Source: Stigmatella aurantiaca (lineage in GTDB: Bacteria > Myxococcota > Myxococcia > Myxococcales > Myxococcaceae). Taken from it: 64,000 nucleotides of DNA. The stretch's first letter is position 1. The number at the start of each line of letters is the position of its first letter. Below are positions 1 through 64,000 of this stretch, one piece after another. The position numbers and the translations under genes were made by a program. Under the pieces are notes generated by a model. It was not told the DNA's origin, did not search any database, and worked only from the letters and a program-made list of their open reading frames with translations. The stretch lies in assembly GCF_900109545.1 (NCBI RefSeq), contig NZ_FOAP01000001.1, positions 434,001-498,000 of the forward strand. Reading direction: 5' to 3'.

Positions 1-378
1 ATTCTGCTGATGGTCAGCGGCGGCATTGGAATCGCCTTCGCGTTGCTGGGCGCCGTGCAGTCCCTGACCGGGGGCAGCGCCGCGCAGATGGAGCAGATCC
101 TCAGCGATCCGAACCTTCCCGAGGGCGTGAAGACCTTCGCCACGGCGTCGAGCAAGGGCGGCATCTTCGTCAACCTGATCAGCCTGGCCCTCAATGGCCT
201 GGTCTTCTTCGGCGCGCTGAAGATGAAGAACCTGGAGAACTACAAGCTGGCGATGGCGGCTTCCATCATCGCCATCATCCCGTGCTTCGGGTGCTACTGC
301 ATCGGCATCCCGGTGGGCATCTGGTCGCTCATCACGCTCAACAAGCCCGAGGTGAAGTCCGCCTTCCGGACCGTCTAG
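1..378 (+). CDS. Small multi-pass membrane protein, 5' end outside window
   Basis: The frame is open from the first base, so the gene probably begins upstream; the first visible Met is at base 10. Three hydrophobic stretches are seen (about residues 1-20, 48-70 and 80-107 from that Met), the last rich in Gly and Cys. The tail LNKPEVKSAF resembles short DUF4190-like myxobacterial membrane proteins, but that is recall only. Function unknown. Its stop overlaps by four bases the stop of the convergent acetyltransferase gene. Confidence 0.7.
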   Translation: MLLMVSGGIGIAFALLGAVQSLTGGSAAQMEQILSDPNLPEGVKTFATASSKGGIFVNLISLALNGLVFFGALKMKNLENYKLAMAASIIAIIPCFGCYCIGIPVGIWSLITLNKPEVKSAFRTV

Positions 379-920
379 CGCCGCGCGGCGCCGGGCCTGG
401 GGGCACCTGCTCCCACGCCCGCCCCGGTGGGGAGCAGCTCCCCGGGCCCGTGCTTCTGCATCCGCGTGCACACCAGCTGCACCTCCGGCGTGAGCACGCG
501 CCGGGCCGCATGCAGGGGCACGTAGCCCCGCGCCCGGTAGAAGGACTCCGCGTTGAGGCTGGCATCCAGGTTCAGGGTCCGCGCCTGGGCGCCCCAGGCG
601 AGCGCCTCCAGCGCGGACAGCAGCGCGGAGCCCACGCCGTGGCCCACCGTCTCCGGGGCGACGTAGAGCGCCTCCAGCTCCCCGCGCACCGGGTCGAGCT
701 GCCCGAAGCCCACCAGCTCATCCTCCCACTCGGCGACGAGCACCGTCCGGGGCGGGTCCACGGGCATGTAGGCCTCGGGCCGCAGGAGGTCCACCCAGGT
801 GCTCACCTCCTGGGCGCTGTAGGCCCCCCGGCACAGCGAGGAGACGGAGCGGGTGTGGAGCCGCCACAGGCCGTGGCGGTCCCCCGCGTCTGCTTCGCGC
901 ATGCTCAGGCGGCGGGTCAT
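375..920 (-). CDS. GNAT family N-acetyltransferase
   Basis: A 181-residue protein with the GNAT fold: a strand-forming segment LEALYVAPE followed by the acetyl-CoA pyrophosphate loop (VGHGVGSALL, about residues 92-101), and a late LNAESFYRARGYVP segment typical of the family's last strands. It would transfer an acetyl group from acetyl-CoA to an amine; the substrate cannot be read from sequence. The last 25 residues are Gly/Ala/Pro-rich and probably disordered. It starts seven bases after the glgC stop on the same strand and is probably co-transcribed with it, though no functional link is obvious. Confidence 0.85.
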   Translation of the reverse strand: MTRRLSMREADAGDRHGLWRLHTRSVSSLCRGAYSAQEVSTWVDLLRPEAYMPVDPPRTVLVAEWEDELVGFGQLDPVRGELEALYVAPETVGHGVGSALLSALEALAWGAQARTLNLDASLNAESFYRARGYVPLHAARRVLTPEVQLVCTRMQKHGPGELLPTGAGVGAGAPRPGAARR

Positions 921-927
921 GCGGCGC

Positions 928-2157
928 TCAAGTCACCTTCATGCCCTTGGGGATGACGACGACGCCCCCCGCGGTGACGTGGAAGCGGCGGCGATCCTCG
1001 TCCAGGTCGTACCCGATGGTCATCCCGGGAGGAATCTCCACGTTCTTGTCGATGATGGCGCGGCGGATGCGGCAGCGCCGCCCGATGGTGACGTTCTCGA
1101 AGAGGATGGAGTCCTCGACCTCCGAGTAGGAGTTGACGCGCACCTTGGGGGAGAGCACCGAGCGCTTCACCCCGCCGCCCGAGATGATGCAGCCCTCGGA
1201 CACCAGCGAGTCCATGGCCTTGCCCACGCGCCTGTTGGGCTCGTCGGCGAAGACGAACTTGGCGGGGGGCAGGTTGTTGGGCTGGGTGTAGATGGGCCAG
1301 CGGTCGTTGTAGAGGTTGAAGGTGGGGTCCACCTCCACCAGGTCCATGTTGGACTGGTAGTACACGTCGATGTTGCCCACGTCGCGCCAGTACCCGTGCT
1401 CCTTCTCCTCCTGGCCCGCGACGCGGTTCTGGGCGAAGTCGTACACGTACACCGGGGCGTGCTTGTACAGCTCGCTGATGATGGACTTGCCGAAGTCGTG
1501 CGCGCTCTTCTCGTCGGCCGCGTCCCGGACCACCTCCTGCACCAGCACGTCGGTGGAGAAGAGGTAGTTGCCCATGGAGGCCAGGCACATCTTCGGGTTG
1601 CCCGGCATGGGCGGCGGGTCCTTGGGCTTCTCCAGGAACTGGCGCATCTGCCCGTCGGGCCCCACGTCGATGATGCCGAACTCCCGGCCCTGCTCGATGG
1701 GCACCGGGATGGCGGCCACCGTGCACGCGGCCTTCTTGGCCACGTGGAAGCTCAACATCTCCCGCGTGTCCATCCGGTACACGTGGTCCGCGCCGAAGAC
1801 GAAGATGTAGTCCGGCTCCTCGTCCGTGATGATGTTGAGGTTCTGGTAGATGGCGTCCGCGCTGCCCTTGTACCAGTCGAGCCCGGTGCGCATCTGCGCC
1901 GGCACCGCCTCCACGTAGTGGCCCAGGAAGGCCGTCATGCGCCACGTGCGCGACAGGTGATTGTTCAGCGAGTCGCTCTTGTACTGCGTGAGGACCTTCA
2001 TCCGGTACACGCCGGAGTTCGCGAAATTGGAGAGAACGAAATCGATGATGCGATACCGGCCGCCGAACGGCACCGCCGGCTTCGCGCGCTCGCGCGTGAG
2101 CGGCTCGAGCCGGGTTCCCGCACCACCTGCCAGAATCATCGCCAACAGCTTTGCCAT
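928..2157 (-). CDS. glgC: Glucose-1-phosphate adenylyltransferase (ADP-glucose pyrophosphorylase)
   Basis: A 409-residue protein of normal family length. The nucleotidyltransferase N-terminus carries LAGGAGTRL with [10 protein letters not shown] (about residues 9-35), the regulatory and catalytic loop of GlgC. The C-terminal third has the left-handed beta-helix type repeats ([26 protein letters not shown]). It makes ADP-glucose from ATP and glucose-1-phosphate, the committed step of bacterial glycogen synthesis, in the cytoplasm. It is divergent from the FHA-GGDEF gene across 188 bases and followed by the GNAT gene. Together with treY and glgX at 13.5-18.8 kb it points to glycogen and trehalose turnover. 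Confidence 0.96.
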
Positions 2158-2345
2158 AGGCGCGGCACGTTAGCCTCGCCGACTCCGCCGACAAGAGTGC
2201 TTGCGTCAAGTCCGGGTGGTTCGTTGAGTTGACAACCGCCCAGGGGGGGGCACCCGGAGGCAACCCCCCGCGCCTGCTCGATGGGCGCGGCGCAGTGTTA
2301 CCTACATGGCTTCCGCTCCCCGAAGCGTGCTAATTCTGGGTCTCG

Positions 2346-3227
2346 ATGGCTGCCGATGAAACTCGGGTCACCAAGATCTCCACGATTACCGTCGGAAAGG
2401 CAGCCAATCGGGATTGCTGCCTCGTCCAGATCCACGGTCCGGAGCTGGGGAAGAAGTATGTCCTGGAGAGCGAGGAGTACACGCTCGGCCGCGATGAGGG
2501 GAACCACATCGTCGTGGACCTGGACAACGTCTCGCGCCGGCACGCGCGCATCCTCGTGCGGCAAGGCCGCATGTTCGTCGAGGACCTGGGGTCCACCAAC
2601 GGCACCTACCTGAATGACGAGGAGGTGCGCCAGCCCCAGCCGCTGCGCAGCGGCGACCTCGTCAAGGTGGGCGGCTCCATCTTCAAGTTCCTCGATGGCG
2701 ACAACATCGAGACCCAGTACCACGAGACCATCTACACGCTCACCATCTCGGATGGCCTCACCGGGGTGAGCAACAAGCGCTACTTCCTCGAGTACCTCGA
2801 GCGGGAGATGGGGCGCTCGCACCGCTACCACCGGGCGCTGTCGCTGATGATCTTCGACATCGACCACTTCAAGAAGATCAACGATGTGCACGGGCACCTG
2901 GCCGGGGACCACGTGCTGCGCGAGCTGGCGCAGTCGGTCAAGCGCCTGGTGCGCCGCGAGCAGTGCTTCGCGCGCTACGGCGGCGAGGAGTTCGCGCTGG
3001 TGATGCCCGAGGACGGGCCGGACAAGGCGCGGCTGTTCGCGGAGAAGATCCGCAAGCTCATCGAAGAGAAGACGTTCATGTTCGAGGACAAGGAGATTCC
3101 GGTCACCATCTCCATCGGCGTGGCCGACATGACGGCGGACATGACCGAGCCCTCCCAGTTCATCAAGGTCTCGGACGCGAACCTGTACAAGGCGAAGAAG
3201 TCCGGGCGGAACCGGGTCATCGGGTAA
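2346..3227 (+). CDS. FHA domain diguanylate cyclase (GGDEF)
   Basis: A 293-residue protein without membrane segments. Residues about 28-118 form a forkhead-associated domain (YTLGRDEGN, SRRHARI, DLGSTNGTYLN), which binds phosphothreonine. Residues about 130-292 form a GGDEF domain with the active-site motif GGEEF at 212-216 and FDIDHFKKIND before it, so cyclic di-GMP synthesis from GTP is expected. The usual inhibitory I-site RxxD, five residues before GGEEF, reads RREQ here (203-206), so the Asp is lost and product inhibition may be weak. The pairing suggests that a Ser/Thr kinase signal controls c-di-GMP; that is inference. Confidence 0.93.
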   Translation: MAADETRVTKISTITVGKAANRDCCLVQIHGPELGKKYVLESEEYTLGRDEGNHIVVDLDNVSRRHARILVRQGRMFVEDLGSTNGTYLNDEEVRQPQPLRSGDLVKVGGSIFKFLDGDNIETQYHETIYTLTISDGLTGVSNKRYFLEYLEREMGRSHRYHRALSLMIFDIDHFKKINDVHGHLAGDHVLRELAQSVKRLVRREQCFARYGGEEFALVMPEDGPDKARLFAEKIRKLIEEKTFMFEDKEIPVTISIGVADMTADMTEPSQFIKVSDANLYKAKKSGRNRVIG

Positions 3228-3233
3228 GCGCCG

Positions 3234-3989
3234 GTGGCGGACAGCGGTCCATCGAAGTGGCTCCGGGCCGTGTTCGTGCTGGGGGGCCTGGCGCTGCTGG
3301 GGCTGGCCGCGGTGTGGCCCTCGCTGCCCAGGCGGGGCCCTTCCCGGGTCGAGGTGGGCGAGGCGCTGACCGGGGTGAACACCGGCCAGTCCTACGCGTG
3401 GGTGCTCAAGACCGAGGACGGCGCGGTGCTCGTGGACGCGGGGGGAGACGCGGAGGGCAAGGCGCTGCTCCAGGAGCTGTCCGCGCAGGGGCTGAGCCCC
3501 GAGGACGTGCACAGCATCCTCATTACCCATGGCCACATTGACCACTGGGCCGGTGCGCACCTGTTTCCCAACGCGCGGGTGTGGGTGGGGCCGGGCGAGA
3601 CCGCCATCCTCCTGGGCCGGGTTCCCCTGAAGAGCCCCGTGGGCCGGTTGACCGGCCTGCTGCCCCGGCCCCCGGTGCCCGCTCAGCTGGAAGCGGCGCG
3701 GGACGGGGAGGAGCTGGACCTGGACGGGGAGAAGGTGCTCGCCCTCCACGTGCCGGGGCACACCCCGGGCAGCATGATGTACCTGTGGCGGGACGTCCTC
3801 TTCACCGGGGACTCGCTCGTGCACAGCAACAGCGGCCTGGCCCCCGCGCCCCTCATCATGTCGGAGAGCCGGGCGCAGAACGTCGCGTCCCTGCGCAAGC
3901 TGGCCGAGGTGCCCTTCACGCGCACGGCGGATGGGCACTCGGGCGTCACGGACAACGCCCGCGAGGCGCTGCGCGGGCTGCTGCGCTAG
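3234..3989 (+). CDS. Metallo-beta-lactamase fold hydrolase with N-terminal membrane anchor
   Basis: A 251-residue protein starting at a GTG six bases after the FHA-GGDEF stop. One hydrophobic segment (about residues 10-30) can act as a membrane anchor or uncleaved signal. The metal-binding motif HGHIDH at 99-104 is intact, and later histidines lie in LHVPGHTPGSM and the aspartate in FTGDSLV, as in the glyoxalase-II-like subgroup. Substrate unknown; a periplasm-facing thioester or ester hydrolase is possible. Its stop is one base from the stop of the convergent SDR gene. Confidence 0.88.
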   Translation: MADSGPSKWLRAVFVLGGLALLGLAAVWPSLPRRGPSRVEVGEALTGVNTGQSYAWVLKTEDGAVLVDAGGDAEGKALLQELSAQGLSPEDVHSILITHGHIDHWAGAHLFPNARVWVGPGETAILLGRVPLKSPVGRLTGLLPRPPVPAQLEAARDGEELDLDGEKVLALHVPGHTPGSMMYLWRDVLFTGDSLVHSNSGLAPAPLIMSESRAQNVASLRKLAEVPFTRTADGHSGVTDNAREALRGLLR

Positions 3990-3990
3990 G

Positions 3991-5019
3991 TCAGGTGCCC
4001 TCGCGCTTCTCCGCGAGGTGGCCCTTGATGCCCGGCAGGCTCTTGGGCGGCATCTTCGTGTAGATGTACTGGACCGTGTCGTGCAGCGTCTGCTGCGGGT
4101 CTCTCGCCACGAAGCCCAGCTCGCGCTCCGCCTTCGTGGCGTCCAGGTAGAAGTAGTGCTCGCCGATGTCCACTTCCTGGGGGTCCAGGATGGCTTCCGA
4201 GCCCCGCATCTTCGCCCAGCGCTCCAGCACGTGGGCCCCCAGGACGTTGAGCTGGGAGGGCAGGCGGAGCCGGGGCGCCGCCACACCGGTGAGCCGCTCC
4301 AGCCGGTCGAAGAAGTCCGTCATGGACATGTTCACGCCCATCAGGTGGCGGCCGTAGAGCTCCCCGCGCGTCAGCGCCTGGAAGAAGCCTTCGGCCGCGT
4401 CCCGGGCGTCCACGAAGGACATGCCGCCGCCGGGCATGGCGGGCAGCTCCCGGTTGAGGAACTTCACCACCGTCCACGTGGAGGAGAGCCGGTCATCCCC
4501 GGGCCCCATCAGCAGGCTCGGGTTGAGCACCACCAGGGGGATGGCGTGCTTGCGGCAGAACTCGAGCGTCAGCTTCTCCTCGTAAATCTTCGAGAGGTAG
4601 TACGGCCAGCGCCCCACCACGGTGATGGGATAGTCATCCGCCTCGGTGCCGATGCGCTCGTCCTTGGAGACGGCGATGGTGCCGGAGGTGGAGGCGAGGA
4701 TGAAGCGCTTCACCCCGGCCTCGCGCACGTCCTTGAGCAGCTCGCGCGTGGCGTCCACGTGCAGCGAGTACATCTGCCGCGCGTCCCGGTCCCGGAAGGA
4801 GACGAGCCCCGCCAGGTGGTAGACGGCCTCCACGCCCTGCAGCGCGCGGCGCACCGCCTCGCGGTCCTTCAGGTCGCCGGGGATGTACTCCGCCCGGGCC
4901 AGGCTGGGCAGGGTGGGCTTGGAGCGGCCAATGAGGCGGACGTCATGGCCCGCGTCGAGCAGCTTGGGCACCAGGTGGATGCCCAGAAAACCGGTGCCTC
5001 CCGTCACGAGCAGCTTCAC
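3991..5019 (-). CDS. NAD(P)-dependent epimerase/dehydratase, fifth gene of elb-like operon
   Basis: A 342-residue extended short-chain dehydrogenase: Rossmann motif GGTGFLG at 7-13, VYHLAG at 67-72, and YxxxK at 140-144 (YYLSK). It resembles dihydroflavonol-reductase and 3-beta-hydroxysteroid-dehydrogenase-like members. It starts with a GTG that overlaps the stop of the upstream multidomain gene (GTGA), showing translational coupling. Position and family fit the last gene of the myxobacterial ether-lipid cluster (elbE-like), where a reduction in alkyl-lipid formation is plausible. The exact substrate is not shown by sequence. Confidence 0.88.
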   Translation of the reverse strand: MKLLVTGGTGFLGIHLVPKLLDAGHDVRLIGRSKPTLPSLARAEYIPGDLKDREAVRRALQGVEAVYHLAGLVSFRDRDARQMYSLHVDATRELLKDVREAGVKRFILASTSGTIAVSKDERIGTEADDYPITVVGRWPYYLSKIYEEKLTLEFCRKHAIPLVVLNPSLLMGPGDDRLSSTWTVVKFLNRELPAMPGGGMSFVDARDAAEGFFQALTRGELYGRHLMGVNMSMTDFFDRLERLTGVAAPRLRLPSQLNVLGAHVLERWAKMRGSEAILDPQEVDIGEHYFYLDATKAERELGFVARDPQQTLHDTVQYIYTKMPPKSLPGIKGHLAEKREGT

Positions 5020-8000
5020 GCGTCATGTCCTCCGCTGGGACTGAGGGCCTTGCGCTGCTCCTGCGGCGTGGCCTGGGCGTCGATGTTCAGCACATGGCCT
5101 TCCTTGAGCGCCTTCACGGAGTCCTCCGCCAGCCGCGTGGCGTAGCGGTAGCTCTCCGAGCGCGACATGCCCTGCGTCAGGTTCCGCAGGTCCGTGTGCT
5201 TCAGCGCGGGGCCGATGTGGACCTCGAGCTTCTTCGACTTCGGGAAGAGGGTCCCCTTGGGGAGCGCCTCGTAGGTGCCCCGCAGGTAGAGCGGCAGCAC
5301 GTCCACCTCATACGTGAGCGCCAGGTAGCCCAGGGTGGGCTTGAACTCCAGCAGCTCTCCGGAGGGCGAGCGCGTGCCCTCCGGGAAGATGAGCAGGTTG
5401 TAGCCCAGCCGGAGCGACTCCCCGGCGAGCCGCAGCGACTCGCGCAGGCTGCCGTGCCGGTCCATGGGGATGAGGTCCGTGAAGTTCTCGAAGTAGGCGC
5501 GCTTGAGCGGCGTGTCGAAGAAGTAGTCCCGGGCCGCCAGGGCCACCAGCTTCTGGCCCTGCTCCTTGAGCACCGTGCGGATGAGCCCCGCGTCCAGGTG
5601 GCTCACGTGGTTGGCGATGACGAGGAAGTTGCGGTTCTGCGGCACGAACGGCCGGCCCGTCACCTTCACGTCGAACACGCCGCCGTAGAGCACCTGCTGG
5701 CCGAAGGTGAGCAGCTGCCGGCCCAGGTCCGCCGCGAGCTGGGGCACTGGAATCTCCACCTCCTCGGAGCGCTTGTTCTCCTCGGAGATCTCCTTCGCCC
5801 GGGTCTCCGCCGCGGGCCGCTTGCCCGAGGCGACGATGAGCTTGCGCAGGTCCTCCACGGTGTTCACCTGCGTCAAGTCGTTCACCGCGGGCAGGGGGAC
5901 TCCCGCCTGCTCCAGCGCCACGGACAGCTCGGTGAGCATGAGCGAGTCGAAGCCCAGGTCTCCGGCCAGGTGCGCCTCGGGGCGCACGTCCGACAGTGGG
6001 CGGTTCACCACCTCGGCGACGAGCGGGTAGAGCCAGTCGCTCACGCCGCCCGTGGAGGGATGGGCCACCTTCTCGCGGGCCTTCTCTCCGCTGGAGGCCA
6101 GCCGCTCCAGGCGCTTGAGCTCCTCCACCACCAGCTTGCGCTTCACCTTGCGCGTGGAGGTGCGCGGCAGCTCTCCGTCCCAGAAGCGCAGGACCTTCAC
6201 GCGCCGGTAGAAGGGCATCTCCGCGCTCGCCTGCCGGAAGTGGGCCTCCAGCTCGCGGCGCACTTCCTCGCGCGGCCGGTCCTTGTAGTCCGGCACGCAC
6301 AGGCAGGCGACCTTCTCGCCCCCGGCCTCGTCCGGCAGGCCGACGATGGACAGCTCCTTGATGTGCTCGTGGGTGCTGTACTGCTCCTCGAGCTCGTCCG
6401 GGTAGACGTTCTTCCCGTTGGCATCGATGATGACGTCCTTCTTGCGGCCCATCAGGTACAGCCGCCCCTCGTCATCCAGCCGTCCCAGGTCTCCCGTGTA
6501 GAGCCAGCCGTCCTTGAGGACGGCCTCGGTGGCCTCGCGGTCCCCGAAGTAGCCCGCCATGATGTTGGGGCCCTTGGCCAGCACCTCGCCGATGCCGTCG
6601 TTGTCCGGCTGGTCGATGCGGAACTCGATGCCGGGCAGGGCCTTGCCCACCGTGCCAGGCTGGCGCTTGTTGGTGCCCTCCGCCACGGACAGCACGGGCG
6701 CCGCCTCGGTCAGGCCGTAGCCCTCGGTGATGTTGAAGCCGAAGGCGTGGAAGGCCTTGTGCACATCGTCCGGCAGCGCCGAGCCGCCCGACACCAGGAA
6801 CTTGATGCGCCCGCCGAACTTGCGGTGCACTGGCCAGAACAGCAGCTTGCCCAGGTTGATGGAGCTGCGGTTGCGGAGCTCCCCGTGCGTCGCCTGGAGC
6901 GCCTTGATGGCCTGCTCGACGATGGGGGGACGGGAGGAGAGCTCCTGGGTGATTTTCCGGTGCAGGAGCTGCCACACGGCCGGCACGCCGATCATCGCCG
7001 TCACCCGGCCGGTCTCGAACACGTCGCCCAGCCGGTCCGCGGTCAGCTCGTCGATGTAGGAGATCTCCGCGCCCCGGGAGAACGGGGTGAGGAAGCCGGC
7101 GGAGAACTCGAAGGTGTGGTGCAGCGGGAGGATGGACAGCAGCCCATCGCCCACGCCGATGGAGAACGCCCCGGCCAGCTTCGCCACCAGCGAGGCGAAG
7201 TTGCGGTGCGTGAGCATCACGCCCTTGGGGTTGCCCGTGGTGCCCGAGGTGAAGATGAGGCTCGCCACGTCGTCGGCCGCGGCCGACTTGCGCACCGGCC
7301 CGATGCCATCCGGGTAGGCGGGGTCGCCGCTCATGGCCTCGGCGAGGCTGAGCACCTGGCTGGGGTTCTCCCCCGAGGTGAGCGCGGGGGCCAGGCCGGG
7401 GTACTCCTCGAAGGACTGGTCCGACAGCAGGCACACGCGCGCCTGGGAGCGGCGGGCGATGTTGAGCACCTCCGCCTCGGTGAGCGCCGGGTCCACGGGC
7501 ACCACGGTGGCGCCCGCGCGCAGGATGCCGAAGTACGCCGTGCCCCACTCGGGCCGGTTCTCCGACACCAGCAGCACCCGGTCCCCGTGCTTCACGCCCG
7601 CGCGCAGGAGCGCGCTGCCAATGCGGCCCGCGTAGCGGTGCACCTCGCCGTAGGTGAGGCGCTCCTCGCGCTCGCCGGAGACCATGCGGAAGGCCACCCG
7701 GTGCCGCCACGCGTGCACGGACGCATCGAAGAGCTCCAGCAGGTCGCGGTGCGCGGCGATGACGGTGCGCCGCTTCGTCTCCTCCTCCAGGCCGGGGAAG
7801 ACGAACTTCTCCAGGCCGGGAAGGTGCGTCTCCATCCAGTACTCGCGCCAGTCGATGTTCGCCGGATCCCAGGGAATCTTCGCCCGGTCCGAGGGCAACA
7901 TCCGCGTGTAGACGGAGCGCGTGTTGTCACAGCGGAAGACGTAGCGGTTCTCCCAGAGGAAGGGCATGAACAGCTCGATGAGCTGGCTGAGGCTGGAGGC

Positions 8001-9428
8001 CTGATCCTCCACGTCGTCCAGCTTCACCTTCGCCCGGTCCAGCAGGGCCTGCACGGCGGGAGCGCCCCAGGTGGGCCGCATCTCGTCGATGGCTTGCTTG
8101 AGCAGGCGCGCGCCCTTCACGAAGGCGGGCGCGCTGAGGTTCTCGAAGTGCTGGCGCGTGACGGGCTGCGGCTCGATGCGCGCGCGGACCGCGTTGAGCA
8201 GCGCGTTGCCGCCTTCCTTGCGGCGGTAATAGCGGCGGCGGTAGAGCCCCACCAGCTCCACGGAGCGGCTGGCGTAGAACGGGTTCTCGTCGCCGGAGGC
8301 CAGGTGGTAGACGCGCCGCTCGTGCACCGTGAGGGCGTGCGCGGTGATGCCCAGGGTGGCGCCGGCCACCTGGTCCACCGGGATGATGTCCAGGATGGTC
8401 TTGAACCCGGCGGGGATGCCGCGCTGGCCCTTGATGCCGGCGAAGGCCAGGGGCGCCGAGGTGGTGAAGCCCTCGTTCCACCCCGGGAAGGGGAAGTGGC
8501 GCGAGGTCTCCACGATGGAGGGCCGGACGATGGAGTAGCGCAGGCCCGGCGTGGCGGCCATGACCTGCTCGCCCAGGCTCTTGGTGTACGTGTACGTGTT
8601 GGGCCAGCCCCAGTGCTGGGCGCGCTCCATGCCGGCGCGCACCAGCTCGGTGGTGAGCCACAGCTTGCGCTCGCGGCCCACCGCCAGGCGCAGCGTCTTC
8701 TCGTCCCGGCTGTCGCGGCCTTCCTCGGCCAGCCGGTCCAGCGCCTTCTTGCGGAACAGCGAGGTGAGGGCCTTGTCGTCGGCCTGCTCGCGCAGCCGCG
8801 CCACGATGCGCTCGGCGTCCTTCAGCTCCTGCTCCAGGCTGAAGTCGCGCCCATCCAGCTCGTCCTTCTTCGGGAAGTAGCCGGCCACCTCCTCGTCCTC
8901 GAACACGAGGCCGCTGCGGTTGCCCGCCACGAAGGCGGTGGACATGTGGATGAGCGGGGCGCTCCACTGGAGCGCCAGGTCCACCGAGTACTTCACCCCG
9001 TGGGTGTTGACGTTGAGGCCCACCTCCAGCGAGGGGTTGAAGGACACCAGGCCCGCGCAGTTGACGATGGCGGCGACCTTGCCGGTCAGCTCTTCGGCCT
9101 GTGCCTCGGTGAGGCCCATGCGCGGATCGGTGATGTCTCCATCCAGCACCTGGCACTTCTGCCGGATGAACGCCATCGCGGCCTCGTCGCCCAGCGCGTC
9201 CCGGAGCGGCTGGAACGGCTCGCTGGGGGCCACCTTGTCGAAGAAGCGGCGCTCGGCGGACGCGGCGCTGCCCTTGCGGACGAGCACGTAGACCTTGTCC
9301 AGCGCCTGCCCGTAGTGGGTCAGGAGCATGGAGAGGGTCACCTTGCCCACGAAGCCGGTGGAGCCTGCGAACAGCAGGCGCTTACCGGAGAAGGCTTGAG
9401 AGACGTTCAGTTCGGGCAGCTGGCTCAT
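5016..9428 (-). CDS. elbD: Multidomain ether-lipid enzyme: acyl reductase, acyl ligase, ACP and PlsC acyltransferase
   Basis: About 1470 residues. Domains in order: a fatty-acyl-CoA-reductase-like NAD(P)-binding domain (GSTGFVGK near 24-31, with a long reductase C-terminal part to about 560); an AMP-binding acyl ligase of about 570-1110 (TSGTTGNPKG near 726, YGLTEAAP, YTGDLGRLDDEG); a phosphopantetheine carrier with the attachment Ser in GFDSLM near 1164; and a PlsC acyltransferase with HX4D (NHVSHLD, about 1275) and FPEGTRS. This order fits ElbD, the polyketide-synthase-like enzyme of ether-lipid synthesis reported in Myxococcus xanthus and Stigmatella aurantiaca (recall). ATG at 9428 is preferred; an in-frame TTG lies two codons earlier. 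No strong ribosome site is seen. Confidence 0.88.
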   Translation of the reverse strand: MSQLPELNVSQAFSGKRLLFAGSTGFVGKVTLSMLLTHYGQALDKVYVLVRKGSAASAERRFFDKVAPSEPFQPLRDALGDEAAMAFIRQKCQVLDGDITDPRMGLTEAQAEELTGKVAAIVNCAGLVSFNPSLEVGLNVNTHGVKYSVDLALQWSAPLIHMSTAFVAGNRSGLVFEDEEVAGYFPKKDELDGRDFSLEQELKDAERIVARLREQADDKALTSLFRKKALDRLAEEGRDSRDEKTLRLAVGRERKLWLTTELVRAGMERAQHWGWPNTYTYTKSLGEQVMAATPGLRYSIVRPSIVETSRHFPFPGWNEGFTTSAPLAFAGIKGQRGIPAGFKTILDIIPVDQVAGATLGITAHALTVHERRVYHLASGDENPFYASRSVELVGLYRRRYYRRKEGGNALLNAVRARIEPQPVTRQHFENLSAPAFVKGARLLKQAIDEMRPTWGAPAVQALLDRAKVKLDDVEDQASSLSQLIELFMPFLWENRYVFRCDNTRSVYTRMLPSDRAKIPWDPANIDWREYWMETHLPGLEKFVFPGLEEETKRRTVIAAHRDLLELFDASVHAWRHRVAFRMVSGEREERLTYGEVHRYAGRIGSALLRAGVKHGDRVLLVSENRPEWGTAYFGILRAGATVVPVDPALTEAEVLNIARRSQARVCLLSDQSFEEYPGLAPALTSGENPSQVLSLAEAMSGDPAYPDGIGPVRKSAAADDVASLIFTSGTTGNPKGVMLTHRNFASLVAKLAGAFSIGVGDGLLSILPLHHTFEFSAGFLTPFSRGAEISYIDELTADRLGDVFETGRVTAMIGVPAVWQLLHRKITQELSSRPPIVEQAIKALQATHGELRNRSSINLGKLLFWPVHRKFGGRIKFLVSGGSALPDDVHKAFHAFGFNITEGYGLTEAAPVLSVAEGTNKRQPGTVGKALPGIEFRIDQPDNDGIGEVLAKGPNIMAGYFGDREATEAVLKDGWLYTGDLGRLDDEGRLYLMGRKKDVIIDANGKNVYPDELEEQYSTHEHIKELSIVGLPDEAGGEKVACLCVPDYKDRPREEVRRELEAHFRQASAEMPFYRRVKVLRFWDGELPRTSTRKVKRKLVVEELKRLERLASSGEKAREKVAHPSTGGVSDWLYPLVAEVVNRPLSDVRPEAHLAGDLGFDSLMLTELSVALEQAGVPLPAVNDLTQVNTVEDLRKLIVASGKRPAAETRAKEISEENKRSEEVEIPVPQLAADLGRQLLTFGQQVLYGGVFDVKVTGRPFVPQNRNFLVIANHVSHLDAGLIRTVLKEQGQKLVALAARDYFFDTPLKRAYFENFTDLIPMDRHGSLRESLRLAGESLRLGYNLLIFPEGTRSPSGELLEFKPTLGYLALTYEVDVLPLYLRGTYEALPKGTLFPKSKKLEVHIGPALKHTDLRNLTQGMSRSESYRYATRLAEDSVKALKEGHVLNIDAQATPQEQRKALSPSGGHDA

Positions 9429-9456
9429 GTCCAACTCGGGGCGCCAGGGGCGCGGT

Positions 9457-11085
9457 TCAGAGCTTCACATCCGCGAGCAGGGTGGGCGCGATGCGGAGCA
9501 GGCTGATGGTGGCCGAGCGGCCCATGAAGCCGCGGGCCTCTTCGATGGCCTCGGTGAGGGTGTCGGTCCGGTCCCAGCCGAGCAGGGCGGGCACGTGGTT
9601 GTTCTCCGCGCCGGCGACGATGACCTTGCCCACGTGCTGGCGGCCGTTCTCGCCCCAGTACCACATGTAGAAGGGGTGCACGCCGTGGTAGGCGTTGCCC
9701 TTGCGGTACAGGTGCACGTAGCTGGGGTTCTCCGCGAACTCGCGCTCGTACTTGTGCTGCAGCTTCATCGAGTCCCGCGTCTCCGGGAGGATGCGGTTGA
9801 AGAACTCGATGTAGCTGGGGTGGTGCTCGGGATCGAACTCGTCGTAGGCCGGGTGCAAGAGGATGAGCACGCCGCCCTTCTTCACCAGCGGAATGCCGCG
9901 GTTGAGGTTGAAGAAGTAGCCCAGCCCCATCACCTGCACGAGCAGCGGGTTGAGGATGGAGTTGACGCTGTAGGGCGAGATGAACGGGATGGGGAAGATG
10001 ACGATGTCGCTCTGCCCCTGCACCGGCACCGAGTACTGCTTCCAGCTCGTCTCCAGCGTCTTGACGTGCACGGGCTCGGTGGCCCCGGCGTACACGCCCG
10101 TGACGTCATAGGGCGCGGGGATGGCGTTGAGCACCTTGCGGGCCACCGCGCGCGGCATCTTCCCCAGCGCGAAGCGCATCGCCTGGAACTTCAGCCGGTC
10201 CGCCTCGGTGTAGTCCTCTTCCTTCTTGGCCAGGAAGTCCGTGGGGGCGCCGAACATGCGGTTGTTCAGCGTGGTCTCGATGTGGAAGACCTTCAGGTGC
10301 TTGTCGATGACCGTGCCGATGCGCGAGTTGCTCTTGTAGAGCGCGCTCGCCTTGGGCTCCATGTAGCTGTCGGAGTCCCGGATGGTCTTCGGGTTGTGGT
10401 GCGCCTGGAGCGAGGCGTAGTTCGTCACGCCGGTGCCCATGGACTTGTGCCCGCCGTTCATGGGCACGAAGTTCACGTTCACGTAGACGATGAGGTCGCT
10501 CTCGGCCACGCGCCGGTTGACGGCCACCACCTCGTTGTGGGCGGTGCGCTCCAGCTCGGTGATGCCGTCGGGGTCTTCCGCGTCGTGGTTGTAGTAGCGG
10601 TCCGGGTAGTAGGCGTCGAAGATCTTCGTGCCCACCATGCGCCGCATCTCGCCCTCGGTCATGCGGCGGTGCAGGGCGTTGGCGATGAGCAGGTGGATGT
10701 CGTCCACGCCGCTGTCGGCGGCCAGCTCCAGGACGATCTCCAGGATGCTCTGCCGCACGTCCGGGGTGACCATGGGCGGCAGCGGCACCGAGATGTCGTC
10801 GATGACGCAGGTGAGCTTCATGCCCGGGCGCAGCAGGGCGTGCAGCGGGTCCATGCCCTCCGGGTGGTTGATGGCCCAGCGGATGGCGGCCTTGACGTTG
10901 GGCACCCCCTCCATGGGGGGACGGGGGAAGATGACCCGCGTGCCGACAGGCAGGTCCTCGAGCAGGAAGTTCTCCCCGGAGAACAGGGCGCGCGGGGGGC
11001 TGCCCTTCTCGGTGATGACGACCTGGCTTTCCTCGTCGTGGAGCTTCTGGAGCGTCTTGATGGGGCGCATGGGAGGGCTTTTCAC
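9457..11085 (-). CDS. LarA/DUF2088-like protein, third gene of elb-like operon
   Basis: A 542-residue cytoplasmic protein. The N-terminal half resembles the DUF2088 domain of nickel-pincer lactate racemase LarA ([12 protein letters not shown] near 93-104, then [19 protein letters not shown] with a basic/His-rich loop). The segment [18 protein letters not shown] is also racemase-like, but the C-terminal part is longer and divergent. It starts with a GTG overlapping the phosphatase stop (GTGA); an ATG five codons on is the alternative start. It sits in the ether-lipid operon (elbC-like position), where its chemistry is not established; a hydroxy-acid or hydride-transfer role is a guess. Confidence 0.82.
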
Positions 11086-11747
11086 TTCAGGTCGAGGATG
11101 GGCCAGTTGTAGGCCCGGGCGATGGAGCGCAGGCGCATGTCGGGGTTGACCGCCGTGGGTCTGCCGACGATGGCCAGCATGGCGTAATCCGAGGAGCTGT
11201 CCGAATACCCGTGGCAGTGGGCCAGCGACAAGCTCTCGCGGGCGCAGTAGTCGCGGATGGCGTTGGCCTTGTTGGCGCCCTCGATGATGGGCGGAATCAC
11301 CTTGCCGGTGGCCTTGCCGCCCACGAACTGCATCTTGTTGGCGATGAGCTCGTCGGCGCCCAGGTAGCGGGCAAGCGGGCGCATGGCGAAGTCCAGCGCC
11401 CCGGTGACGAGCACGATGCGGCAGCCGGAGCGGCGCGCCTCGGCGATGAGGTCCTTGGACTGCTCGTAGAGGGCCGGCTTGAGCACGTCCTCGAACATGT
11501 CCTCGGCGACCGTGAGGAGCCGGTCCTCGCTGAGCCCCTCGTAGTACCGGTAAAAGAACTCGTTGAAGACCTTGCGGTTGAAGGCGTCCAGGGCGCCGAA
11601 CAACGGCAGGCTGGCGACGGTGCCGAGGGTGCGCCCGGCCATGCCCAGGAGCGAGCCGCGGTTCATCGCGTAATAGGCGTACACGTGAACGACATTCGTC
11701 TTCACGAGCGTCCCGTCGACATCATAGAAGGCAGCTTTGGCGGGCAT
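11082..11747 (-). CDS. HAD-IB family phosphatase, second gene of elb-like operon
   Basis: A 221-residue haloacid-dehalogenase phosphatase: motif I DVDGT at 9-13, motif II within LVTGALDFA, and motif IV-like [13 protein letters not shown]. The subclass IB architecture (helical cap between motifs I and II) matches phosphoserine-phosphatase-like and phosphatidylglycerophosphatase-like enzymes. Its stop overlaps the start of the LarA-like gene. In the ether-lipid cluster (elbB-like) it could remove a phosphate from a glycerolipid intermediate; the substrate is inference. Confidence 0.88.
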
Positions 11748-11810
11748 GTGGCTGGCGGCTTCCTGACATTCCTGTCCGGGAGTGTCAACGGCGCCGGAAG
11801 GGGGGGATTT

Positions 11811-12788
11811 CTATAGCCAGCCCTGTTCCTGGTACCAGCGCGCGCTGCGGCGGATGGAATCCGCCAAATCCCGGCGGGGCCGGAAGCCCAGCAGCCGCTC
11901 CGCCTTGGCCCCCGAGCACGTCCAGGCCGGGGCCAGGAGTTGACGCGCCAGCTTCCGGTTCAGGGGCAGCTTGCGGCCGGTGGCCTGGGTGACGAGGTCT
12001 GCCCCGGCCCCCAGCGCCCGGAGCAGCCAGGGGGGCAGGTGGACCGTGCGGGGGTGGAGCCCCAGCTCCCGGGCGCCGATGTCCTGCAGCGCCTCCAGCG
12101 AGAGGTACTGGGGCCCGGCCACGAAGAACGCCTGGCCCAGGGCCTCGGGCCGCTCGGCGACCAGGAGCATCAGGTCCACCACGTCCTCCACGTCCACCAG
12201 CGTCAGGGGCCGGGGGCCGCCGCCAATCTCCAGCCGGATGCCGCGCTGCACCAGCTTGAAGAAGGTGAGGTTCTCGTGGTCGCCCGGGCCCAGGATGCGC
12301 GGGGGGCGCACCACCGTCACCGGCAGCCGGTCCGCGTAGGACAGGACGATGCGCTCGGCCTCGGCCTTGCTCTCGCCGTACCACTCGGCCGGGTGGAACG
12401 GGTCCTCCTCCACGTGGGGCCGCTCCAGCGAGGAGGGGCCCGAGGCGGACAGGGAGCCGCAGAGCACCAGCCGGGCCTGGCTGCCCGCCTGCACGAGCGC
12501 CTCGCACACGTTGCGCGTGCCCCCGGCGTTGACGCGCATGAAGTCCTCGCGCACCGCGGCACGGCGGATGCCCGCGAGGTGGAACACCACGTCACAGCCC
12601 GCTACAGCCTGCTTCAGCGATGCGGGGTCCGTGACATCTCCATCCACCCGGCGGTAGGGCAGCCCGGCGAGCCCCGTCACGTCGCTGGTGCGCCGCAGCA
12701 GGCACGTCACGGCGTCGCCTCGCGCCACCAGCGCGCGGGCCAGCCAGGTTCCCAGGAATCCATTTCCACCGGTGATGAGGGCATTCAT
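11811..12788 (-). CDS. NAD(P)-dependent epimerase/dehydratase, first gene of elb-like operon
   Basis: A 325-residue extended SDR: GGNGFLG at 7-13, VFHLAG at 68-73, and catalytic YGESK at 137-141. It resembles NSDHL/3-beta-hydroxysteroid-dehydrogenase-like enzymes. It leads the five-gene minus-strand operon, with 63 bases before the phosphatase gene. A second SDR closes the operon, so two redox steps on lipid intermediates are likely. The promoter must lie in 12789-13046, which it shares with the divergent SWIB gene. Confidence 0.87.
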   Translation of the reverse strand: MNALITGGNGFLGTWLARALVARGDAVTCLLRRTSDVTGLAGLPYRRVDGDVTDPASLKQAVAGCDVVFHLAGIRRAAVREDFMRVNAGGTRNVCEALVQAGSQARLVLCGSLSASGPSSLERPHVEEDPFHPAEWYGESKAEAERIVLSYADRLPVTVVRPPRILGPGDHENLTFFKLVQRGIRLEIGGGPRPLTLVDVEDVVDLMLLVAERPEALGQAFFVAGPQYLSLEALQDIGARELGLHPRTVHLPPWLLRALGAGADLVTQATGRKLPLNRKLARQLLAPAWTCSGAKAERLLGFRPRRDLADSIRRSARWYQEQGWL

Positions 12789-13046
12789 GTGCGGCTGTTT
12801 TCAAAACCAAATACATCACGGCGGCAAGGGAAAATCCGTCCGGGGAATTACTTGCGCGCAGGCGGAAACCCGAGGATCAACGTGGCTCGTGCCGAGGGGG
12901 CCGATGTGATTCCGAGGTCCGTTCTCCGAGGGAAAAACGCACGGGAGGGCTGTTTTTCGGCCTCGGGCGTGCTACTACGCCCCCACGGCTCTAGATTGTT
13001 CATGCCGTAATCAACGTCCCCTTCGGAGGGGAGGAGACAGAACCGA

Positions 13047-13367
13047 ATGGCCGCAAAGAAGGCTGCTGCGAAGAAGACCGCTGCGAAGAAGGCTGCTCCC
13101 GCCGCGAAGAAGGCCGCCGGCGCCAAGAAGCCGAACGCCGCGTTCATGAAGGAGTTCAACCCCACGCCCGAACTCGCCGCCGTCGTCGGGGACAAGCCGC
13201 TTCCTCGCACCGCGGTCATCAAGAAGCTGTGGGACTACTTCAAGAAGAACGGTCTCAACCAGGGCCAGCTCATCAACCTGGATGACAACCTGAAGAAGGT
13301 CTACGGCAACAAGAAGCAGATCAAGATGACCGAGGTCGCCGGCGCCTTCAAGCACCTGAAGGAGTAG
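13047..13367 (+). CDS. SWIB/MDM2 domain protein with Lys/Ala-rich N-terminal tail
   Basis: A 106-residue protein in two parts. Residues 1-28 are a histone-H1-like run of KKAAAKK repeats, very basic and surely disordered. Residues about 30-106 are a SWIB domain (LPRTAVIKKLWDYFKKNGL, INLDDNLKKVYG, VAGAFKHL), a fold typical of eukaryotic chromatin remodellers and found in Chlamydia and myxobacteria. A nucleoid or DNA-associated role is inferred from the tail. The start is supported by GGAG about ten bases upstream, and a strong terminator follows, so it is probably monocistronic. Confidence 0.93.
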   Translation: MAAKKAAAKKTAAKKAAPAAKKAAGAKKPNAAFMKEFNPTPELAAVVGDKPLPRTAVIKKLWDYFKKNGLNQGQLINLDDNLKKVYGNKKQIKMTEVAGAFKHLKE

Positions 13368-13409
13368 TCCGATTCATCAGCGGGCCCTTCTTGGGGGCAC
13401 GCGGCATTC

Positions 13410-13444
13410 GAGGGCTCGCCGGGTACGGCGGGCCCTCTTCTTTT
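13410..13444 (+). terminator. Rho-independent terminator after SWIB gene
   Basis: A 12-bp stem (13410-13421 with 13426-13437, one G-U pair) and a GGTA loop, followed by TTCTTTT. It lies 42 bases after the SWIB stop. Confidence 0.9.
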
Positions 13445-13538
13445 GGGCCCCCCGTGGGCGCCGAGCGTTGGATAGAGGGCGGACGGGCATCTGCGCACTG
13501 GCCAACGGCCTTGGGAGGTTCTACCTCTCTGCCCCAAA

Positions 13539-16500
13539 ATGCTCGACGGATCGAAAGAGGCGAAGGCCGCGACGCCGCAGCAGGTGGAGCGGGAGGTGGC
13601 CCAGGTGGCCGAGGCGCTGTATGGGCGGCTCCGCGAGGAGCTGCTGGAGAGTGCCCGCAGGACGCCCCTGTCCACGTACCGGTTTCAATTGCATCAAGGC
13701 TTCCGGTTCGAGGATGCGCGCAAGGTGGTGCCGTACCTGGCCCGGCTGGGGGTGAGCGATCTGTATGCCTCCCCGTACCTGAAGGCCACCCCAGGCAGCA
13801 CCCACGGGTATGACTGCGTGGACCACCAGCAGATCAACCCCGAGGTGGGCTCGCCGGAGGAGCACCAGGCGCTCTGCCAGACGCTGAAGGAGCACCGCCT
13901 GGGGCACGTGGTGGACGTGGTGCCCAACCACATGGGCATCGAGCGGCTCAACCCCCTGTGGTTCGACGTGCTGGAGAACGGCCCGTCCTCGCTGTACGCG
14001 AAGCACTTCGACATCGACTGGGCCCCGGTCAAGGCCGAGCTGCGCGACAAGGTGCTCCTGCCCATCCTGGGAGACCAGTACGGCATCGTCCTGGAGCGCG
14101 GCGAGCTGAAGCTGACCTTCCGCGAGGGGGCCTTCTTCATCCAGTACTACGAGCACTTCCTGCCGCTGGCCCCGCGCCAGTATGGCTATGTGCTGAACCA
14201 GGAGCTGGAGGCGCTCACGGCGAAGGTGGGGGCCACGAGCCCTCACCTCATCGAGCTCCAGTCCATCCTCACCGCCATCGAGCACCTGCCCTCGCGCACC
14301 GAGACGGAGCGCTCCAAGGTCATCGAGCGCAACCGCGAGAAGGAGGTCATCAAGCGGCGGCTCGCGGCGCTGGTGGAGGCGAGCCCCGAGGTGGCCGCCT
14401 TCGTGGAGGCCCGGGTGAATGCCCTCAACGGCACCCCCGGCAACCCCAGGTCCTTCGATCAGCTGGACACGCTGCTGTCCCATTGCTGCTACCGGCTGGC
14501 GCACTGGCGCGTGGCGGGCGAGGAGATCAACTACCGGCGCTTCTTCGACATCAATGGGCTGGCGGCCATTCGCGTGGAGGATCCGGACGTCTTCGACGAG
14601 GCCCATGCCCTCATCTTCGACTGGCTGCGCGACGGCTGCGTCACGGGGCTTCGCATCGATCACCCGGACGGACTGTTCGATCCGACGGCCTACTTCCTCC
14701 GGCTCCAGGAGCGCTTCTTCCTGGAGCGGGCGAAGAAGCACTTCCAGGCCGAGCACGGCACGCAGGATGCGCGCTGGCCCGCGGTGGAGCAGCGCCTGGC
14801 GCAGCGGTGGCAGGAGGAGGCGGGACAGGACCCGGCCTCGCCGCTGCGCAAGGCGCTCTTCGTGTCGGTGGAGAAGATCCAAGGGGGCAAGGAGCGCATC
14901 CCCGAGGTGTGGGCCGTGCACGGCACCACCGGCTACCGCTTCGCCAACGCGGTGGGCGGCCTGTTCGTGAACCCGGAGGCGGAGAAGCCGCTGACGGAGA
15001 CCTACCACCGCTTCATCGGCGAGGCGCCCGACTTCGAGCAGCTCGTCTACGAGAAGAAGCAGTTCATCATGCGCACGGCCATGTCGAGCGAGATCAACAT
15101 GCTCGCCCATGAGCTCAACCGCATCTCGGAGCTCAACCGCCGCACCCGCGACTTCACGCTCAACAGCTTGCGCCGGGCGCTCGTGGAGTTCATCGCGCTG
15201 TTCCCCGTGTACCGCACCTACGTGGACGGCTGGCGGCCGGAGCTGGATGCCCGGGACGTGCAGTACATCGAGTGGACCATCGCCCGGGTCAAGGCGGCCA
15301 ACACCAACACCAACGCCAGCATCTTCGACTTCCTGAGCGACATCCTCCTGCGGCGCTACCCGGAGCACGTCAACGAGGACGAGCGGGCGCAGATGCTGCG
15401 CTTCGCCATGAAGCTGCAGCAGGTGACGGGCCCCGTGATGGCCAAGGGCCTGGAGGACACCGCCTTCTACATCTACAACCGGCTCGTCTCGCTCAACGAG
15501 GTGGGCGGCGAGCCCGAGCACTTCGGCATCAGCACCGCCACCTTCCACCAGCGCAACCATGAGCGCGCCGAGCACTGGCCCGCGAGCATGCTCACCACGA
15601 GCACGCACGACACCAAGCGCAGCGAGGACGTGCGCGCCCGGCTCAACGTCATCACCGAGCTGCCCGACGTGTGGCGCCAGAAGGCCCAGCACTGGGCGCA
15701 GCTCAACGCCCGGCACGTCACCTTGCTGCCCTCGGGCCCGGCCCCCTCGCGCAACGACGAGTACCTGCTGTACCAGACGCTCGTGGGCGCCTGGCCCATG
15801 GGCGAGAGTGTCCCGGCCCAGGAGTTCGAGGCCTTCCACCTCCGGGTGCGCGACTACATGGCCAAGGCCCTGAAGGAGGCCAAGGTCCGCACCTCGTGGA
15901 CCAACCCGGACGCCGACTACGACGCGGCGGTGGCCCGCTTCGTGGACGCCTGCTTCGATGCGAAGCAGTCCTCGGCCTTCCTGGACGACGTGCGTCAATT
16001 CAAGCGCCACATCGAGCGGGCGGGCCAGCTCAACGCCGTGGGGCAGCTGGTGCTCAAGCTGGGCTCTCCGGGCGTGGTGGACACCTACCAGGGGTGCGAG
16101 CTGTGGGATTTGTCCCTGGTGGATCCGGACAACCGCAGGCCGGTGGACTACACCGTGCGCGCCCAGCTCCTGGAGACGCTGGACGCGCAGGCCGCGAAGG
16201 ACCGCGCCGCGCTGTGCGCCCGCCTGGTGGCCCAGATGGACGACGGGCACGTGAAGCTCTACGTGCTCACCGAGGGCCTGCGGCTGCGCCAGCGCCAGGC
16301 GAGCCTGTTCCGCTCGGGTGCGTACCGGGCGCTGGACCTGTCCGGCCCCCGGGCCCAGGCGGCCGTGGCGTTCGCCCGGGAGCAGGGGGATGCGGCCGTG
16401 CTGGCGGTGGTACCGCGCTTCACCCTGAATGCGATGGACAAGGCCGGCGGGCTTTCCAGCGCCTACGAGGGCACTTTCGTGGACCTTCCGGAGTCGTATG

Positions 16501-16633
16501 GAGGCATGATGTTCCGGGACGTGTTCACCGGACGACAGGTGCGGCCCGAGCGCGGGGTCACGGGTGGTGTGGTGCTGCCCCTGGCGCCGTTGCTCGCCGG
16601 GTTCCCAGTGGTCCTGCTAGAGAGGAGCAGTGG

Positions 16634-16637
<4 letters not shown>
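13539..16637 (+). CDS. treY: Maltooligosyl trehalose synthase
   Basis: A 1032-residue GH13 enzyme, long for TreY. Seen are the N-terminal STYRFQLH signature, the family pocket VVDVVPNHMG, the nucleophile region GLRIDHPDGL, VEKIQGGKE, and the C-terminal GSPGVVDTYQGCELWDLSLVDPDNRR block typical of TreY. It turns the reducing end of malto-oligosaccharides or glycogen into a trehalosyl unit, which TreZ then releases; no treZ lies in this window. It is followed by glgX with an ATGA overlap and preceded by the SWIB terminator. Confidence 0.96.
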
Positions 16638-18787
<2,150 letters not shown>

Positions 18788-18880
18788 CCAGCGGGCCGGG
18801 GACGCGTTAGGCAAGGGAACTGGAGAACGTCCGATGCATGTGGGTAGCGTTCACCCTTTCGCACCACTCGGGATCCGCTC

Positions 18881-19831
18881 GTGAACACGCAAGTCGCGCT
18901 CTGGGTAGGCTTCAACCTCTTCGTCATCGCGATGCTGGCGATCGACCTGGGCCTCTTCCACCGTAAGGACCATGCGGTGTCGCCGAAGGAGGCAGGCATC
19001 TGGACGGTGGTCTGGATCAGCATCAGCCTGCTGTTCTGCGCGGGCATCTGGTACTTCTCGGGGCCCACCCCGGCGCTGCAGTGGTTCACCGCCTACGTCG
19101 TCGAGTACTCGCTGTCGGTCGACAACCTGTTCGTCTTCCTGATGGTGTTCAGCTACTTCCGGGTGGCGGCCGAGCACCAGCACCGGGTGCTGTTCTGGGG
19201 CATCGTCGGCGCGTTCATCATGCGCGCGGTGCTCATCATCGCCGGCGCGGCGCTGGTGTCCCGCTTCCACTGGATCATCTACGTCTTCGGCGCCTTCCTG
19301 GTCTTCACCGCGGTGAAGATGCTGGTGTCCAAGGACGAGGAGGTGGACCCGGAGCAGAAGTGGATCGTGAAGATGGCCCGCCGCACGCTGCCCGTGGCGC
19401 ACCTGGGCGAGGGCAGCAAGTTCTTCTTGAGGGAGCGCGGGCAGCTCAAGGTGACGCCGCTGTTCGTGGTGCTGCTGGTGGTGGAGGCCACGGACCTGCT
19501 GTTCGCCCTGGACTCCATCCCCGCGGTGCTGGGCATCAGCCAGGACCCGTTCATCATCTACACGTCCAACGTGTGCGCCATCCTCGGGCTGCGCTCGCTG
19601 TTCTTCGTGGTGGCCAGCCTCATGGACAAGTTCCACTTCCTCAAGGTGGGCCTGTCGGGAATCCTCGGCTTCGTGGGCGTGAAGATGTTGGTCACCTACT
19701 TCGACTTCCACGTGCCCATCGGCATCTCGCTGGGCGTGATTGCCGGCATCCTGGTGGCCAGCATCGTCGCCTCGCTCATCTGGCCGAAGGCGCCGGATCC
19801 GGGCCATGACCGCGAGAGCGCGAAGACTTAA
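18881..19831 (+). CDS. TerC/Alx family integral membrane protein
   Basis: A 316-residue inner-membrane protein with eight or nine hydrophobic helices. The family marks are present: YVVEYSLSVDNLFVFLM and the matching second half VEATDLLFALDSIPAVLGI with conserved acidic residues inside the membrane. The family is linked to manganese export or metal loading of exported proteins and to tellurite resistance; the specific role here is unknown. It starts at a GTG. It heads a close-packed set with apaG (11-base gap) and hemH. Confidence 0.93.
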   Translation: MNTQVALWVGFNLFVIAMLAIDLGLFHRKDHAVSPKEAGIWTVVWISISLLFCAGIWYFSGPTPALQWFTAYVVEYSLSVDNLFVFLMVFSYFRVAAEHQHRVLFWGIVGAFIMRAVLIIAGAALVSRFHWIIYVFGAFLVFTAVKMLVSKDEEVDPEQKWIVKMARRTLPVAHLGEGSKFFLRERGQLKVTPLFVVLLVVEATDLLFALDSIPAVLGISQDPFIIYTSNVCAILGLRSLFFVVASLMDKFHFLKVGLSGILGFVGVKMLVTYFDFHVPIGISLGVIAGILVASIVASLIWPKAPDPGHDRESAKT

Positions 19832-19842
19832 AAGGTAAAACC

Positions 19843-20226
19843 ATGTCCACGACGACCACGGAGGGCATCCGCATCACCGTGAAGCCCTCCTACTGGCCCG
19901 AGCGCAGCGCCCCGGAGTCCGGGCACTATGCGTTCATGTACACGGTGGAGATCGCCAATGTGGGCAACCTCCCCGCGCAGCTGCGCAGCCGCCACTGGAT
20001 CATCACCGACGCCAACGGACGCATCGAAGAGGTGAAGGGGGAGGGCGTGGTGGGCAAGCAGCCCCGGCTGGAGCCCGGCGAGCGCTTCGAGTACACGAGC
20101 TGGGCCATGCTGCGCACCTCGTTTGGCTCCATGCGCGGCAGCTATGCGCTGGTGCGCCCCAACGGCTTGCAGTTCGACGCCCAGATTGGCGAGTTCGCCC
20201 TGACGTTGCCCCACGCGCTGCACTGA
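19843..20226 (+). CDS. apaG: ApaG domain protein
   Basis: A 127-residue single-domain protein with the ApaG beta-sandwich signature (YTVEIANVG, LRSRHWIITDANG, GVVGKQPRLEPGERFEYTS, GSMRGSY). ApaG proteins are small cytosolic proteins associated with diadenosine tetraphosphate and Co/Mg resistance phenotypes in enterobacteria; the biochemical role is still loose. A site AAGGT lies before the ATG. It sits between terC and hemH in one transcription unit. Confidence 0.95.
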   Translation: MSTTTTEGIRITVKPSYWPERSAPESGHYAFMYTVEIANVGNLPAQLRSRHWIITDANGRIEEVKGEGVVGKQPRLEPGERFEYTSWAMLRTSFGSMRGSYALVRPNGLQFDAQIGEFALTLPHALH

Positions 20227-20231
20227 GCCCC

Positions 20232-21326
20232 ATGTCCACCGTGAAGAAAGGGTTGTTGCTCGTCAACCTGGGCACGCCGGATGCGCCCGAGGCCGGGCCG
20301 GTGCGCCGCTACCTGCGCGAGTTCCTGAGCGACCCCCGGGTGCTGGACATCCACCCCGTGGGCCGCTGGATGCTGCTCAACCTGGTCATCCTGCCGTTCC
20401 GGCCCGCCCGGAGCGCCGAGGCCTACCAGAAGGTGTGGACGAAGGAGGGCTCGCCCCTGCTGGTGCACGGCCGGGCCCTGGCCTCGGCCGTGGCCGGGCG
20501 TCTGGCGGGCGAGTACGAGGTGGAGCTGGCCATGCGCTACGGCAACCCCTCGCTCCCGGCCGCGGTGCGCGCGCTCCGGGCCCGTGGGGTGTCCGAGTTC
20601 ATCGTCCTGCCGCTCTATCCGCAGGAGGCCACGTCGAGCTCCAGCTCCACCCGGGCCCGCATCTATGAGGTGCTGGAGGAGGCCTGGGATGTGTCGCCGG
20701 TGAAGACGCTGCCGGCCTTTCACGATGACGCGGGCTTCCTGGAGGCCTTCGCGGCGGTGGCGCGGCCCGTCATCGCCGAGGCGCGCGCGGACCATGTGCT
20801 GTTCAGCTACCACGGGCTGCCCGAGCGCCACATGCGCAAGAGCGATCCGTCCGGGCAGCACTGTCTGGCCTCCGCGGGCTGCTGTGACGTGCTCACCGCG
20901 GTGAACCGCAACTGCTACCGCGCCCAGTGCTTCGCCACCACGCGGGCCCTGGTGGAGCGGCTGGGGCTGCCGGCCGGTGGCTACACCACCTCGTTCCAGT
21001 CCCGGCTGGGCCGGACGCCGTGGGTGAAGCCCTACACGGACCTGGTGCTCCCGGAGCTGGCCCAGAAGGGCGTGAAGCGGCTGGCGGTGATGTGTCCGGC
21101 CTTCGTGGCCGACTGCCTGGAGACGCTGGAGGAGATTGGCCTGCGGGCCCGGGAGCAGTTCCTGGGCTGCGGGGGCGAGTCCCTCACGCTCGTCCCGTCG
21201 CTGAACGCCCACCCCACGTGGGTGGACGCCGTGTGCAACCTGGTGCGGAGCGCGGACGGCACCGCGCCCGCTGCTACTTCAGGGCTTCGAGCTTCAGCCC
21301 TGCCGGGACCACATCCAGCGGGGTGA
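20232..21326 (+). CDS. hemH: Ferrochelatase with internal cysteine cluster
   Basis: A 364-residue protein. The ferrochelatase core is clear: LLVNLGTPD at the start, VLFSYHGLPERH with the metal-binding His near 194, and CPAFVADCLETLEEI with the active-site Glu. It inserts ferrous iron into protoporphyrin IX. Five cysteines in a short insert (C211, C217, C218, C228, C233) match the internal 2Fe-2S-binding class described for some delta-proteobacteria. The last 25 or so residues (after CNLVRSADG) are not family-like and lie antisense to the end of the next gene, with a 53-base overlap. Confidence 0.95.
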   Translation: MSTVKKGLLLVNLGTPDAPEAGPVRRYLREFLSDPRVLDIHPVGRWMLLNLVILPFRPARSAEAYQKVWTKEGSPLLVHGRALASAVAGRLAGEYEVELAMRYGNPSLPAAVRALRARGVSEFIVLPLYPQEATSSSSSTRARIYEVLEEAWDVSPVKTLPAFHDDAGFLEAFAAVARPVIAEARADHVLFSYHGLPERHMRKSDPSGQHCLASAGCCDVLTAVNRNCYRAQCFATTRALVERLGLPAGGYTTSFQSRLGRTPWVKPYTDLVLPELAQKGVKRLAVMCPAFVADCLETLEEIGLRAREQFLGCGGESLTLVPSLNAHPTWVDAVCNLVRSADGTAPAATSGLRASALPGPHPAG

Positions 21327-22293
21327 GCCGCAGCGCGTACTTCCCCTCCGGCACCTGGGACGTGGCGCGGGTGGGGGATTTCGGGGTGTAGCCCTCCGTC
21401 TTCGCCGAGAGCGAGCCCTGCCAGGTGCGCCAGCGGCCCGCCTTCACCAGGAACTCCCCGCGCCCCGTCACCGTGACCGTGGTGCTCACGTCGCGGGCGG
21501 CACCGCTGGGCTTCTCCGCCTCGTGGTCATGGTCCTCCGCCGCCTTCTTCTTCGCGAGGGGGGACTTGCCGTGGCCGTGGAGGTGGATGCGCGAGGGGCC
21601 CTGCTGCGGGGTGAGCACGCCGCCAATGCTCTCGTGCAAATCGTACTCGAGCGTGGCCACCTGCTCGTCGCCCTCGGGGGTCAGCGCGGTGAGCTTCACG
21701 CTGTTGCGCAGGGTGGACGTCTTCGTGGCGAAGCCCGGGCCCAGCGGGGCGGTGTCCACGAGGTCCGCGCCCAGGGCCCACTTGTCCCCGAGGCCGACCC
21801 GGTCCCGGGGCAGCTCCATCATCAGGGCCGCCAGGGTGCGCGTGGTGCTGTCGAGGCCATCCAGCACGAAGCCCCGCTCGCTGACGGTCCCCTGGTCGGG
21901 CGTTCCTCCCTCGGGAGCGACGCGCAGGAGGAGGTCTCCCGTCTCGGGCTGCTGGAGGACATAGACGATGTTCAGGGCCGTGGAGGAGGAAGGGCCCGGC
22001 TCTGGGGAAGGGGGGGCCTTGGCCCCCTTGCCCTTCTTCTTGGCGGGGGCCTCGGCGGGCGCCGAGCCCTTCTCGGGCGTGCCCTCCAGCCGCAGGGCCA
22101 GCGGGGAGTCCACGGCGAGCTTCCAGCGGAGCAGCACCTTGCTGGGGTCCACGGGCTCGGCGGGCCGTTTCACCTCGGGCTGGGGCGCGGGCTCCTGGTA
22201 CCCGGCGGGGCGGGGGATGGGTTCCATCTCGCCGCGCGGCGAGTCCTTGCACGCGCAGAGGACACTCAGAACGAGGAAGAGGCTGCGCTTCAC
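21274..22293 (-). CDS. Putative lipoprotein of unknown function
   Basis: A 339-residue protein. The chosen GTG at 22293 has AAGGAG nine bases upstream and begins a signal peptide (KRSLFLVLSV) ending in a lipobox-like LCAC, so the second Cys would be lipidated. A Pro/Glu-rich linker follows, then a beta-rich domain of about residues 50-335 with an internal Lys/Gly/Ala tract and a His/Lys-rich segment (KKKAAEDHDHEAEK). A DUF6263-like fold is possible but not secure. The frame is open 20 codons further up to a TTG overlapping the Sua5 stop. It converges with hemH and overlaps it. Confidence 0.75.
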   Translation of the reverse strand: MKRSLFLVLSVLCACKDSPRGEMEPIPRPAGYQEPAPQPEVKRPAEPVDPSKVLLRWKLAVDSPLALRLEGTPEKGSAPAEAPAKKKGKGAKAPPSPEPGPSSSTALNIVYVLQQPETGDLLLRVAPEGGTPDQGTVSERGFVLDGLDSTTRTLAALMMELPRDRVGLGDKWALGADLVDTAPLGPGFATKTSTLRNSVKLTALTPEGDEQVATLEYDLHESIGGVLTPQQGPSRIHLHGHGKSPLAKKKAAEDHDHEAEKPSGAARDVSTTVTVTGRGEFLVKAGRWRTWQGSLSAKTEGYTPKSPTRATSQVPEGKYALRLTPLDVVPAGLKLEALK

Positions 22294-22349
22294 GAAGGCA
22301 CACTCCTTGGGAGAAGCGGAGAGCGGGATATCGGAGTGGGGGCGGTGCT

Positions 22350-23321
22350 TCAAGTGCCAGGGGCCCTCGGGGCGGCAGCCCGGGCCAGGCGGTCCCTCAC
22401 GGCGAGGCCCAGGCCCTTCGCGGGGGGAAGACAGGCCAGGAGCAGGTCCAGGCCCGCGAGGTCCGCCTCGCGCAGGCGCAGGTACAGGTCATGGGCCGCC
22501 CCCGCAGGGTCCTCGGGCATGTCGAAGCGGGGCACGCCCGGCGGCAGCGCCAGGGTGGCGGGGCCGAGCACCCCCACCCGCACGCCCTGGCCGAGCAGGG
22601 CCTTTGCCCGGGCGCTGGCCTCCGGGGGCTCCACGAGCGTCACCCCCGCGCGGGGAGCGTAGTGCGAGGCGAGGGAGCCAGAGACGCGCACGGAGGAGGC
22701 GGTGCGGACTGGCACAGGGCGCCCGAGGACGCGCTCCAGCTCCTCGGCGGCGAGCCCCCCGGGCCGGAGGATGGCGGGCTCCCCGGCGCTGAGGTCCACG
22801 ATGGTGGACTCCACGCCCACCGTGCACGGGCCTCCATCGAGGAGGAGGTCCACGTCGTCCCCGAGGTCCTCGCGCACGTGGCCCGCGGTGGTGGGGCTGA
22901 CCCGGCCGAAGCGGTTGGCGCTGGGGGCCGCCAGGCCGCCGCCCAGGGCGGAGAGGACCGCGAGCGCCACGGGGTGCTGGGGCACGCGCAGGGCCACGGT
23001 GTCCTGGCCTCCGGTGACGGCGTCGGTGGCACGCGCGGTGCGGCGCAGCACCAGCGTGAGCGGCCCCGGCCAGAAGGCGGCGGCCAGCGTCCAGGCCTCG
23101 GGGGGAATGGCCTGGGCCCAGTCCGGCAGGGCCTCGGCGCGGGGCAGGTGGACGATGAGGGGGTGGGTGGCGGGGCGGCCCTTGATGGCGAAGACGCGGC
23201 GCACGGCCAGCTCGTCCTCGGCGTTGGCGGCCAGGCCGTACACCGTCTCCGTGGGCAGGGCGATGACGCCCCCGCGCCTCAGGATTTCCACTGCGCGGTC
23301 AATGCGGTCCGGGTTAAGCAT
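22350..23321 (-). CDS. Sua5/YciO/YrdC-type threonylcarbamoyl-AMP synthase
   Basis: A 323-residue protein: YrdC domain of about residues 8-190 (ALPTETVYGLAAN, FAIKGRPATHPLIVH, GLAAPSANRFGRVSPT, VESTIVDLS) and a C-terminal Sua5 domain of about 215-320 (GSLASHYAPRAGV). It makes threonylcarbamoyl-AMP from Thr, bicarbonate and ATP for t6A modification of ANN-decoding tRNAs. The two-domain length makes it Sua5/TsaC2-type, not the short TsaC. It is divergent from the next gene over only 32 bases. Confidence 0.94.
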   Translation of the reverse strand: MLNPDRIDRAVEILRRGGVIALPTETVYGLAANAEDELAVRRVFAIKGRPATHPLIVHLPRAEALPDWAQAIPPEAWTLAAAFWPGPLTLVLRRTARATDAVTGGQDTVALRVPQHPVALAVLSALGGGLAAPSANRFGRVSPTTAGHVREDLGDDVDLLLDGGPCTVGVESTIVDLSAGEPAILRPGGLAAEELERVLGRPVPVRTASSVRVSGSLASHYAPRAGVTLVEPPEASARAKALLGQGVRVGVLGPATLALPPGVPRFDMPEDPAGAAHDLYLRLREADLAGLDLLLACLPPAKGLGLAVRDRLARAAAPRAPGT

Positions 23322-23353
23322 GCGCGGCCTGCACTGTTGCGCTGGGAGGGGTC

Positions 23354-24784
23354 ATGGGCAAGTCACGGGTATTCGATGCGCGCAGTCAGATGCCAGTTTC
23401 CGCCCCGGAGCTGTTCGCCTGGCACACCCGGGAGGGGGCCTTCGAGCGGCTGACCCCCCCGTGGGAAACCATGGAAGTCCTGGAGCGCCGCGGGGAGGGG
23501 ATTCGCGAAGGTGCCCAGGCGGTGATGCGGATGCGCCTGGGGCCGATCCCCCGGAAGTGGGTTGCCCGGCACACGCGGTACGAGGAGGGCTTTCTCTTCC
23601 AGGATGAGCAGGTGTCGGGCCCCTTCGCGCGCTGGGTGCATACCCACCGGATGCTGCCCGAGTCGCACACGGCCTCGGTGATGGAGGACGCGGTGGAGTA
23701 CGCCCTGCCCCTGGGGGCCCTGGGGCAGGGGGTGGGCGGAGGGTTCGCGCGCCGGACGCTGGAGCGGATGTTCTCGTACCGGCACACCCTGCTGCGCGCG
23801 GACCTCCAGCGGCATGCGGCCTTCGCGGACGCGGGCCCCCTCACGGTGGCGGTGAGTGGCGCCTCGGGGATGGTGGGGGCGGCGCTCGTGCCCTTCCTCA
23901 CCACGGGCGGCCACCGGGTGCGGCGGCTCGTCCGGGGACGGGCGGAGGCGGCCCGGGGGGATGTGGCCTGGAACCCCTCGCGGGGAGAGATTGACGCCGC
24001 CGCGCTGGAGGGCGTGGACGCGGTGGTGCACTTGGCCGGCGAGAACGTGGCGCAGCGCTGGACGCCTGCCGCGCAGGAGCGCATCCGCCGCAGCCGCACG
24101 GAGGGCACCCGGGTGCTGTGCGAGGCGCTGGCGCGGCTCCCGCGCAAGCCGCGCGTCCTGGTGTGCGCCTCGGCCATTGGCTTCTACGGAGACCGGGGGG
24201 ATGAGCGCCTCACGGAGGCGAGCGGCTCGGGGGAGGGGTTCCTGGCCAGCGTCGTCCGGGACTGGGAGGCGGCGGCGGCCCCGGCGCGGGAGGCGGGCAT
24301 CCGGGTGGTCCACCTGCGCATCGGCGTGGTGCTGGACGCGCGCGGGGGCGCGCTGGCGAAGCTGGTGCCCGCGTTTCTCATGGGCGGAGGCGGGCGCGTG
24401 GGCAGCGGCCAGCAGTGGATGAGCTGGGTGTCGCTGGAGGATGTGCTGGGGATGGCGCACTTCGCCCTGATGACGCCCGGGCTGAGTGGGCCCGTCAATG
24501 CGGTGGCCCCCCAGGCCGTGCGGCAGGAGGCGTTCGCCCGGACCCTCGGGCGGGTGCTCTCGCGGCCCTCGGTGTTCCCGCTGCCCGCGGCGGTGGTGCG
24601 CACCGTGTTCGGCCAGATGGGCCAGGAGGCGCTGCTGGACGGCGCCCACGTGCTGCCCGAGGCCGCCCAGCGCCAGGGCTATTCCTTCCTCCATCCCGAG
24701 CTGGAGGAGGCCCTCCGTTTCACGCTCGGACGCACCACCGCAGGGCCCCGGTTCGTGCACGGCCCCGCGTCCAAAGAGCCTTGA
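23354..24784 (+). CDS. TIGR01777-type epimerase with N-terminal SRPBCC domain
   Basis: A 476-residue fusion. Residues about 1-155 look like an SRPBCC/polyketide-cyclase-like domain (SQMPVSAPELFAWHTREGAFERLTPPWE). Residues about 160-410 are an SDR with VSGASGMVG, VVHLAGENV, and the family block SRTEGTRVLCEAL. A DUF1731-like C-terminus of about 415-465 follows (VFPLPAAVVRTVFGQMGQEALLDGAHVLPE). This architecture is common in TIGR01777 proteins, related to SulA/YfcH; the substrate is unknown. Confidence 0.92.
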   Translation: MGKSRVFDARSQMPVSAPELFAWHTREGAFERLTPPWETMEVLERRGEGIREGAQAVMRMRLGPIPRKWVARHTRYEEGFLFQDEQVSGPFARWVHTHRMLPESHTASVMEDAVEYALPLGALGQGVGGGFARRTLERMFSYRHTLLRADLQRHAAFADAGPLTVAVSGASGMVGAALVPFLTTGGHRVRRLVRGRAEAARGDVAWNPSRGEIDAAALEGVDAVVHLAGENVAQRWTPAAQERIRRSRTEGTRVLCEALARLPRKPRVLVCASAIGFYGDRGDERLTEASGSGEGFLASVVRDWEAAAAPAREAGIRVVHLRIGVVLDARGGALAKLVPAFLMGGGGRVGSGQQWMSWVSLEDVLGMAHFALMTPGLSGPVNAVAPQAVRQEAFARTLGRVLSRPSVFPLPAAVVRTVFGQMGQEALLDGAHVLPEAAQRQGYSFLHPELEEALRFTLGRTTAGPRFVHGPASKEP

Positions 24785-24845
24785 CAATCATGCCGGCTGC
24801 GCCATTTAGGACGCGCATTTTTCCGCACGGTACAGAGGGTCCCCG

Positions 24846-25787
24846 ATGATTCAGGTGGAAGGGCTCAGCAAGTACTACGGCGAGCATGCGGCGATTCGAG
24901 ACCTCTCCTTCTCCATCGGCAAGGGCGAGGTCATCGGCTTTCTGGGGCTCAACGGCGCCGGGAAGACGACGACGCTGAAGATCCTGGGGTGTGTGTTGCT
25001 GCCCACCTCGGGCCGGGTCGTCATCGACGGGTTCGACGTGGTGAAGGATCCCCACGCGGTCCGCCAGCGCATTGGCTTCCTGCCGGACACCCCCCCGCTG
25101 TACGACGAGATGACGGTGGGCGAGTATCTGGCCTTCGTGGCCCAGCTGCGCGGGGTGGCGGCCAAGGACACGCCGGCCCACGTCGCCGAGGCGGAGGCGA
25201 AGACGGGCCTGCGCGAGGTGGACGGGGCGCTCATCTCCACGCTCAGCCACGGGTACCGTCAGCGCGTGGGGGTGGCACAGGCGCTGGTGCACCGGCCTGC
25301 GTTCCTCATCCTGGATGAGCCCACCAGCGGGCTCGACCCGGCGCAGATTCGCGGCATGCGCGAGCTCATCCGGGGGCTCAAGGGCTCGCACACAGTGCTC
25401 GTGTCCAGCCACATCCTGCCGGAGATCAGCGAGACGTGTGACCGGCTGCTCATCGTCCACGGCGGGCAGCTCGTGGCGCAGGGCGCTGAGGAGGAGCTGG
25501 CGCGCAAGCTGGGCGGCGGCTCCATCGAGGTGGAGGTGCGTGGGGACAAGGCCCGGGCGCTCGCGGTGCTCCAGGACGTGGGGCCGGTGAGCGTGACGCA
25601 CGAGGAGGGTGGGGTGGTGGGGTTGCGCGTGGAGGCCTCGCCGGAGCTGCGGCCGAGGGTGGCGCAGGCGCTGGTGGGCGCGGGGCTGGAGCTGCTGCGG
25701 CTGGACCGGGGCGCCGAGGGGCTGGAGTCCATCTTCCTGCGGCTGACGCAGAGTGGAGGGGCCATGTCCCGGGAGGTGGCCTCATGA
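24846..25787 (+). CDS. ABC transporter ATP-binding protein, GldA-like
   Basis: A 313-residue ATPase: Walker A GLNGAGKTT at 34-42, signature LSHGYRQRVGVAQAL, Walker B FLILDEPTSGLDP, then a C-terminal regulatory extension of about 80 residues. It energises the permease encoded next (ATGA overlap at 25784). The operon order ATPase, permease, GldG-like, DUF4340 resembles the gldA/gldF/gldG module and broader ABC-2 export operons. The cargo is unknown; a direct gliding role is not proved. Confidence 0.93.
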   Translation: MIQVEGLSKYYGEHAAIRDLSFSIGKGEVIGFLGLNGAGKTTTLKILGCVLLPTSGRVVIDGFDVVKDPHAVRQRIGFLPDTPPLYDEMTVGEYLAFVAQLRGVAAKDTPAHVAEAEAKTGLREVDGALISTLSHGYRQRVGVAQALVHRPAFLILDEPTSGLDPAQIRGMRELIRGLKGSHTVLVSSHILPEISETCDRLLIVHGGQLVAQGAEEELARKLGGGSIEVEVRGDKARALAVLQDVGPVSVTHEEGGVVGLRVEASPELRPRVAQALVGAGLELLRLDRGAEGLESIFLRLTQSGGAMSREVAS

Positions 25788-26506
25788 AAGCCCTGCTCAT
25801 CGCCCGCCGCGAGCTTGCGGGGTACCTGCGCACGCTCAGCGGCTACCTCATCATCGCGGTCATCCTCGCGTTGAATGGCCTGTTCTTCAACGCGTTCGCC
25901 CTGGGCAAGGCGGCGGAGCGCTCCGCGACCGTGCTGTCCAATTTCTTCTATTACTCGAGCGGCTTCACCATCGTGGCCTCCGTGTTCATCTCCATGCGCC
26001 TGCTGGCCGAGGAGCGCCAGGCGGGCACGCTGCCGTTGCTGTACTCCTCGCCGGTGCGGGACCGGGACATCGTGCTGGGCAAGTACCTGGCCGGGCTGGT
26101 GTTCCTCGCGCTGTACCTCGTGTGCACGGTGTACATGCCGCTGATGGTGATGGTGAACGGCAAGGTGTCCGCCGGGCACATCGCTGCGGGCTACCTGGGG
26201 CTGCTGCTGCTGGGCAGCGCGTCCCTGGCGGTGGGCACGCTCGGCTCGGCGCTGGCGCGCAACCAGCTCCTGGCCGCCATCCTCACCGCGTGCATGCTGG
26301 TGGGGCTCATCGTCTGCTGGCTGCTGGCGCGCATCACCGCCCAGCCGCTGTCGGATGTGTTCAGCGCGCTGTCCCTGTGGAACCAGCACTTCCCGCCCTT
26401 CCAGGCCGGGTTGGTGCATGTCCGGGACGTCGCCTACTACCTCCTCGTCACCTATGTGGCGCTCTTCGGGGCCACGCGGGTGCTCGAGGCGCGGAGGTGG
26501 CGATGA
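25784..26506 (+). CDS. ABC-2 type permease, GldF-like
   Basis: A 240-residue membrane protein with six hydrophobic segments, beginning with the ABC-2 signature region ARRELAGYLRTLSGYLIIAVIL and containing SMRLLAEERQAGTLPLLYSSPV, the conserved cytoplasmic loop of this permease family. It forms the membrane channel for the ATPase before it. Start and stop overlap both neighbours (ATGA on each side), so all four genes are probably translated in a coupled manner. Confidence 0.92.
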   Translation: MKALLIARRELAGYLRTLSGYLIIAVILALNGLFFNAFALGKAAERSATVLSNFFYYSSGFTIVASVFISMRLLAEERQAGTLPLLYSSPVRDRDIVLGKYLAGLVFLALYLVCTVYMPLMVMVNGKVSAGHIAAGYLGLLLLGSASLAVGTLGSALARNQLLAAILTACMLVGLIVCWLLARITAQPLSDVFSALSLWNQHFPPFQAGLVHVRDVAYYLLVTYVALFGATRVLEARRWR

Positions 26507-28362
26507 GCCCGCGTGCCAGCAGTCTTCCCTCGACGGTGCTGTTCGTGGCCGTGCTGGTGGGCGGTCTCATCGCCGAGCGCATCGCCGGGGCGGGCACCTC
26601 GCTCACCGCCGTCATGGTGCTGCGCCTCCTGGTGCTCCTGGGCATCATCGCCTGGGGCGCGGTGCGCCTGATGCGGGTGAGCGGGGAGCGCCGGGTGCTC
26701 TGGCGCTGGACGCTGATCTGCTACGCGGTGGCCTTCACGGGGCTGGTGCTCTACACCGCCCAGACGGAGCTGGGGACGCGCCTGTTCGGCACGCCCCTGG
26801 CCCAGGCCGCGCCGAAGCTGGCCGTGGCCTTCCAGGTGCTCTTCCCGGCACTGCTCGTCCTGGGGCTGGTGCCGCTGGCGCTGCTGGAGGTCTCGGCCGC
26901 GGCCATGGTGCGCGCGCCGGTGCTGGAGACCGAGCGGGCCCGGGGCGCCCTGTTCGCGGGGCTGGGCACGGCCTTCGTGCTCATCTTCGCCTTCTCGGCC
27001 ATGTACGTGGCCACCCAGCTCGATGCGACGTGGGACCTGTCCTACTTCCGCACCGCCCGGCCCGGTGAGTCCACGCGCAAGGTGGTGCGGGGCCTCAACG
27101 AGCCCCTCCAGGTGACGTCCTTCTTCCCCCCGGCCAATGACGTGGGCAGCCAGGTGGAGCAGTACTTCCGGGAGCTGGCCGGGGAGTCCTCCCAGCTCCA
27201 GGTGGAGCGGCTGGACCAGGCGGTGGAGCCAGCCCGGGCGCGGGCGCTGGGGGTGACCACCAACGGCGTGGTCGTCTTCTCCAAGGGCGAGAAGCGCGAA
27301 GTGTATACGGTGGGGCTGGAGCTGGACCGGGCCCGCGGGCAGCTCCAGCGCCTGGACCAGGAGGTCCAGCGGCGGCTGCTGACGGTGGCCCGGCCCCGTC
27401 GGGTCGTCTACTTCACCACGGGCCACGGCGAGCGCTCGGATGGGCGCGCCGCGCCGGGAGAGCCAGCCCGGGCGGGCATCAACCAGCTCAAGGAGCTGCT
27501 CCGGGGGCAGAACGTGGAGCTGCAGAACCTGGGGCCATCCGAGGGCCTGGGCTCGGAGGTGCCGCGCGACGCGGCGGTGGTGGTGCTCCTGGGGCCCACG
27601 AAGGACTTCCTCCCGGAGGAGGTGGCCACCCTTCGCGAGTATGCGGAGCGGGGCGGGCGGCTGTGGATCGCCTTGGACCCCGATGGGCCTTCGTATGATG
27701 CGCTCCTGGAGCCGCTGGGCCTGCGCTACCTCAACACGCCGCTGGCCAATGACCAGGTGTTCTTCCGCGCCACGCGTCAGCCGAGCGATCGGGGCAACCT
27801 GGGCACCTCGACGTTTTCCTCGCACCCCTCCGTGTCCACGCTCTCCTCGCTGGGCACCCAGGCGCCGGTGGCGTTCTTGAGCGCGGGGGCCCTGGAGCCG
27901 CGCAACCCGCTGCCGCCCGGGCTGGGGCAGGACATCACGGTGAAATCCCACGAGGCGACGTTCCTCGACAAGGACCGCGACTTCACGGAGGACCCCGGCG
28001 AGGAGCGCCGCACCTGGCCGCTCGTGGTGGCCGTGGAGAAGTCCCCCGGGCCTGGCAAAGAGCTCATGCGGGCCGTGGTGATGGGGGACTCGGACGCCCT
28101 GGCGGACGGGGTGGTGCCGAACCTGGCCAACGCCTACCTGGTGATGGACACGCTGCGCTGGCTCACCGGCGAGGAGGCCATCTCCGGGGCCGTGTCCAGT
28201 GAGGAGGACGTTCCCATCCAGCATACGCGCGAGCAGGACGTCGCCTGGTTCTACGCGACCGTCTTCCTGGGACCCATGCTGGTGCTGGGGGTGGGCTTCT
28301 TCGTGACCCGGCGGCGGGGCAAGCGCGCGCCGCGGGACGTGGCGGAAGGGGGTGCGCGATGA
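26503..28362 (+). CDS. GldG-like ABC-associated membrane protein
   Basis: A 619-residue protein. The N-terminal 170 residues hold about five membrane helices, a long extracytoplasmic region of about 175-575 carries a GldG/IFT52-like fold (VVRGLNEPLQVTSFFPP, VVYFTTGHGERS, LLRGQNVELQNLGPSEG, VVLLGPTKDFLPEE), and one last helix precedes a basic tail (about 583-619). The start is the ATG overlapping the permease stop. GldG-like proteins are partners of GldA/GldF-type transporters. Its role in this organism is inferred only from operon context. Confidence 0.9.
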   Translation: MSPRASSLPSTVLFVAVLVGGLIAERIAGAGTSLTAVMVLRLLVLLGIIAWGAVRLMRVSGERRVLWRWTLICYAVAFTGLVLYTAQTELGTRLFGTPLAQAAPKLAVAFQVLFPALLVLGLVPLALLEVSAAAMVRAPVLETERARGALFAGLGTAFVLIFAFSAMYVATQLDATWDLSYFRTARPGESTRKVVRGLNEPLQVTSFFPPANDVGSQVEQYFRELAGESSQLQVERLDQAVEPARARALGVTTNGVVVFSKGEKREVYTVGLELDRARGQLQRLDQEVQRRLLTVARPRRVVYFTTGHGERSDGRAAPGEPARAGINQLKELLRGQNVELQNLGPSEGLGSEVPRDAAVVVLLGPTKDFLPEEVATLREYAERGGRLWIALDPDGPSYDALLEPLGLRYLNTPLANDQVFFRATRQPSDRGNLGTSTFSSHPSVSTLSSLGTQAPVAFLSAGALEPRNPLPPGLGQDITVKSHEATFLDKDRDFTEDPGEERRTWPLVVAVEKSPGPGKELMRAVVMGDSDALADGVVPNLANAYLVMDTLRWLTGEEAISGAVSSEEDVPIQHTREQDVAWFYATVFLGPMLVLGVGFFVTRRRGKRAPRDVAEGGAR

Positions 28363-29363
28363 ACACGAGAGGGGTGGCAATTCAAGGCGCGCTCGCGGTG
28401 GCGGGGCTGGTGGCGGCCTTCCTCGTCTGGCAGCGCGAGCCCGAGGGGATGCCCGGCGAAGTCACCGTCCTGGACGTGTCCCCGCGGTCGCTCCAGCGGG
28501 TGCGGTACGAGGATGCCGCCCGGACCACGGAGCTGTCCCGAGACCCGAACGACGAGGAGACGGTCTGGTTGCGGCTCGAGACCCAGCCGCAGCCGGCCGT
28601 GGCCACCGCGGATGGCGGTGTCGCCGATGCGGGCGGGGTGCCTCCGCCCACGCCTCCCCGGGAGCTGCGTGGCAACGAGACGGCGAAGGGCCTGTGGAAG
28701 CGCCTGGCGCCCTTGAAGGCCACGCGGGCCCTGGGAGAGCTCGACGCGAAGAAGTTGGAGGAGCTGGGGCTGACGAACAGCCCCCGGAAGCTGACGCTGA
28801 CGGTGGATGGGCGCGAGCAGACCTTCACCGTGGCGTCCCCCTCGGGGACGTCCTGGGGCAGCCCGTACCTGCGCCGCGAGGATGGCCGGGTCTTCCTGCT
28901 GGGGCCCGCGCTCCTGCCGGACCTGGAGAATGCGTCGAGCCGGCTCGTGGACCGCCGCAAGCACACCTTCGAGATGGGGGGCTTCGATGCCTTCACGGTC
29001 TTCCAGGGGAAGAGCTCGCGCGCCTTCGTAGTGAACGGCAAGCCGCCATCCCCCGTGACCGTGGCCCCGCAGAGCGCCCCGGACAAGCAGGATGAGTTCG
29101 TCCGCAACTGGTTCGACCGGGTGTGGAGGCTCGTGCCGACGGACCTGCTCGGCAAGGGCGAGGAGCCGGCGGGCGGCGCACCGGAAGAGGTGTTCCGCGT
29201 GGAGTTCCGCCAGGGCGGGAAGCCCCTGGGCTTCGTCCTCGTGGCGCGGGGGCTTCAGGGCGGCTTCTTCCTGAAGACCGAGCACCTGCCGGGCTGGGCG
29301 AAGCTTCCCTCCGGTGTGGACACGCTCGCCTCGGAGGCCGTCAAGGTGAGTCAGGCGGATTGA
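28359..29363 (+). CDS. DUF4340 domain protein, ABC operon partner
   Basis: A 334-residue protein with an N-terminal membrane helix (about 5-22) and an extracytoplasmic domain. The segments TRALGELDAKKLEELGL and RKLTLTVDGREQTFTV are the hallmarks of DUF4340, a family that regularly follows GldG-like genes in ABC operons. It also has a short Ala/Asp/Gly-rich, Pro-rich linker of about 78-108. Start ATG overlaps the previous stop. Function unknown; probably a periplasmic accessory of the transporter. Confidence 0.88.
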   Translation: MNTRGVAIQGALAVAGLVAAFLVWQREPEGMPGEVTVLDVSPRSLQRVRYEDAARTTELSRDPNDEETVWLRLETQPQPAVATADGGVADAGGVPPPTPPRELRGNETAKGLWKRLAPLKATRALGELDAKKLEELGLTNSPRKLTLTVDGREQTFTVASPSGTSWGSPYLRREDGRVFLLGPALLPDLENASSRLVDRRKHTFEMGGFDAFTVFQGKSSRAFVVNGKPPSPVTVAPQSAPDKQDEFVRNWFDRVWRLVPTDLLGKGEEPAGGAPEEVFRVEFRQGGKPLGFVLVARGLQGGFFLKTEHLPGWAKLPSGVDTLASEAVKVSQAD

Positions 29364-29463
29364 TCGCTCTTTCCGGGGAAAAAAGGCGGGAGGGGAAGCA
29401 ACTCTTTTCCTCATGATTCGAGAATCAATTCGAAATCACCTGCTCGACCGAAGGGGCCTCCAA

Positions 29464-30186
29464 ATGAGCACTGCCGCCATCCGCAGCCAGCCGTCGTCCG
29501 GAAACTACAAGATCAACTACGGGGACACGCTGTCGGGAATTGCGAAGGCGAAGGGCACGACGGTCAGCGCGCTGATGAAGGCGAACCCGCAGATCAAGGA
29601 CGCCAACAAGATCTACGCGGGCCGCAGCCTGAACATCCCCGGGCAGCGCGACAGCTTCGAGGCCGCCCAGCCCTCGCGCCCGGGCACCAGCCGTCCTTCG
29701 GCCCCCAGCACCCAGGCGCCCGGCGCCACCGGCCCGGCCTCGCAGGGCCCCAAGGGGAGCCCCTTCGAGATCGCCCAGAGCCATCTCGGCAAGAACGCCG
29801 GCAGCCTCAAGCTGGAGAAGGGCGGCGTGGGCTCGGACATGGAGGACTGGGTCCCCAACAACGTCAACTGCGCCAACTTCGTCTCCGCGTGCCTGGAGCA
29901 GGCCGGACAGATCAAGAACGGCCAGCACCACAACGCGGTGACGGGCCTACAGGCCAACCTGGACAAGGATCCGAACTTCAAGCGCGTCTCGCTGGCCGAT
30001 GCGAAGCCGGGCGACGTGGTGAGCATGAAGACGCCGGGGGGCCACCACGTGGTGATGTTCGCCGGGATGAAGAACGGCAAGCCCCAGTTCATCGGCTCCA
30101 ACAACGTGAACGCGGATGGCTCGCAGCGCATCTCGATGACGTCGATGAACTACCCCATCCTGTCGGTCCACCAGTACCGCGGCTGA
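29464..30186 (+). CDS. LysM domain peptidoglycan hydrolase, NlpC/P60-like
   Basis: A 240-residue protein: LysM domain at about 14-59 (YKINYGDTLSGIAKAKG, IYAGRSLNIPG), a Ser/Pro/Gly-rich linker of about 60-98, and a papain-like domain of about 100-240 with catalytic Cys in NNVNCANFVSACLEQ and His in GGHHVVMF. It would cut peptide cross-links of peptidoglycan. No signal peptide is seen. The ATG at 29464 has AAGGGG before it; an in-frame start at 29413 is less likely. A small palindrome, GATTCGAGAATC, at 29415-29426 may be a control site. Confidence 0.83.
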   Translation: MSTAAIRSQPSSGNYKINYGDTLSGIAKAKGTTVSALMKANPQIKDANKIYAGRSLNIPGQRDSFEAAQPSRPGTSRPSAPSTQAPGATGPASQGPKGSPFEIAQSHLGKNAGSLKLEKGGVGSDMEDWVPNNVNCANFVSACLEQAGQIKNGQHHNAVTGLQANLDKDPNFKRVSLADAKPGDVVSMKTPGGHHVVMFAGMKNGKPQFIGSNNVNADGSQRISMTSMNYPILSVHQYRG

Positions 30187-30208
30187 GCAGCGCCCCCGGC
30201 CTCGCCCG

Positions 30209-30634
30209 TCACGCCAGTGCCGGGCGCACCCGTCGCAGTCCGGCGTACTGAAGTCCCGCGAAGGCCGCGACTGCCAGCGCCTGGCCCAGGGTGAAGAGGT
30301 AGCCCAGGGCCGTGGGGTCCGCCCATCCGGTCACCAGCAGCAGCACGCTGTCGAGCGCCCACAGCAGGTTGTAGCCCACGATGGCCCAGACGAGCCGGTG
30401 GGAGACGGACGCCCGGGAGGCCAGGAACACCAGCAGGGCGGCGAAGGGCAGCAGGCTGAGGCCCGCCGTCCGGAGCAGGGTCTCGTTGAGCCCCAGCAGC
30501 CCGCCCAGGGGCGCGGCCGCCACCAACATCAGGCCTCCGGTGGCACCACTGACGAGCCCATCGGCCAGCAGCGCCCGGCGCAGCAGGTTCCACGACGCCG
30601 ACATCGAAGCCGTCACTGAATTCATCGCGTTCAT
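30209..30634 (-). CDS. Small four-helix membrane protein
   Basis: A 141-residue protein with four hydrophobic helices and no recognised catalytic motif. The start was chosen at 30634 because AGGAG lies nine bases before it; an ATG three codons earlier would sit directly on that AGGAG. It is divergent from the XRE regulator gene across 140 bases, so the regulator may control it. Function unknown. Confidence 0.75.
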   Translation of the reverse strand: MNAMNSVTASMSASWNLLRRALLADGLVSGATGGLMLVAAAPLGGLLGLNETLLRTAGLSLLPFAALLVFLASRASVSHRLVWAIVGYNLLWALDSVLLLVTGWADPTALGYLFTLGQALAVAAFAGLQYAGLRRVRPALA

Positions 30635-30774
30635 CGCATGCATCTCCTGAAAAGGGGGCCGCCGCGGCGGGCCAGACCCCCGGGGTTTCAGGCACAAAAT
30701 GCGTGGCCGGGGTGCCGGAGTCGATTACCTCGGAGGGAATTGGCGCGATGACGCCGGGCTCCTATCGTCGGGCC

Positions 30775-31605
30775 ATGGCAACCCCGAGCCCTTCCACCGG
30801 ACGTCCCGTGGGCGCGCTGCTGCGCCAGTGGCGTGAGCGCCGTGGCCTCAGCCAGCTCCACCTGGCCTGCCGCGCGGATGTCTCCAGTAGGCACGTCAGC
30901 TTCCTGGAGACGGGCCGCTCTCAGCCCAGCCGGGAGATGCTGCTCCACCTCGCCGAGGAGCTGGAGGTGCCGCTGCGCGAGCGCAATGCCCTGTTGATGG
31001 CCGCCGGGTACGCCCCCGTCTACGCCGAGCGGAGCCTGGATGATCCGGCCCTCCAGGCCACGCGGGAGGCGGTGGAGCTCGTCCTCAAGGGCCACGAGCC
31101 CTATCCCGCGCTCGCCGTGGACCGGCATTGGAGCCTGGTCTCGGCCAACCGCGCCCTGGGGGCCCTGTTGACGGGCATCGCGCCCGAACTGCTCCAGCCC
31201 CCGGTCAATGTCCTGCGGCTCAGCCTGCACCCCGCTGGGCTCGCGCCGCGCATCCTCAACCTGGCGCAGTGGCGGGCCCACCTGCTCGCGCGGCTCCGGC
31301 ATCAGGTGGACCTCACCGCCGATCCGGTCCTCTCCGCGCTCCATGACGAGCTCCGGGGCTATCCCGCTCCGGAGGGCCCCGCGCACGGCAAGGGCCGGGA
31401 GTCCGAGCCGGTGGGCGTCGTGGTGCCCCTGCGCTTGGAGACGGCCGTGGGGGTCCTCTCGTTCTTCAGCACCATCACCGTCTTTGGCACCCCCATCGAC
31501 ATCACCCTCTCCGAGCTCGCGATCGAGTCCTTCTTCCCCGCGGACCCCGCGACCGCCGAGGCCTTGCGAAGGCTCTCCGAGATGGCTGCTCCCCCGGCCG
31601 CCTGA
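30775..31605 (+). CDS. XRE-family transcriptional regulator, MmyB-like
   Basis: A 276-residue protein: helix-turn-helix of about 10-68 (LRQWRERRGLSQLHLACRA, SSRHVSFLETGRSQPS) followed by an MmyB-like ligand-binding domain of about 95-270 (YPALAVDRHWSLVSANRA, LNLAQWRAHLLARL, FSTITVFGTPIDITLSELAIESFFP). Such proteins are DNA-binding repressors or activators that probably sense a small hydrophobic ligand. Its likely target is the divergent membrane-protein gene. Start choices at 30703 and 30748 exist but look non-coding. Confidence 0.88.
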   Translation: MATPSPSTGRPVGALLRQWRERRGLSQLHLACRADVSSRHVSFLETGRSQPSREMLLHLAEELEVPLRERNALLMAAGYAPVYAERSLDDPALQATREAVELVLKGHEPYPALAVDRHWSLVSANRALGALLTGIAPELLQPPVNVLRLSLHPAGLAPRILNLAQWRAHLLARLRHQVDLTADPVLSALHDELRGYPAPEGPAHGKGRESEPVGVVVPLRLETAVGVLSFFSTITVFGTPIDITLSELAIESFFPADPATAEALRRLSEMAAPPAA

Positions 31606-31718
31606 GCTTGGCGGGGTGAGGTGCGTGGAGGCAGCCTGGCGGAGGGGAGCTGCCCTGCCTGGGACGGCGCGCAGCGTCTGGCGGCCATGAGAGGCTTGGG
31701 TTAGAGGCGCATGACTCT

Positions 31719-33005
31719 ATGGCATCTCCCACAGGCCCTTCCCATCCGCTGTCCGTCTTCCGCCACCGCGACTTCCGGCTCTACCAGCTGGCGCGGCTGT
31801 GCGCGGTGCTGGCCGTCCAGATCGAATCGGTGGCCATCGGCTGGCAAGTCTACGAGATGACCGGGAGCGCGCTGGCGCTGGGCTACACGGGCCTGGCGCA
31901 GTTCGTGCCCTTCTTCGCCTTCGCCCTCATTGGCGGCCAGCTGGCGGACCGGGTGGATCGCCGCGCCATCCTGGTGGTGTGCCAGGCCGTCATGCTGGTG
32001 TGCAGCCTGCTGCTTCTGGTCTTCTCGCTGGGCCACATCCAGGACGTGCGCTTCGTCTATGGGGTGCTGATGCTCTTCGGCACCGCGCGGGCCTTCTACG
32101 CGCCTGCCGGTTCGGCGCTCACCCCCCGCCTGGTGCCCGCCGAGGACCTCACGCGCGCCGTGGCCATCAACTCCACCAGCTGGCAGGTGGCCACCATCGC
32201 CGGCCCCGCGGTGGGCGGGCTCCTCTATGGCTGGGCGGGGGCCGAGGGCGCATACATCGGCTCCGCGTCACTGTGCGCGCTCAGCGTGCTGTGGACGGTG
32301 TCCTTGAAGGTGAGGACGGGGCGGTCCTCCAACTCCTCGTTCTCCGTGGAGTCGGTCCTGGCGGGGTTCCGCTTCCTGCGCCGCCAGCGGGTGCTCCTGG
32401 GCAGCATCACCCTCGACTTGTTCGCGGTGCTGTTCGGCGGCGCGGTGGCGCTCCTGCCCATCTACGCGCGGGACGTGCTGCACACCGGGCCCTGGGGCAT
32501 GGGCCTGCTGCGCAGCGCGCCGGCCCTGGGCGCCGCCGCGGTGGCCGTGGTGCTCGCCTCCCGCCCCCTGGGCCGCCGGGCCGGGTGGAAGATGTTCATC
32601 TCGGTGGGCATCTTCGGCCTGGCGACGCTCGCCTTCGGGCTCAGCCGCTGGCTGCCCCTGTCCGTCGTGGCCCTGGTGGTGGCGGGGGCGGCGGACATGG
32701 TGAGCGTGGTGGTGCGCGGCACGCTGGAGATGGTGGCCACGCCGGATGAGATGCGTGGCCGCGTGGGCGCGGTGAACATGATGTGCGTGGGCGCCTCCAA
32801 CGAGTTGGGAGAGTTCCGCGCGGGCGCCTTCGCCGAACACCTGGGGCCCGTGGCGGCGGTGGTGTCCGGGGCGCTGGGAACGCTGGTGGTGGTGGCGCTC
32901 TGGGCCACGGCCTTTCCCGAGCTGCGGCGGGTGGATGATCTGGAGCAGGCCGCCCGCGAGCCCCTTCCCGGGGAGGAGCCCCCGGCGGCCGCTTCCGCGC
33001 ACTGA
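31719..33005 (+). CDS. MFS transporter, EntS/DHA3-like exporter
   Basis: A 428-residue protein with about twelve membrane helices. The N-terminus FRHRDFRLYQLARL and the loop GGQLADRVDRRAILVVCQ are typical of the MFS_3 (EntS-like) exporters; REGION LYGWAGAEGAYIGSA and the second-half motif RPLGRRAGWKMF follow. Probably a drug or siderophore exporter; substrate unknown. It is transcribed alone and converges on the GvpF/L-family gene with nine bases between stops. Confidence 0.9.
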   Translation: MASPTGPSHPLSVFRHRDFRLYQLARLCAVLAVQIESVAIGWQVYEMTGSALALGYTGLAQFVPFFAFALIGGQLADRVDRRAILVVCQAVMLVCSLLLLVFSLGHIQDVRFVYGVLMLFGTARAFYAPAGSALTPRLVPAEDLTRAVAINSTSWQVATIAGPAVGGLLYGWAGAEGAYIGSASLCALSVLWTVSLKVRTGRSSNSSFSVESVLAGFRFLRRQRVLLGSITLDLFAVLFGGAVALLPIYARDVLHTGPWGMGLLRSAPALGAAAVAVVLASRPLGRRAGWKMFISVGIFGLATLAFGLSRWLPLSVVALVVAGAADMVSVVVRGTLEMVATPDEMRGRVGAVNMMCVGASNELGEFRAGAFAEHLGPVAAVVSGALGTLVVVALWATAFPELRRVDDLEQAAREPLPGEEPPAAASAH

Positions 33006-33014
33006 GCCCGGGGG

Positions 33015-33914
33015 TCAGCGGTTCTTCGGAGGCTCTTCCCGCGTCAGCCGCAGCCGGATGTCCGCGAAGTGGTAGGGCGCCCAGGGGCCGGTGAACTGGA
33101 ACGTCAGCATCGCGTGGTTCGCGGCGAGCGACTTGACCCGCGCGTCGAAGGCGGCCTCGCGCTCGCGGGCCACGAGGAAGACGGCGTTGAGCATCATCCG
33201 CTCGCCCACGGGGCTCACCACCCGGGCCGCCGCGGCCACGGGCCGCAGGGCATCCACCAGCGCCTCGCCCTCCCGCCGCGCCCGCTCCTGAAGTGCTCCC
33301 TCCAGCTTGCGCGCGTACTCCAGGTGGCCGGGACTGCCCGGAGGCTGGAGCGCCAGGCGCCCCAGCTCCGCGTCCGCCAGCTCCAGCTCGCGGGCCACCC
33401 GGTCCTGGTCCCAGAGCACCTTGAGCCCCAGCTCGACATGCCCCTCCAGCCGCGTCAGCACGCCGCTGAAGGCGTCATGCGCCGCGCGCAGCAGCGCCGT
33501 GACGTCCTCGGGGGAGGGGAAGGTGAGGCCAAAGGCCGTGGGCAGCAGCGTGTGCTCGCGCAGCACCGCCTCCTGGACCCGGTGGTGCGTCAGCACGTTG
33601 TCGCGCGTCGGGTCCGGCACCCCCAGGGGGCCCTTCGAGACGACGGCGCCCAGCCCCCGGTACACGAGGGTGCTCACCTCGGCGGGGGGCACGCCCAGCC
33701 CGATGGGGCCAAAGCGCAGCGCTTCCTCCGTGCGCAGCACGCCATAGACATAGACGCCGTGCGCCGGGATGAGCCCTTCGGACGCGGGAAGCGCGGCGCG
33801 AAGGGGCTCAGGCTCGGCAACGGGGCGGGGAGGCTCGACGGCCGGGGGCGGCTGGCGCTTCGCCGGACGCTTGGCGGTTCGGGAACTTCCTTTCCGGACG
33901 GGGGGCCGGGCCAT
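33015..33914 (-). CDS. GvpF/GvpL family gas-vesicle-type protein
   Basis: A 299-residue protein. Residues 1-45 are a basic, Pro-rich, probably disordered tail. Residues about 50-292 match the GvpL/GvpF family: VYVYGVLR at the start, a middle VLTHHRVQEAVLREHTLLPTAFG, and the hallmark TGPWAPYHFADIRL near the end. GvpF/L proteins are accessory factors of gas-vesicle assembly that contact GvpA. It is the last gene of a four-gene operon, three bases after the receiver gene. No other accessory gvp gene lies in the window, so a role outside flotation should be considered. Confidence 0.87.
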   Translation of the reverse strand: MARPPVRKGSSRTAKRPAKRQPPPAVEPPRPVAEPEPLRAALPASEGLIPAHGVYVYGVLRTEEALRFGPIGLGVPPAEVSTLVYRGLGAVVSKGPLGVPDPTRDNVLTHHRVQEAVLREHTLLPTAFGLTFPSPEDVTALLRAAHDAFSGVLTRLEGHVELGLKVLWDQDRVARELELADAELGRLALQPPGSPGHLEYARKLEGALQERARREGEALVDALRPVAAAARVVSPVGERMMLNAVFLVAREREAAFDARVKSLAANHAMLTFQFTGPWAPYHFADIRLRLTREEPPKNR

Positions 33915-33917
33915 GTC

Positions 33918-34331
33918 TCACCGAGCCGGAAGCGTCTTGCGCCCTGCCAGCATCCGCTTCACTTCCTCCACCAGGGCATCGGGCAGACAGGGCTTGATGA
34001 CGAAGGAGTCGCACCCGGCGTCCTGGGCACCTCCGGGCTGGCCCGTCAGCGCGTGGCCCGTCAGCGCCACCACGGGGATGGTCTTCGTGCGCTCGTCGCT
34101 CTTGAGCCGGCGCGTGGCCTCCCAGCCGTCGATGACGGGCAGGGACAGGTCCATCAAGATGACGTCCGGCAGCAGCTCGAAGGCCTTGTCCAGCGCCTCG
34201 GCGCCATTCTTCGCCTCGGCCACCCGGAAGCCGGAGAACTCCAGGTACTCCGCATACATCTCGCGTGCATCCTGGTAGTCGTCGACGACCAGGACGAGCG
34301 GCTTGAGGCCTTCGCCAGGGGGATTACTCAT
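33918..34331 (-). CDS. Single-domain response regulator (receiver only)
   Basis: A 137-residue CheY-like protein: acidic pair D17/D18 in VVDDYQD, phospho-acceptor D61 in VILMDLSLP, the Thr/Lys signalling residues in VALTGHAL and FVIKPC. No output domain is present, so it must act by binding a partner. It overlaps the kinase stop (start within the last four bases) and is three bases from the GvpF/L-family gene, so it is the natural partner of that kinase and perhaps of the gas-vesicle-type proteins. Confidence 0.93.
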   Translation of the reverse strand: MSNPPGEGLKPLVLVVDDYQDAREMYAEYLEFSGFRVAEAKNGAEALDKAFELLPDVILMDLSLPVIDGWEATRRLKSDERTKTIPVVALTGHALTGQPGGAQDAGCDSFVIKPCLPDALVEEVKRMLAGRKTLPAR

Positions 34332-36013
34332 GTGCGCCTCGTGCGCCGGGGTAGGTGCAGTGTGAAGGTGGAGCCCTGGCCCAATGCGCTTTGAACGGTG
34401 ATGCGTCCTCCCAGCATCGCCGCCAGGCGACGGCAGATGGACAGGCCCAGGCCTGTGCCGCCATACGCGCGCGTGGGGGAGCTGTCCACCTGCTGGAAGT
34501 CCTCGAAGATTTTCTCCTGGTGTTCCGGCGCGATGCCGATGCCGGTGTCCTTCACGGAGATGAGCACCAGTGACAGCGGCGCCTGGTACTCGGCCGTCAC
34601 CTGGATGGAGCCCTCGTGGGTGAACTTGAGCGCGTTGGACAGGAGGTTGAGGACGATCTGCTTCACCTTCTGCCGGTCGCTGTGCACCTCCGGGAGCTTG
34701 GAGGGCAGGGCGGTGTCCACCCCGAGCTTCGTGCGCGCGATGATGGGATCCAACTCCGCCATCACCTCCTGAAGGAGCTCCGGCATCTCGAAGTCCGACA
34801 GGTTGAGCGGCATCCGGCCCGCTTCGATGCGGGTGATGTCGAGAATCTCGTTGATGACCTGGAGCAGGTGCCGCCCGTTGGAGTCGATGCGCTGCAGGTT
34901 GCGCTTCTGCGTGGGCATCATCTCCCCGGACACCCCCTGGAGCAGCATGTTGGTGTAGCCGAGGATGGCGTTGAGCGGGGTGCGGAACTCGTGGGACATG
35001 TTGGCCAGGAACTGGGACTTGGCCGCGCTGGCCTGCTCAAGCTGGAGCGCCTGCCGGCGCAGCTTCTCGTTCTGCTCGGCCAGCTCCGCGGTGGCCGTGT
35101 GGACCTTGGCCTCCAGCTCGCTGGAGGCCGTCTTGAGCTGCTCCAGCAGCCGCGCCTTCTCGCGCGTCTCGGTCCGGTCGTTGAGCAGGGTGACGATGGA
35201 GGCCGTCTCCCCCTGATCCGTGAGGACCTTGCTGGCCACGGCCTCCATGGGCAGGGGCGCTCCTGTGGAGGGCTCCACCAGCTGAAGCTCGCCGCGCCAG
35301 CGCCGGGCGCCCCCCTGGGACAGCAGGTGGGAGAGGAACGAGGAGAAGTGCGCGTCGTTGGTGCGCACGCGGCGCCGGGCCGCCTCGCCGCTGTCGGCGG
35401 GGGTGGAGAAGAGCCGCTCGGCCGGATCATTCATCAGCACCATGCTCCCGGACGGATCCGTGAGGATGATGGGGTTGGGCACCGAGTCGAGGATGAGATC
35501 CAGGCGCAGCCGCTCCGAGCGGGCCTCCTGCTCCGAGGCCCGCAGCCGCCGGTAGCTCTCGCCGAGCGCCTGGGTGGCGCGGCCCAGGTCCGTCACGTTG
35601 CGCAGCACGCTCATCACCCCCTGCACGCCATCGGCCTCGCGCATGGGGGTGGTGACCAGCTCGAAGAGCAGGTCCGTGCCCTGCTGCGGGTCCACGAGGG
35701 ACAGCTCGCGCCGGCGCACGGTGGAGGCCCCCCCGGTGGCGGCGCTGGCCAGCGCGGTGGTGAACAGGTGCTGGTTGAGCTCCACCGCCCGGCGGTGGCC
35801 CTCGCTGGCGCCCGCCTCCGCCACCAGCAGCTCGCGGGCCCGCGCGTTGGCGACGCGCAGGTGCCCCGCCTCGGTGGTGAACAGCAGCGGGTCGGTGACC
35901 GCGTCCAGCAGGCGCATCAGGATGACCTGGTCCGCGGAGGCGGCCGGCGTTCCTGCGGGTGACGGCTCCTCGGGCAGGGGGCTGGAGGGCATCAGGGGCG
36001 CGGGGGAGGACAC
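34328..36013 (-). CDS. Cytoplasmic PAS sensor histidine kinase
   Basis: A 561-residue protein with no membrane segments. Two PAS-type domains (about 30-145 and 165-285), a coiled coil of about 287-335, HisKA with phospho-acceptor H341 in ANMSHEFRTPLN, and HATPase_c with NLLSNALKF, VKDTGIGIAP and GGTGLGLSICRRL. It starts at a GTG with GGAG nine bases upstream, four bases after the stop of the small GvpA-like gene. It should phosphorylate the receiver encoded next. The signal is unknown; soluble PAS domains suggest an internal cue such as redox or a ligand. Confidence 0.93.
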   Translation of the reverse strand: MSSPAPLMPSSPLPEEPSPAGTPAASADQVILMRLLDAVTDPLLFTTEAGHLRVANARARELLVAEAGASEGHRRAVELNQHLFTTALASAATGGASTVRRRELSLVDPQQGTDLLFELVTTPMREADGVQGVMSVLRNVTDLGRATQALGESYRRLRASEQEARSERLRLDLILDSVPNPIILTDPSGSMVLMNDPAERLFSTPADSGEAARRRVRTNDAHFSSFLSHLLSQGGARRWRGELQLVEPSTGAPLPMEAVASKVLTDQGETASIVTLLNDRTETREKARLLEQLKTASSELEAKVHTATAELAEQNEKLRRQALQLEQASAAKSQFLANMSHEFRTPLNAILGYTNMLLQGVSGEMMPTQKRNLQRIDSNGRHLLQVINEILDITRIEAGRMPLNLSDFEMPELLQEVMAELDPIIARTKLGVDTALPSKLPEVHSDRQKVKQIVLNLLSNALKFTHEGSIQVTAEYQAPLSLVLISVKDTGIGIAPEHQEKIFEDFQQVDSSPTRAYGGTGLGLSICRRLAAMLGGRITVQSALGQGSTFTLHLPRRTRRT

Positions 36014-36017
36014 GGCG

Positions 36018-36227
36018 CTACGCTCCGGTCCCCGTCATGCCGGGAGGCGGCGCGGGCGGCTCCAGGTGGGTGTCCACGGCCTCGACGGTGATGTGGAGCG
36101 TATCCGGGCCGGACAGGGGGCCTGTCCGCGGCGCGTTCGGGCGCACGTCGAACCGGATGCCCTGATCCAGGACACGGTCAAGGATGTCGACGAGGCTGGT
36201 GATTCCGGGGTTTCGTGCGACAGGCAT
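36018..36227 (-). CDS. Divergent GvpA/GvpJ-like gas-vesicle-type small protein
   Basis: A 69-residue protein, the usual GvpA size. Residues 8-23 (ITSLVDILDRVLDQGI) match the amphipathic first helix and the DRxLDKG signature of GvpA/J/M, and VEAVDTHLEPP near 48-58 matches the family's VASVETYL end. The hydrophobic beta hairpin between them (WVRVSLVGIE in true GvpA) is replaced by a polar, Pro-rich segment, so it can hardly build a rib. The ATG at 36227 has GGGAG six bases upstream, inside a 12-bp palindrome (36234-36245). First gene of the kinase/receiver/GvpF-L operon. Confidence 0.72.
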   Translation of the reverse strand: MPVARNPGITSLVDILDRVLDQGIRFDVRPNAPRTGPLSGPDTLHITVEAVDTHLEPPAPPPGMTGTGA

Positions 36228-36456
36228 CCGGGACTCCCGCGGGAGGTGGCCCGCGCTCCTTTCATAGCGCGTCATAGCGCGCCCGGCCCGGGGGACCCCA
36301 CGGTTTTGGCAAAGGTCCGCAAATGGCCAACACCTGAGAGTCCACTCTGTTGCCTCGCACACACCGGCCCCAGGCCGGGGCCCGCAGCGAGCAGCCAGGG
36401 AGGCAGGCCCCGGCACGCGCCTTACCGGCCTCCGGGAGCATCCCTAGCCTTGGGGC

Positions 36457-38001
36457 ATGAAGGAAGAGCGAATCAACCCCTCTCTCTGGACAACGACCGC
36501 GCACGGCAGACGCTTCCCGGTGTTGCCCGGAGACGTGACGGTCGACGTGGTGGTCATCGGAGGCGGCATCGCCGGCCTCACCACCGCCTGGTTGTTGAAG
36601 AAGGCGGGAAAGAAGGTGGCCGTCCTGGAGATGAACCGGATTCTCACCGGCCAGACGGGACAGACCACCGCTCACCTCACGGAGCTGCTCGACACCCCGT
36701 ATGACACGCTGCGCTCGGACTTTGGCGAGCGGGGCGCGCGCATGGCCGCCGCCTCCAGCCGGGCTTCCATCGAGCAGATCGCCTCGATCGTGAAGGAGCT
36801 GAACATCGACTGCGGCTTCCAGCGGCTGCCCCTGTACCGCTACGCGGAGACCGACGCGCAGCTGCGCGAGCTGGAGAAGGAAATCACCGCGGCGCAGGAG
36901 GCGGGGCTGATGGTCCGCTTCACCCGCGACACGCCGCTGCCCCTGCCCGTGAAGGGGGCGCTGCGGCTGGAGGACCAGGCGCAGTTCCACCCGCGCCAGT
37001 ACCTGCTGGCGCTCGCCGAGCGCATCGAGGGGGATGGCTGCTACATCTTCGAGGACACGCGCGTGGTGGACGTGCAGGACGGCACGCCGTGCCGCGCCGT
37101 CACGGACCGGGGCACCGTCACGGCCGGGGACGTGGTGGAGGCGACCCACAGCCCGCTCAACCGCGTCTTTATGCAGACGAAGGTCTACCCGTACCGCAGC
37201 TATGCGGTGGCCGGTCCGCTGGAAGGGCCCCTGGAGCAGTGCCTCTATTACGACAGCCAGGACCCCTACCACTACATCCGCACCCAGCGCGTGGACGGGG
37301 TGAACTACGTCATCGTGGGCGGTGAGGACCACAAGGTGGGGACGGAGGAGGACACGGAGCAGCACTTCGCGGCCCTGGAGGCCTACACGCTGCGGTGTCT
37401 GCCCGTCTCGAAGCTCACCCACCGCTGGTCCGGCCAGGTCATCGAACCGGCGGACGGCCTGGCGTACATCGGCCGCAACAGCGCCTCGCACCACACCTGG
37501 GTGGCCACGGGCTTCTCGGGCACGGGGATGACGTGGGGCACCCTGGCGGGAATGATTATTTCGGACCTCATCCTCGGCCGGCAGAACCCGTACGCCGCGC
37601 TGTATGACGCCACGCGCGTGAAGGTGCGAGCGGGCGCCAAGGACTTCATCCAGGAGAACGCCGAGGTGGCCTTCCGGTTCGTCGCCGACCGGCTCTCCCG
37701 GCCGGACGGGCACGCGCTGTCCGAGGTCGCCCCGGGCGAGGGAAAGATTCTGGAAGTGTCCGGGCAGAAGGTCGCCGTCTACCGCGAGGAGGGTGGCGCC
37801 TGCCACGCCGTGTCCCCAGTGTGTACGCACCTGGGTTGCCACGTGCACTGGAACAACGCGGAGCGCTCCTGGGATTGCCCCTGCCATGGCGCCCGCTTCA
37901 GCCCCACCGGCAAGGTCCTCAATGGGCCCGCCGTGAAGGATCTCGCATCGAAGAAGCTCCCACCCGAGGCCAGCACATCATCAGATGGAGAGACACCATG
38001 A
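36457..38001 (+). CDS. FAD-dependent oxidoreductase with C-terminal Rieske domain
   Basis: A 514-residue fusion. Residues about 28-390 are a DAO-type FAD-binding fold (VVVIGGGIAGLTTAWLL, GQTGQTTAHLTELLD, ATGFSGTGMTWGTLAGM). Residues about 425-510 form a Rieske 2Fe-2S domain with CTHLGCHVHW and CPCHGARFSPTGKV, ligands complete. This architecture is common in cytosolic oxidoreductases next to small redox proteins; the substrate is unknown. It is followed with an ATGA overlap by a hemerythrin gene and is divergent from the gas-vesicle-type operon across 229 bases. Confidence 0.94.
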   Translation: MKEERINPSLWTTTAHGRRFPVLPGDVTVDVVVIGGGIAGLTTAWLLKKAGKKVAVLEMNRILTGQTGQTTAHLTELLDTPYDTLRSDFGERGARMAAASSRASIEQIASIVKELNIDCGFQRLPLYRYAETDAQLRELEKEITAAQEAGLMVRFTRDTPLPLPVKGALRLEDQAQFHPRQYLLALAERIEGDGCYIFEDTRVVDVQDGTPCRAVTDRGTVTAGDVVEATHSPLNRVFMQTKVYPYRSYAVAGPLEGPLEQCLYYDSQDPYHYIRTQRVDGVNYVIVGGEDHKVGTEEDTEQHFAALEAYTLRCLPVSKLTHRWSGQVIEPADGLAYIGRNSASHHTWVATGFSGTGMTWGTLAGMIISDLILGRQNPYAALYDATRVKVRAGAKDFIQENAEVAFRFVADRLSRPDGHALSEVAPGEGKILEVSGQKVAVYREEGGACHAVSPVCTHLGCHVHWNNAERSWDCPCHGARFSPTGKVLNGPAVKDLASKKLPPEASTSSDGETP

Positions 38002-38486
38002 ACGCCATTGAACTGCTCGAGGACCAGCACGAAGAGGTGAAGAAGCTGTTCAAGAAGTACGAGGGCCTCAAGGAGGGCGCGGACGCGGAGCGCCAGGAGC
38101 TCTTCGAGAAGATCGCCGACCGGCTGTCGGCCCATGCCACCATCGAGGAGCTGTACTTCTATCCCTCGGTCAAGGCAGCCCGCACGGAGGACAAGCTGTA
38201 TGAGGCGGTGGAGGAGCACCTGGCCGCCAAGCGCATCATCGCGGACCTGCTCCAGATGGAGCCGGACAGCGAGTACTTCGACGCGAAGATGAAGGTGCTC
38301 CAGGAGAGCATCGAGCACCACGTGGAGGAGGAGGAGGAAGACCTCTTCCCGAAGGTGCGCAAGCTCCTGAACGAGGAGCAGCTCCTGGTGCTCGGCATCC
38401 AGATGAAGGAGGAGTTCGACGAGCTGATGGAGGCCGAGCCCCGCTACGAGACGCCGATGCAGACGGACGCGGCGGCGCCCCTCTAA
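37998..38486 (+). CDS. Hemerythrin HHE domain protein
   Basis: A 162-residue helical protein. His/Glu ligands of the HHE family are seen in LLEDQHEEVKKLF, SAHATIEELYFYP, VEEHLAAKRII and IEHHVEEEEEDLFP, giving a probable di-iron site for oxygen, NO or peroxide handling. Its ATG overlaps the stop of the Rieske oxidoreductase, so the two are co-translated and may exchange electrons. The C-terminal 20 residues are acidic and variable. Confidence 0.94.
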   Translation: MNAIELLEDQHEEVKKLFKKYEGLKEGADAERQELFEKIADRLSAHATIEELYFYPSVKAARTEDKLYEAVEEHLAAKRIIADLLQMEPDSEYFDAKMKVLQESIEHHVEEEEEDLFPKVRKLLNEEQLLVLGIQMKEEFDELMEAEPRYETPMQTDAAAPL

Positions 38487-38531
38487 GCGGACACGTGCAG
38501 TCCTCGCGCGCGGGTGGCACCATGGTTCTTC

Positions 38532-39221
38532 ATGGCTGCCACTTCGCGCGCTGCGGCGTCCTTGCCCGAGTCCTTCACGGTGTCCGCCCGCCGGGCCCTG
38601 GCCCGCGCGGACCCCACGCTGGGCGCCCTGATGCGGAAGGTGGGCCCCTTCCGGCTCCAGCTCAAGCCGCTGTTGAGCCCCTTCGAGGCCCTGGCCGAGT
38701 CCATCGTCTACCAGCAGCTCCACGGCCGCGCGGCCGCCGCCATCTTCGCCCGGTTGTGCGAGCGGGTGGGCAGCGGCGTGGGCCTCACGCCCGAGGCGCT
38801 CCTGGCCACCTCCGATGAAGCCCTGCGCGCCGCGGGGCTGTCGGGCGCCAAGGCGGCGGCCTTGAAGGATCTGGCGGAGAAGACCCGGGCGGGCACGGTG
38901 CCCTCGCTGGCCCAGGTGCGGCGGCTGAGCGACGAGACGCTCATCGAGCGGTTCACCGAGGTGCGCGGCATCGGCCAGTGGACGGTGGAGATGCTGCTCA
39001 TCTTCCGGCTCGGCCGGCCGGACGTGCTGCCGGTGGACGACTACGCCATCCGCAAGGCGTTCATGCTGCTCCAGGGGCTGGAGGCCTCGCCCCGGCCGAA
39101 GGAGCTGCTGGCCCATGGCGAGCGGTGGCGGCCCTGGCGCAGCGTGGCGAGCTGGTACCTGTGGCGCTCGCTGGAGCTGCCCGAGGTGCAAGAGGCCGCG
39201 CGCTGGGCGAAGAAGGACTGA
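38532..39221 (+). CDS. DNA-3-methyladenine glycosylase II, AlkA type
   Basis: A 229-residue HhH-GPD glycosylase: SIVYQQLHGRAAAAIF, helix-hairpin-helix VRGIGQWTVEMLLIF, and catalytic Asp in LPVDDYAIRK (about D170). It excises alkylated bases such as 3-methyladenine. It lacks the N-terminal Ada or TBP-like extension of E. coli AlkA. ATG at 38532 is preferred to the GTG six codons upstream. It follows the hemerythrin gene by 45 bases. Confidence 0.93.
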   Translation: MAATSRAAASLPESFTVSARRALARADPTLGALMRKVGPFRLQLKPLLSPFEALAESIVYQQLHGRAAAAIFARLCERVGSGVGLTPEALLATSDEALRAAGLSGAKAAALKDLAEKTRAGTVPSLAQVRRLSDETLIERFTEVRGIGQWTVEMLLIFRLGRPDVLPVDDYAIRKAFMLLQGLEASPRPKELLAHGERWRPWRSVASWYLWRSLELPEVQEAARWAKKD

Positions 39222-39240
39222 GCCAGACGCTCCCCCGGCG

Positions 39241-40473
39241 TTAGGCCGGGCCCGGGGCCGGCCGTGAGGCCCGCAGTCCCCGGAGCGGCAGCAAGAGGAA
39301 GAGGAACGTTACGGAGAGGACCGTGCCCAGGAGAAACGCCTGGGCGTAGCTCCAGTGCGCCTCGCCCACGAGCAAGCCGCCGATGGGGCCTCCGGGGGCC
39401 TTGCCCAGCACCTCGAGGCTGGCGAACAGCGTGTAGTGGGTGGCGCCGATGCGCGGATCCGTCTGCGACATCATGAAGGCGAACATCACCGTGGTGAGCG
39501 CCCCGCCGAAGAACTCCTCGGCCATGGTGACGCCGATGATGCTCGCATCGGACACCCCGAACTGGGCCAGCCACCACCGGCCCGCGAGCGGGAGGATGCG
39601 CAAGCTGGCCGTCAGCGTGAGGGCGCCCAGCAGTGGCATCCGCGTGGCGAGCAGCCCCCCGGCGGTGGAGCCCAGCAGCGAGGCGGCCATGCCCCACGTG
39701 CCCACCCAGAGGCCAATCTGCGCGGGGGAGATGCCCTCCTGGACCAGGAAGACCTTGTAGAGCACGTCCGAGAGGGACTCGCCGAACTTGTAGGTGGCGA
39801 TGAAGAGCAGCACCCAGCCGGTGCCCGGCAGCAGGAACACCTGCCGGAGCCGGGAGAGCACCTCGCGCCACGTGGTCCGCTCGCCGGAGTGCTCCCGGGG
39901 GGCGGGCTCTCGGGCGAAGGCCGTCACCCCGAAGACGATGAGGCTGAGCGCTGCCATGGAGAGGAACAGGCCCCGCCAGCCGATGGACTGGCTGGCCCAG
40001 ACGAGCAGCCCGCCACCGGTGAGCATCCCCAGCTTGTAGCCCACCACCTGCGCGGCGTTGCCCAGGCCCATCTCCTCGGGCCGCAGCGAGTCCACCGCGA
40101 AGCCATCCACTGCGATGTCCTGCGTGGCGGCCAGCAGGTTCATCACGAAGATGAGGCCCAGCAGGGCGGGCAGGCCCGTCTCGACGGGGACGAAGGCCGC
40201 CAGGGCACACGTGGCGGCCAGGGCCGCCTGGAGGGGCAGGATCCACGACTTGCGCCGGCCGATGCGCGCGGAGCCATAGCGGTCCACGAGTGGGGCCCAG
40301 AGCGCCTTGAACATCCAGGGCAGGGACAGGAGCCCCAGAAAGCCAATGGCGGTGACCGACACGCCCTGCGTCCGCAGGTAGACGGGCAGGGCGGTGGCCT
40401 GGAACCCGAAGGGCATGCCCTGCACGAAGTAGAGCGCGCCCAGCAGGCCCAGCTTGGACGGAAAGCGCTTCAC
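39241..40473 (-). CDS. AmpG-like MFS permease
   Basis: A 410-residue protein with about twelve membrane helices. The N-terminus LYFVQGMPFGFQATALPVYLR and the loop ATQDIAVDGFAVD are hallmarks of the AmpG / acetyl-CoA-transporter-like group. AmpG imports anhydromuropeptides during cell-wall recycling; here the substrate is inferred from family only. Its ATG overlaps the aminotransferase stop, so the two genes are co-translated. The stop is 20 bases from the glycosylase stop. Confidence 0.9.
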   Translation of the reverse strand: MKRFPSKLGLLGALYFVQGMPFGFQATALPVYLRTQGVSVTAIGFLGLLSLPWMFKALWAPLVDRYGSARIGRRKSWILPLQAALAATCALAAFVPVETGLPALLGLIFVMNLLAATQDIAVDGFAVDSLRPEEMGLGNAAQVVGYKLGMLTGGGLLVWASQSIGWRGLFLSMAALSLIVFGVTAFAREPAPREHSGERTTWREVLSRLRQVFLLPGTGWVLLFIATYKFGESLSDVLYKVFLVQEGISPAQIGLWVGTWGMAASLLGSTAGGLLATRMPLLGALTLTASLRILPLAGRWWLAQFGVSDASIIGVTMAEEFFGGALTTVMFAFMMSQTDPRIGATHYTLFASLEVLGKAPGGPIGGLLVGEAHWSYAQAFLLGTVLSVTFLFLLLPLRGLRASRPAPGPA

Positions 40474-41756
40474 GGCGCGGAGGATGCCCGCGCGTGCTTC
40501 ATCACCAGCGCCTCCAGCCGGTTGAGCGCCTTGTCCAGCACCTCCATCGAGGGGCCGAAGGACAGGCGCACGTAGGTGCGGAAGCGCGAGGCGCGGGCGC
40601 GGCGCTTGCCGGGGTTCACGTCGAAGAACTCGCCCGGCACGCAGATGATCTTCTCGTCCAGGGCGGCCCGGAAGAAGCCCATCCCATCATTGAGGGGAGG
40701 GGGCAGCCCCGCCACGTTGCCCCAGACGTAGAACGTCCCATCCGGCGGCCGGTCCGTGCGGATGCCCAGGCGCTCCAGCCGGGAGTGGAACCGGTCCCGC
40801 TTCTCGCGGAAGACGGCGTTGATGGCCATCGTCTCGGCCACCACGGGCCCTTCCTCCAGCAGGGGCAGGGCGGCGCGCTGCAGCGGGCGGCTGCCGCCCC
40901 CATCCAGGAAGCTGCCCGCGCTGGAGACCGCCTCGATGACCTGGCGGGGCGCGAGGGTCCACGTCATCCGCCAGCCCGGGTAGCGCCAGTTCTTCGTGAA
41001 GCCGTCGAAGAGCACCACCGGGTCCCGGTTCACGTCCTCCACGTAGCGCGCGGCGCTCTCGGCGGGCAGGTGCCCGGGGCGCCCCGTCCACACGTAGTGG
41101 GAGTAGAACTCGTCGATGAGCAGGGCGCACTCCTGTTCTCGCGCCACGCCCACCCAGCGCGCCAGCTCCTCGCCGTGCACCAGCTTGCCCGTGGGGTTGC
41201 AGGGGTTGGAGAAGAGCAGGGCGGACAGGCCGCGCCCCTGCACCTCGCGCCGCAGGTCCTCGTGGGTGAAGGCGTAGCCGCGCTCGCCCTCCAGGAGGAT
41301 GGGGATGGAGGTGAACGCCTTGAAGACGTCCAGCAGCTCCTCGTAAGCGGTGTAGTCCGGCAGGAAGTGGCCCAGGTTCACCGCCCCCAGGCTGGCCGCG
41401 GCGCGGGTGAGGGCCGCGCGGCCGCCTCCGGACAGGCACACGTTCTCCGCGCTGTACTGGCTGGGCATGCCGCGCCGGTAGAGCCGGTTGTACAGGCTGG
41501 CGACGGCCTCGCGGACCTCCCACAGCCCCGCCACCGGCGCGTACTCCAGGTCGCCCACGTCCACGGAGACCTGGTCCACCCGGGGCGGGGCCCCGGGCAG
41601 CTCGCCGGTCTCGGGCTGGCCCTGCCCCAGGTTGCACCACTCGGAGTCTCCGGGGCGGTAGCCGCGGCGGCTCGCCTCGGTGGTGACATAGATGACGCCC
41701 GTGCGCGGCACGGTGCGGAACGCGGGAATGGGTGTTTCTTCGCTCACACCGCGCAC
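40470..41756 (-). CDS. PLP-dependent aminotransferase, class I/II
   Basis: A 428-residue fold-type I enzyme: SNPCNPTGK near 183-191, LLIDEFYSHY with the pyridine-binding Asp near 215, the Schiff-base Lys K255 in FDGFTKNWRYPGWR, and the substrate-carboxylate Arg in YVRLSFG. Related to aspartate or aromatic aminotransferases; the precise substrate is unknown. Two GTG codons near the start (41756 and 41747) are possible. It overlaps the AmpG-like gene, suggesting that the transported compound or its product may be transaminated. Confidence 0.9.
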   Translation of the reverse strand: MRGVSEETPIPAFRTVPRTGVIYVTTEASRRGYRPGDSEWCNLGQGQPETGELPGAPPRVDQVSVDVGDLEYAPVAGLWEVREAVASLYNRLYRRGMPSQYSAENVCLSGGGRAALTRAAASLGAVNLGHFLPDYTAYEELLDVFKAFTSIPILLEGERGYAFTHEDLRREVQGRGLSALLFSNPCNPTGKLVHGEELARWVGVAREQECALLIDEFYSHYVWTGRPGHLPAESAARYVEDVNRDPVVLFDGFTKNWRYPGWRMTWTLAPRQVIEAVSSAGSFLDGGGSRPLQRAALPLLEEGPVVAETMAINAVFREKRDRFHSRLERLGIRTDRPPDGTFYVWGNVAGLPPPLNDGMGFFRAALDEKIICVPGEFFDVNPGKRRARASRFRTYVRLSFGPSMEVLDKALNRLEALVMKHARASSAP

Positions 41757-41791
41757 GCTACCGGAGGATGGGCCCGGGCGCCCGTCTTCCG

Positions 41792-42268
41792 TTACTCGCC
41801 CAGCGTGGCGCGCAGGAACCAGGTGTGCTTCTCGAACTCGGTGATGGCGCCCGTCAGCAGGTCCACCGTGTCCGTGTCCTGGTGCTGCTCGCCCAGCTTG
41901 CGGCTCTCGCGCAGCCCGGCCAGGTACACGTCGAACCGTTCGGCCAGCAACTTCACATGGTCCAGGTCCTTCACCGTCTCCTGCTGGTACTCGGGGATGC
42001 GGCTGGCCTTCGCCACGTGCCGGCTGGTGCCGTAGGCCCGGCCGCCCAGCGTCACCGCGCGCTCGGCGATGGCGTCATTGTGGTTCGACAGGCTCACCGC
42101 GAAGGTCTCGAACAGCGGGTGCAGCGCGGCGAACTGGGGACCCTTGATGTTCCAGTGGGCCACCTTGATCTGGCTGTGCAGGTCCAATCCGTCCGCCAGG
42201 CGTTCGTTGAGCGAAGCGGCCAGGGGAGCGCGGACCTGCTCGGAGAGGGGGCTGGGGCTGCGGTACAT
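41792..42268 (-). CDS. dps: Dps-family ferritin-like protein
   Basis: A 158-residue protein with the Dps dimer-interface ferroxidase residues in AHWNIKGPQFAALHPLFETF and NHNDAIAERAVTLGG. It would form a dodecamer that oxidises Fe(II) with peroxide and protects DNA. The start at 42268 has AGGA seven bases upstream; an upstream in-frame Met would lie inside the ahpD terminator region. It is transcribed apart from ahpCD because a strong terminator lies between them, yet it belongs to the same peroxide-defence group. Confidence 0.94.
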   Translation of the reverse strand: MYRSPSPLSEQVRAPLAASLNERLADGLDLHSQIKVAHWNIKGPQFAALHPLFETFAVSLSNHNDAIAERAVTLGGRAYGTSRHVAKASRIPEYQQETVKDLDHVKLLAERFDVYLAGLRESRKLGEQHQDTDTVDLLTGAITEFEKHTWFLRATLGE

Positions 42269-42333
42269 GGTTTCGTCCTTTCGTGGGGCAGGAAGGGCTG
42301 CGTCCTGAATGCAAGGTTGGATGCGCGAGGCCC

Positions 42334-42375
42334 AAAAACAGAGCGCCCCCAGGTGCATTCACCTGGAGGCGCTCT
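42334..42375 (-). terminator. Rho-independent terminator of the ahpC-ahpD unit
   Basis: On the minus strand a 16-bp stem (42360-42375 with 42340-42355, one G-U pair) with an AATG loop is followed by GTTTTTGGG. It lies 24 bases after the ahpD stop and before dps. Confidence 0.93.
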
Positions 42376-42398
42376 TGAACAGCCCGGCTCAGCGGGGC

Positions 42399-42923
42399 TT
42401 ATGACTCCAGGCCCACCGCTGCGGCATGGATGACCGAGGCGATACGGACCGCGTCGTGCACCTGGTCCTCCGAGAGGCCGCCTTCGATGACGACCTTCTC
42501 GTGGGACTGCACGCACATCTCGCAGCCGTTGATGGCGCTGACGGCCAGGCAGACCAGCTCGAAGTCCACCTTGTTCGTCAGAACCTGCGCCAGACGGTTC
42601 ATCCGCAGCCCCGGGCGCTTGGTCGAGTAGGACTCCTTCCCGATCATGTGCCGGAACCGGTAGTACACGTTGTTCATCCCCATCAGGGAGGCCGCCGCGC
42701 GGGCGTCCTCGATGACGGGCTCGGCGTTGGCCAGGGCCTTCTTCGCCTCGTTGACGATGGCCTCCTTCAGCCGCTCATTCCGGGCGGCGAAAGCGCACGC
42801 AACGGCCACACCCCAGCGCTGCTCGGGGGTGAGGCTGCCACCCTCCAGGACGGCCTGGAGGTTGAGGCGGGTGTCCTTGTGGGCATCCGCGAGCTCGCCG
42901 CGGATGACTTCGAGCGAGGCCAT
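42399..42923 (-). CDS. ahpD: AhpD-like alkylhydroperoxidase (CMD family)
   Basis: A 174-residue helical protein with the active-site CxxC at C134/C137 followed by His141 (NGCEMCVQSHEK), the AhpD signature. AhpD re-reduces peroxiredoxin AhpC. The gene lies six bases after ahpC on the same strand, so they form one operon, ended by the terminator at 42334-42375. Confidence 0.95.
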   Translation of the reverse strand: MASLEVIRGELADAHKDTRLNLQAVLEGGSLTPEQRWGVAVACAFAARNERLKEAIVNEAKKALANAEPVIEDARAAASLMGMNNVYYRFRHMIGKESYSTKRPGLRMNRLAQVLTNKVDFELVCLAVSAINGCEMCVQSHEKVVIEGGLSEDQVHDAVRIASVIHAAAVGLES

Positions 42924-42929
42924 GGTGGA

Positions 42930-43484
42930 TTACCCCGCCTTCGCCAGCTTCGAGGTGAGGGTCTCCTCACCCTTCTGCCAGTTGCAGGGGCACAGCTCGT
43001 CGGTCTGGAACGCGTCCAGGGTGCGCACCACCTCGGAGACGTTGCGGCCCACCGACAGGTCGTTCACCGACACGTGGCGGATGATGCCCTCGGGGTCGAT
43101 GATGAAGGTGGCGCGCAGCGCCACGCCCTCCTCCTTGTGGAGGATGCCCAGCGCGTTGCACAGCTCGTGCTTCAGGTCCGCCAGCATGGGGAAGGGCAGG
43201 TTCTTCAGGTCCGCGTGGTGCGTGCGCCACGCGTGGTGCACGAACTCGCTGTCGGTGCTCAGGCCGAGCACCTGCGCGTCGCGGTCATTGAAGTCCTTGT
43301 TCTTCTTCCCGAACTCGGCGATCTCGGTCGGGCAGATGAAGGTGAAGTCCTTGGGCCACGCAAACAGGATGATCCACTTTCCCTTGTAGGTGTCCTGGTT
43401 GATGGTCGCGAACTCCTTGCCCTTCTCGAGGCTCACGGTGGCCTTCACGGAGAAATTCGGAAGCTTGTCGCCAACGGTCAGCAT
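42930..43484 (-). CDS. ahpC: Peroxiredoxin AhpC
   Basis: A 184-residue 2-Cys peroxiredoxin: peroxidatic C51 in FTFICPTEI, and C165/C167 in ELCPCNWQKGEETL, the arrangement seen in AhpC proteins that work with AhpD. It reduces hydrogen peroxide and organic hydroperoxides. The ATG at 43484 fits the family start. About 60 bases upstream of it lies a sigma-54 promoter element read on this strand, and the divergent gene encodes a sigma-54 activator. Confidence 0.95.
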   Translation of the reverse strand: MLTVGDKLPNFSVKATVSLEKGKEFATINQDTYKGKWIILFAWPKDFTFICPTEIAEFGKKNKDFNDRDAQVLGLSTDSEFVHHAWRTHHADLKNLPFPMLADLKHELCNALGILHKEEGVALRATFIIDPEGIIRHVSVNDLSVGRNVSEVVRTLDAFQTDELCPCNWQKGEETLTSKLAKAG

Positions 43485-43555
43485 GGTGTGTGACTCCGGG
43501 GGGTAAGGGCCCGTCCCCAAGACGGGCCGAAAGTTGATGCGTCAGGTACCACTAG

Positions 43556-43571
43556 AGCAGGGGTCGTGCCA
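43556..43571 (-). promoter_or_regulatory. Sigma-54 (-24/-12) promoter of ahpC-ahpD
   Basis: On the minus strand the sequence reads TGGCACG, ACCC, CTGCT, against the consensus TGGCACG-N4-TTGCW: one mismatch, and the invariant GG and GC are correctly spaced. The start of transcription would fall near 43545, giving a leader of about 60 bases before the ahpC ATG. Upstream (43593-43617) AGAGG and CCTCT form an inverted repeat with 12 bases between them, a possible activator site. Confidence 0.75.
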
Positions 43572-43702
43572 GAAAAACGGCCTCAATCTATTCAAGAGGT
43601 TACGCGAGCAGCCTCTCAAAAAGCCCCGCCGGGAAGGTGAATAACGGCATCTCGGTGTGCTTTGCCACTGCAATTTCGGTGGCCACCGACTATTCGTGTG
43701 CC

Positions 43703-45289
43703 ATGGTGGACGATTCCAAGGCCATGGTTGCCTCCGCTCCGGGACTCCTGGAGGACAAGGACTTGCTGGAGCTGGCCAGTGCCGAGCCCTCCGTGACGGA
43801 GCTGCTCCGGCGGGGTCTGGACTGGGTAACGCGCATCGCCCGCTTTGATCTGGCGACGCTCTTTTTGTTGAAGAATGCCCGCCTGGTGGCCGTGGCTGCG
43901 CGCGGGCCACTGGCCAACGCCCAGGTGCGGGGCCACGTGCTCGAGCTGGCGCACTTTCCCCAGGTCCGCCAGGCCTTGGAAACGCGCCGGGCGCGCGCCT
44001 TCACCGAAGAGGACCACACGGGGGAGGGGGATCCGTTCGACGGGGTGCTGGACCTGCCGCCGGGCCACTCCTGCATGGTGGTGCCGCTGTGCTCGGGCGA
44101 GCGGTGCTACGGCGTGCTCACCCTGGACCGGGCCGAGTGCGAGACGTACGCCCCCTCGGTGGTGGAGCTCGTCGAGGTGTATGGGCAGATCCTGGCCACC
44201 GCCCTCCAGAGCGCCGAGCAGCGGGCCGTCCTGGAGCGGATGCACCGGCAGGACCGCGAGCACGCGAAGCTGCTGGAGTCCGAGCTGGGCAGGGACTCGG
44301 AGGGCATCCTCGAGTCGAGCCTGAGCCCGGTGATGCGCGATCTGGCGCGGCGGGCCCGCCAGGTGGCGGAGACGGACACGCCGGTGCTGCTCCTGGGCGA
44401 GACGGGCACGGGCAAGGAGCGCCTGGCCCGGGCCATTCACCGCTGGAGCGCCCGGGCGGATCAGCCCTTCGTCACCCTCAACTGCGCGGCCATTCCGGCG
44501 GGCCTGTTGGAGAGCGAGCTCTTTGGCCACGTGAAGGGCGCCTTCACCGGGGCCATCAAGGACCGGGCAGGCCGCTTCCAGATGGCCCACCGGGGCACGC
44601 TGCTCCTGGACGAGATTGGCGAGCTGCCGGTGGATCTGCAGGCGAAGCTGCTGCGCGCGCTGCAGGAGAAGACCTTCGAGCCGGTGGGCAGCGATCGGGT
44701 GGTGCGCGCGGATGTGCGCATCCTGGCGGCCACGCACGTGGACCTGCTGCAGGCCATCGCTCAGCGGCGCTTCCGGGAGGACCTCTACTACCGGCTGAGC
44801 GTCTTCCCGTTGCGGCTTCCCCCGCTGCGGGAGCGGCGGGAGGACCTGTCACAGCTGTGCGCCTTCCTACTGGAGGAGCAGGCCCGGCGCACGGGGCGGC
44901 GGGGCATGCGGGTGACACCGGAGGGGCTGGCGCGGCTGGCGGCCTACGATTGGCCGGGCAACCTGCGCGAGCTGGCCAATGTCCTGGAGCGCGCCACCAT
45001 TCTGTCCTCGGGATTGGAGCTGGGCCCCCAGGCCTTCGAGTTGCCCACCCGCGCCCCGGTGGAGGCCCCCGAGCCACGGCCTCCGGTGACGGTCTCGGAG
45101 GATGTGCCCACCCTGGCCCGGGTGCAGCGCGAGCACATCCTGCGCGTGCTCTCCCTCACCAAGGGCCGCATCTACGGCCCGGGCGGGGCGGCGGAGCTAC
45201 TGGGGCTCAAGCCCTCCACGCTCCAGAGCCGGATGAAAAAGCTAGGCATTGCGCGTCAGGATCAATTCGTCATCGAAGGTCCACGTTGA
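43703..45289 (+). CDS. GAF domain sigma-54 enhancer-binding activator
   Basis: A 528-residue NorR/FhlA-like activator. GAF sensor of about 25-165; AAA+ domain of about 205-440 with Walker A GETGTGKE near 232, intact sigma-54-contact loop GAFTGA near 279, Walker B LLLDEIGE; and Fis-type helix-turn-helix at the C-terminus ([23 protein letters not shown]). The GAF domain may sense NO, redox state or a small ligand. ATG 43703 was chosen because the open frame before it (from GTG 43637) has low third-position GC. It faces ahpC-ahpD and their sigma-54 promoter. Confidence 0.92.
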
Positions 45290-45351
45290 CCCGGCTGGGT
45301 GAAAACAGCCCTGTGAAACATCGCTCGTGAGTCTGGAACGCCCCGTGAGCC

Positions 45352-45369
45352 TTCACGCCGGGGCGTGAA
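45352..45369. promoter_or_regulatory. Palindrome upstream of the first Ig-repeat gene
   Basis: TTCACGC and GCGTGAA form a perfect 7-bp inverted repeat around CGGG. GTGAA/GTGAG words recur several times between 45290 and 45370. There is no T-run, so an operator is more likely than a terminator. Confidence 0.35.
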
Positions 45370-45450
45370 ACGGCAAGGGGACTGGCTGCCTTTGACGGGC
45401 GGGTAGGGCTACACTCACGCCCGCTTCTCGAACCCTTGAGGGCCTGCTGT

Positions 45451-48400
45451 ATGAAAAGTCTCGCAGCGACCTATGCCATCCTGGGCAGCTTCCTCTGGGC
45501 TCCGGTGAGTTTGGCGGACACAGCTGAGCTCGCCACCACCGTGCAGAAGCGCTTCACCACGCAGGATGACTTCGCCCAGGGCAGTGCCTCGGGCCTCAAG
45601 CCCAGCGAGGCCACGCCCGGCCAACTCGAGCTCCAGTTCGGCCCGCCATACCTGTGGGTTGGCAATCCCAGCATGGGCTACGTCATCAAGACCGACGTGC
45701 GCACGGGCAGGCCCGTGGCCTGGTACCACTCCGTGCTGCTCAAGAACTGGGACCAGTCGGCCCCGGCGGTGAGCCCCCTGAGCAGTGGGTGCAATTACCC
45801 CTCCGTGGCGGCGGTGAACGCGGCCGGCGATGCCTTCGTCGTCAACCGCGGCAATTGCCCCGGAACGTATGCCTCCATCACGAAGTACGCGGGCTCGTTG
45901 CAGGCCTGCGTGGACCGCAATGGCAACGGGGTGATTGATACATCGTTCGACGAGGACGGCGACGGCACCATCAATCTGAAAAGTCCCCGCGAGTTTCCCG
46001 GCCAGGGCGACGAGTGCATTCTCTGGACGAAGAACTACGCGGATGTGGATGACCCGGGCCGCTCGCTCGTGGTGGACGCGGAGCAGAACGTCTGGGCCGC
46101 AGGCTATAAGACCGCCAAACTCTACAAGCTCAACGGCCAGACGGGTGCGGTGCTGCAGACCATCGACCTCAAGGCGGGAGCGGACGTGGCGGCGCAGATT
46201 CAGGGGCTGGCCATCGGGCCCGATGGTTTTCTCTACGCCTCGGACGCGTCGGCGGAGCGGCGGGTCCGGAAGATCGATCCCTCCCCTGACAACGGCATCT
46301 ACGTGGTGGATTCGGTCATCGCCCCGGTGCCCACCATGGGCATCAGCGTGGATGCCAGCGGCGCGGTGTGGGCGGGCGCTGAGTCCGACTCGGCCACCGG
46401 GCCGCTGCGCGTGGACTTCACGGCACACAGGGCCGATCCGGTAGGCAGTGGCTGCACGGGCCGTTCGCGCGCAACGGCGGTGGATGCCCAGGGCCGCGTC
46501 TGGGTGGCGTGCTGGTCCAGCCGGCGGCTGGTGGGAATCGGGCCGCATGGGGGTGTGCTGGGCATGTGGACGTTGGGCGAGCGTCCCGAGGGGGTCGCCG
46601 TGGATTCGAACGGGAAGATCTGGCTCAACTCCGGCGCCAGCTCCGCCTTGTGGAAGGTGGATCCGGCGGTGCCGCAGACCGTCCAGAGCTTCCTGGCGGG
46701 CACCACTCCGCTGGCGGTGGGGGACGTGACGGGCTACCAGCACCACCACTTCATCCGGAGCGAGGGCAGTTGGAGCGTGATTCACGACAGCGGCCAGGCC
46801 TCCAAGGCCTGGGGCCACGTCACCTGGAATACGGAAGCTCAGGGGGCCGAGCCGACTGGCAGCAGCATCACCGTACAGATCCGAGCGGCGAACACCCGGG
46901 AGGCCCTACCCTCCCTGGGCTTCAATACCGTGGCGAACAATCAGCCTGTCGAGGAAATCGAGATCAGTGGGCGTTTCATCGAGGTGAAGGTGTCTCTGCG
47001 GACGGGGAACTTCAGCGGCGCCCCGGTGCTCAGCGACCTGACGCTCTATTCGTTCAACCATCCCCCCGTGGCCCAGTGCCTGGCCCAGAATGTGTGTGCC
47101 GGTCCGGCGTGCGTGGCCGAGGCCCAGATCGACAACGGCTCGTACGATCTCGATGACGACAGCCTCTCCTATTCCTACTCGCCCGCAGGCCCTTATTCGA
47201 TTGGCCAGCGCACGGTGGAGCTCACGGTCTCCGACGGGAGCAAGCAGGACAGATGCTCTGCGGCCGTGCGCGTGCGGGATTGCGAGCCACCCTCGATCGT
47301 CTGCGCGGCGCCCTCGGTGTTCGAGTGTACGGGCAATGAGTCCGCTCAGGTAACGCCTGCGGGGGCTCAGGCGACGGACTCGTGCTCCGCGGTGAGCGTG
47401 AGCGGCCCGGGCGCGGCGGCGTACCCCCTGGGCAGCACGCCCCTGACGTACCAGGCACGGGATGCGGCGGGCAACACGGCCACCTGTAGCACCACGGTCG
47501 AGGTGCAGGACACGCTGGCTCCGTCGATTGACTGTCCCTCGCCCGTCACCGCCGAATGTGTGGCGGGAGGCGCATCGAGCGAGGGCGTGGGAGACGCGAT
47601 CGCGCGCGACCAATGCTCGCCCGTGGAGATGGTGCGCCCGGCGCCCGTACGGGTTCCGGTGGGCAGCGAGGTGGCCTTGACGTTCGCCGCGCAGGACACC
47701 TCCGGGAACAGGGCGGCTTGCTCCACCCCCTTCAAGGTGGAAGACACCCAGGCACCCACCGTCACGCTCAACGGGCAGGCTCTGGAGCGCGTGGAGTGTG
47801 GTTCGTCCTTCGGTGACGCGGGGGCCACGGCGAGCGATGTCTGCGCGGGCAACCTGAGCGCCCAGGTGGTGGCCACTGGCACCGTCAACCCCGCCCAGCT
47901 GGGAAGCTATTCCGTGCGCTACGGCGTGACGGATCCGGCTGGGAACCCGGCCGCTTCCGTCTCCCGCACGGTGGTGGTCGAAGACACCGTGGCCCCCGTT
48001 CTCGTGCTTTCGGGGGCAGCCCAGCAGATGCTGGAGTGTGGAGATGCCCACGTGGATCCGGGCGCTGCCGCCACGGATGTCTGCGCGGGTGACTTGACTC
48101 AGGCCGTGGTGCGCGGCGGCGCGCTCGATCCCCTGCAGCCCGGCCAGTACGTGCTGACGTACACCGTCGAGGATCCGTCCCAGAATGCAGCCGCCCCCGT
48201 GACGCGGACGGTCTCCGTGGCCGATACCCAGGCTCCGTCCCTGCTGCTCACGGGTTCAACCAACGTGCCCCTGGAATGTGGCTCCGCGTACATGGATCCC
48301 GGCGCTCAGGCGATGGACATGTGTGTGGGAGATCTCACCAGCGCCATCCATGTGCTGGGCTCCGTCGATGCCTTCACGCTGGGCGCCCAGACGCTGACTT

Positions 48401-50586
48401 ACCGGGTGGTGGATCTCTCGGGTAATGAGGCCTCGCCGGTGAGCCGCGTCATCACCGTGTCCGATACGCAGCCTCCCGTGGTGGCGCTGCGCGGCGCGGC
48501 CCAGGCCTCGCTGGAGTGTGGGGATGCCTTTGGGGATCCCGGTGCCAGTGCGCACGATGCCTGCGCCGGTGACCTGAGCGGGCAGATCTCCAAGACGGGC
48601 CAGGTGGATACGCGGAAGCCGGGGGCCTATGCGCTCCAGTACGGCGCCGTGGACGCCTCGGGCAACAGCACCGTGGCGACGCGAACGGTGACGGTGACGG
48701 ACTCGGCCCCCCCGGTTCTCCAACTGGTGGGACCGGCCTCGCTGGCGCAGGAGTGTGCCACGCCGTTCACCGACCCCTCGGCCACGGCGTTCGATGCCTG
48801 CCTGGGGGATGTGAGCCAGCGCATCACCGTCTTCGGCACGGTGAACACGGCCCAGCCGGGCGCCTACGTGCTGACCTACAACGCGGCGGATACCGTGGGG
48901 AACGCCGCGGTGCCCGTGCAGCGCACCGTGCAGGTGACGGACTCCGAGAAGCCCTCGCTCGTCCTCAAGGGCGTCAATCCCGTGGCCCTCGAGTGCAACC
49001 GGGATACGTACACCGAGCCGGGCGCGACGGCGGTGGATCGGTGTGCCGGGGACCTGTCGGCGTCCATCTCCATCCAGGGGGATGCCGTCAACCCCAGCAT
49101 CCCCCGGGAGTATGCTGTCACGTACCGGGCCGTGGATGGGGCGGGCAATGCCGCCACGGCGGTGCGCAACGTCCGCGTCCAGGACACGCTGGCCCCGTCG
49201 CTCTTCCTCAACGGTGCTTCCGCCCCGGTGCTGGAGTGCAAGGCGAGCACCTTCACCGACGCAGGCGCCACGGCGCAGGACCTGTGCTCTGGCAACCTGT
49301 CGGGCGCCATCACCGTCACGGGCAGCGTGAACACGGCCGAGCCGGGCGCCTACCCGGTGACCTACCGCGTGCAGGATGGCCAGGGCCTGTGGGCGGAGAA
49401 GACGCGGAGCGTGAGGGTGGCGGACACGCGCCGGCCGGTCATCACCTTGCTGGGCAGCGGCACGCCCGTGGTGGAGTGCACGCGCGGGACCTTCGTGGAC
49501 CCTGGCGCGACGGCCACGGACCTGTGCGCGGGAGACCTGTCCGGGAAGATCACCGTCACGGGCGCCTCGAAAATCACCGGACCGGGCACCTACCCCATCA
49601 CCTACAACGTGAAGGATCCGTCCGGGAACGCCGCGCTGACCGTCACGCGCACCGTCAAGGTCCAGGACACGCTGCCCCCGTCGATCACGGTCAACGGCGC
49701 GGCCAAGATGACCCTGGAGTGCAAGCAGGACACGTACACCGAGCTGGGCGCCACGGCGCAGGACGCATGCGACGGGCCGCTGACCTTCGCCACCTATGGC
49801 AACGTCAACACCCAGTCGGTGGCGGTCTACTCCGTGCAGTACCAGACCCACGACTCGAGTCACCGTTACGAGAGCGCCACGCGCACGGTGGAGGTGGTGG
49901 ACCGGCTGCCGCCCACGCTCACCCTCAACGGTCCCGTGGCCCTGCATCACGAGTGCGCGAGTAGCTCCTATGTCGATCCGGGCGCCACCGCGTCCGACGT
50001 CTGCTACGGGGAGCTGTCGTCCTCCGTGGTCATCGACCACAACGTGAATGCCTGGGTGCCCGCCACCTATAAGGTCACGCTCAACGTGCAGGATGGGACG
50101 GGCCTCAAGGCGCCCACGCTCACCCGCACGGTGACCGTGGCGGATACCCAGGCCCCGGTGCTGGAGTACCGCCAGGTGGTGCTGTCTCCGGCGAACCATG
50201 GGATGCACACGCTCTCGCTGGACAACTGCGCGACCGCCAATGACCGGTGCGATGGCTGGTCGGACATCAACACCGGGAACATCGTCTCCATCTACAGCGA
50301 CGAGCCGGAGGAGGCCCCGGGCGAGGGAGATGGTGCCACCCAGCAGGACATCGTCATCACCGGGAAGAACACCTTCAGCGTGCGAGCCGAGCGCCAGAGT
50401 GGGGGCAATGGGCGCGTCTACGGGGTGAACTTCACCCTCAAGGACAGGACCGGCAACACCCGCGCGGGCCTGTGCACGATCCAGGTTCCCGCCGACGCAG
50501 GCACGGCGGTCGATAATGGGCCCGGCAGTGGCTACACCGTGACGGCCCCAGCCGAGGCGCCTCTGGCAAGCCGCGTCACGCCTTGA
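45451..50586 (+). CDS. Secreted beta-propeller protein with HYR/DUF5011-like Ig repeats
   Basis: A 1711-residue protein with a cleavable signal peptide (about 1-22). Residues about 40-430 resemble an NHL/Vgb-type propeller (IGPDGFLYASDA, VDASGAVWAGAE, VDAQGRVWVACW, VDSNGKIWLNSG), and DRNGNGVIDTSFDEDGDG near 155 looks like a calcium loop. Two HYR-like domains follow (about 610-765), then ten Cys-containing DUF5011-like units with the mark ECxxxxxDPGA (about 770-1565), then a C-terminal domain shared with the next gene. Probably an extracellular adhesin or matrix protein. ATG 45451 has GAGGG upstream. No MYXO-CTERM anchor is seen. Confidence 0.88.
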   Translation: MKSLAATYAILGSFLWAPVSLADTAELATTVQKRFTTQDDFAQGSASGLKPSEATPGQLELQFGPPYLWVGNPSMGYVIKTDVRTGRPVAWYHSVLLKNWDQSAPAVSPLSSGCNYPSVAAVNAAGDAFVVNRGNCPGTYASITKYAGSLQACVDRNGNGVIDTSFDEDGDGTINLKSPREFPGQGDECILWTKNYADVDDPGRSLVVDAEQNVWAAGYKTAKLYKLNGQTGAVLQTIDLKAGADVAAQIQGLAIGPDGFLYASDASAERRVRKIDPSPDNGIYVVDSVIAPVPTMGISVDASGAVWAGAESDSATGPLRVDFTAHRADPVGSGCTGRSRATAVDAQGRVWVACWSSRRLVGIGPHGGVLGMWTLGERPEGVAVDSNGKIWLNSGASSALWKVDPAVPQTVQSFLAGTTPLAVGDVTGYQHHHFIRSEGSWSVIHDSGQASKAWGHVTWNTEAQGAEPTGSSITVQIRAANTREALPSLGFNTVANNQPVEEIEISGRFIEVKVSLRTGNFSGAPVLSDLTLYSFNHPPVAQCLAQNVCAGPACVAEAQIDNGSYDLDDDSLSYSYSPAGPYSIGQRTVELTVSDGSKQDRCSAAVRVRDCEPPSIVCAAPSVFECTGNESAQVTPAGAQATDSCSAVSVSGPGAAAYPLGSTPLTYQARDAAGNTATCSTTVEVQDTLAPSIDCPSPVTAECVAGGASSEGVGDAIARDQCSPVEMVRPAPVRVPVGSEVALTFAAQDTSGNRAACSTPFKVEDTQAPTVTLNGQALERVECGSSFGDAGATASDVCAGNLSAQVVATGTVNPAQLGSYSVRYGVTDPAGNPAASVSRTVVVEDTVAPVLVLSGAAQQMLECGDAHVDPGAAATDVCAGDLTQAVVRGGALDPLQPGQYVLTYTVEDPSQNAAAPVTRTVSVADTQAPSLLLTGSTNVPLECGSAYMDPGAQAMDMCVGDLTSAIHVLGSVDAFTLGAQTLTYRVVDLSGNEASPVSRVITVSDTQPPVVALRGAAQASLECGDAFGDPGASAHDACAGDLSGQISKTGQVDTRKPGAYALQYGAVDASGNSTVATRTVTVTDSAPPVLQLVGPASLAQECATPFTDPSATAFDACLGDVSQRITVFGTVNTAQPGAYVLTYNAADTVGNAAVPVQRTVQVTDSEKPSLVLKGVNPVALECNRDTYTEPGATAVDRCAGDLSASISIQGDAVNPSIPREYAVTYRAVDGAGNAATAVRNVRVQDTLAPSLFLNGASAPVLECKASTFTDAGATAQDLCSGNLSGAITVTGSVNTAEPGAYPVTYRVQDGQGLWAEKTRSVRVADTRRPVITLLGSGTPVVECTRGTFVDPGATATDLCAGDLSGKITVTGASKITGPGTYPITYNVKDPSGNAALTVTRTVKVQDTLPPSITVNGAAKMTLECKQDTYTELGATAQDACDGPLTFATYGNVNTQSVAVYSVQYQTHDSSHRYESATRTVEVVDRLPPTLTLNGPVALHHECASSSYVDPGATASDVCYGELSSSVVIDHNVNAWVPATYKVTLNVQDGTGLKAPTLTRTVTVADTQAPVLEYRQVVLSPANHGMHTLSLDNCATANDRCDGWSDINTGNIVSIYSDEPEEAPGEGDGATQQDIVITGKNTFSVRAERQSGGNGRVYGVNFTLKDRTGNTRAGLCTIQVPADAGTAVDNGPGSGYTVTAPAEAPLASRVTP
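47790..50150 (+). repeat. Ten Ig-like coding repeats, about 230-245 bp each
   Basis: Units carry the protein mark ECG..F.D.GA.A.D.C.G.L near their start and a (S/T)GN..A turn near the end. Divergence between units is higher than in the following gene. Confidence 0.8.
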
Positions 50587-50613
50587 GACTTCCTGACGCA
50601 GTGAGATAAACAG

Positions 50614-50648
50614 CGGCCGGTGTTCTGGGCAGAACACCGGCCGTATTT
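50614..50648 (+). terminator. Rho-independent terminator after first Ig-repeat gene
   Basis: A perfect 13-bp stem (50614-50626 with 50631-50643) with a GGGC loop, followed by TATTT. The stem core CGGCCGGTG recurs in the terminator of the next gene. Confidence 0.85.
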
Positions 50649-51003
50649 GCGTTCAGACCTTGAAATCTTGCAGAATGAGAAAGCAAGGGAAACCCAGACC
50701 ATCTTGGGCGCGGCAATGTTCCTTTTTCGGACAAGCCCCCAACCACTGGTGAAAAGGCCCCTGCGCTGAAGTGCGCAGGGGTAGGGAAGGGTCCCCGCTG
50801 AACCGGAAATTCGATTTAAGCGAGAAATATTCCGCTTGCCTGCCTCCAGCAAAGGAGGAAAATTGCCGGAGTATTGAAGAGCTATCGCTCGATATGAGAA
50901 TACTTGCAAATCCGCCTCGGCACATTGCGCCCACATGCTCGTCTGCGGGTGAATCCACTCTTCCGTTGAAGCCGTCGTACTTCCGTCCTGGGGGACGTTC
51001 CGC
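50649..51003 (+). other. AT-richer intergenic leader with hairpin
   Basis: This gene-free stretch is AT-richer than its surroundings and must hold the promoter of the 2853-residue protein. It contains a perfect 9-bp inverted repeat (50758-50766 with 50773-50781) without a T-run on the plus strand. No convincing -35/-10 or -24/-12 pair was found. Confidence 0.5.
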
Positions 51004-54000
51004 ATGAAACCAATAGGCGTATGGGGAACTTCGCTGGTGCTGGCCGCGCTGGCGTCCAGTTCCTGCGAAAAGGAGCAGAGTGCGCCGCTGAAGCAGCCGA
51101 CCCCGGCGGCAGCGCGCACTGCTCATCAAGAGGTCAACTCCACCAAGAAGGTGCTGATTCTCGGCACCACTGTCACCGGCGGCGCGTCGAGCCGTGAGGC
51201 GCAGGCTGCGGCGAACATCGGCTATCCAGCGACGGTGGTCACTCCCGAGCAGTGGCGCGCGATGACGCCGGAGCAGTTCCAGGAGTACGCCGGTATCATC
51301 ATCGGCGACGCGGCGTGCCAGGGCGGCGAGAGCGCCTTCCAGGCCGCGGTCGACAACCGCAACATCTGGGGCGCCGCAGTCGACGGTAACGTGGTCATCA
51401 GCGGCTCGGACGCGACGAACAACGGTACGCCTCAGTTCATCGAGAACGTTGTCTCGTCCATCGTCGCCAAGGAGACTCGGACCGGTATGTACATCTCGCT
51501 GGGCTGCGCCTATCAGGACGCGGCCCCGGGAACGCCGGTGCCCCTGCTGGAGCCCTTCGGTGCGTTCACCGTGGCCGGCACGGGCTGCTATGCCAATGGT
51601 GGACACATCTTCCGGATGTACCCGGAAGAGCTGTCGGACGGCCTCTACGGCAATGATGGCGCGCTGAACGGGACCGGAGGCTGTGCCACGCGCGTGGTGT
51701 TCAGCAGCTACCCGGACAAGACGTTCGCGCCGGTGGCCATCGCCGTGGATGAGAGCGGCTCCTTGCCCAACTCGCGTGAGTACTGGGACTACCTCATGGA
51801 GGACCCGGATTCCTTCAAGACCATCAATGGCACGCCCTACATCCTGACGCAGGGCGCGATGGCGTACTCCACGGGTTGCGGTCAGGCCTCTGCGGATTCG
51901 TACGCTCAGTGCAATCAGGGCCCCGAGGGCAACGGCAAGCCGTCGACACAGCCAGGCATGCCCGCCGATAATTTTTGCTCGTTCTCCTGCCAGCAGCAGT
52001 GGTGCGGTGACGGTAATGTGGATGCGGAGCAGGGCGAAGAGTGTGATGACGGCTTCTTCAACGGCCGTACCCGTGACGCCAGCGGCACCATCGGTGCCTG
52101 CACCGCGTTCTGCAAGTTCCCCATCCTCGACACCGAGTCGCCTCCTGAAGCCCTCTGCAAGAACCTGGAGCTGGTCGCCGACCTGACGTGCGGCGCGGAC
52201 GGCAACGTCAACAATGGTTCGTGGGATCCGGATGAGAATTTGGTGGGCTGCAAGCAGAGCCCCATCGGTCCGTATGGGCCTGGCACCACCACCGTCACGC
52301 TGACGTGCACGGATACCGAGGGCAACACCGACTCGTGCACCGGCACCATCACGGTGCTCGACCAGAACAAGCCCACGCTGACCTTGGTGGGCAACAACGA
52401 GCAGCTCGAGTGCGCTCCGGGCACCTACACGGATCCGGGCGCCACGGCTGCGGATGTCTGTGAAGGGGACGTGACCGGCGCGATCACCGTGAGCGGCACG
52501 GTGAACCCGGGCGCGGTGGGCCAGTACGAGCTGACCTACAACGTGGAGGACTCCTCGGGCAACGCGGCCACGCCAGTCAAGCGGACCGTGGCGGTGTCCG
52601 ATACGAAGGCGCCGACGCTGGCGCTCAAGGGGCTCGCCAACGACATCGCCGAGTGCGCCTCGCCGTACGCCGATCCGGGCGCTACGGCCAGCGACGTGTG
52701 CGCGGGCAACCTCGACGCGGCTATCACCCAGACTGGCTCGGTGAATACCTCCGCGGTGGGCACCTCCGTGGTGCGGTACAACGTGCAGGACCCCGAGGGG
52801 AACAAGGCCCCGGAAATCAGCCGCATCGTGCAGGTGAAGGACACGCTCAAGCCGGTGGTGACGGTGAATGGTCCGCTCACCCAGAAGTTCGAGTGCGGCA
52901 GCGGCGAGTTCAATGACCTGGGCGCCACGGCCACCGATGCGTGCTCCACGGAGCTGGATCTCGATCAGAATGCCGTCGTGAATCCGAACCAGCCGGGCTC
53001 GGTGACCATCACCTACAGCGCCACGGACCCGTCCGGGAACACGGGCGTTTCGGCCACGGGCCGCACCGTCACGGTGGAGGACACCCTGCCGCCGACGCTG
53101 ACGCTGGCGCAGGGCAATTCGACCCTGGAGTGCGGCGATTCGTACACGGACCCAGGTGCCACCGCCAACGACCAGTGCGCGGGCAACCTGACCGCTTCCA
53201 TCCAGAAGACGGGCAGCATCAACAACAAGCAGCTCGGCACGCAGAAGCTCACCTACACGGTGTCGGATGCGAGCGGCCACAGCATCACGTCCGACCGCAC
53301 GGTCACCGTCAGCGACACGCTCAAGCCGGTCGTCACGGTGACTGGCGAGCTGAACGCGAAGATCGAGTGCGGCAGCGGCCCGTTCAACGACCCGGGTGCT
53401 ACCGCCAATGACGCCTGCGAGGGCGTGCTGCCTGCGGTGCCCAGCGAGACGGTGGATCCGAGCGTGCCGGGAGCGGTGACGGTCAGCTACAAGGCCACCG
53501 ACTCCTCGGGCAACGTGGGCGTGTCGGCCACGGGCCGCACCGTCACGGTGGAGGACACCCTGGCGCCGACGCTGGCCCTGGAGCCGGGCGCCTCGACCCT
53601 GGAGTGCGGCAATCCGTACGCCGACCCCGGCGCCAAGGCCAACGATCAGTGCTTCGGTGACCTGACGGCCGCCATCCAGAAGACCGGTTCCATCAACAGC
53701 AAGCAGCTGGGTGACCAGACCCTCTCCTACACCGTGCAGGATCCGGGCGGCCGCACCGCGGGCCCCGTCACCCGGACGGTGAAGGTGAATGACACCCTGG
53801 CCCCGGCCATCACGGTCAACGGGCCTGCCGACCAGACGTTCGAGTGCGGCTCCACCTACGTGGATCCGGGCGCCACGGCCAACGACGCGTGCGAGGATGA
53901 CCTGACGGACAAGATTGTCGCCACGCGCACGCAGGTGCCGGGCCAGCCGGGCACCTTCACCATCAGCTACAGCGTGAAGGACCTCTCGGGCAACGAGGCC

Positions 54001-57000
54001 AACGCGCCTGCGGCCCGTACGGTGCGGTCCAATGACAACACGCCGCCGGTGCTGGCGCTCCAGGGCCCTGCCGTTCTGCCTCTTGAGTGCGCCACGCCGT
54101 ACGCGGACCCCGGTGCCATCGCCAGCGACGTCTGCACCGATGACATCAACGACCGCATCACCGTGACGGGCAGCATCAACAACAAGCTGCTCGCCGCGCA
54201 GACGCTGACCTACAACGTGACGGACATCGCGGGCCTGAGCGCGCCGCCGGTCACCCGTCAGGTGAACGTCTCCGACACGCAGAAGCCGGTGGTGACGGTG
54301 ACCGGTCCCAGCAACGTGAACATCGAGTGCGGCAACGGCCCGTTCAACGATCCGGGCGCCACCGCCAATGACGCCTGCGAGGGCGTGCTGGACGTGCTGC
54401 CGAGCACCGAGGTGGACTCAAGCGTGCCGGGGCCGGTGACCGTCACCTACACGGCCACCGACTCATCGGGCAACGTGGGCGTGTCGGCCACGGGCCGCAC
54501 TGTCAACGTGCAAGACACCCTGCCGCCGGTCCTGGCGCTCAACGGCCCTGCCCAAATGGCGCTGGAGTGTGCCAACCCCTTCGCCGATCCGGGCGCCAAG
54601 GCCAACGACCAGTGCGCTGGCGACCTGACCGATGCCATCGTCACCACGGGCACGGTGAACAACAAGCAGCTGGGCAGCCACGTGCTGGGCTACAGCGTGA
54701 CGGACCCCTCGGGCCGCACCGCTTCGGCCAGCCGCACGGTGGAGGTGTCTGACACCCTGGCCCCGGCTATCACCGTCCAGGGCCCGCTGGAGACCACCTT
54801 CGAGTGCGGCTCGCCCTACGTGGACCAGGGCGCGACGGCCGAGGACGCCTGTGCTGGCGCCGTGCCGGTCACCTCCAACCAGGTGGGGGACACCAGCTCG
54901 CCGGGCTCCTTCATCATCAGCTACAGCGCGCAGGACCCCTCGGGCAACAGCGTCACCTCTCCGGTGACGCGCAAGGTGACCGTGAACGACAACGAGGCGC
55001 CCACCCTGGCGCTCCGTGGCGCGGCCACCGAAGCGCTCGAGTGCGGCAACCCCTACGCGGACCCCGGCGCTGTCGCCAGCGACGTGTGCTTCGGCGATGT
55101 AACGAACCGCATCACCGTGGAGGGCACCATCAACAACAAGCTGCTCACCGCGCAGACGCTCACCTACAAGGTGACGGACCCGGCCGGGCAGAGCGCGCCG
55201 CCGGTGACCCGCACGGTGAATGTCGGTGACTCGCTCGCCCCGGTCATCACGGTGACGGGCCCGCTGGCCGCCACCATCGAGTGCGGCGGAGGCTCGTTCA
55301 ACGATCCGGGCGCCACGGCCGACGACAAGTGCATCGGGCCGGTTCCCGCGCTGCCCACCACCGTCGTGAACCCTGGCTCCGAGGGCACCTACAGCATCAA
55401 GTACACGGCCCAGGACAACTCCGGAAACACGGCGACGTCGGATGCCAGCCGCATCGTGACGGTGGCTGACACCCTGCCGCCTACGCTGGCGCTCAACGGG
55501 CCTGCGGCGCTGGGCCTGGAGTGCGCCACTCCGTTCGCCGACCCGGGCGCCACGGCCAACGACCAGTGCGCGGGCGATGTGAGCAATCGCATCCAGACCT
55601 CGGGCACCATCGACAACAAGCAGCTCACGGCCCAGACGATCACCTACTCCGTGACGGACCTCGGCGGCCGTGCCGCCGCGCCGGTCAGCCGCACGGTGAC
55701 GGTGTCCGACACGCTGGCGCCTACCCTGGCCCTCAACGGGGGCGCCACCGAGACGTTCGAGTGTGGCGCGGACTATGTGGACCCGGGCGCTTCGGCCAAC
55801 GATGCGTGCGCCGGGGATGTGTCCGACCGCGTGGTGCCGGTGCGCACCCAGGTGCCGGGGGGCTTCACCATCACCTACAGCGTGACGGATCCGTCGGGCA
55901 ACAGCGCCGCCGCGCCGGTGACCCGCACGGTGAAGTCGGATGACAACACGCCGCCGGTGCTCGCCCTCAACGGGGCTGCCAACCTGCCGCTGGAGTGCGG
56001 CAATCCGTTCACGGACCCGGGCGCCATCGCCGAGGACGTGTGCGACGACAACCTGAACATCACGGTGACGGGCACGGTGAACCCCGCAGTGCCCGCCGAC
56101 TACACGCTGACCTACAACGTGACGGACTCGGCGGCCAACACGGCCACGCCGGTGACTCGCACGGTGTCGGTGCAGGACACCCAGGCGCCGACGCTGGCGC
56201 TCAATGGGGCTGCCACGATGGATCTGGAGTGCGCCACGCCCTTTAACGACCCGGGCGCCACGGCCAACGACCTGTGCGCGGGCGACCTGTCGGGCTCCAT
56301 CCAGGCGTCGGGCACCATCGACAACAAGAAGCTCACGGCCCAGACGATCACCTACACCGTGGCGGACTCCGGGGGCCATGCGGCCGCGCCGGTCAGCCGC
56401 ACGGTGGCGGTGAGCGACACGCTGAAGCCGGTCGTGACGGTGAACGGTCCTGCCTCGCTGGCGGTGGAGTGCGGTGACGACGGGTTCAATGACCCGGGCG
56501 CCACGGCGGACGATGCCTGCGCGGGCTCGCTGCCTGCGGTGCCGAGCACCACGGTGAACCCGAACGTGCCGGGCGCAGTGACCATCACCTACAGCGCCAC
56601 GGACCCGTCCGGGAACGTGGGCGTGGGCAACACCGGCCGTACCGTCACGGTGGAGGACACCCTGGCGCCGGAGCTGGCGCTGGTGGGCCCTGCCAACCAG
56701 CCGCTGGAGTGCGGTACGCCGTACGCCGACCCGGGTGCTACCGCCAACGACCAGTGCGCGGGGGACCTGACGGGCGCCATCGAGGCGAAGGGCGACATCA
56801 ACAACAAGCAGCTGGGCGCTCAGACGGTCACCTACACCGTGCAGGATCCGGGCGGCCGTACCGCCGGTCCGGTCAGCCGCACGGTGACGGTGGGCGACAC
56901 CCTGGCTCCGGCTATCGCGGTCAACGGTCCGCTCGACCAGGCGTTTGAGTGCGGTTCCACCTACGTGGATCCGGGCGCCACGGCCAACGACCTGTGCGCC

Positions 57001-59565
57001 GATGACCTGACGGCGAACATCGTCGCCACGCGTACTCCCATCGCGGGCCAGCCGGGCTCCTTCACCATCAGCTACAGCGTGACGGACCCGTCGGGCAACA
57101 CGGCCACCTCCACCACCAGCCGCACGGTGCACGTGGAGGACAACGTGCCCCCGGTGCTGGCGCTCAAGGGCAATGCGACCCAGGCGCTGGAGTGCGGTTC
57201 TCCGTACGCGGATCCGGGCGCCACGGCGATGGACGCCTGCGTGGGCGACCTCACGGCCGCCATCACCCGCTCGGGCGATCTCAACCCCAACAAGACGGGC
57301 AGCTACACGCTCATCTACAACGTGTCGGATCCGTCCGGTCAGAGCGCGCCGTCGGTCACCCGCCAGGTGAACGTCAACGACACGCTGGCCCCGAACATCA
57401 ACGTCCAGGGCCCCGTCTCCGACACCTTCGAGTGCGGCGGCGAGTACGCGGACCCGGGCGCCACGGCCAACGACCAGTGCGATGGCCCCCTGCCACAGAG
57501 TGCCATCATCGCCACGCGCACCACGATCCCGGGTCAGCCGGGCAACTTCACCATCACATACAGCGTGCAGGATCAGGCCGGCAACGTGGCCACCTCGCCC
57601 GTGACCCGTACGGTGAAGGTGAACGATGACCTGCCCCCCAGCATCGCCCTCAATGGCGAGGTGTACATGACGGTCGAGTGCTCGGAGGCCTTCGTGGATC
57701 CGGGTGCCAAGGCGGTCGACCTGTGCGCCGGCGACGTGCCGGTGACGGTGTCGGGCACCGTGGACACGACCAAGGCGGGCAACTACGAGCTGCGCTACAG
57801 CGCCCAGGACATGGCCGGGAACACCTCGGCCACGGTCACCCGCACGGTGCAGGTGAACGACTCGCAGCCCCCGGCCATCACCCTGCTGGGTGAGAACCCG
57901 ATGAACCTGGAGTGCAAGCGCGACACCTACGTGGAGCCCGGCGCCACGGCCTTCGACCTGTGCTCGGGTTCGTCCACTGTCGTCTCGTCCGAGAACATCG
58001 ACGAGTCGGTGCCGGGGTACTACGCGGTCAACTACACCGCCACGGACAAGAGCGGTCGGCAGAGCACCGCCATCCGCGACGTGAACGTGGTGGACACGCT
58101 GCCGCCTGCCTTCGAGACGCCGGCCCCGCTGACGCTCGAGTGCGCTATCGACACGCTCAACGATCCGCTGCCCAAGCTTACCGACCTGTGCAAGGGCGAT
58201 ATCACAGCGAACGTTATTCGCACCGATACGTTGTCCGCCGATGACCTGCGCAACGATGGCACCTACAAAATCGTGTACCAGGGTGACGACTTCCGGAATG
58301 GGGGGGCGCCGGTCATCATTGAGCGCGAGGTGGTAGTGCAGGACACTACGCCTCCGGTCATCACCCTCACGGGCGAGGCTAACCCGATCATCGAGTGCGG
58401 CACCCAGCCTGCCCTGGATGATGTAGTGGTTAAGGATCTTTGCCAGCGCGAGCCCGGAGATGTGAGCTGGACGCGGAGCCCTAATCCGCTGCCGAGCGTG
58501 CCGGGTGACTACGTGGTGAAGTACACGGCTAAGGACAGCCTCGGAAACACCACGACGGGTGACGGAGTGCTGTCTCGCACGGTGACCATCGTCGACACCA
58601 AGGAGCCGGAGCTCTCCATCGTTGACCAGGACATCGTCTACGAGTGCTCGGGCCACGCCGCGGGCAACGAGTGGGTGCCGCCTTCCGTCATAGCGAAGGA
58701 CCTCTGCGAGGGTAACCTGCCGGTGCACAAGTACAACACGGGCGACGACGATGGCGACGGCATCCCCGGCTCCATCGATGAGGACGACTTCGGTCCTGGC
58801 CCGACCACCGAGGTGGAAGGTCTCTACTATGTGCAGTACCTGGCGTGGGACGAGGCCTACAACATCAAGGGCGCCATCCTCTCCGTGTACGTGAAGGACA
58901 CCATCAAGCCGAACCTGGCCCTGCTGGGCGAGGAGTCGGTCCAGGTGCAGTGCTTCCACCCGATGGGCGACGAGGAGGATCCCTCGCCGTACGTCGACGA
59001 GGGCGCCATCGGCGAGGACATCTGCTACGGCGACGTGACTCCGTCGGTGCAGACCTTCAGCAACCTGAACAAGCAGATCCCCGGCACCTACACCATCGAG
59101 TACCAGGTGCGTGACGGTGCGTACAACGCCGCGGATCCGCTGTCGCGTACGGTGGAAGTCATCGACAACATCGCTCCCTCGGTGGTGGGCCGTCCGGCCA
59201 TCATCCAGAACCCGGACCCGACCTTCATGCGGCCGGTGGATCTGACCGAGTGCGCCGAGGCCGTGGACTCCTGCGAGGGCTACATGGACATCAATGGTCT
59301 GGGCTTCATCGAGTCCATCACCAGCAACGAGCCGGGCGACGACTCGAACGACATCGTCATCGAGACGAACAGCCGGTTCCTGGTCCGCGCCAAGCCGAAC
59401 TCCAACGGCACGGATCGCGTGTACGACGTGCACTTCACCATCAGCGACACCTCGGGCAACGTGACGTCGGCCCCGGCTGGCACCTGCCAGGTCCGCGTGC
59501 CTGCGAACCCCTTCGCCCCGGTGACGGTCCAGAAGAAGGGCTCGGGCGTCCTGGCGGGCCGCTAG
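51004..59565 (+). CDS. Giant extracellular Ig-repeat protein (about 28 DUF5011-like units)
   Basis: A 2853-residue protein. The N-terminal signal (about 1-20) ends in ASSSC, a weak lipobox. Residues about 45-320 form an alpha/beta domain of unknown type (KKVLILGTTVTGG, EYAGIIIGDAACQGG, NVVISGSDATNN). A myxobacterial Cys-rich motif (CGDGNVDAEQGEECDDG, about 337-353) and one HYR-like unit follow. From about 465 to 2720 come 28 Cys-pair Ig-like units with ECxxxxxDPGATAND.C, the last four degenerate. The C-terminal domain is shared with the previous gene. Probably a surface or matrix adhesin; no enzyme motif is seen. Confidence 0.88.
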   Translation: MKPIGVWGTSLVLAALASSSCEKEQSAPLKQPTPAAARTAHQEVNSTKKVLILGTTVTGGASSREAQAAANIGYPATVVTPEQWRAMTPEQFQEYAGIIIGDAACQGGESAFQAAVDNRNIWGAAVDGNVVISGSDATNNGTPQFIENVVSSIVAKETRTGMYISLGCAYQDAAPGTPVPLLEPFGAFTVAGTGCYANGGHIFRMYPEELSDGLYGNDGALNGTGGCATRVVFSSYPDKTFAPVAIAVDESGSLPNSREYWDYLMEDPDSFKTINGTPYILTQGAMAYSTGCGQASADSYAQCNQGPEGNGKPSTQPGMPADNFCSFSCQQQWCGDGNVDAEQGEECDDGFFNGRTRDASGTIGACTAFCKFPILDTESPPEALCKNLELVADLTCGADGNVNNGSWDPDENLVGCKQSPIGPYGPGTTTVTLTCTDTEGNTDSCTGTITVLDQNKPTLTLVGNNEQLECAPGTYTDPGATAADVCEGDVTGAITVSGTVNPGAVGQYELTYNVEDSSGNAATPVKRTVAVSDTKAPTLALKGLANDIAECASPYADPGATASDVCAGNLDAAITQTGSVNTSAVGTSVVRYNVQDPEGNKAPEISRIVQVKDTLKPVVTVNGPLTQKFECGSGEFNDLGATATDACSTELDLDQNAVVNPNQPGSVTITYSATDPSGNTGVSATGRTVTVEDTLPPTLTLAQGNSTLECGDSYTDPGATANDQCAGNLTASIQKTGSINNKQLGTQKLTYTVSDASGHSITSDRTVTVSDTLKPVVTVTGELNAKIECGSGPFNDPGATANDACEGVLPAVPSETVDPSVPGAVTVSYKATDSSGNVGVSATGRTVTVEDTLAPTLALEPGASTLECGNPYADPGAKANDQCFGDLTAAIQKTGSINSKQLGDQTLSYTVQDPGGRTAGPVTRTVKVNDTLAPAITVNGPADQTFECGSTYVDPGATANDACEDDLTDKIVATRTQVPGQPGTFTISYSVKDLSGNEANAPAARTVRSNDNTPPVLALQGPAVLPLECATPYADPGAIASDVCTDDINDRITVTGSINNKLLAAQTLTYNVTDIAGLSAPPVTRQVNVSDTQKPVVTVTGPSNVNIECGNGPFNDPGATANDACEGVLDVLPSTEVDSSVPGPVTVTYTATDSSGNVGVSATGRTVNVQDTLPPVLALNGPAQMALECANPFADPGAKANDQCAGDLTDAIVTTGTVNNKQLGSHVLGYSVTDPSGRTASASRTVEVSDTLAPAITVQGPLETTFECGSPYVDQGATAEDACAGAVPVTSNQVGDTSSPGSFIISYSAQDPSGNSVTSPVTRKVTVNDNEAPTLALRGAATEALECGNPYADPGAVASDVCFGDVTNRITVEGTINNKLLTAQTLTYKVTDPAGQSAPPVTRTVNVGDSLAPVITVTGPLAATIECGGGSFNDPGATADDKCIGPVPALPTTVVNPGSEGTYSIKYTAQDNSGNTATSDASRIVTVADTLPPTLALNGPAALGLECATPFADPGATANDQCAGDVSNRIQTSGTIDNKQLTAQTITYSVTDLGGRAAAPVSRTVTVSDTLAPTLALNGGATETFECGADYVDPGASANDACAGDVSDRVVPVRTQVPGGFTITYSVTDPSGNSAAAPVTRTVKSDDNTPPVLALNGAANLPLECGNPFTDPGAIAEDVCDDNLNITVTGTVNPAVPADYTLTYNVTDSAANTATPVTRTVSVQDTQAPTLALNGAATMDLECATPFNDPGATANDLCAGDLSGSIQASGTIDNKKLTAQTITYTVADSGGHAAAPVSRTVAVSDTLKPVVTVNGPASLAVECGDDGFNDPGATADDACAGSLPAVPSTTVNPNVPGAVTITYSATDPSGNVGVGNTGRTVTVEDTLAPELALVGPANQPLECGTPYADPGATANDQCAGDLTGAIEAKGDINNKQLGAQTVTYTVQDPGGRTAGPVSRTVTVGDTLAPAIAVNGPLDQAFECGSTYVDPGATANDLCADDLTANIVATRTPIAGQPGSFTISYSVTDPSGNTATSTTSRTVHVEDNVPPVLALKGNATQALECGSPYADPGATAMDACVGDLTAAITRSGDLNPNKTGSYTLIYNVSDPSGQSAPSVTRQVNVNDTLAPNINVQGPVSDTFECGGEYADPGATANDQCDGPLPQSAIIATRTTIPGQPGNFTITYSVQDQAGNVATSPVTRTVKVNDDLPPSIALNGEVYMTVECSEAFVDPGAKAVDLCAGDVPVTVSGTVDTTKAGNYELRYSAQDMAGNTSATVTRTVQVNDSQPPAITLLGENPMNLECKRDTYVEPGATAFDLCSGSSTVVSSENIDESVPGYYAVNYTATDKSGRQSTAIRDVNVVDTLPPAFETPAPLTLECAIDTLNDPLPKLTDLCKGDITANVIRTDTLSADDLRNDGTYKIVYQGDDFRNGGAPVIIEREVVVQDTTPPVITLTGEANPIIECGTQPALDDVVVKDLCQREPGDVSWTRSPNPLPSVPGDYVVKYTAKDSLGNTTTGDGVLSRTVTIVDTKEPELSIVDQDIVYECSGHAAGNEWVPPSVIAKDLCEGNLPVHKYNTGDDDGDGIPGSIDEDDFGPGPTTEVEGLYYVQYLAWDEAYNIKGAILSVYVKDTIKPNLALLGEESVQVQCFHPMGDEEDPSPYVDEGAIGEDICYGDVTPSVQTFSNLNKQIPGTYTIEYQVRDGAYNAADPLSRTVEVIDNIAPSVVGRPAIIQNPDPTFMRPVDLTECAEAVDSCEGYMDINGLGFIESITSNEPGDDSNDIVIETNSRFLVRAKPNSNGTDRVYDVHFTISDTSGNVTSAPAGTCQVRVPANPFAPVTVQKKGSGVLAGR
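52400..59150 (+). repeat. About 28 Ig-like coding repeats with four-unit higher-order cassettes
   Basis: Single units are about 230-245 bp. From unit 4 on, four unit types recur in fixed order, so equivalent codons fall at 53149, 54106, 55060, 56014 and 57211: spacings 957, 954, 954, then 957 plus one extra 240-bp unit. Confidence 0.88.
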
Positions 59566-59594
59566 GCCGCACGGAATCCTGACTCTGAAGTTCA

Positions 59595-59637
59595 GACGGC
59601 CGGTGCCCTCTTTCCGGGGCACCGGCCGTCTCTTTTT
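59595..59637 (+). terminator. Rho-independent terminator after giant Ig-repeat gene
   Basis: A 14-bp stem (59595-59608 with 59617-59630), loop of eight bases, followed by TCTTTTT. It shares the stem core CGGCCGGTG with the terminator at 50614-50648. Confidence 0.92.
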
Positions 59638-59710
59638 GGGGCACGGGAGGAGAGACGAGTGCGGCTTCAGCCCTCCGCCGCCTACCGGTGACAGCTGGGT
59701 CCCCCACGGC

Positions 59711-59863
59711 ATGCGCAAGCGGAGGCCCGATGAGAACCCCCATCGGCGGCGCGTCAGCGCGCGGGTGGCCTACCGCCCTTCAGGAACTCCGCGCGGGCTG
59801 CGTTTCCGGGTGCGCCTGCGGGCGCGGGATGTGGTGAGCCTGCTCCGCTATCTGGGGGCTTAG
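59711..59863 (+). CDS. Possible Arg-rich small protein
   Basis: A 50-residue open frame with about a quarter Arg, ending in RLRARDVVSLLRYLGA. It begins after the terminator and its stop overlaps that of the convergent SRPBCC gene. No family recognised; it may be chance in high-GC DNA. Confidence 0.25.
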   Translation: MRKRRPDENPHRRRVSARVAYRPSGTPRGLRFRVRLRARDVVSLLRYLGA

Positions 59864-60321
59864 CGGGCCTCGACGAGCGCCGCGAGTCTCGCGAGTGACA
59901 GCCGCCAGCCGGTCTCGTTGTCCTCGGCCGGCACGCCGCGAGGCAGGCCCTCGTGGACGGCGAGCACATCGGTGCCACCGTCTGCTGCATCCGTGAGGGT
60001 GAGCGTGAGCGTCATCTCGCCGCGCAAGGCGGGATCCTCTGTCTCGAACTCGACCACTTCGACCACCTGCTCGTCCTGCACGAGCCTCACGAAGCGGCCG
60101 TGGTACGTGTCGGTGTGCGCGGTCGTCTTGCCTGTGCCGGTAGGCACGTCGTAGGTGAGCGAGATCCGGATCAAGCCCCCTTCACGCGGGTCGAACGCAT
60201 GGACGTGGCTGGTCATGCCGGGTGGCACCCTCCAGGCCGCGATGGCGCGCGCATCCACCAGCGCGCGATAGACGCTCGCGCGAGGGGCGTTCACGTGGCA
60301 GCGGATTTGGGTCGAGCTCAT
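59860..60321 (-). CDS. SRPBCC/AHSA1 family protein
   Basis: A 153-residue protein with the START-like fold of the Aha1-C-terminal family: QIRCHVNAPRASVYRALVD at the start, YDVPTGTGKTTAHTDTYHGRF in the middle, and DNETGWRLSLARLAALVEA at the end. Members bind hydrophobic ligands; no specific function can be given. The start at 60321 fits the family; the frame is open further upstream but that is antisense to nothing homologous. It is bounded by a hairpin and the Ig-repeat gene stop. Confidence 0.9.
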   Translation of the reverse strand: MSSTQIRCHVNAPRASVYRALVDARAIAAWRVPPGMTSHVHAFDPREGGLIRISLTYDVPTGTGKTTAHTDTYHGRFVRLVQDEQVVEVVEFETEDPALRGEMTLTLTLTDAADGGTDVLAVHEGLPRGVPAEDNETGWRLSLARLAALVEAR

Positions 60322-60415
60322 GCTCGGACGGTAGCGCGTCCGGCGAGCGTTTCCAGCGCCCTCGCTGGGCGTCTCTTCACCATGCTCACGGGCCGGGGCA
60401 TGAGCGGGCGGGGCG

Positions 60416-60448
60416 GGGCCGCGTGCTCTGAACAGAGACACGCGGCCC
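60416..60448 (-). terminator. Hairpin after the MYXO-CTERM Ig-repeat gene
   Basis: A 10-bp stem (60416-60425 with 60439-60448) with an inner CTCT/AGAG pairing lies 23 bases after the stop of the minus-strand gene. There is no T-run, so it may only protect the 3' end. Confidence 0.5.
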
Positions 60449-60470
60449 GGAAAGCCCCGGCCGGACGGGC

Positions 60471-63400
60471 CTACTGCCGGCGCTTCCGGGTCAGCAGCGC
60501 CGAGAGCGCCAGTCCCATCATCGCCAGCAGGCCCGGTCCCCCGCTGGTCGAGGTGCATCCATTGCCCAGGAGCGCCCAGTCGCTCGGAGGCGTCAGGACG
60601 TTCCAGGTAGCCGAGGCGGGCGTCGGGTCCACGTTGCCCGCGCTGTCCCGGGCACGCACCTGGAGCGAGTGGCTGCCCTCGGCAAGCCCCGGGAAGGTGG
60701 GGGCCTCCTCGCAAGGCGTGAACGCGGCGTTGTCGAGGCTGCACTCGTACGTCACGTTCGTTTCCGTGGCGTTGAACCGGAACGAGGCATCGGCCTCGAA
60801 GGTGTCGCCCGAGGGGCCCGAGACGATGGAGGTGTCGGGGGCGCTCGTGTCGACCACGAAGTTCACCGGGCCGGAGGGGGCGCTGACATTGCCGGCCAGG
60901 TCCGAGGAGGTCGCGGTGACACGGTAGGGGCCGTCCTGTAGCGGCGTGGGGGGCGTGAGCGTCCACTGGCCCGCGGCATCCGCCGCCGCGGTGCCCAGCA
61001 CGGCTCCGTTGAGGGTCACCTCCACCGTGCTGAGCGGCTCGGCGGTTCCGGAGATGGCAGGCGTGGTGTTGTTCGTCACCGAGCCATCGGCGGGGGTGGT
61101 CACCACGGGGGCCTGGGGGGCGGTGGTGTCGATGGTGAAGGTGTTGACGTTGGACGACAGGCTCGCGTTGCCGGCCAGGGTGGTGGCCACGGCGCTCACC
61201 TGGTAGGTGCCCTCCTGAAGGGGCGAGGAAGGCGTGAAGCTCCAGTTGCCACTGGCGTCCGCGGTGGTGGTGCCCAGCTCGACGTTGCCCAGGTAGAGCG
61301 TCACCGTGATGTTGGCGTCGGCGGTTCCCGTGAACGCAGGCGTGGTGTCGCTCGTCACCGACTGGTGCGCGGGGGTGAGCACGACCGGCGCCGTCGGCAC
61401 GGTGGTGTCGACGACGAAGGTGTGGGTGTTGGACTCGGGGCCCGTCTGGCCCGCCGCATCGGTGGCGGTGGCCTTCACCTGGTGGGTGTCCGCGGAGAGC
61501 CCCACGGTGGGCGTGAAGCTCCAGTTGCCGCTGGCGTCCGCTTGGGTGGTGCCCACCGGAGAGCCATCGACGATGACGGTGACGGTGGCGCCCGCCTCGG
61601 CGGTGCCCGAGTACGTGGGCGTGTTGTCGCTGAGGACGGCGCCATCCGCGGGGGTGATGACCACGGGAGCGGCGGGGGCGGTGGTGTCCACGATGAAGGT
61701 GTGGGTGTTGGACTCAGGGCTGACGTTGCCCACGGAGTCCGTGGCGGTGGCCTTCACCGTGTGCGAGCCATCGGCCAGGGCGGTGGTGGGCGTCAGGCTC
61801 CAGGTGCCGCTGGCGTTGGCGGTGGTGGTGCCCACCGGAGTGCCATCCACGATGACGGTGACGGTGGTGCCCGCATCCGCGGTGCCCGAGTAGCTGGGCG
61901 TGGTGTCCATGAGGACGGCGCCCTGGGCGGGGGCCACGATGACGGGGGCCGCCGGGGCCGTGGTGTCGATGGTGAAGGTGTTGACGTTGGACGGAGGGCT
62001 GACGTTGCCCGCCGCATCGGAGGCCGTGGCCCTCACGGTGTGTGGGCCGTCCGCCAGGGGTACGGTGGGGGTGAAGCTCCAGGCGCCGCTGGTGTTGGCG
62101 GTGGCCGTCCCAGCGGGGGTGCCGTCCACGATGACGGTGACGGTGGCGCCGGCCTCGGCGGTACCCGAGTAGGTGGGCGTGCTGTCGCTCAGGGTGGCGC
62201 CATCCGCGGGGGTGATGACCACGGGAGCGGCGGGCGCGAGGGTGTCGATGAGGAACAGATGGGTGTTGGACTCAGGGCTGACGTTGCCCACGGAGTCCGT
62301 GGCGGTGGCCTTCACCGTGTGCGAGCCATCCAGCAAGGGCGCGGTGGGGGTGAAGCTCCAGTTGCCGCTGGCATCCGCCGGAGCCGTGCCAATGGGAACG
62401 CCATCGACAATGACGGTGACGGTGGTGTTCGCATCCGCGGTGCCCGAGTAGGTGGGCGTGTTGTCACCGAGAACAGCACCGTTGGCGGGGGTGACGATGA
62501 CGGGGGCCGCCGCGGCGGTGGTGTCGATGGTGAAGGTGTTGGTGTTGGACTCAGGGCTGAGGTTGCCCGCCGCATCGGTGGCGGTGGCCTTCACGGTGTG
62601 AGCGCCGTCCGCCAGGGGCACGGTGGGGGTGAAGCTCCAGGCGCCGCTGGCGTTGGCGGTGACCGTTCCGGCGGGGGTGCCATCCACGATGACGGTGACG
62701 GTGGCGCCTGCCTCGGCGGTACCCGAGTAGGTGGGCGTGCTGTCGCTCAGGGTGGCACCGTTCGACGGAGCGATGACCACCGGGGCCGCAGGCGCGGTGG
62801 TGTCGACGATGAAGGTGTTGGTGTTGGAGGGAGGGCTGACGTTGCCCACGGAGTCAGTGGCCGTGGCCCTCACCGTGTGCGAGCCGTCCAGTAGCGGCGC
62901 GGTAGGCGTGAGGCTCCAATTGCCGCTGGCATCGGCGGTGACGGTGCCCACGGGGCTGCCATCGACGATGACGGTGACGGTGGAGCCCGCCTCGGCGGTG
63001 CCCGAGTAGGTAGGCGTGGTGTCCGTGAGGATGGCGCCATTGGCGGGAGCCGTGACGGCCGGAGCGGCGGGAGCCGCGGTATCGACGATGAAGGTGTTGG
63101 TGTTGGACTCAGGGCTCGTGTTGCCCGCCGCATCGGTGGCCGTGGCCTTCACGGTGTGAGGGCCGTCCAGCAGAGGCGCGGTGGGGGTGAAGCTCCAGGC
63201 GCCACTGGCATTGGCGGTGGTGGTGCCAGCGGGAATGCCGTCCACGATGACGGTGACGGTGGAGTTGGCCTCGGCAGTGCCCGAGTAGGTAGGCGTGTTG
63301 TCGCCGGTGGTGGACCCATTGGCCGGGGTGGTGACGACTGGGGCCGCCGGGGCCGTGGTGTCCACGATGAAGGTGTTGGTGTTGGACTGAGGACCGGTAT

Positions 63401-64000
63401 TGCCCACGGAGTCGGTGGCCGTGGCCCTCACCGTGTGAGTCCCATCGGCCAAGGGCGTGGTGGGCGTGAAGCTCCAGGCCCCGCTGGCGTTGGCGGTGGT
63501 GGTGCCTACCGGAGAGCCATCGACGATGACGGTGACGGTGGAGTTGGCCTCGGCAGTGCCCGAGTAGGTGGGCGTGTTGTCGCCGGTGGTGGACCCATTG
63601 GCCGGGGTGGTGACGACCGGGGCCGCCGGGGCCGTGGTGTCCACGATGAAGGTGTTGGTGTTGGACGGGGCGCTGACGTTGCCCACAGCGTCGGTGGCGG
63701 TGGCGCTCACGGTGTGAGAGCCGTCCAGCAGAGGCGCGGTGGGGGTGAAGCTCCAGGCACCACTGGCGTTGGCGGTGGTGGTGCCAGCGGGAATGCCGTC
63801 CACGATGACGGTGACGGTGGAGTTGGCTTCGGCAGTGCCCGAGTAGGTAGGCGTGTTGTCGCCGGTGGTGGACCCATTGGCCGGGGTGGTGACGACTGGG
63901 GCCGCCGGGGCCGTGGTGTCCACGATGAAGGTGTTGGTGTTGGACTGAGGACCGGTATTGCCCACGGAGTCGGTGGCCGTGGCCCTCACCGTGTGAGTCC
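60471..64000 (-). CDS. Ig-like repeat surface protein with MYXO-CTERM tail, N-terminus outside window
   Basis: At least 1176 residues are visible; the frame runs off the window end inside a repeat, so the start and signal peptide are missing. Eleven full Ig-like units of 93 residues (APAAPVV..PANG, TPTYSGTAEA, TVTVIVDG.P.GT) are followed by one different domain (TFEADASFRFNATETNVTYECSLD, with two Cys) and a C-terminal GC, a hydrophobic helix (GLLAMMGLALSALL) and RKRR, a MYXO-CTERM-like sorting tag for surface export. Probably an adhesin or cell-surface stalk. A 10-bp hairpin follows the stop. Confidence 0.9.
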   Translation of the reverse strand, partial: THTVRATATDSVGNTGPQSNTNTFIVDTTAPAAPVVTTPANGSTTGDNTPTYSGTAEANSTVTVIVDGIPAGTTTANASGAWSFTPTAPLLDGSHTVSATATDAVGNVSAPSNTNTFIVDTTAPAAPVVTTPANGSTTGDNTPTYSGTAEANSTVTVIVDGSPVGTTTANASGAWSFTPTTPLADGTHTVRATATDSVGNTGPQSNTNTFIVDTTAPAAPVVTTPANGSTTGDNTPTYSGTAEANSTVTVIVDGIPAGTTTANASGAWSFTPTAPLLDGPHTVKATATDAAGNTSPESNTNTFIVDTAAPAAPAVTAPANGAILTDTTPTYSGTAEAGSTVTVIVDGSPVGTVTADASGNWSLTPTAPLLDGSHTVRATATDSVGNVSPPSNTNTFIVDTTAPAAPVVIAPSNGATLSDSTPTYSGTAEAGATVTVIVDGTPAGTVTANASGAWSFTPTVPLADGAHTVKATATDAAGNLSPESNTNTFTIDTTAAAAPVIVTPANGAVLGDNTPTYSGTADANTTVTVIVDGVPIGTAPADASGNWSFTPTAPLLDGSHTVKATATDSVGNVSPESNTHLFLIDTLAPAAPVVITPADGATLSDSTPTYSGTAEAGATVTVIVDGTPAGTATANTSGAWSFTPTVPLADGPHTVRATASDAAGNVSPPSNVNTFTIDTTAPAAPVIVAPAQGAVLMDTTPSYSGTADAGTTVTVIVDGTPVGTTTANASGTWSLTPTTALADGSHTVKATATDSVGNVSPESNTHTFIVDTTAPAAPVVITPADGAVLSDNTPTYSGTAEAGATVTVIVDGSPVGTTQADASGNWSFTPTVGLSADTHQVKATATDAAGQTGPESNTHTFVVDTTVPTAPVVLTPAHQSVTSDTTPAFTGTADANITVTLYLGNVELGTTTADASGNWSFTPSSPLQEGTYQVSAVATTLAGNASLSSNVNTFTIDTTAPQAPVVTTPADGSVTNNTTPAISGTAEPLSTVEVTLNGAVLGTAAADAAGQWTLTPPTPLQDGPYRVTATSSDLAGNVSAPSGPVNFVVDTSAPDTSIVSGPSGDTFEADASFRFNATETNVTYECSLDNAAFTPCEEAPTFPGLAEGSHSLQVRARDSAGNVDPTPASATWNVLTPPSDWALLGNGCTSTSGGPGLLAMMGLALSALLTRKRRQ
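61000..64000 (-). repeat. Tandem 279-bp coding repeats
   Basis: The mark for APAAPVV recurs every 279 bp (93 codons), e.g. the same motif at 63361, 63640 and 63919. Within 63165-64000 two blocks 558 bp apart are nearly identical. Confidence 0.92.

Follow-up and report, generated by a model that had tools for sequence, protein, structure and literature searches.

The window analysed here, a stretch of 64,000 nucleotides of Stigmatella aurantiaca DNA, carries three giant surface genes within 18.6 kb (Table 1), the last of which runs off the window end. Gene A is found upstream of gene B in the related genomes G1, G4 and G5 as well, and is recognised there by its head in G6 and G20. A four-unit period is absent from its array, where the lag-4 value was reached in 1771 of 5000 shuffles. 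The C-terminal end of gene A resembles, by eye, that of gene B.

Table 1. Features of the surface gene locus and of the paralogous C locus; positions are those of the window unless another locus is named.
Feature	Position	Strand	Basis
Gene A, propeller-like head, HYR and PF16403 units	45436..50586	+	Pfam
Gene B, 2853-aa surface protein with cassettes	51004..59565	+	open frame
Signal sequence, candidate lipoprotein Cys seen by eye, then alpha/beta head and Cys-rich stretch	51004..52128	+	translation
HYR-like unit	52129..52359	+	HYR match, best stretch aa 425-451, below cut-off in scan of N-terminal 469 aa
Units 1-2, outside the four cassette types	52360..52839	+	
Units 3-4, I-L1 pair	52840..53313	+	tandem with units 5-6, period 474 by Tandem Repeats Finder
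Units 5-7, I-L1-F	53314..54033	+	
Units 8-11, cassette L2-I-L1-F	54034..54987	+	
Units 12-15, cassette L2-I-L1-F	54988..55938	+	70% DNA identity to units 8-11
Units 16-20, five-unit block L2-(17)-I-L1-F	55939..57138	+	
Unit 17, extra unit, 240 bases	56176..56415	+	later part like unit 14 in the gene B of S. aurantiaca only
Units 21-22, L2 then F-like, end of typed array	57139..57624	+	
Units 23-29, which do not follow the cassette order, and C-terminal tail	57625..59562	+	positions 23-29 matched in G1, G4, G5
Third giant Ig-repeat gene, Big_13, ~93-aa units	60471-63998	-	MYXO-CTERM match over cut-off
Tandem C genes, ice-binding-like adhesive C-terminal anchor	L009 2603-15357	-	PF20597, scanned in one

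Gene B matches the Pfam family PF16403 (Bact_surface_Ig-like) in 25 stretches, with a score of 1066.7 bits against a cut-off of 27. Counted from linker to linker, of the DTxxP type, the protein has 29 units, the last one irregular, and not 28 as proposed in an earlier sequence-only reading. If the array were a Ca2+-dependent rigid extender, these linkers would bind the Ca2+ of a stiff rod. Each of the 29 units contains exactly two cysteines. At the N-terminus, a hydrophobic stretch is followed by SSSC, which was read by eye as a candidate lipobox Cys, and by a head of approximately 350 amino acids that is Cys-rich at its end. Compared with the orthologues in G1 and G4, the gene shows a dN/dS of 0.31-0.37. 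From the domain family, the Cys pairs and the start of the protein we infer that the product is exported, stiff and probably lipid-anchored, i.e., a long surface stalk carrying a head. For cassette units 8-11, an alignment of five blocks yielded an AlphaFold2 model of no use, with a pLDDT of 39. On the minus strand an open frame of 1751 codons runs over gene B (window 54463-59718); it is probably a by-product of GC-rich codon use.

The head was matched in 18 of the 59 genomes searched, S. aurantiaca included, some of these matches being weak and confined to the Cys-rich end. A search of the genome contigs with the alignment A1 returned 24 loci, a scan of the contigs with the head alone returned no relative, and nothing in the phage or plasmid collections matched it. 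The AlphaFold2 model of residues 21-379 has a mean pLDDT of 66.9. Its best structural match is a ThuA-like protein (Z 7.0, 168 residues aligned, rmsd 4.1), which lies within the usual background, and Foldseek yielded no match to the model at E 0.001. A class I glutamine amidotransferase-like or ThuA-like fold is a candidate assignment at most, with alpha/beta matches at background level. A Pfam scan of the N-terminal 469 residues listed HYR alone. Relatives of the head (window 51064-52140, plus strand) with 35-42% identity occur in Actinomycetota, Chloroflexi and an uncultured archaeon.

Within the stalk, units were assigned by eye, from sequence and order, to four types: I (units 3, 5, 9, 13, 18), L1 (4, 6, 10, 14, 17, 19), F (7, 11, 15, 20, 22) and L2 (8, 12, 16, 21). 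The typed array of 20 units reads I L1 I L1 F L2 I L1 F L2 I L1 F L2 L1 I L1 F L2 F, and its grammar is [I-L1][F-L2], i.e., a two-domain level inside a four-domain level. This is in good agreement with the sequence-only reading, which had described an order L-I-L-F over units 4-20: the order is present four times, with unit 17 as one extra unit of 240 bases (56176-56415). Its reference codons at 53149, 54106, 55060, 56014 and 57211 lie in frame, all encode the D of DPGA, in units 4, 8, 12, 16 and 21, and the spacings of 957, 954, 954 and 1197 (957+240) bases are exact. The single L type, however, splits into two kinds, since unit 4 is L1 and units 8, 12 and 16 are L2. The range given, 53090-58160, has to be shifted as well: the typed array extends from unit 3 (52840) to unit 22 (57624), and 58160 reaches into other unit types. 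As for the motifs, IECGxGPFNDPGA with a GVSATGRTV end is exact in two of four I units (5 and 9), with variants in 13 and 18. The F units 7, 11, 15 and 20 all carry FEC and all lead into a DN linker, three have DPGA (unit 11 has DQGA), and the TISYSV end is exact in units 7 and 20 but not in the other two. The four-domain period is confirmed, and the main points of the observation are exact.

The period appears without any type labels. For units 3-16, a range chosen after the units had been inspected, mean identity is 41.9% at lag 1, 52.9% at lag 2, 40.9% at lag 3, 61.2% at lag 4 and 57.6% at lag 8, and none of 20,000 shuffled orders reached the lag-4 value. The same holds for units 3-21 without unit 17 (0 of 20,000), and for units 1-24 the value was reached in 13 of 20,000 shuffles. 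Lag 2 is likewise raised, and units 3-4 and 5-6 form a tandem I-L1 pair. Maximum-likelihood trees were built from units 1-24, units 25-29 being omitted from both lag and tree tests. They recover the I units (support 94/98) and the L1 units (79/81), reject a single clade of F units together with unit 22 (p 0.022), and neither recover nor reject an L2 clade (p 0.33). The expected grouping of like types is therefore borne out for I and L1 only, and the like-type tree is blurred. Forcing the neighbours of a cassette into a clade was rejected in three out of three cassettes (p 1.4e-4, 6e-6 and 2e-60); a tree in which neighbours rather than every fourth unit group together, the outcome that the sequence-only reading had named as speaking against it, did not appear. 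Gene B shows both properties of a higher-order (super-) repeat, a fixed multi-unit lag and the joining of like positions instead of neighbours. Chance as source of the lag-4 signal was rejected by shuffles and trees.

Neighbouring units are unlike. None of the 23 adjacent pairs of gene B units reaches at least 60% identity, compared to 28 of 253 non-adjacent pairs. In nine related arrays, which are not independent of each other, the numbers are 2 of 160 and 150 of 1446. Copying by blocks would keep neighbours unlike. The rule fails in the Big_13 gene, where adjacent units are 73% identical.

Cassette number was compared between species and paralogues, with one genome per species. In G1, G4 and G5, gene B keeps all 29 units in unchanged order, unit 17 included, so that the unit number is constant among four species. 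The best match is the unit of equal number for all 29 units in G1, for 27 in G4 and for 28 in G5. From this conservation in the three nearer orthologues it follows that the growth of the array is ancient. The three cassettes compared are 68-72% identical in DNA (57-63% in protein), which shows that their copying was not recent. The single-unit insertion of the sequence-only reading does break the period, but unit 17 is old and common to all three nearer orthologues. Mis-assembly as source of the array was rejected, the genome of G5 being one contig; that of G4 consists of two.

More remote copies were found in G6 (Hyalangium versicolor, L059) and G20, with a head 50% identical to that of S. 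aurantiaca in both. We take them as syntenic orthologues of gene B because the gene A head lies upstream in both, at a distance of approximately 6 kb. For these copies, types were assigned with profiles built from the genes B of S. aurantiaca, G1, G4 and G5, which makes the profiles circular for those four. The typed arrays, in which dots and some assignments are weak, read I L1 I L1 I. F L2 I L1 F L2. L1 L1 F L2 F in L059 and I L1 I L1 I L1 F L2 I L1 F L2.. L1 F L2 F in G20_x. Both comprise 18 units versus 20 in S. aurantiaca, with one I-L1 pair more, i.e., three such pairs in a row, and one F-L2-I-L1 block fewer. The two arrays also show an elevated lag-4 value (reached by 24 and 14 of 5000 shuffles). 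When units are aligned one by one, L059 has a gap of four units and two additional ones, and G20_x a gap of two units; as like types are interchangeable, the identity of the missing units is ambiguous. A further array, G6_z, shows the lag-2 period only (lag 2 reached by 3, lag 4 by 924 of 5000 shuffles). Likely syntenic genes B also exist in G2, with the head 1.8 kb from the first base of its contig and the gene pointing at that end, and in G3, where a frame of 174 aa contains only 98 aa of the head.

Head and array recur at a second place. In S. aurantiaca, contig 9 carries two C genes, C9a and C9b, which share both with gene B and whose anchors are 97% identical to each other. The anchors of the two are 76-78% identical to those of the four C genes of G4 and G5; in gene B, this C-terminal domain was not found by Pfam. 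B and C genes together number three in S. aurantiaca, in G4 and in G5, and lie approximately 870 kb apart in the latter two, and a genome search with the head gave a single match in G1, with no C copy seen. Counting alignments over 60% of the query that do not overlap, S. aurantiaca shares 9 ORFs upstream and 1 downstream of the C locus with G4, and 11 and 1 with G5. The locus is thus syntenic in these three genomes and older than their split. Its arrays differ in unit number. C1 of G4 and G5 holds units 1-17, G4_C2 units 1, 2 and 11-24 (without 3-10), and G5_C2 units 1, 2 and 15-24 (without 3-14), each with end units in addition, so that the syntenic G4_C2 and G5_C2 differ by exactly one cassette. 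C9a passes from unit 1 to unit 21, then to 25 and a different set, and this difference is not a multiple of four. In C9b the lag-4 signal is weaker (reached by 75 of 5000 shuffles).

Although the C locus is old, the genes resemble each other within genomes. Heads are 89% identical between gene B and C9b in S. aurantiaca, 94% between G4_B and C1 and 88% between G5_B and C1; between orthologues the values are 73% (S. aurantiaca and G4) and 87% (G4 and G5), close to those of gene A for the same species pairs (74% and 87%). The arrays are 95% identical within G4 and within G5, and 92% between G4_B and G5_B. B and C genes group by genome or genome group, and a clade of B genes was rejected with p 6e-100 for the heads and 9e-5 for units 1-16. 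Within-genome likeness above orthologue likeness, together with a duplication older than the species split, characterises concerted evolution, and gene B and its dispersed paralogues appear to evolve in this way, in register, by gene conversion. The excess is clear for S. aurantiaca versus G4 and for G4. The case is weakest for the G5 heads, where the excess is slight to negligible (88% within versus 87% to the G4 orthologue), and for the S. aurantiaca array compared with G1, where there is none (90% to C9b, 90% to G1 B). Smaller patches occur inside gene B. In a window of 60 bases, unit 17 is 93% identical in DNA to unit 14 of the same gene and 48-54% identical to unit 17 of C9b, G1, G4 and G5; its overall likeness of 78% to unit 14 stems partly from this later patch, which is unique to the gene B of S. 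aurantiaca. A weaker case is unit 9, with unit 5 as the source. Both gene conversion and the original copying have shaped the likeness seen now. As a separate observation, synonymous divergence between species is about half as high in the array (window 52840-57378, plus strand) as in the head: 0.39 and 0.69 for S. aurantiaca and G4, 0.17 and 0.31 for S. aurantiaca and G1, and 0.20 and 0.49 for G4 and G5.

Implementing all facts, we consider it quite likely that the stalk array was grown stepwise by block recombination and was then subject to in-register gene conversion with dispersed paralogues. In a first step, two domain types would have formed the I-L1 pair, and tandem copies of this pair would have arisen. 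Next, I-L1 would have been joined by a diverged F-L2 pair, and the resulting four-domain unit (I-L1-F-L2 in rotation) would have been gained or lost whenever units of like type, spaced by one cassette, recombined. We infer unequal recombination as the process and also the order of these two steps. At the gene B locus, the order has been fixed since before the split of S. aurantiaca, G1, G4 and G5, and the sequence would meanwhile have been overwritten in register by conversion between gene B and its dispersed paralogues. Growth by copying of four-domain blocks, as the sequence-only reading had it, is hence right in kind and partly supported, by the grouping of I and L1 and by the rejected neighbour clades, but incomplete, since it leaves out the two-domain level, the age of the growth and the overlay of gene conversion.

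Other histories have to be weighed against this. Growth by single units in tandem, the ordinary mode, might be read from the odd unit 17, which breaks the period, yet within units 3-16 every lag from 2 to 10, except 3 and 5, gives a higher likeness than that between neighbours, and the rejection of neighbour clades in all three cassettes makes this mode extremely improbable. It is also conceivable that units arose singly and converged, the lag-4 likeness being due to conversion between like-type units alone. Conversion patches do exist, from unit 14 into unit 17 and, more weakly, from unit 5 into unit 9. Such a process gives no reason for a period of four, whereas block copying yields it, and a strict four-type order over some 20 units has been kept in three orthologues and is recognisable in two remoter ones; we regard it as improbable.

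Alternatively, B and C genes could be alike within genomes because gene B was duplicated recently and separately in each species. The tree alone, with its grouping by genome or genome group, would fit, and so would the single match in G1. This origin is nevertheless hard to reconcile with a C locus that lies in the same surroundings in S. aurantiaca, G4 and G5, and with a C anchor absent from gene B by Pfam and 76-78% identical across the C genes of these genomes, so we give it little credence. Block recombination followed by in-register conversion is the reading we retain. Selection may have favoured blocks over single units on account of the unlike neighbours themselves: for the Acinetobacter BAP, it was argued that unlike neighbours reduce misfolding and slippage (PMC4647330).

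Several known systems resemble gene B in part. The super-repeats of titin contain domains in a fixed multi-domain order, and mgpC of Mycoplasma genitalium recombines with repeats elsewhere in the genome. Titin and nebulin share with gene B a fixed multi-domain order copied in blocks; gene B differs in being bacterial, in its size of 2853 aa, in its periods of two and four, and in PF16403 domains with a Cys pair each. Recombination of mgpC serves variation, and the trace in gene B is one of in-register homogenisation of head and array. The likeness lies in mgpC being an adhesin gene of variable sequence (PMC2169797). Acinetobacter BAP is likewise a giant Gram-negative surface protein with Ig-like modules of 80-110 aa in several lettered types, yet its domain families are different, and no strict four-type order is described in the cited sections (PMC4647330). 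Region II of the Marinomonas adhesin MpAFP is also an array of Ig-like extender domains, consisting of approximately 120 copies of one identical unit (PMC4083281), as opposed to four types in gene B. Among the matches listed from the open-access literature, with few subscription journals, no bacterial Ig protein with a super-repeat of four types appeared. Domain-block duplication as such is already known: domain repeats often expand several domains at once, nebulin by seven, and bacterial Ig-like repeats are named as a prokaryote case of repeat expansion in Bjorklund 2006 (PMC1553488). Gene B is a clear new bacterial example with an unusually readable history.

From a biological point of view, the steps of array growth, i.e., the pair, the pair of pairs and the gain and loss of cassettes, can be read from living relatives. 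As a speculative reading, to which we assign a rather low probability, the cassette might be a device for lengthening and shortening the stalk that hardly ever pairs like domains, and in-register conversion might keep the gene set alike, so that it is strain-matched and species-distinct as self-recognition or a matrix would need. For myxobacteria, to whose multicellular life surface proteins matter, the finding adds a case of giant repeat genes homogenised within a genome.
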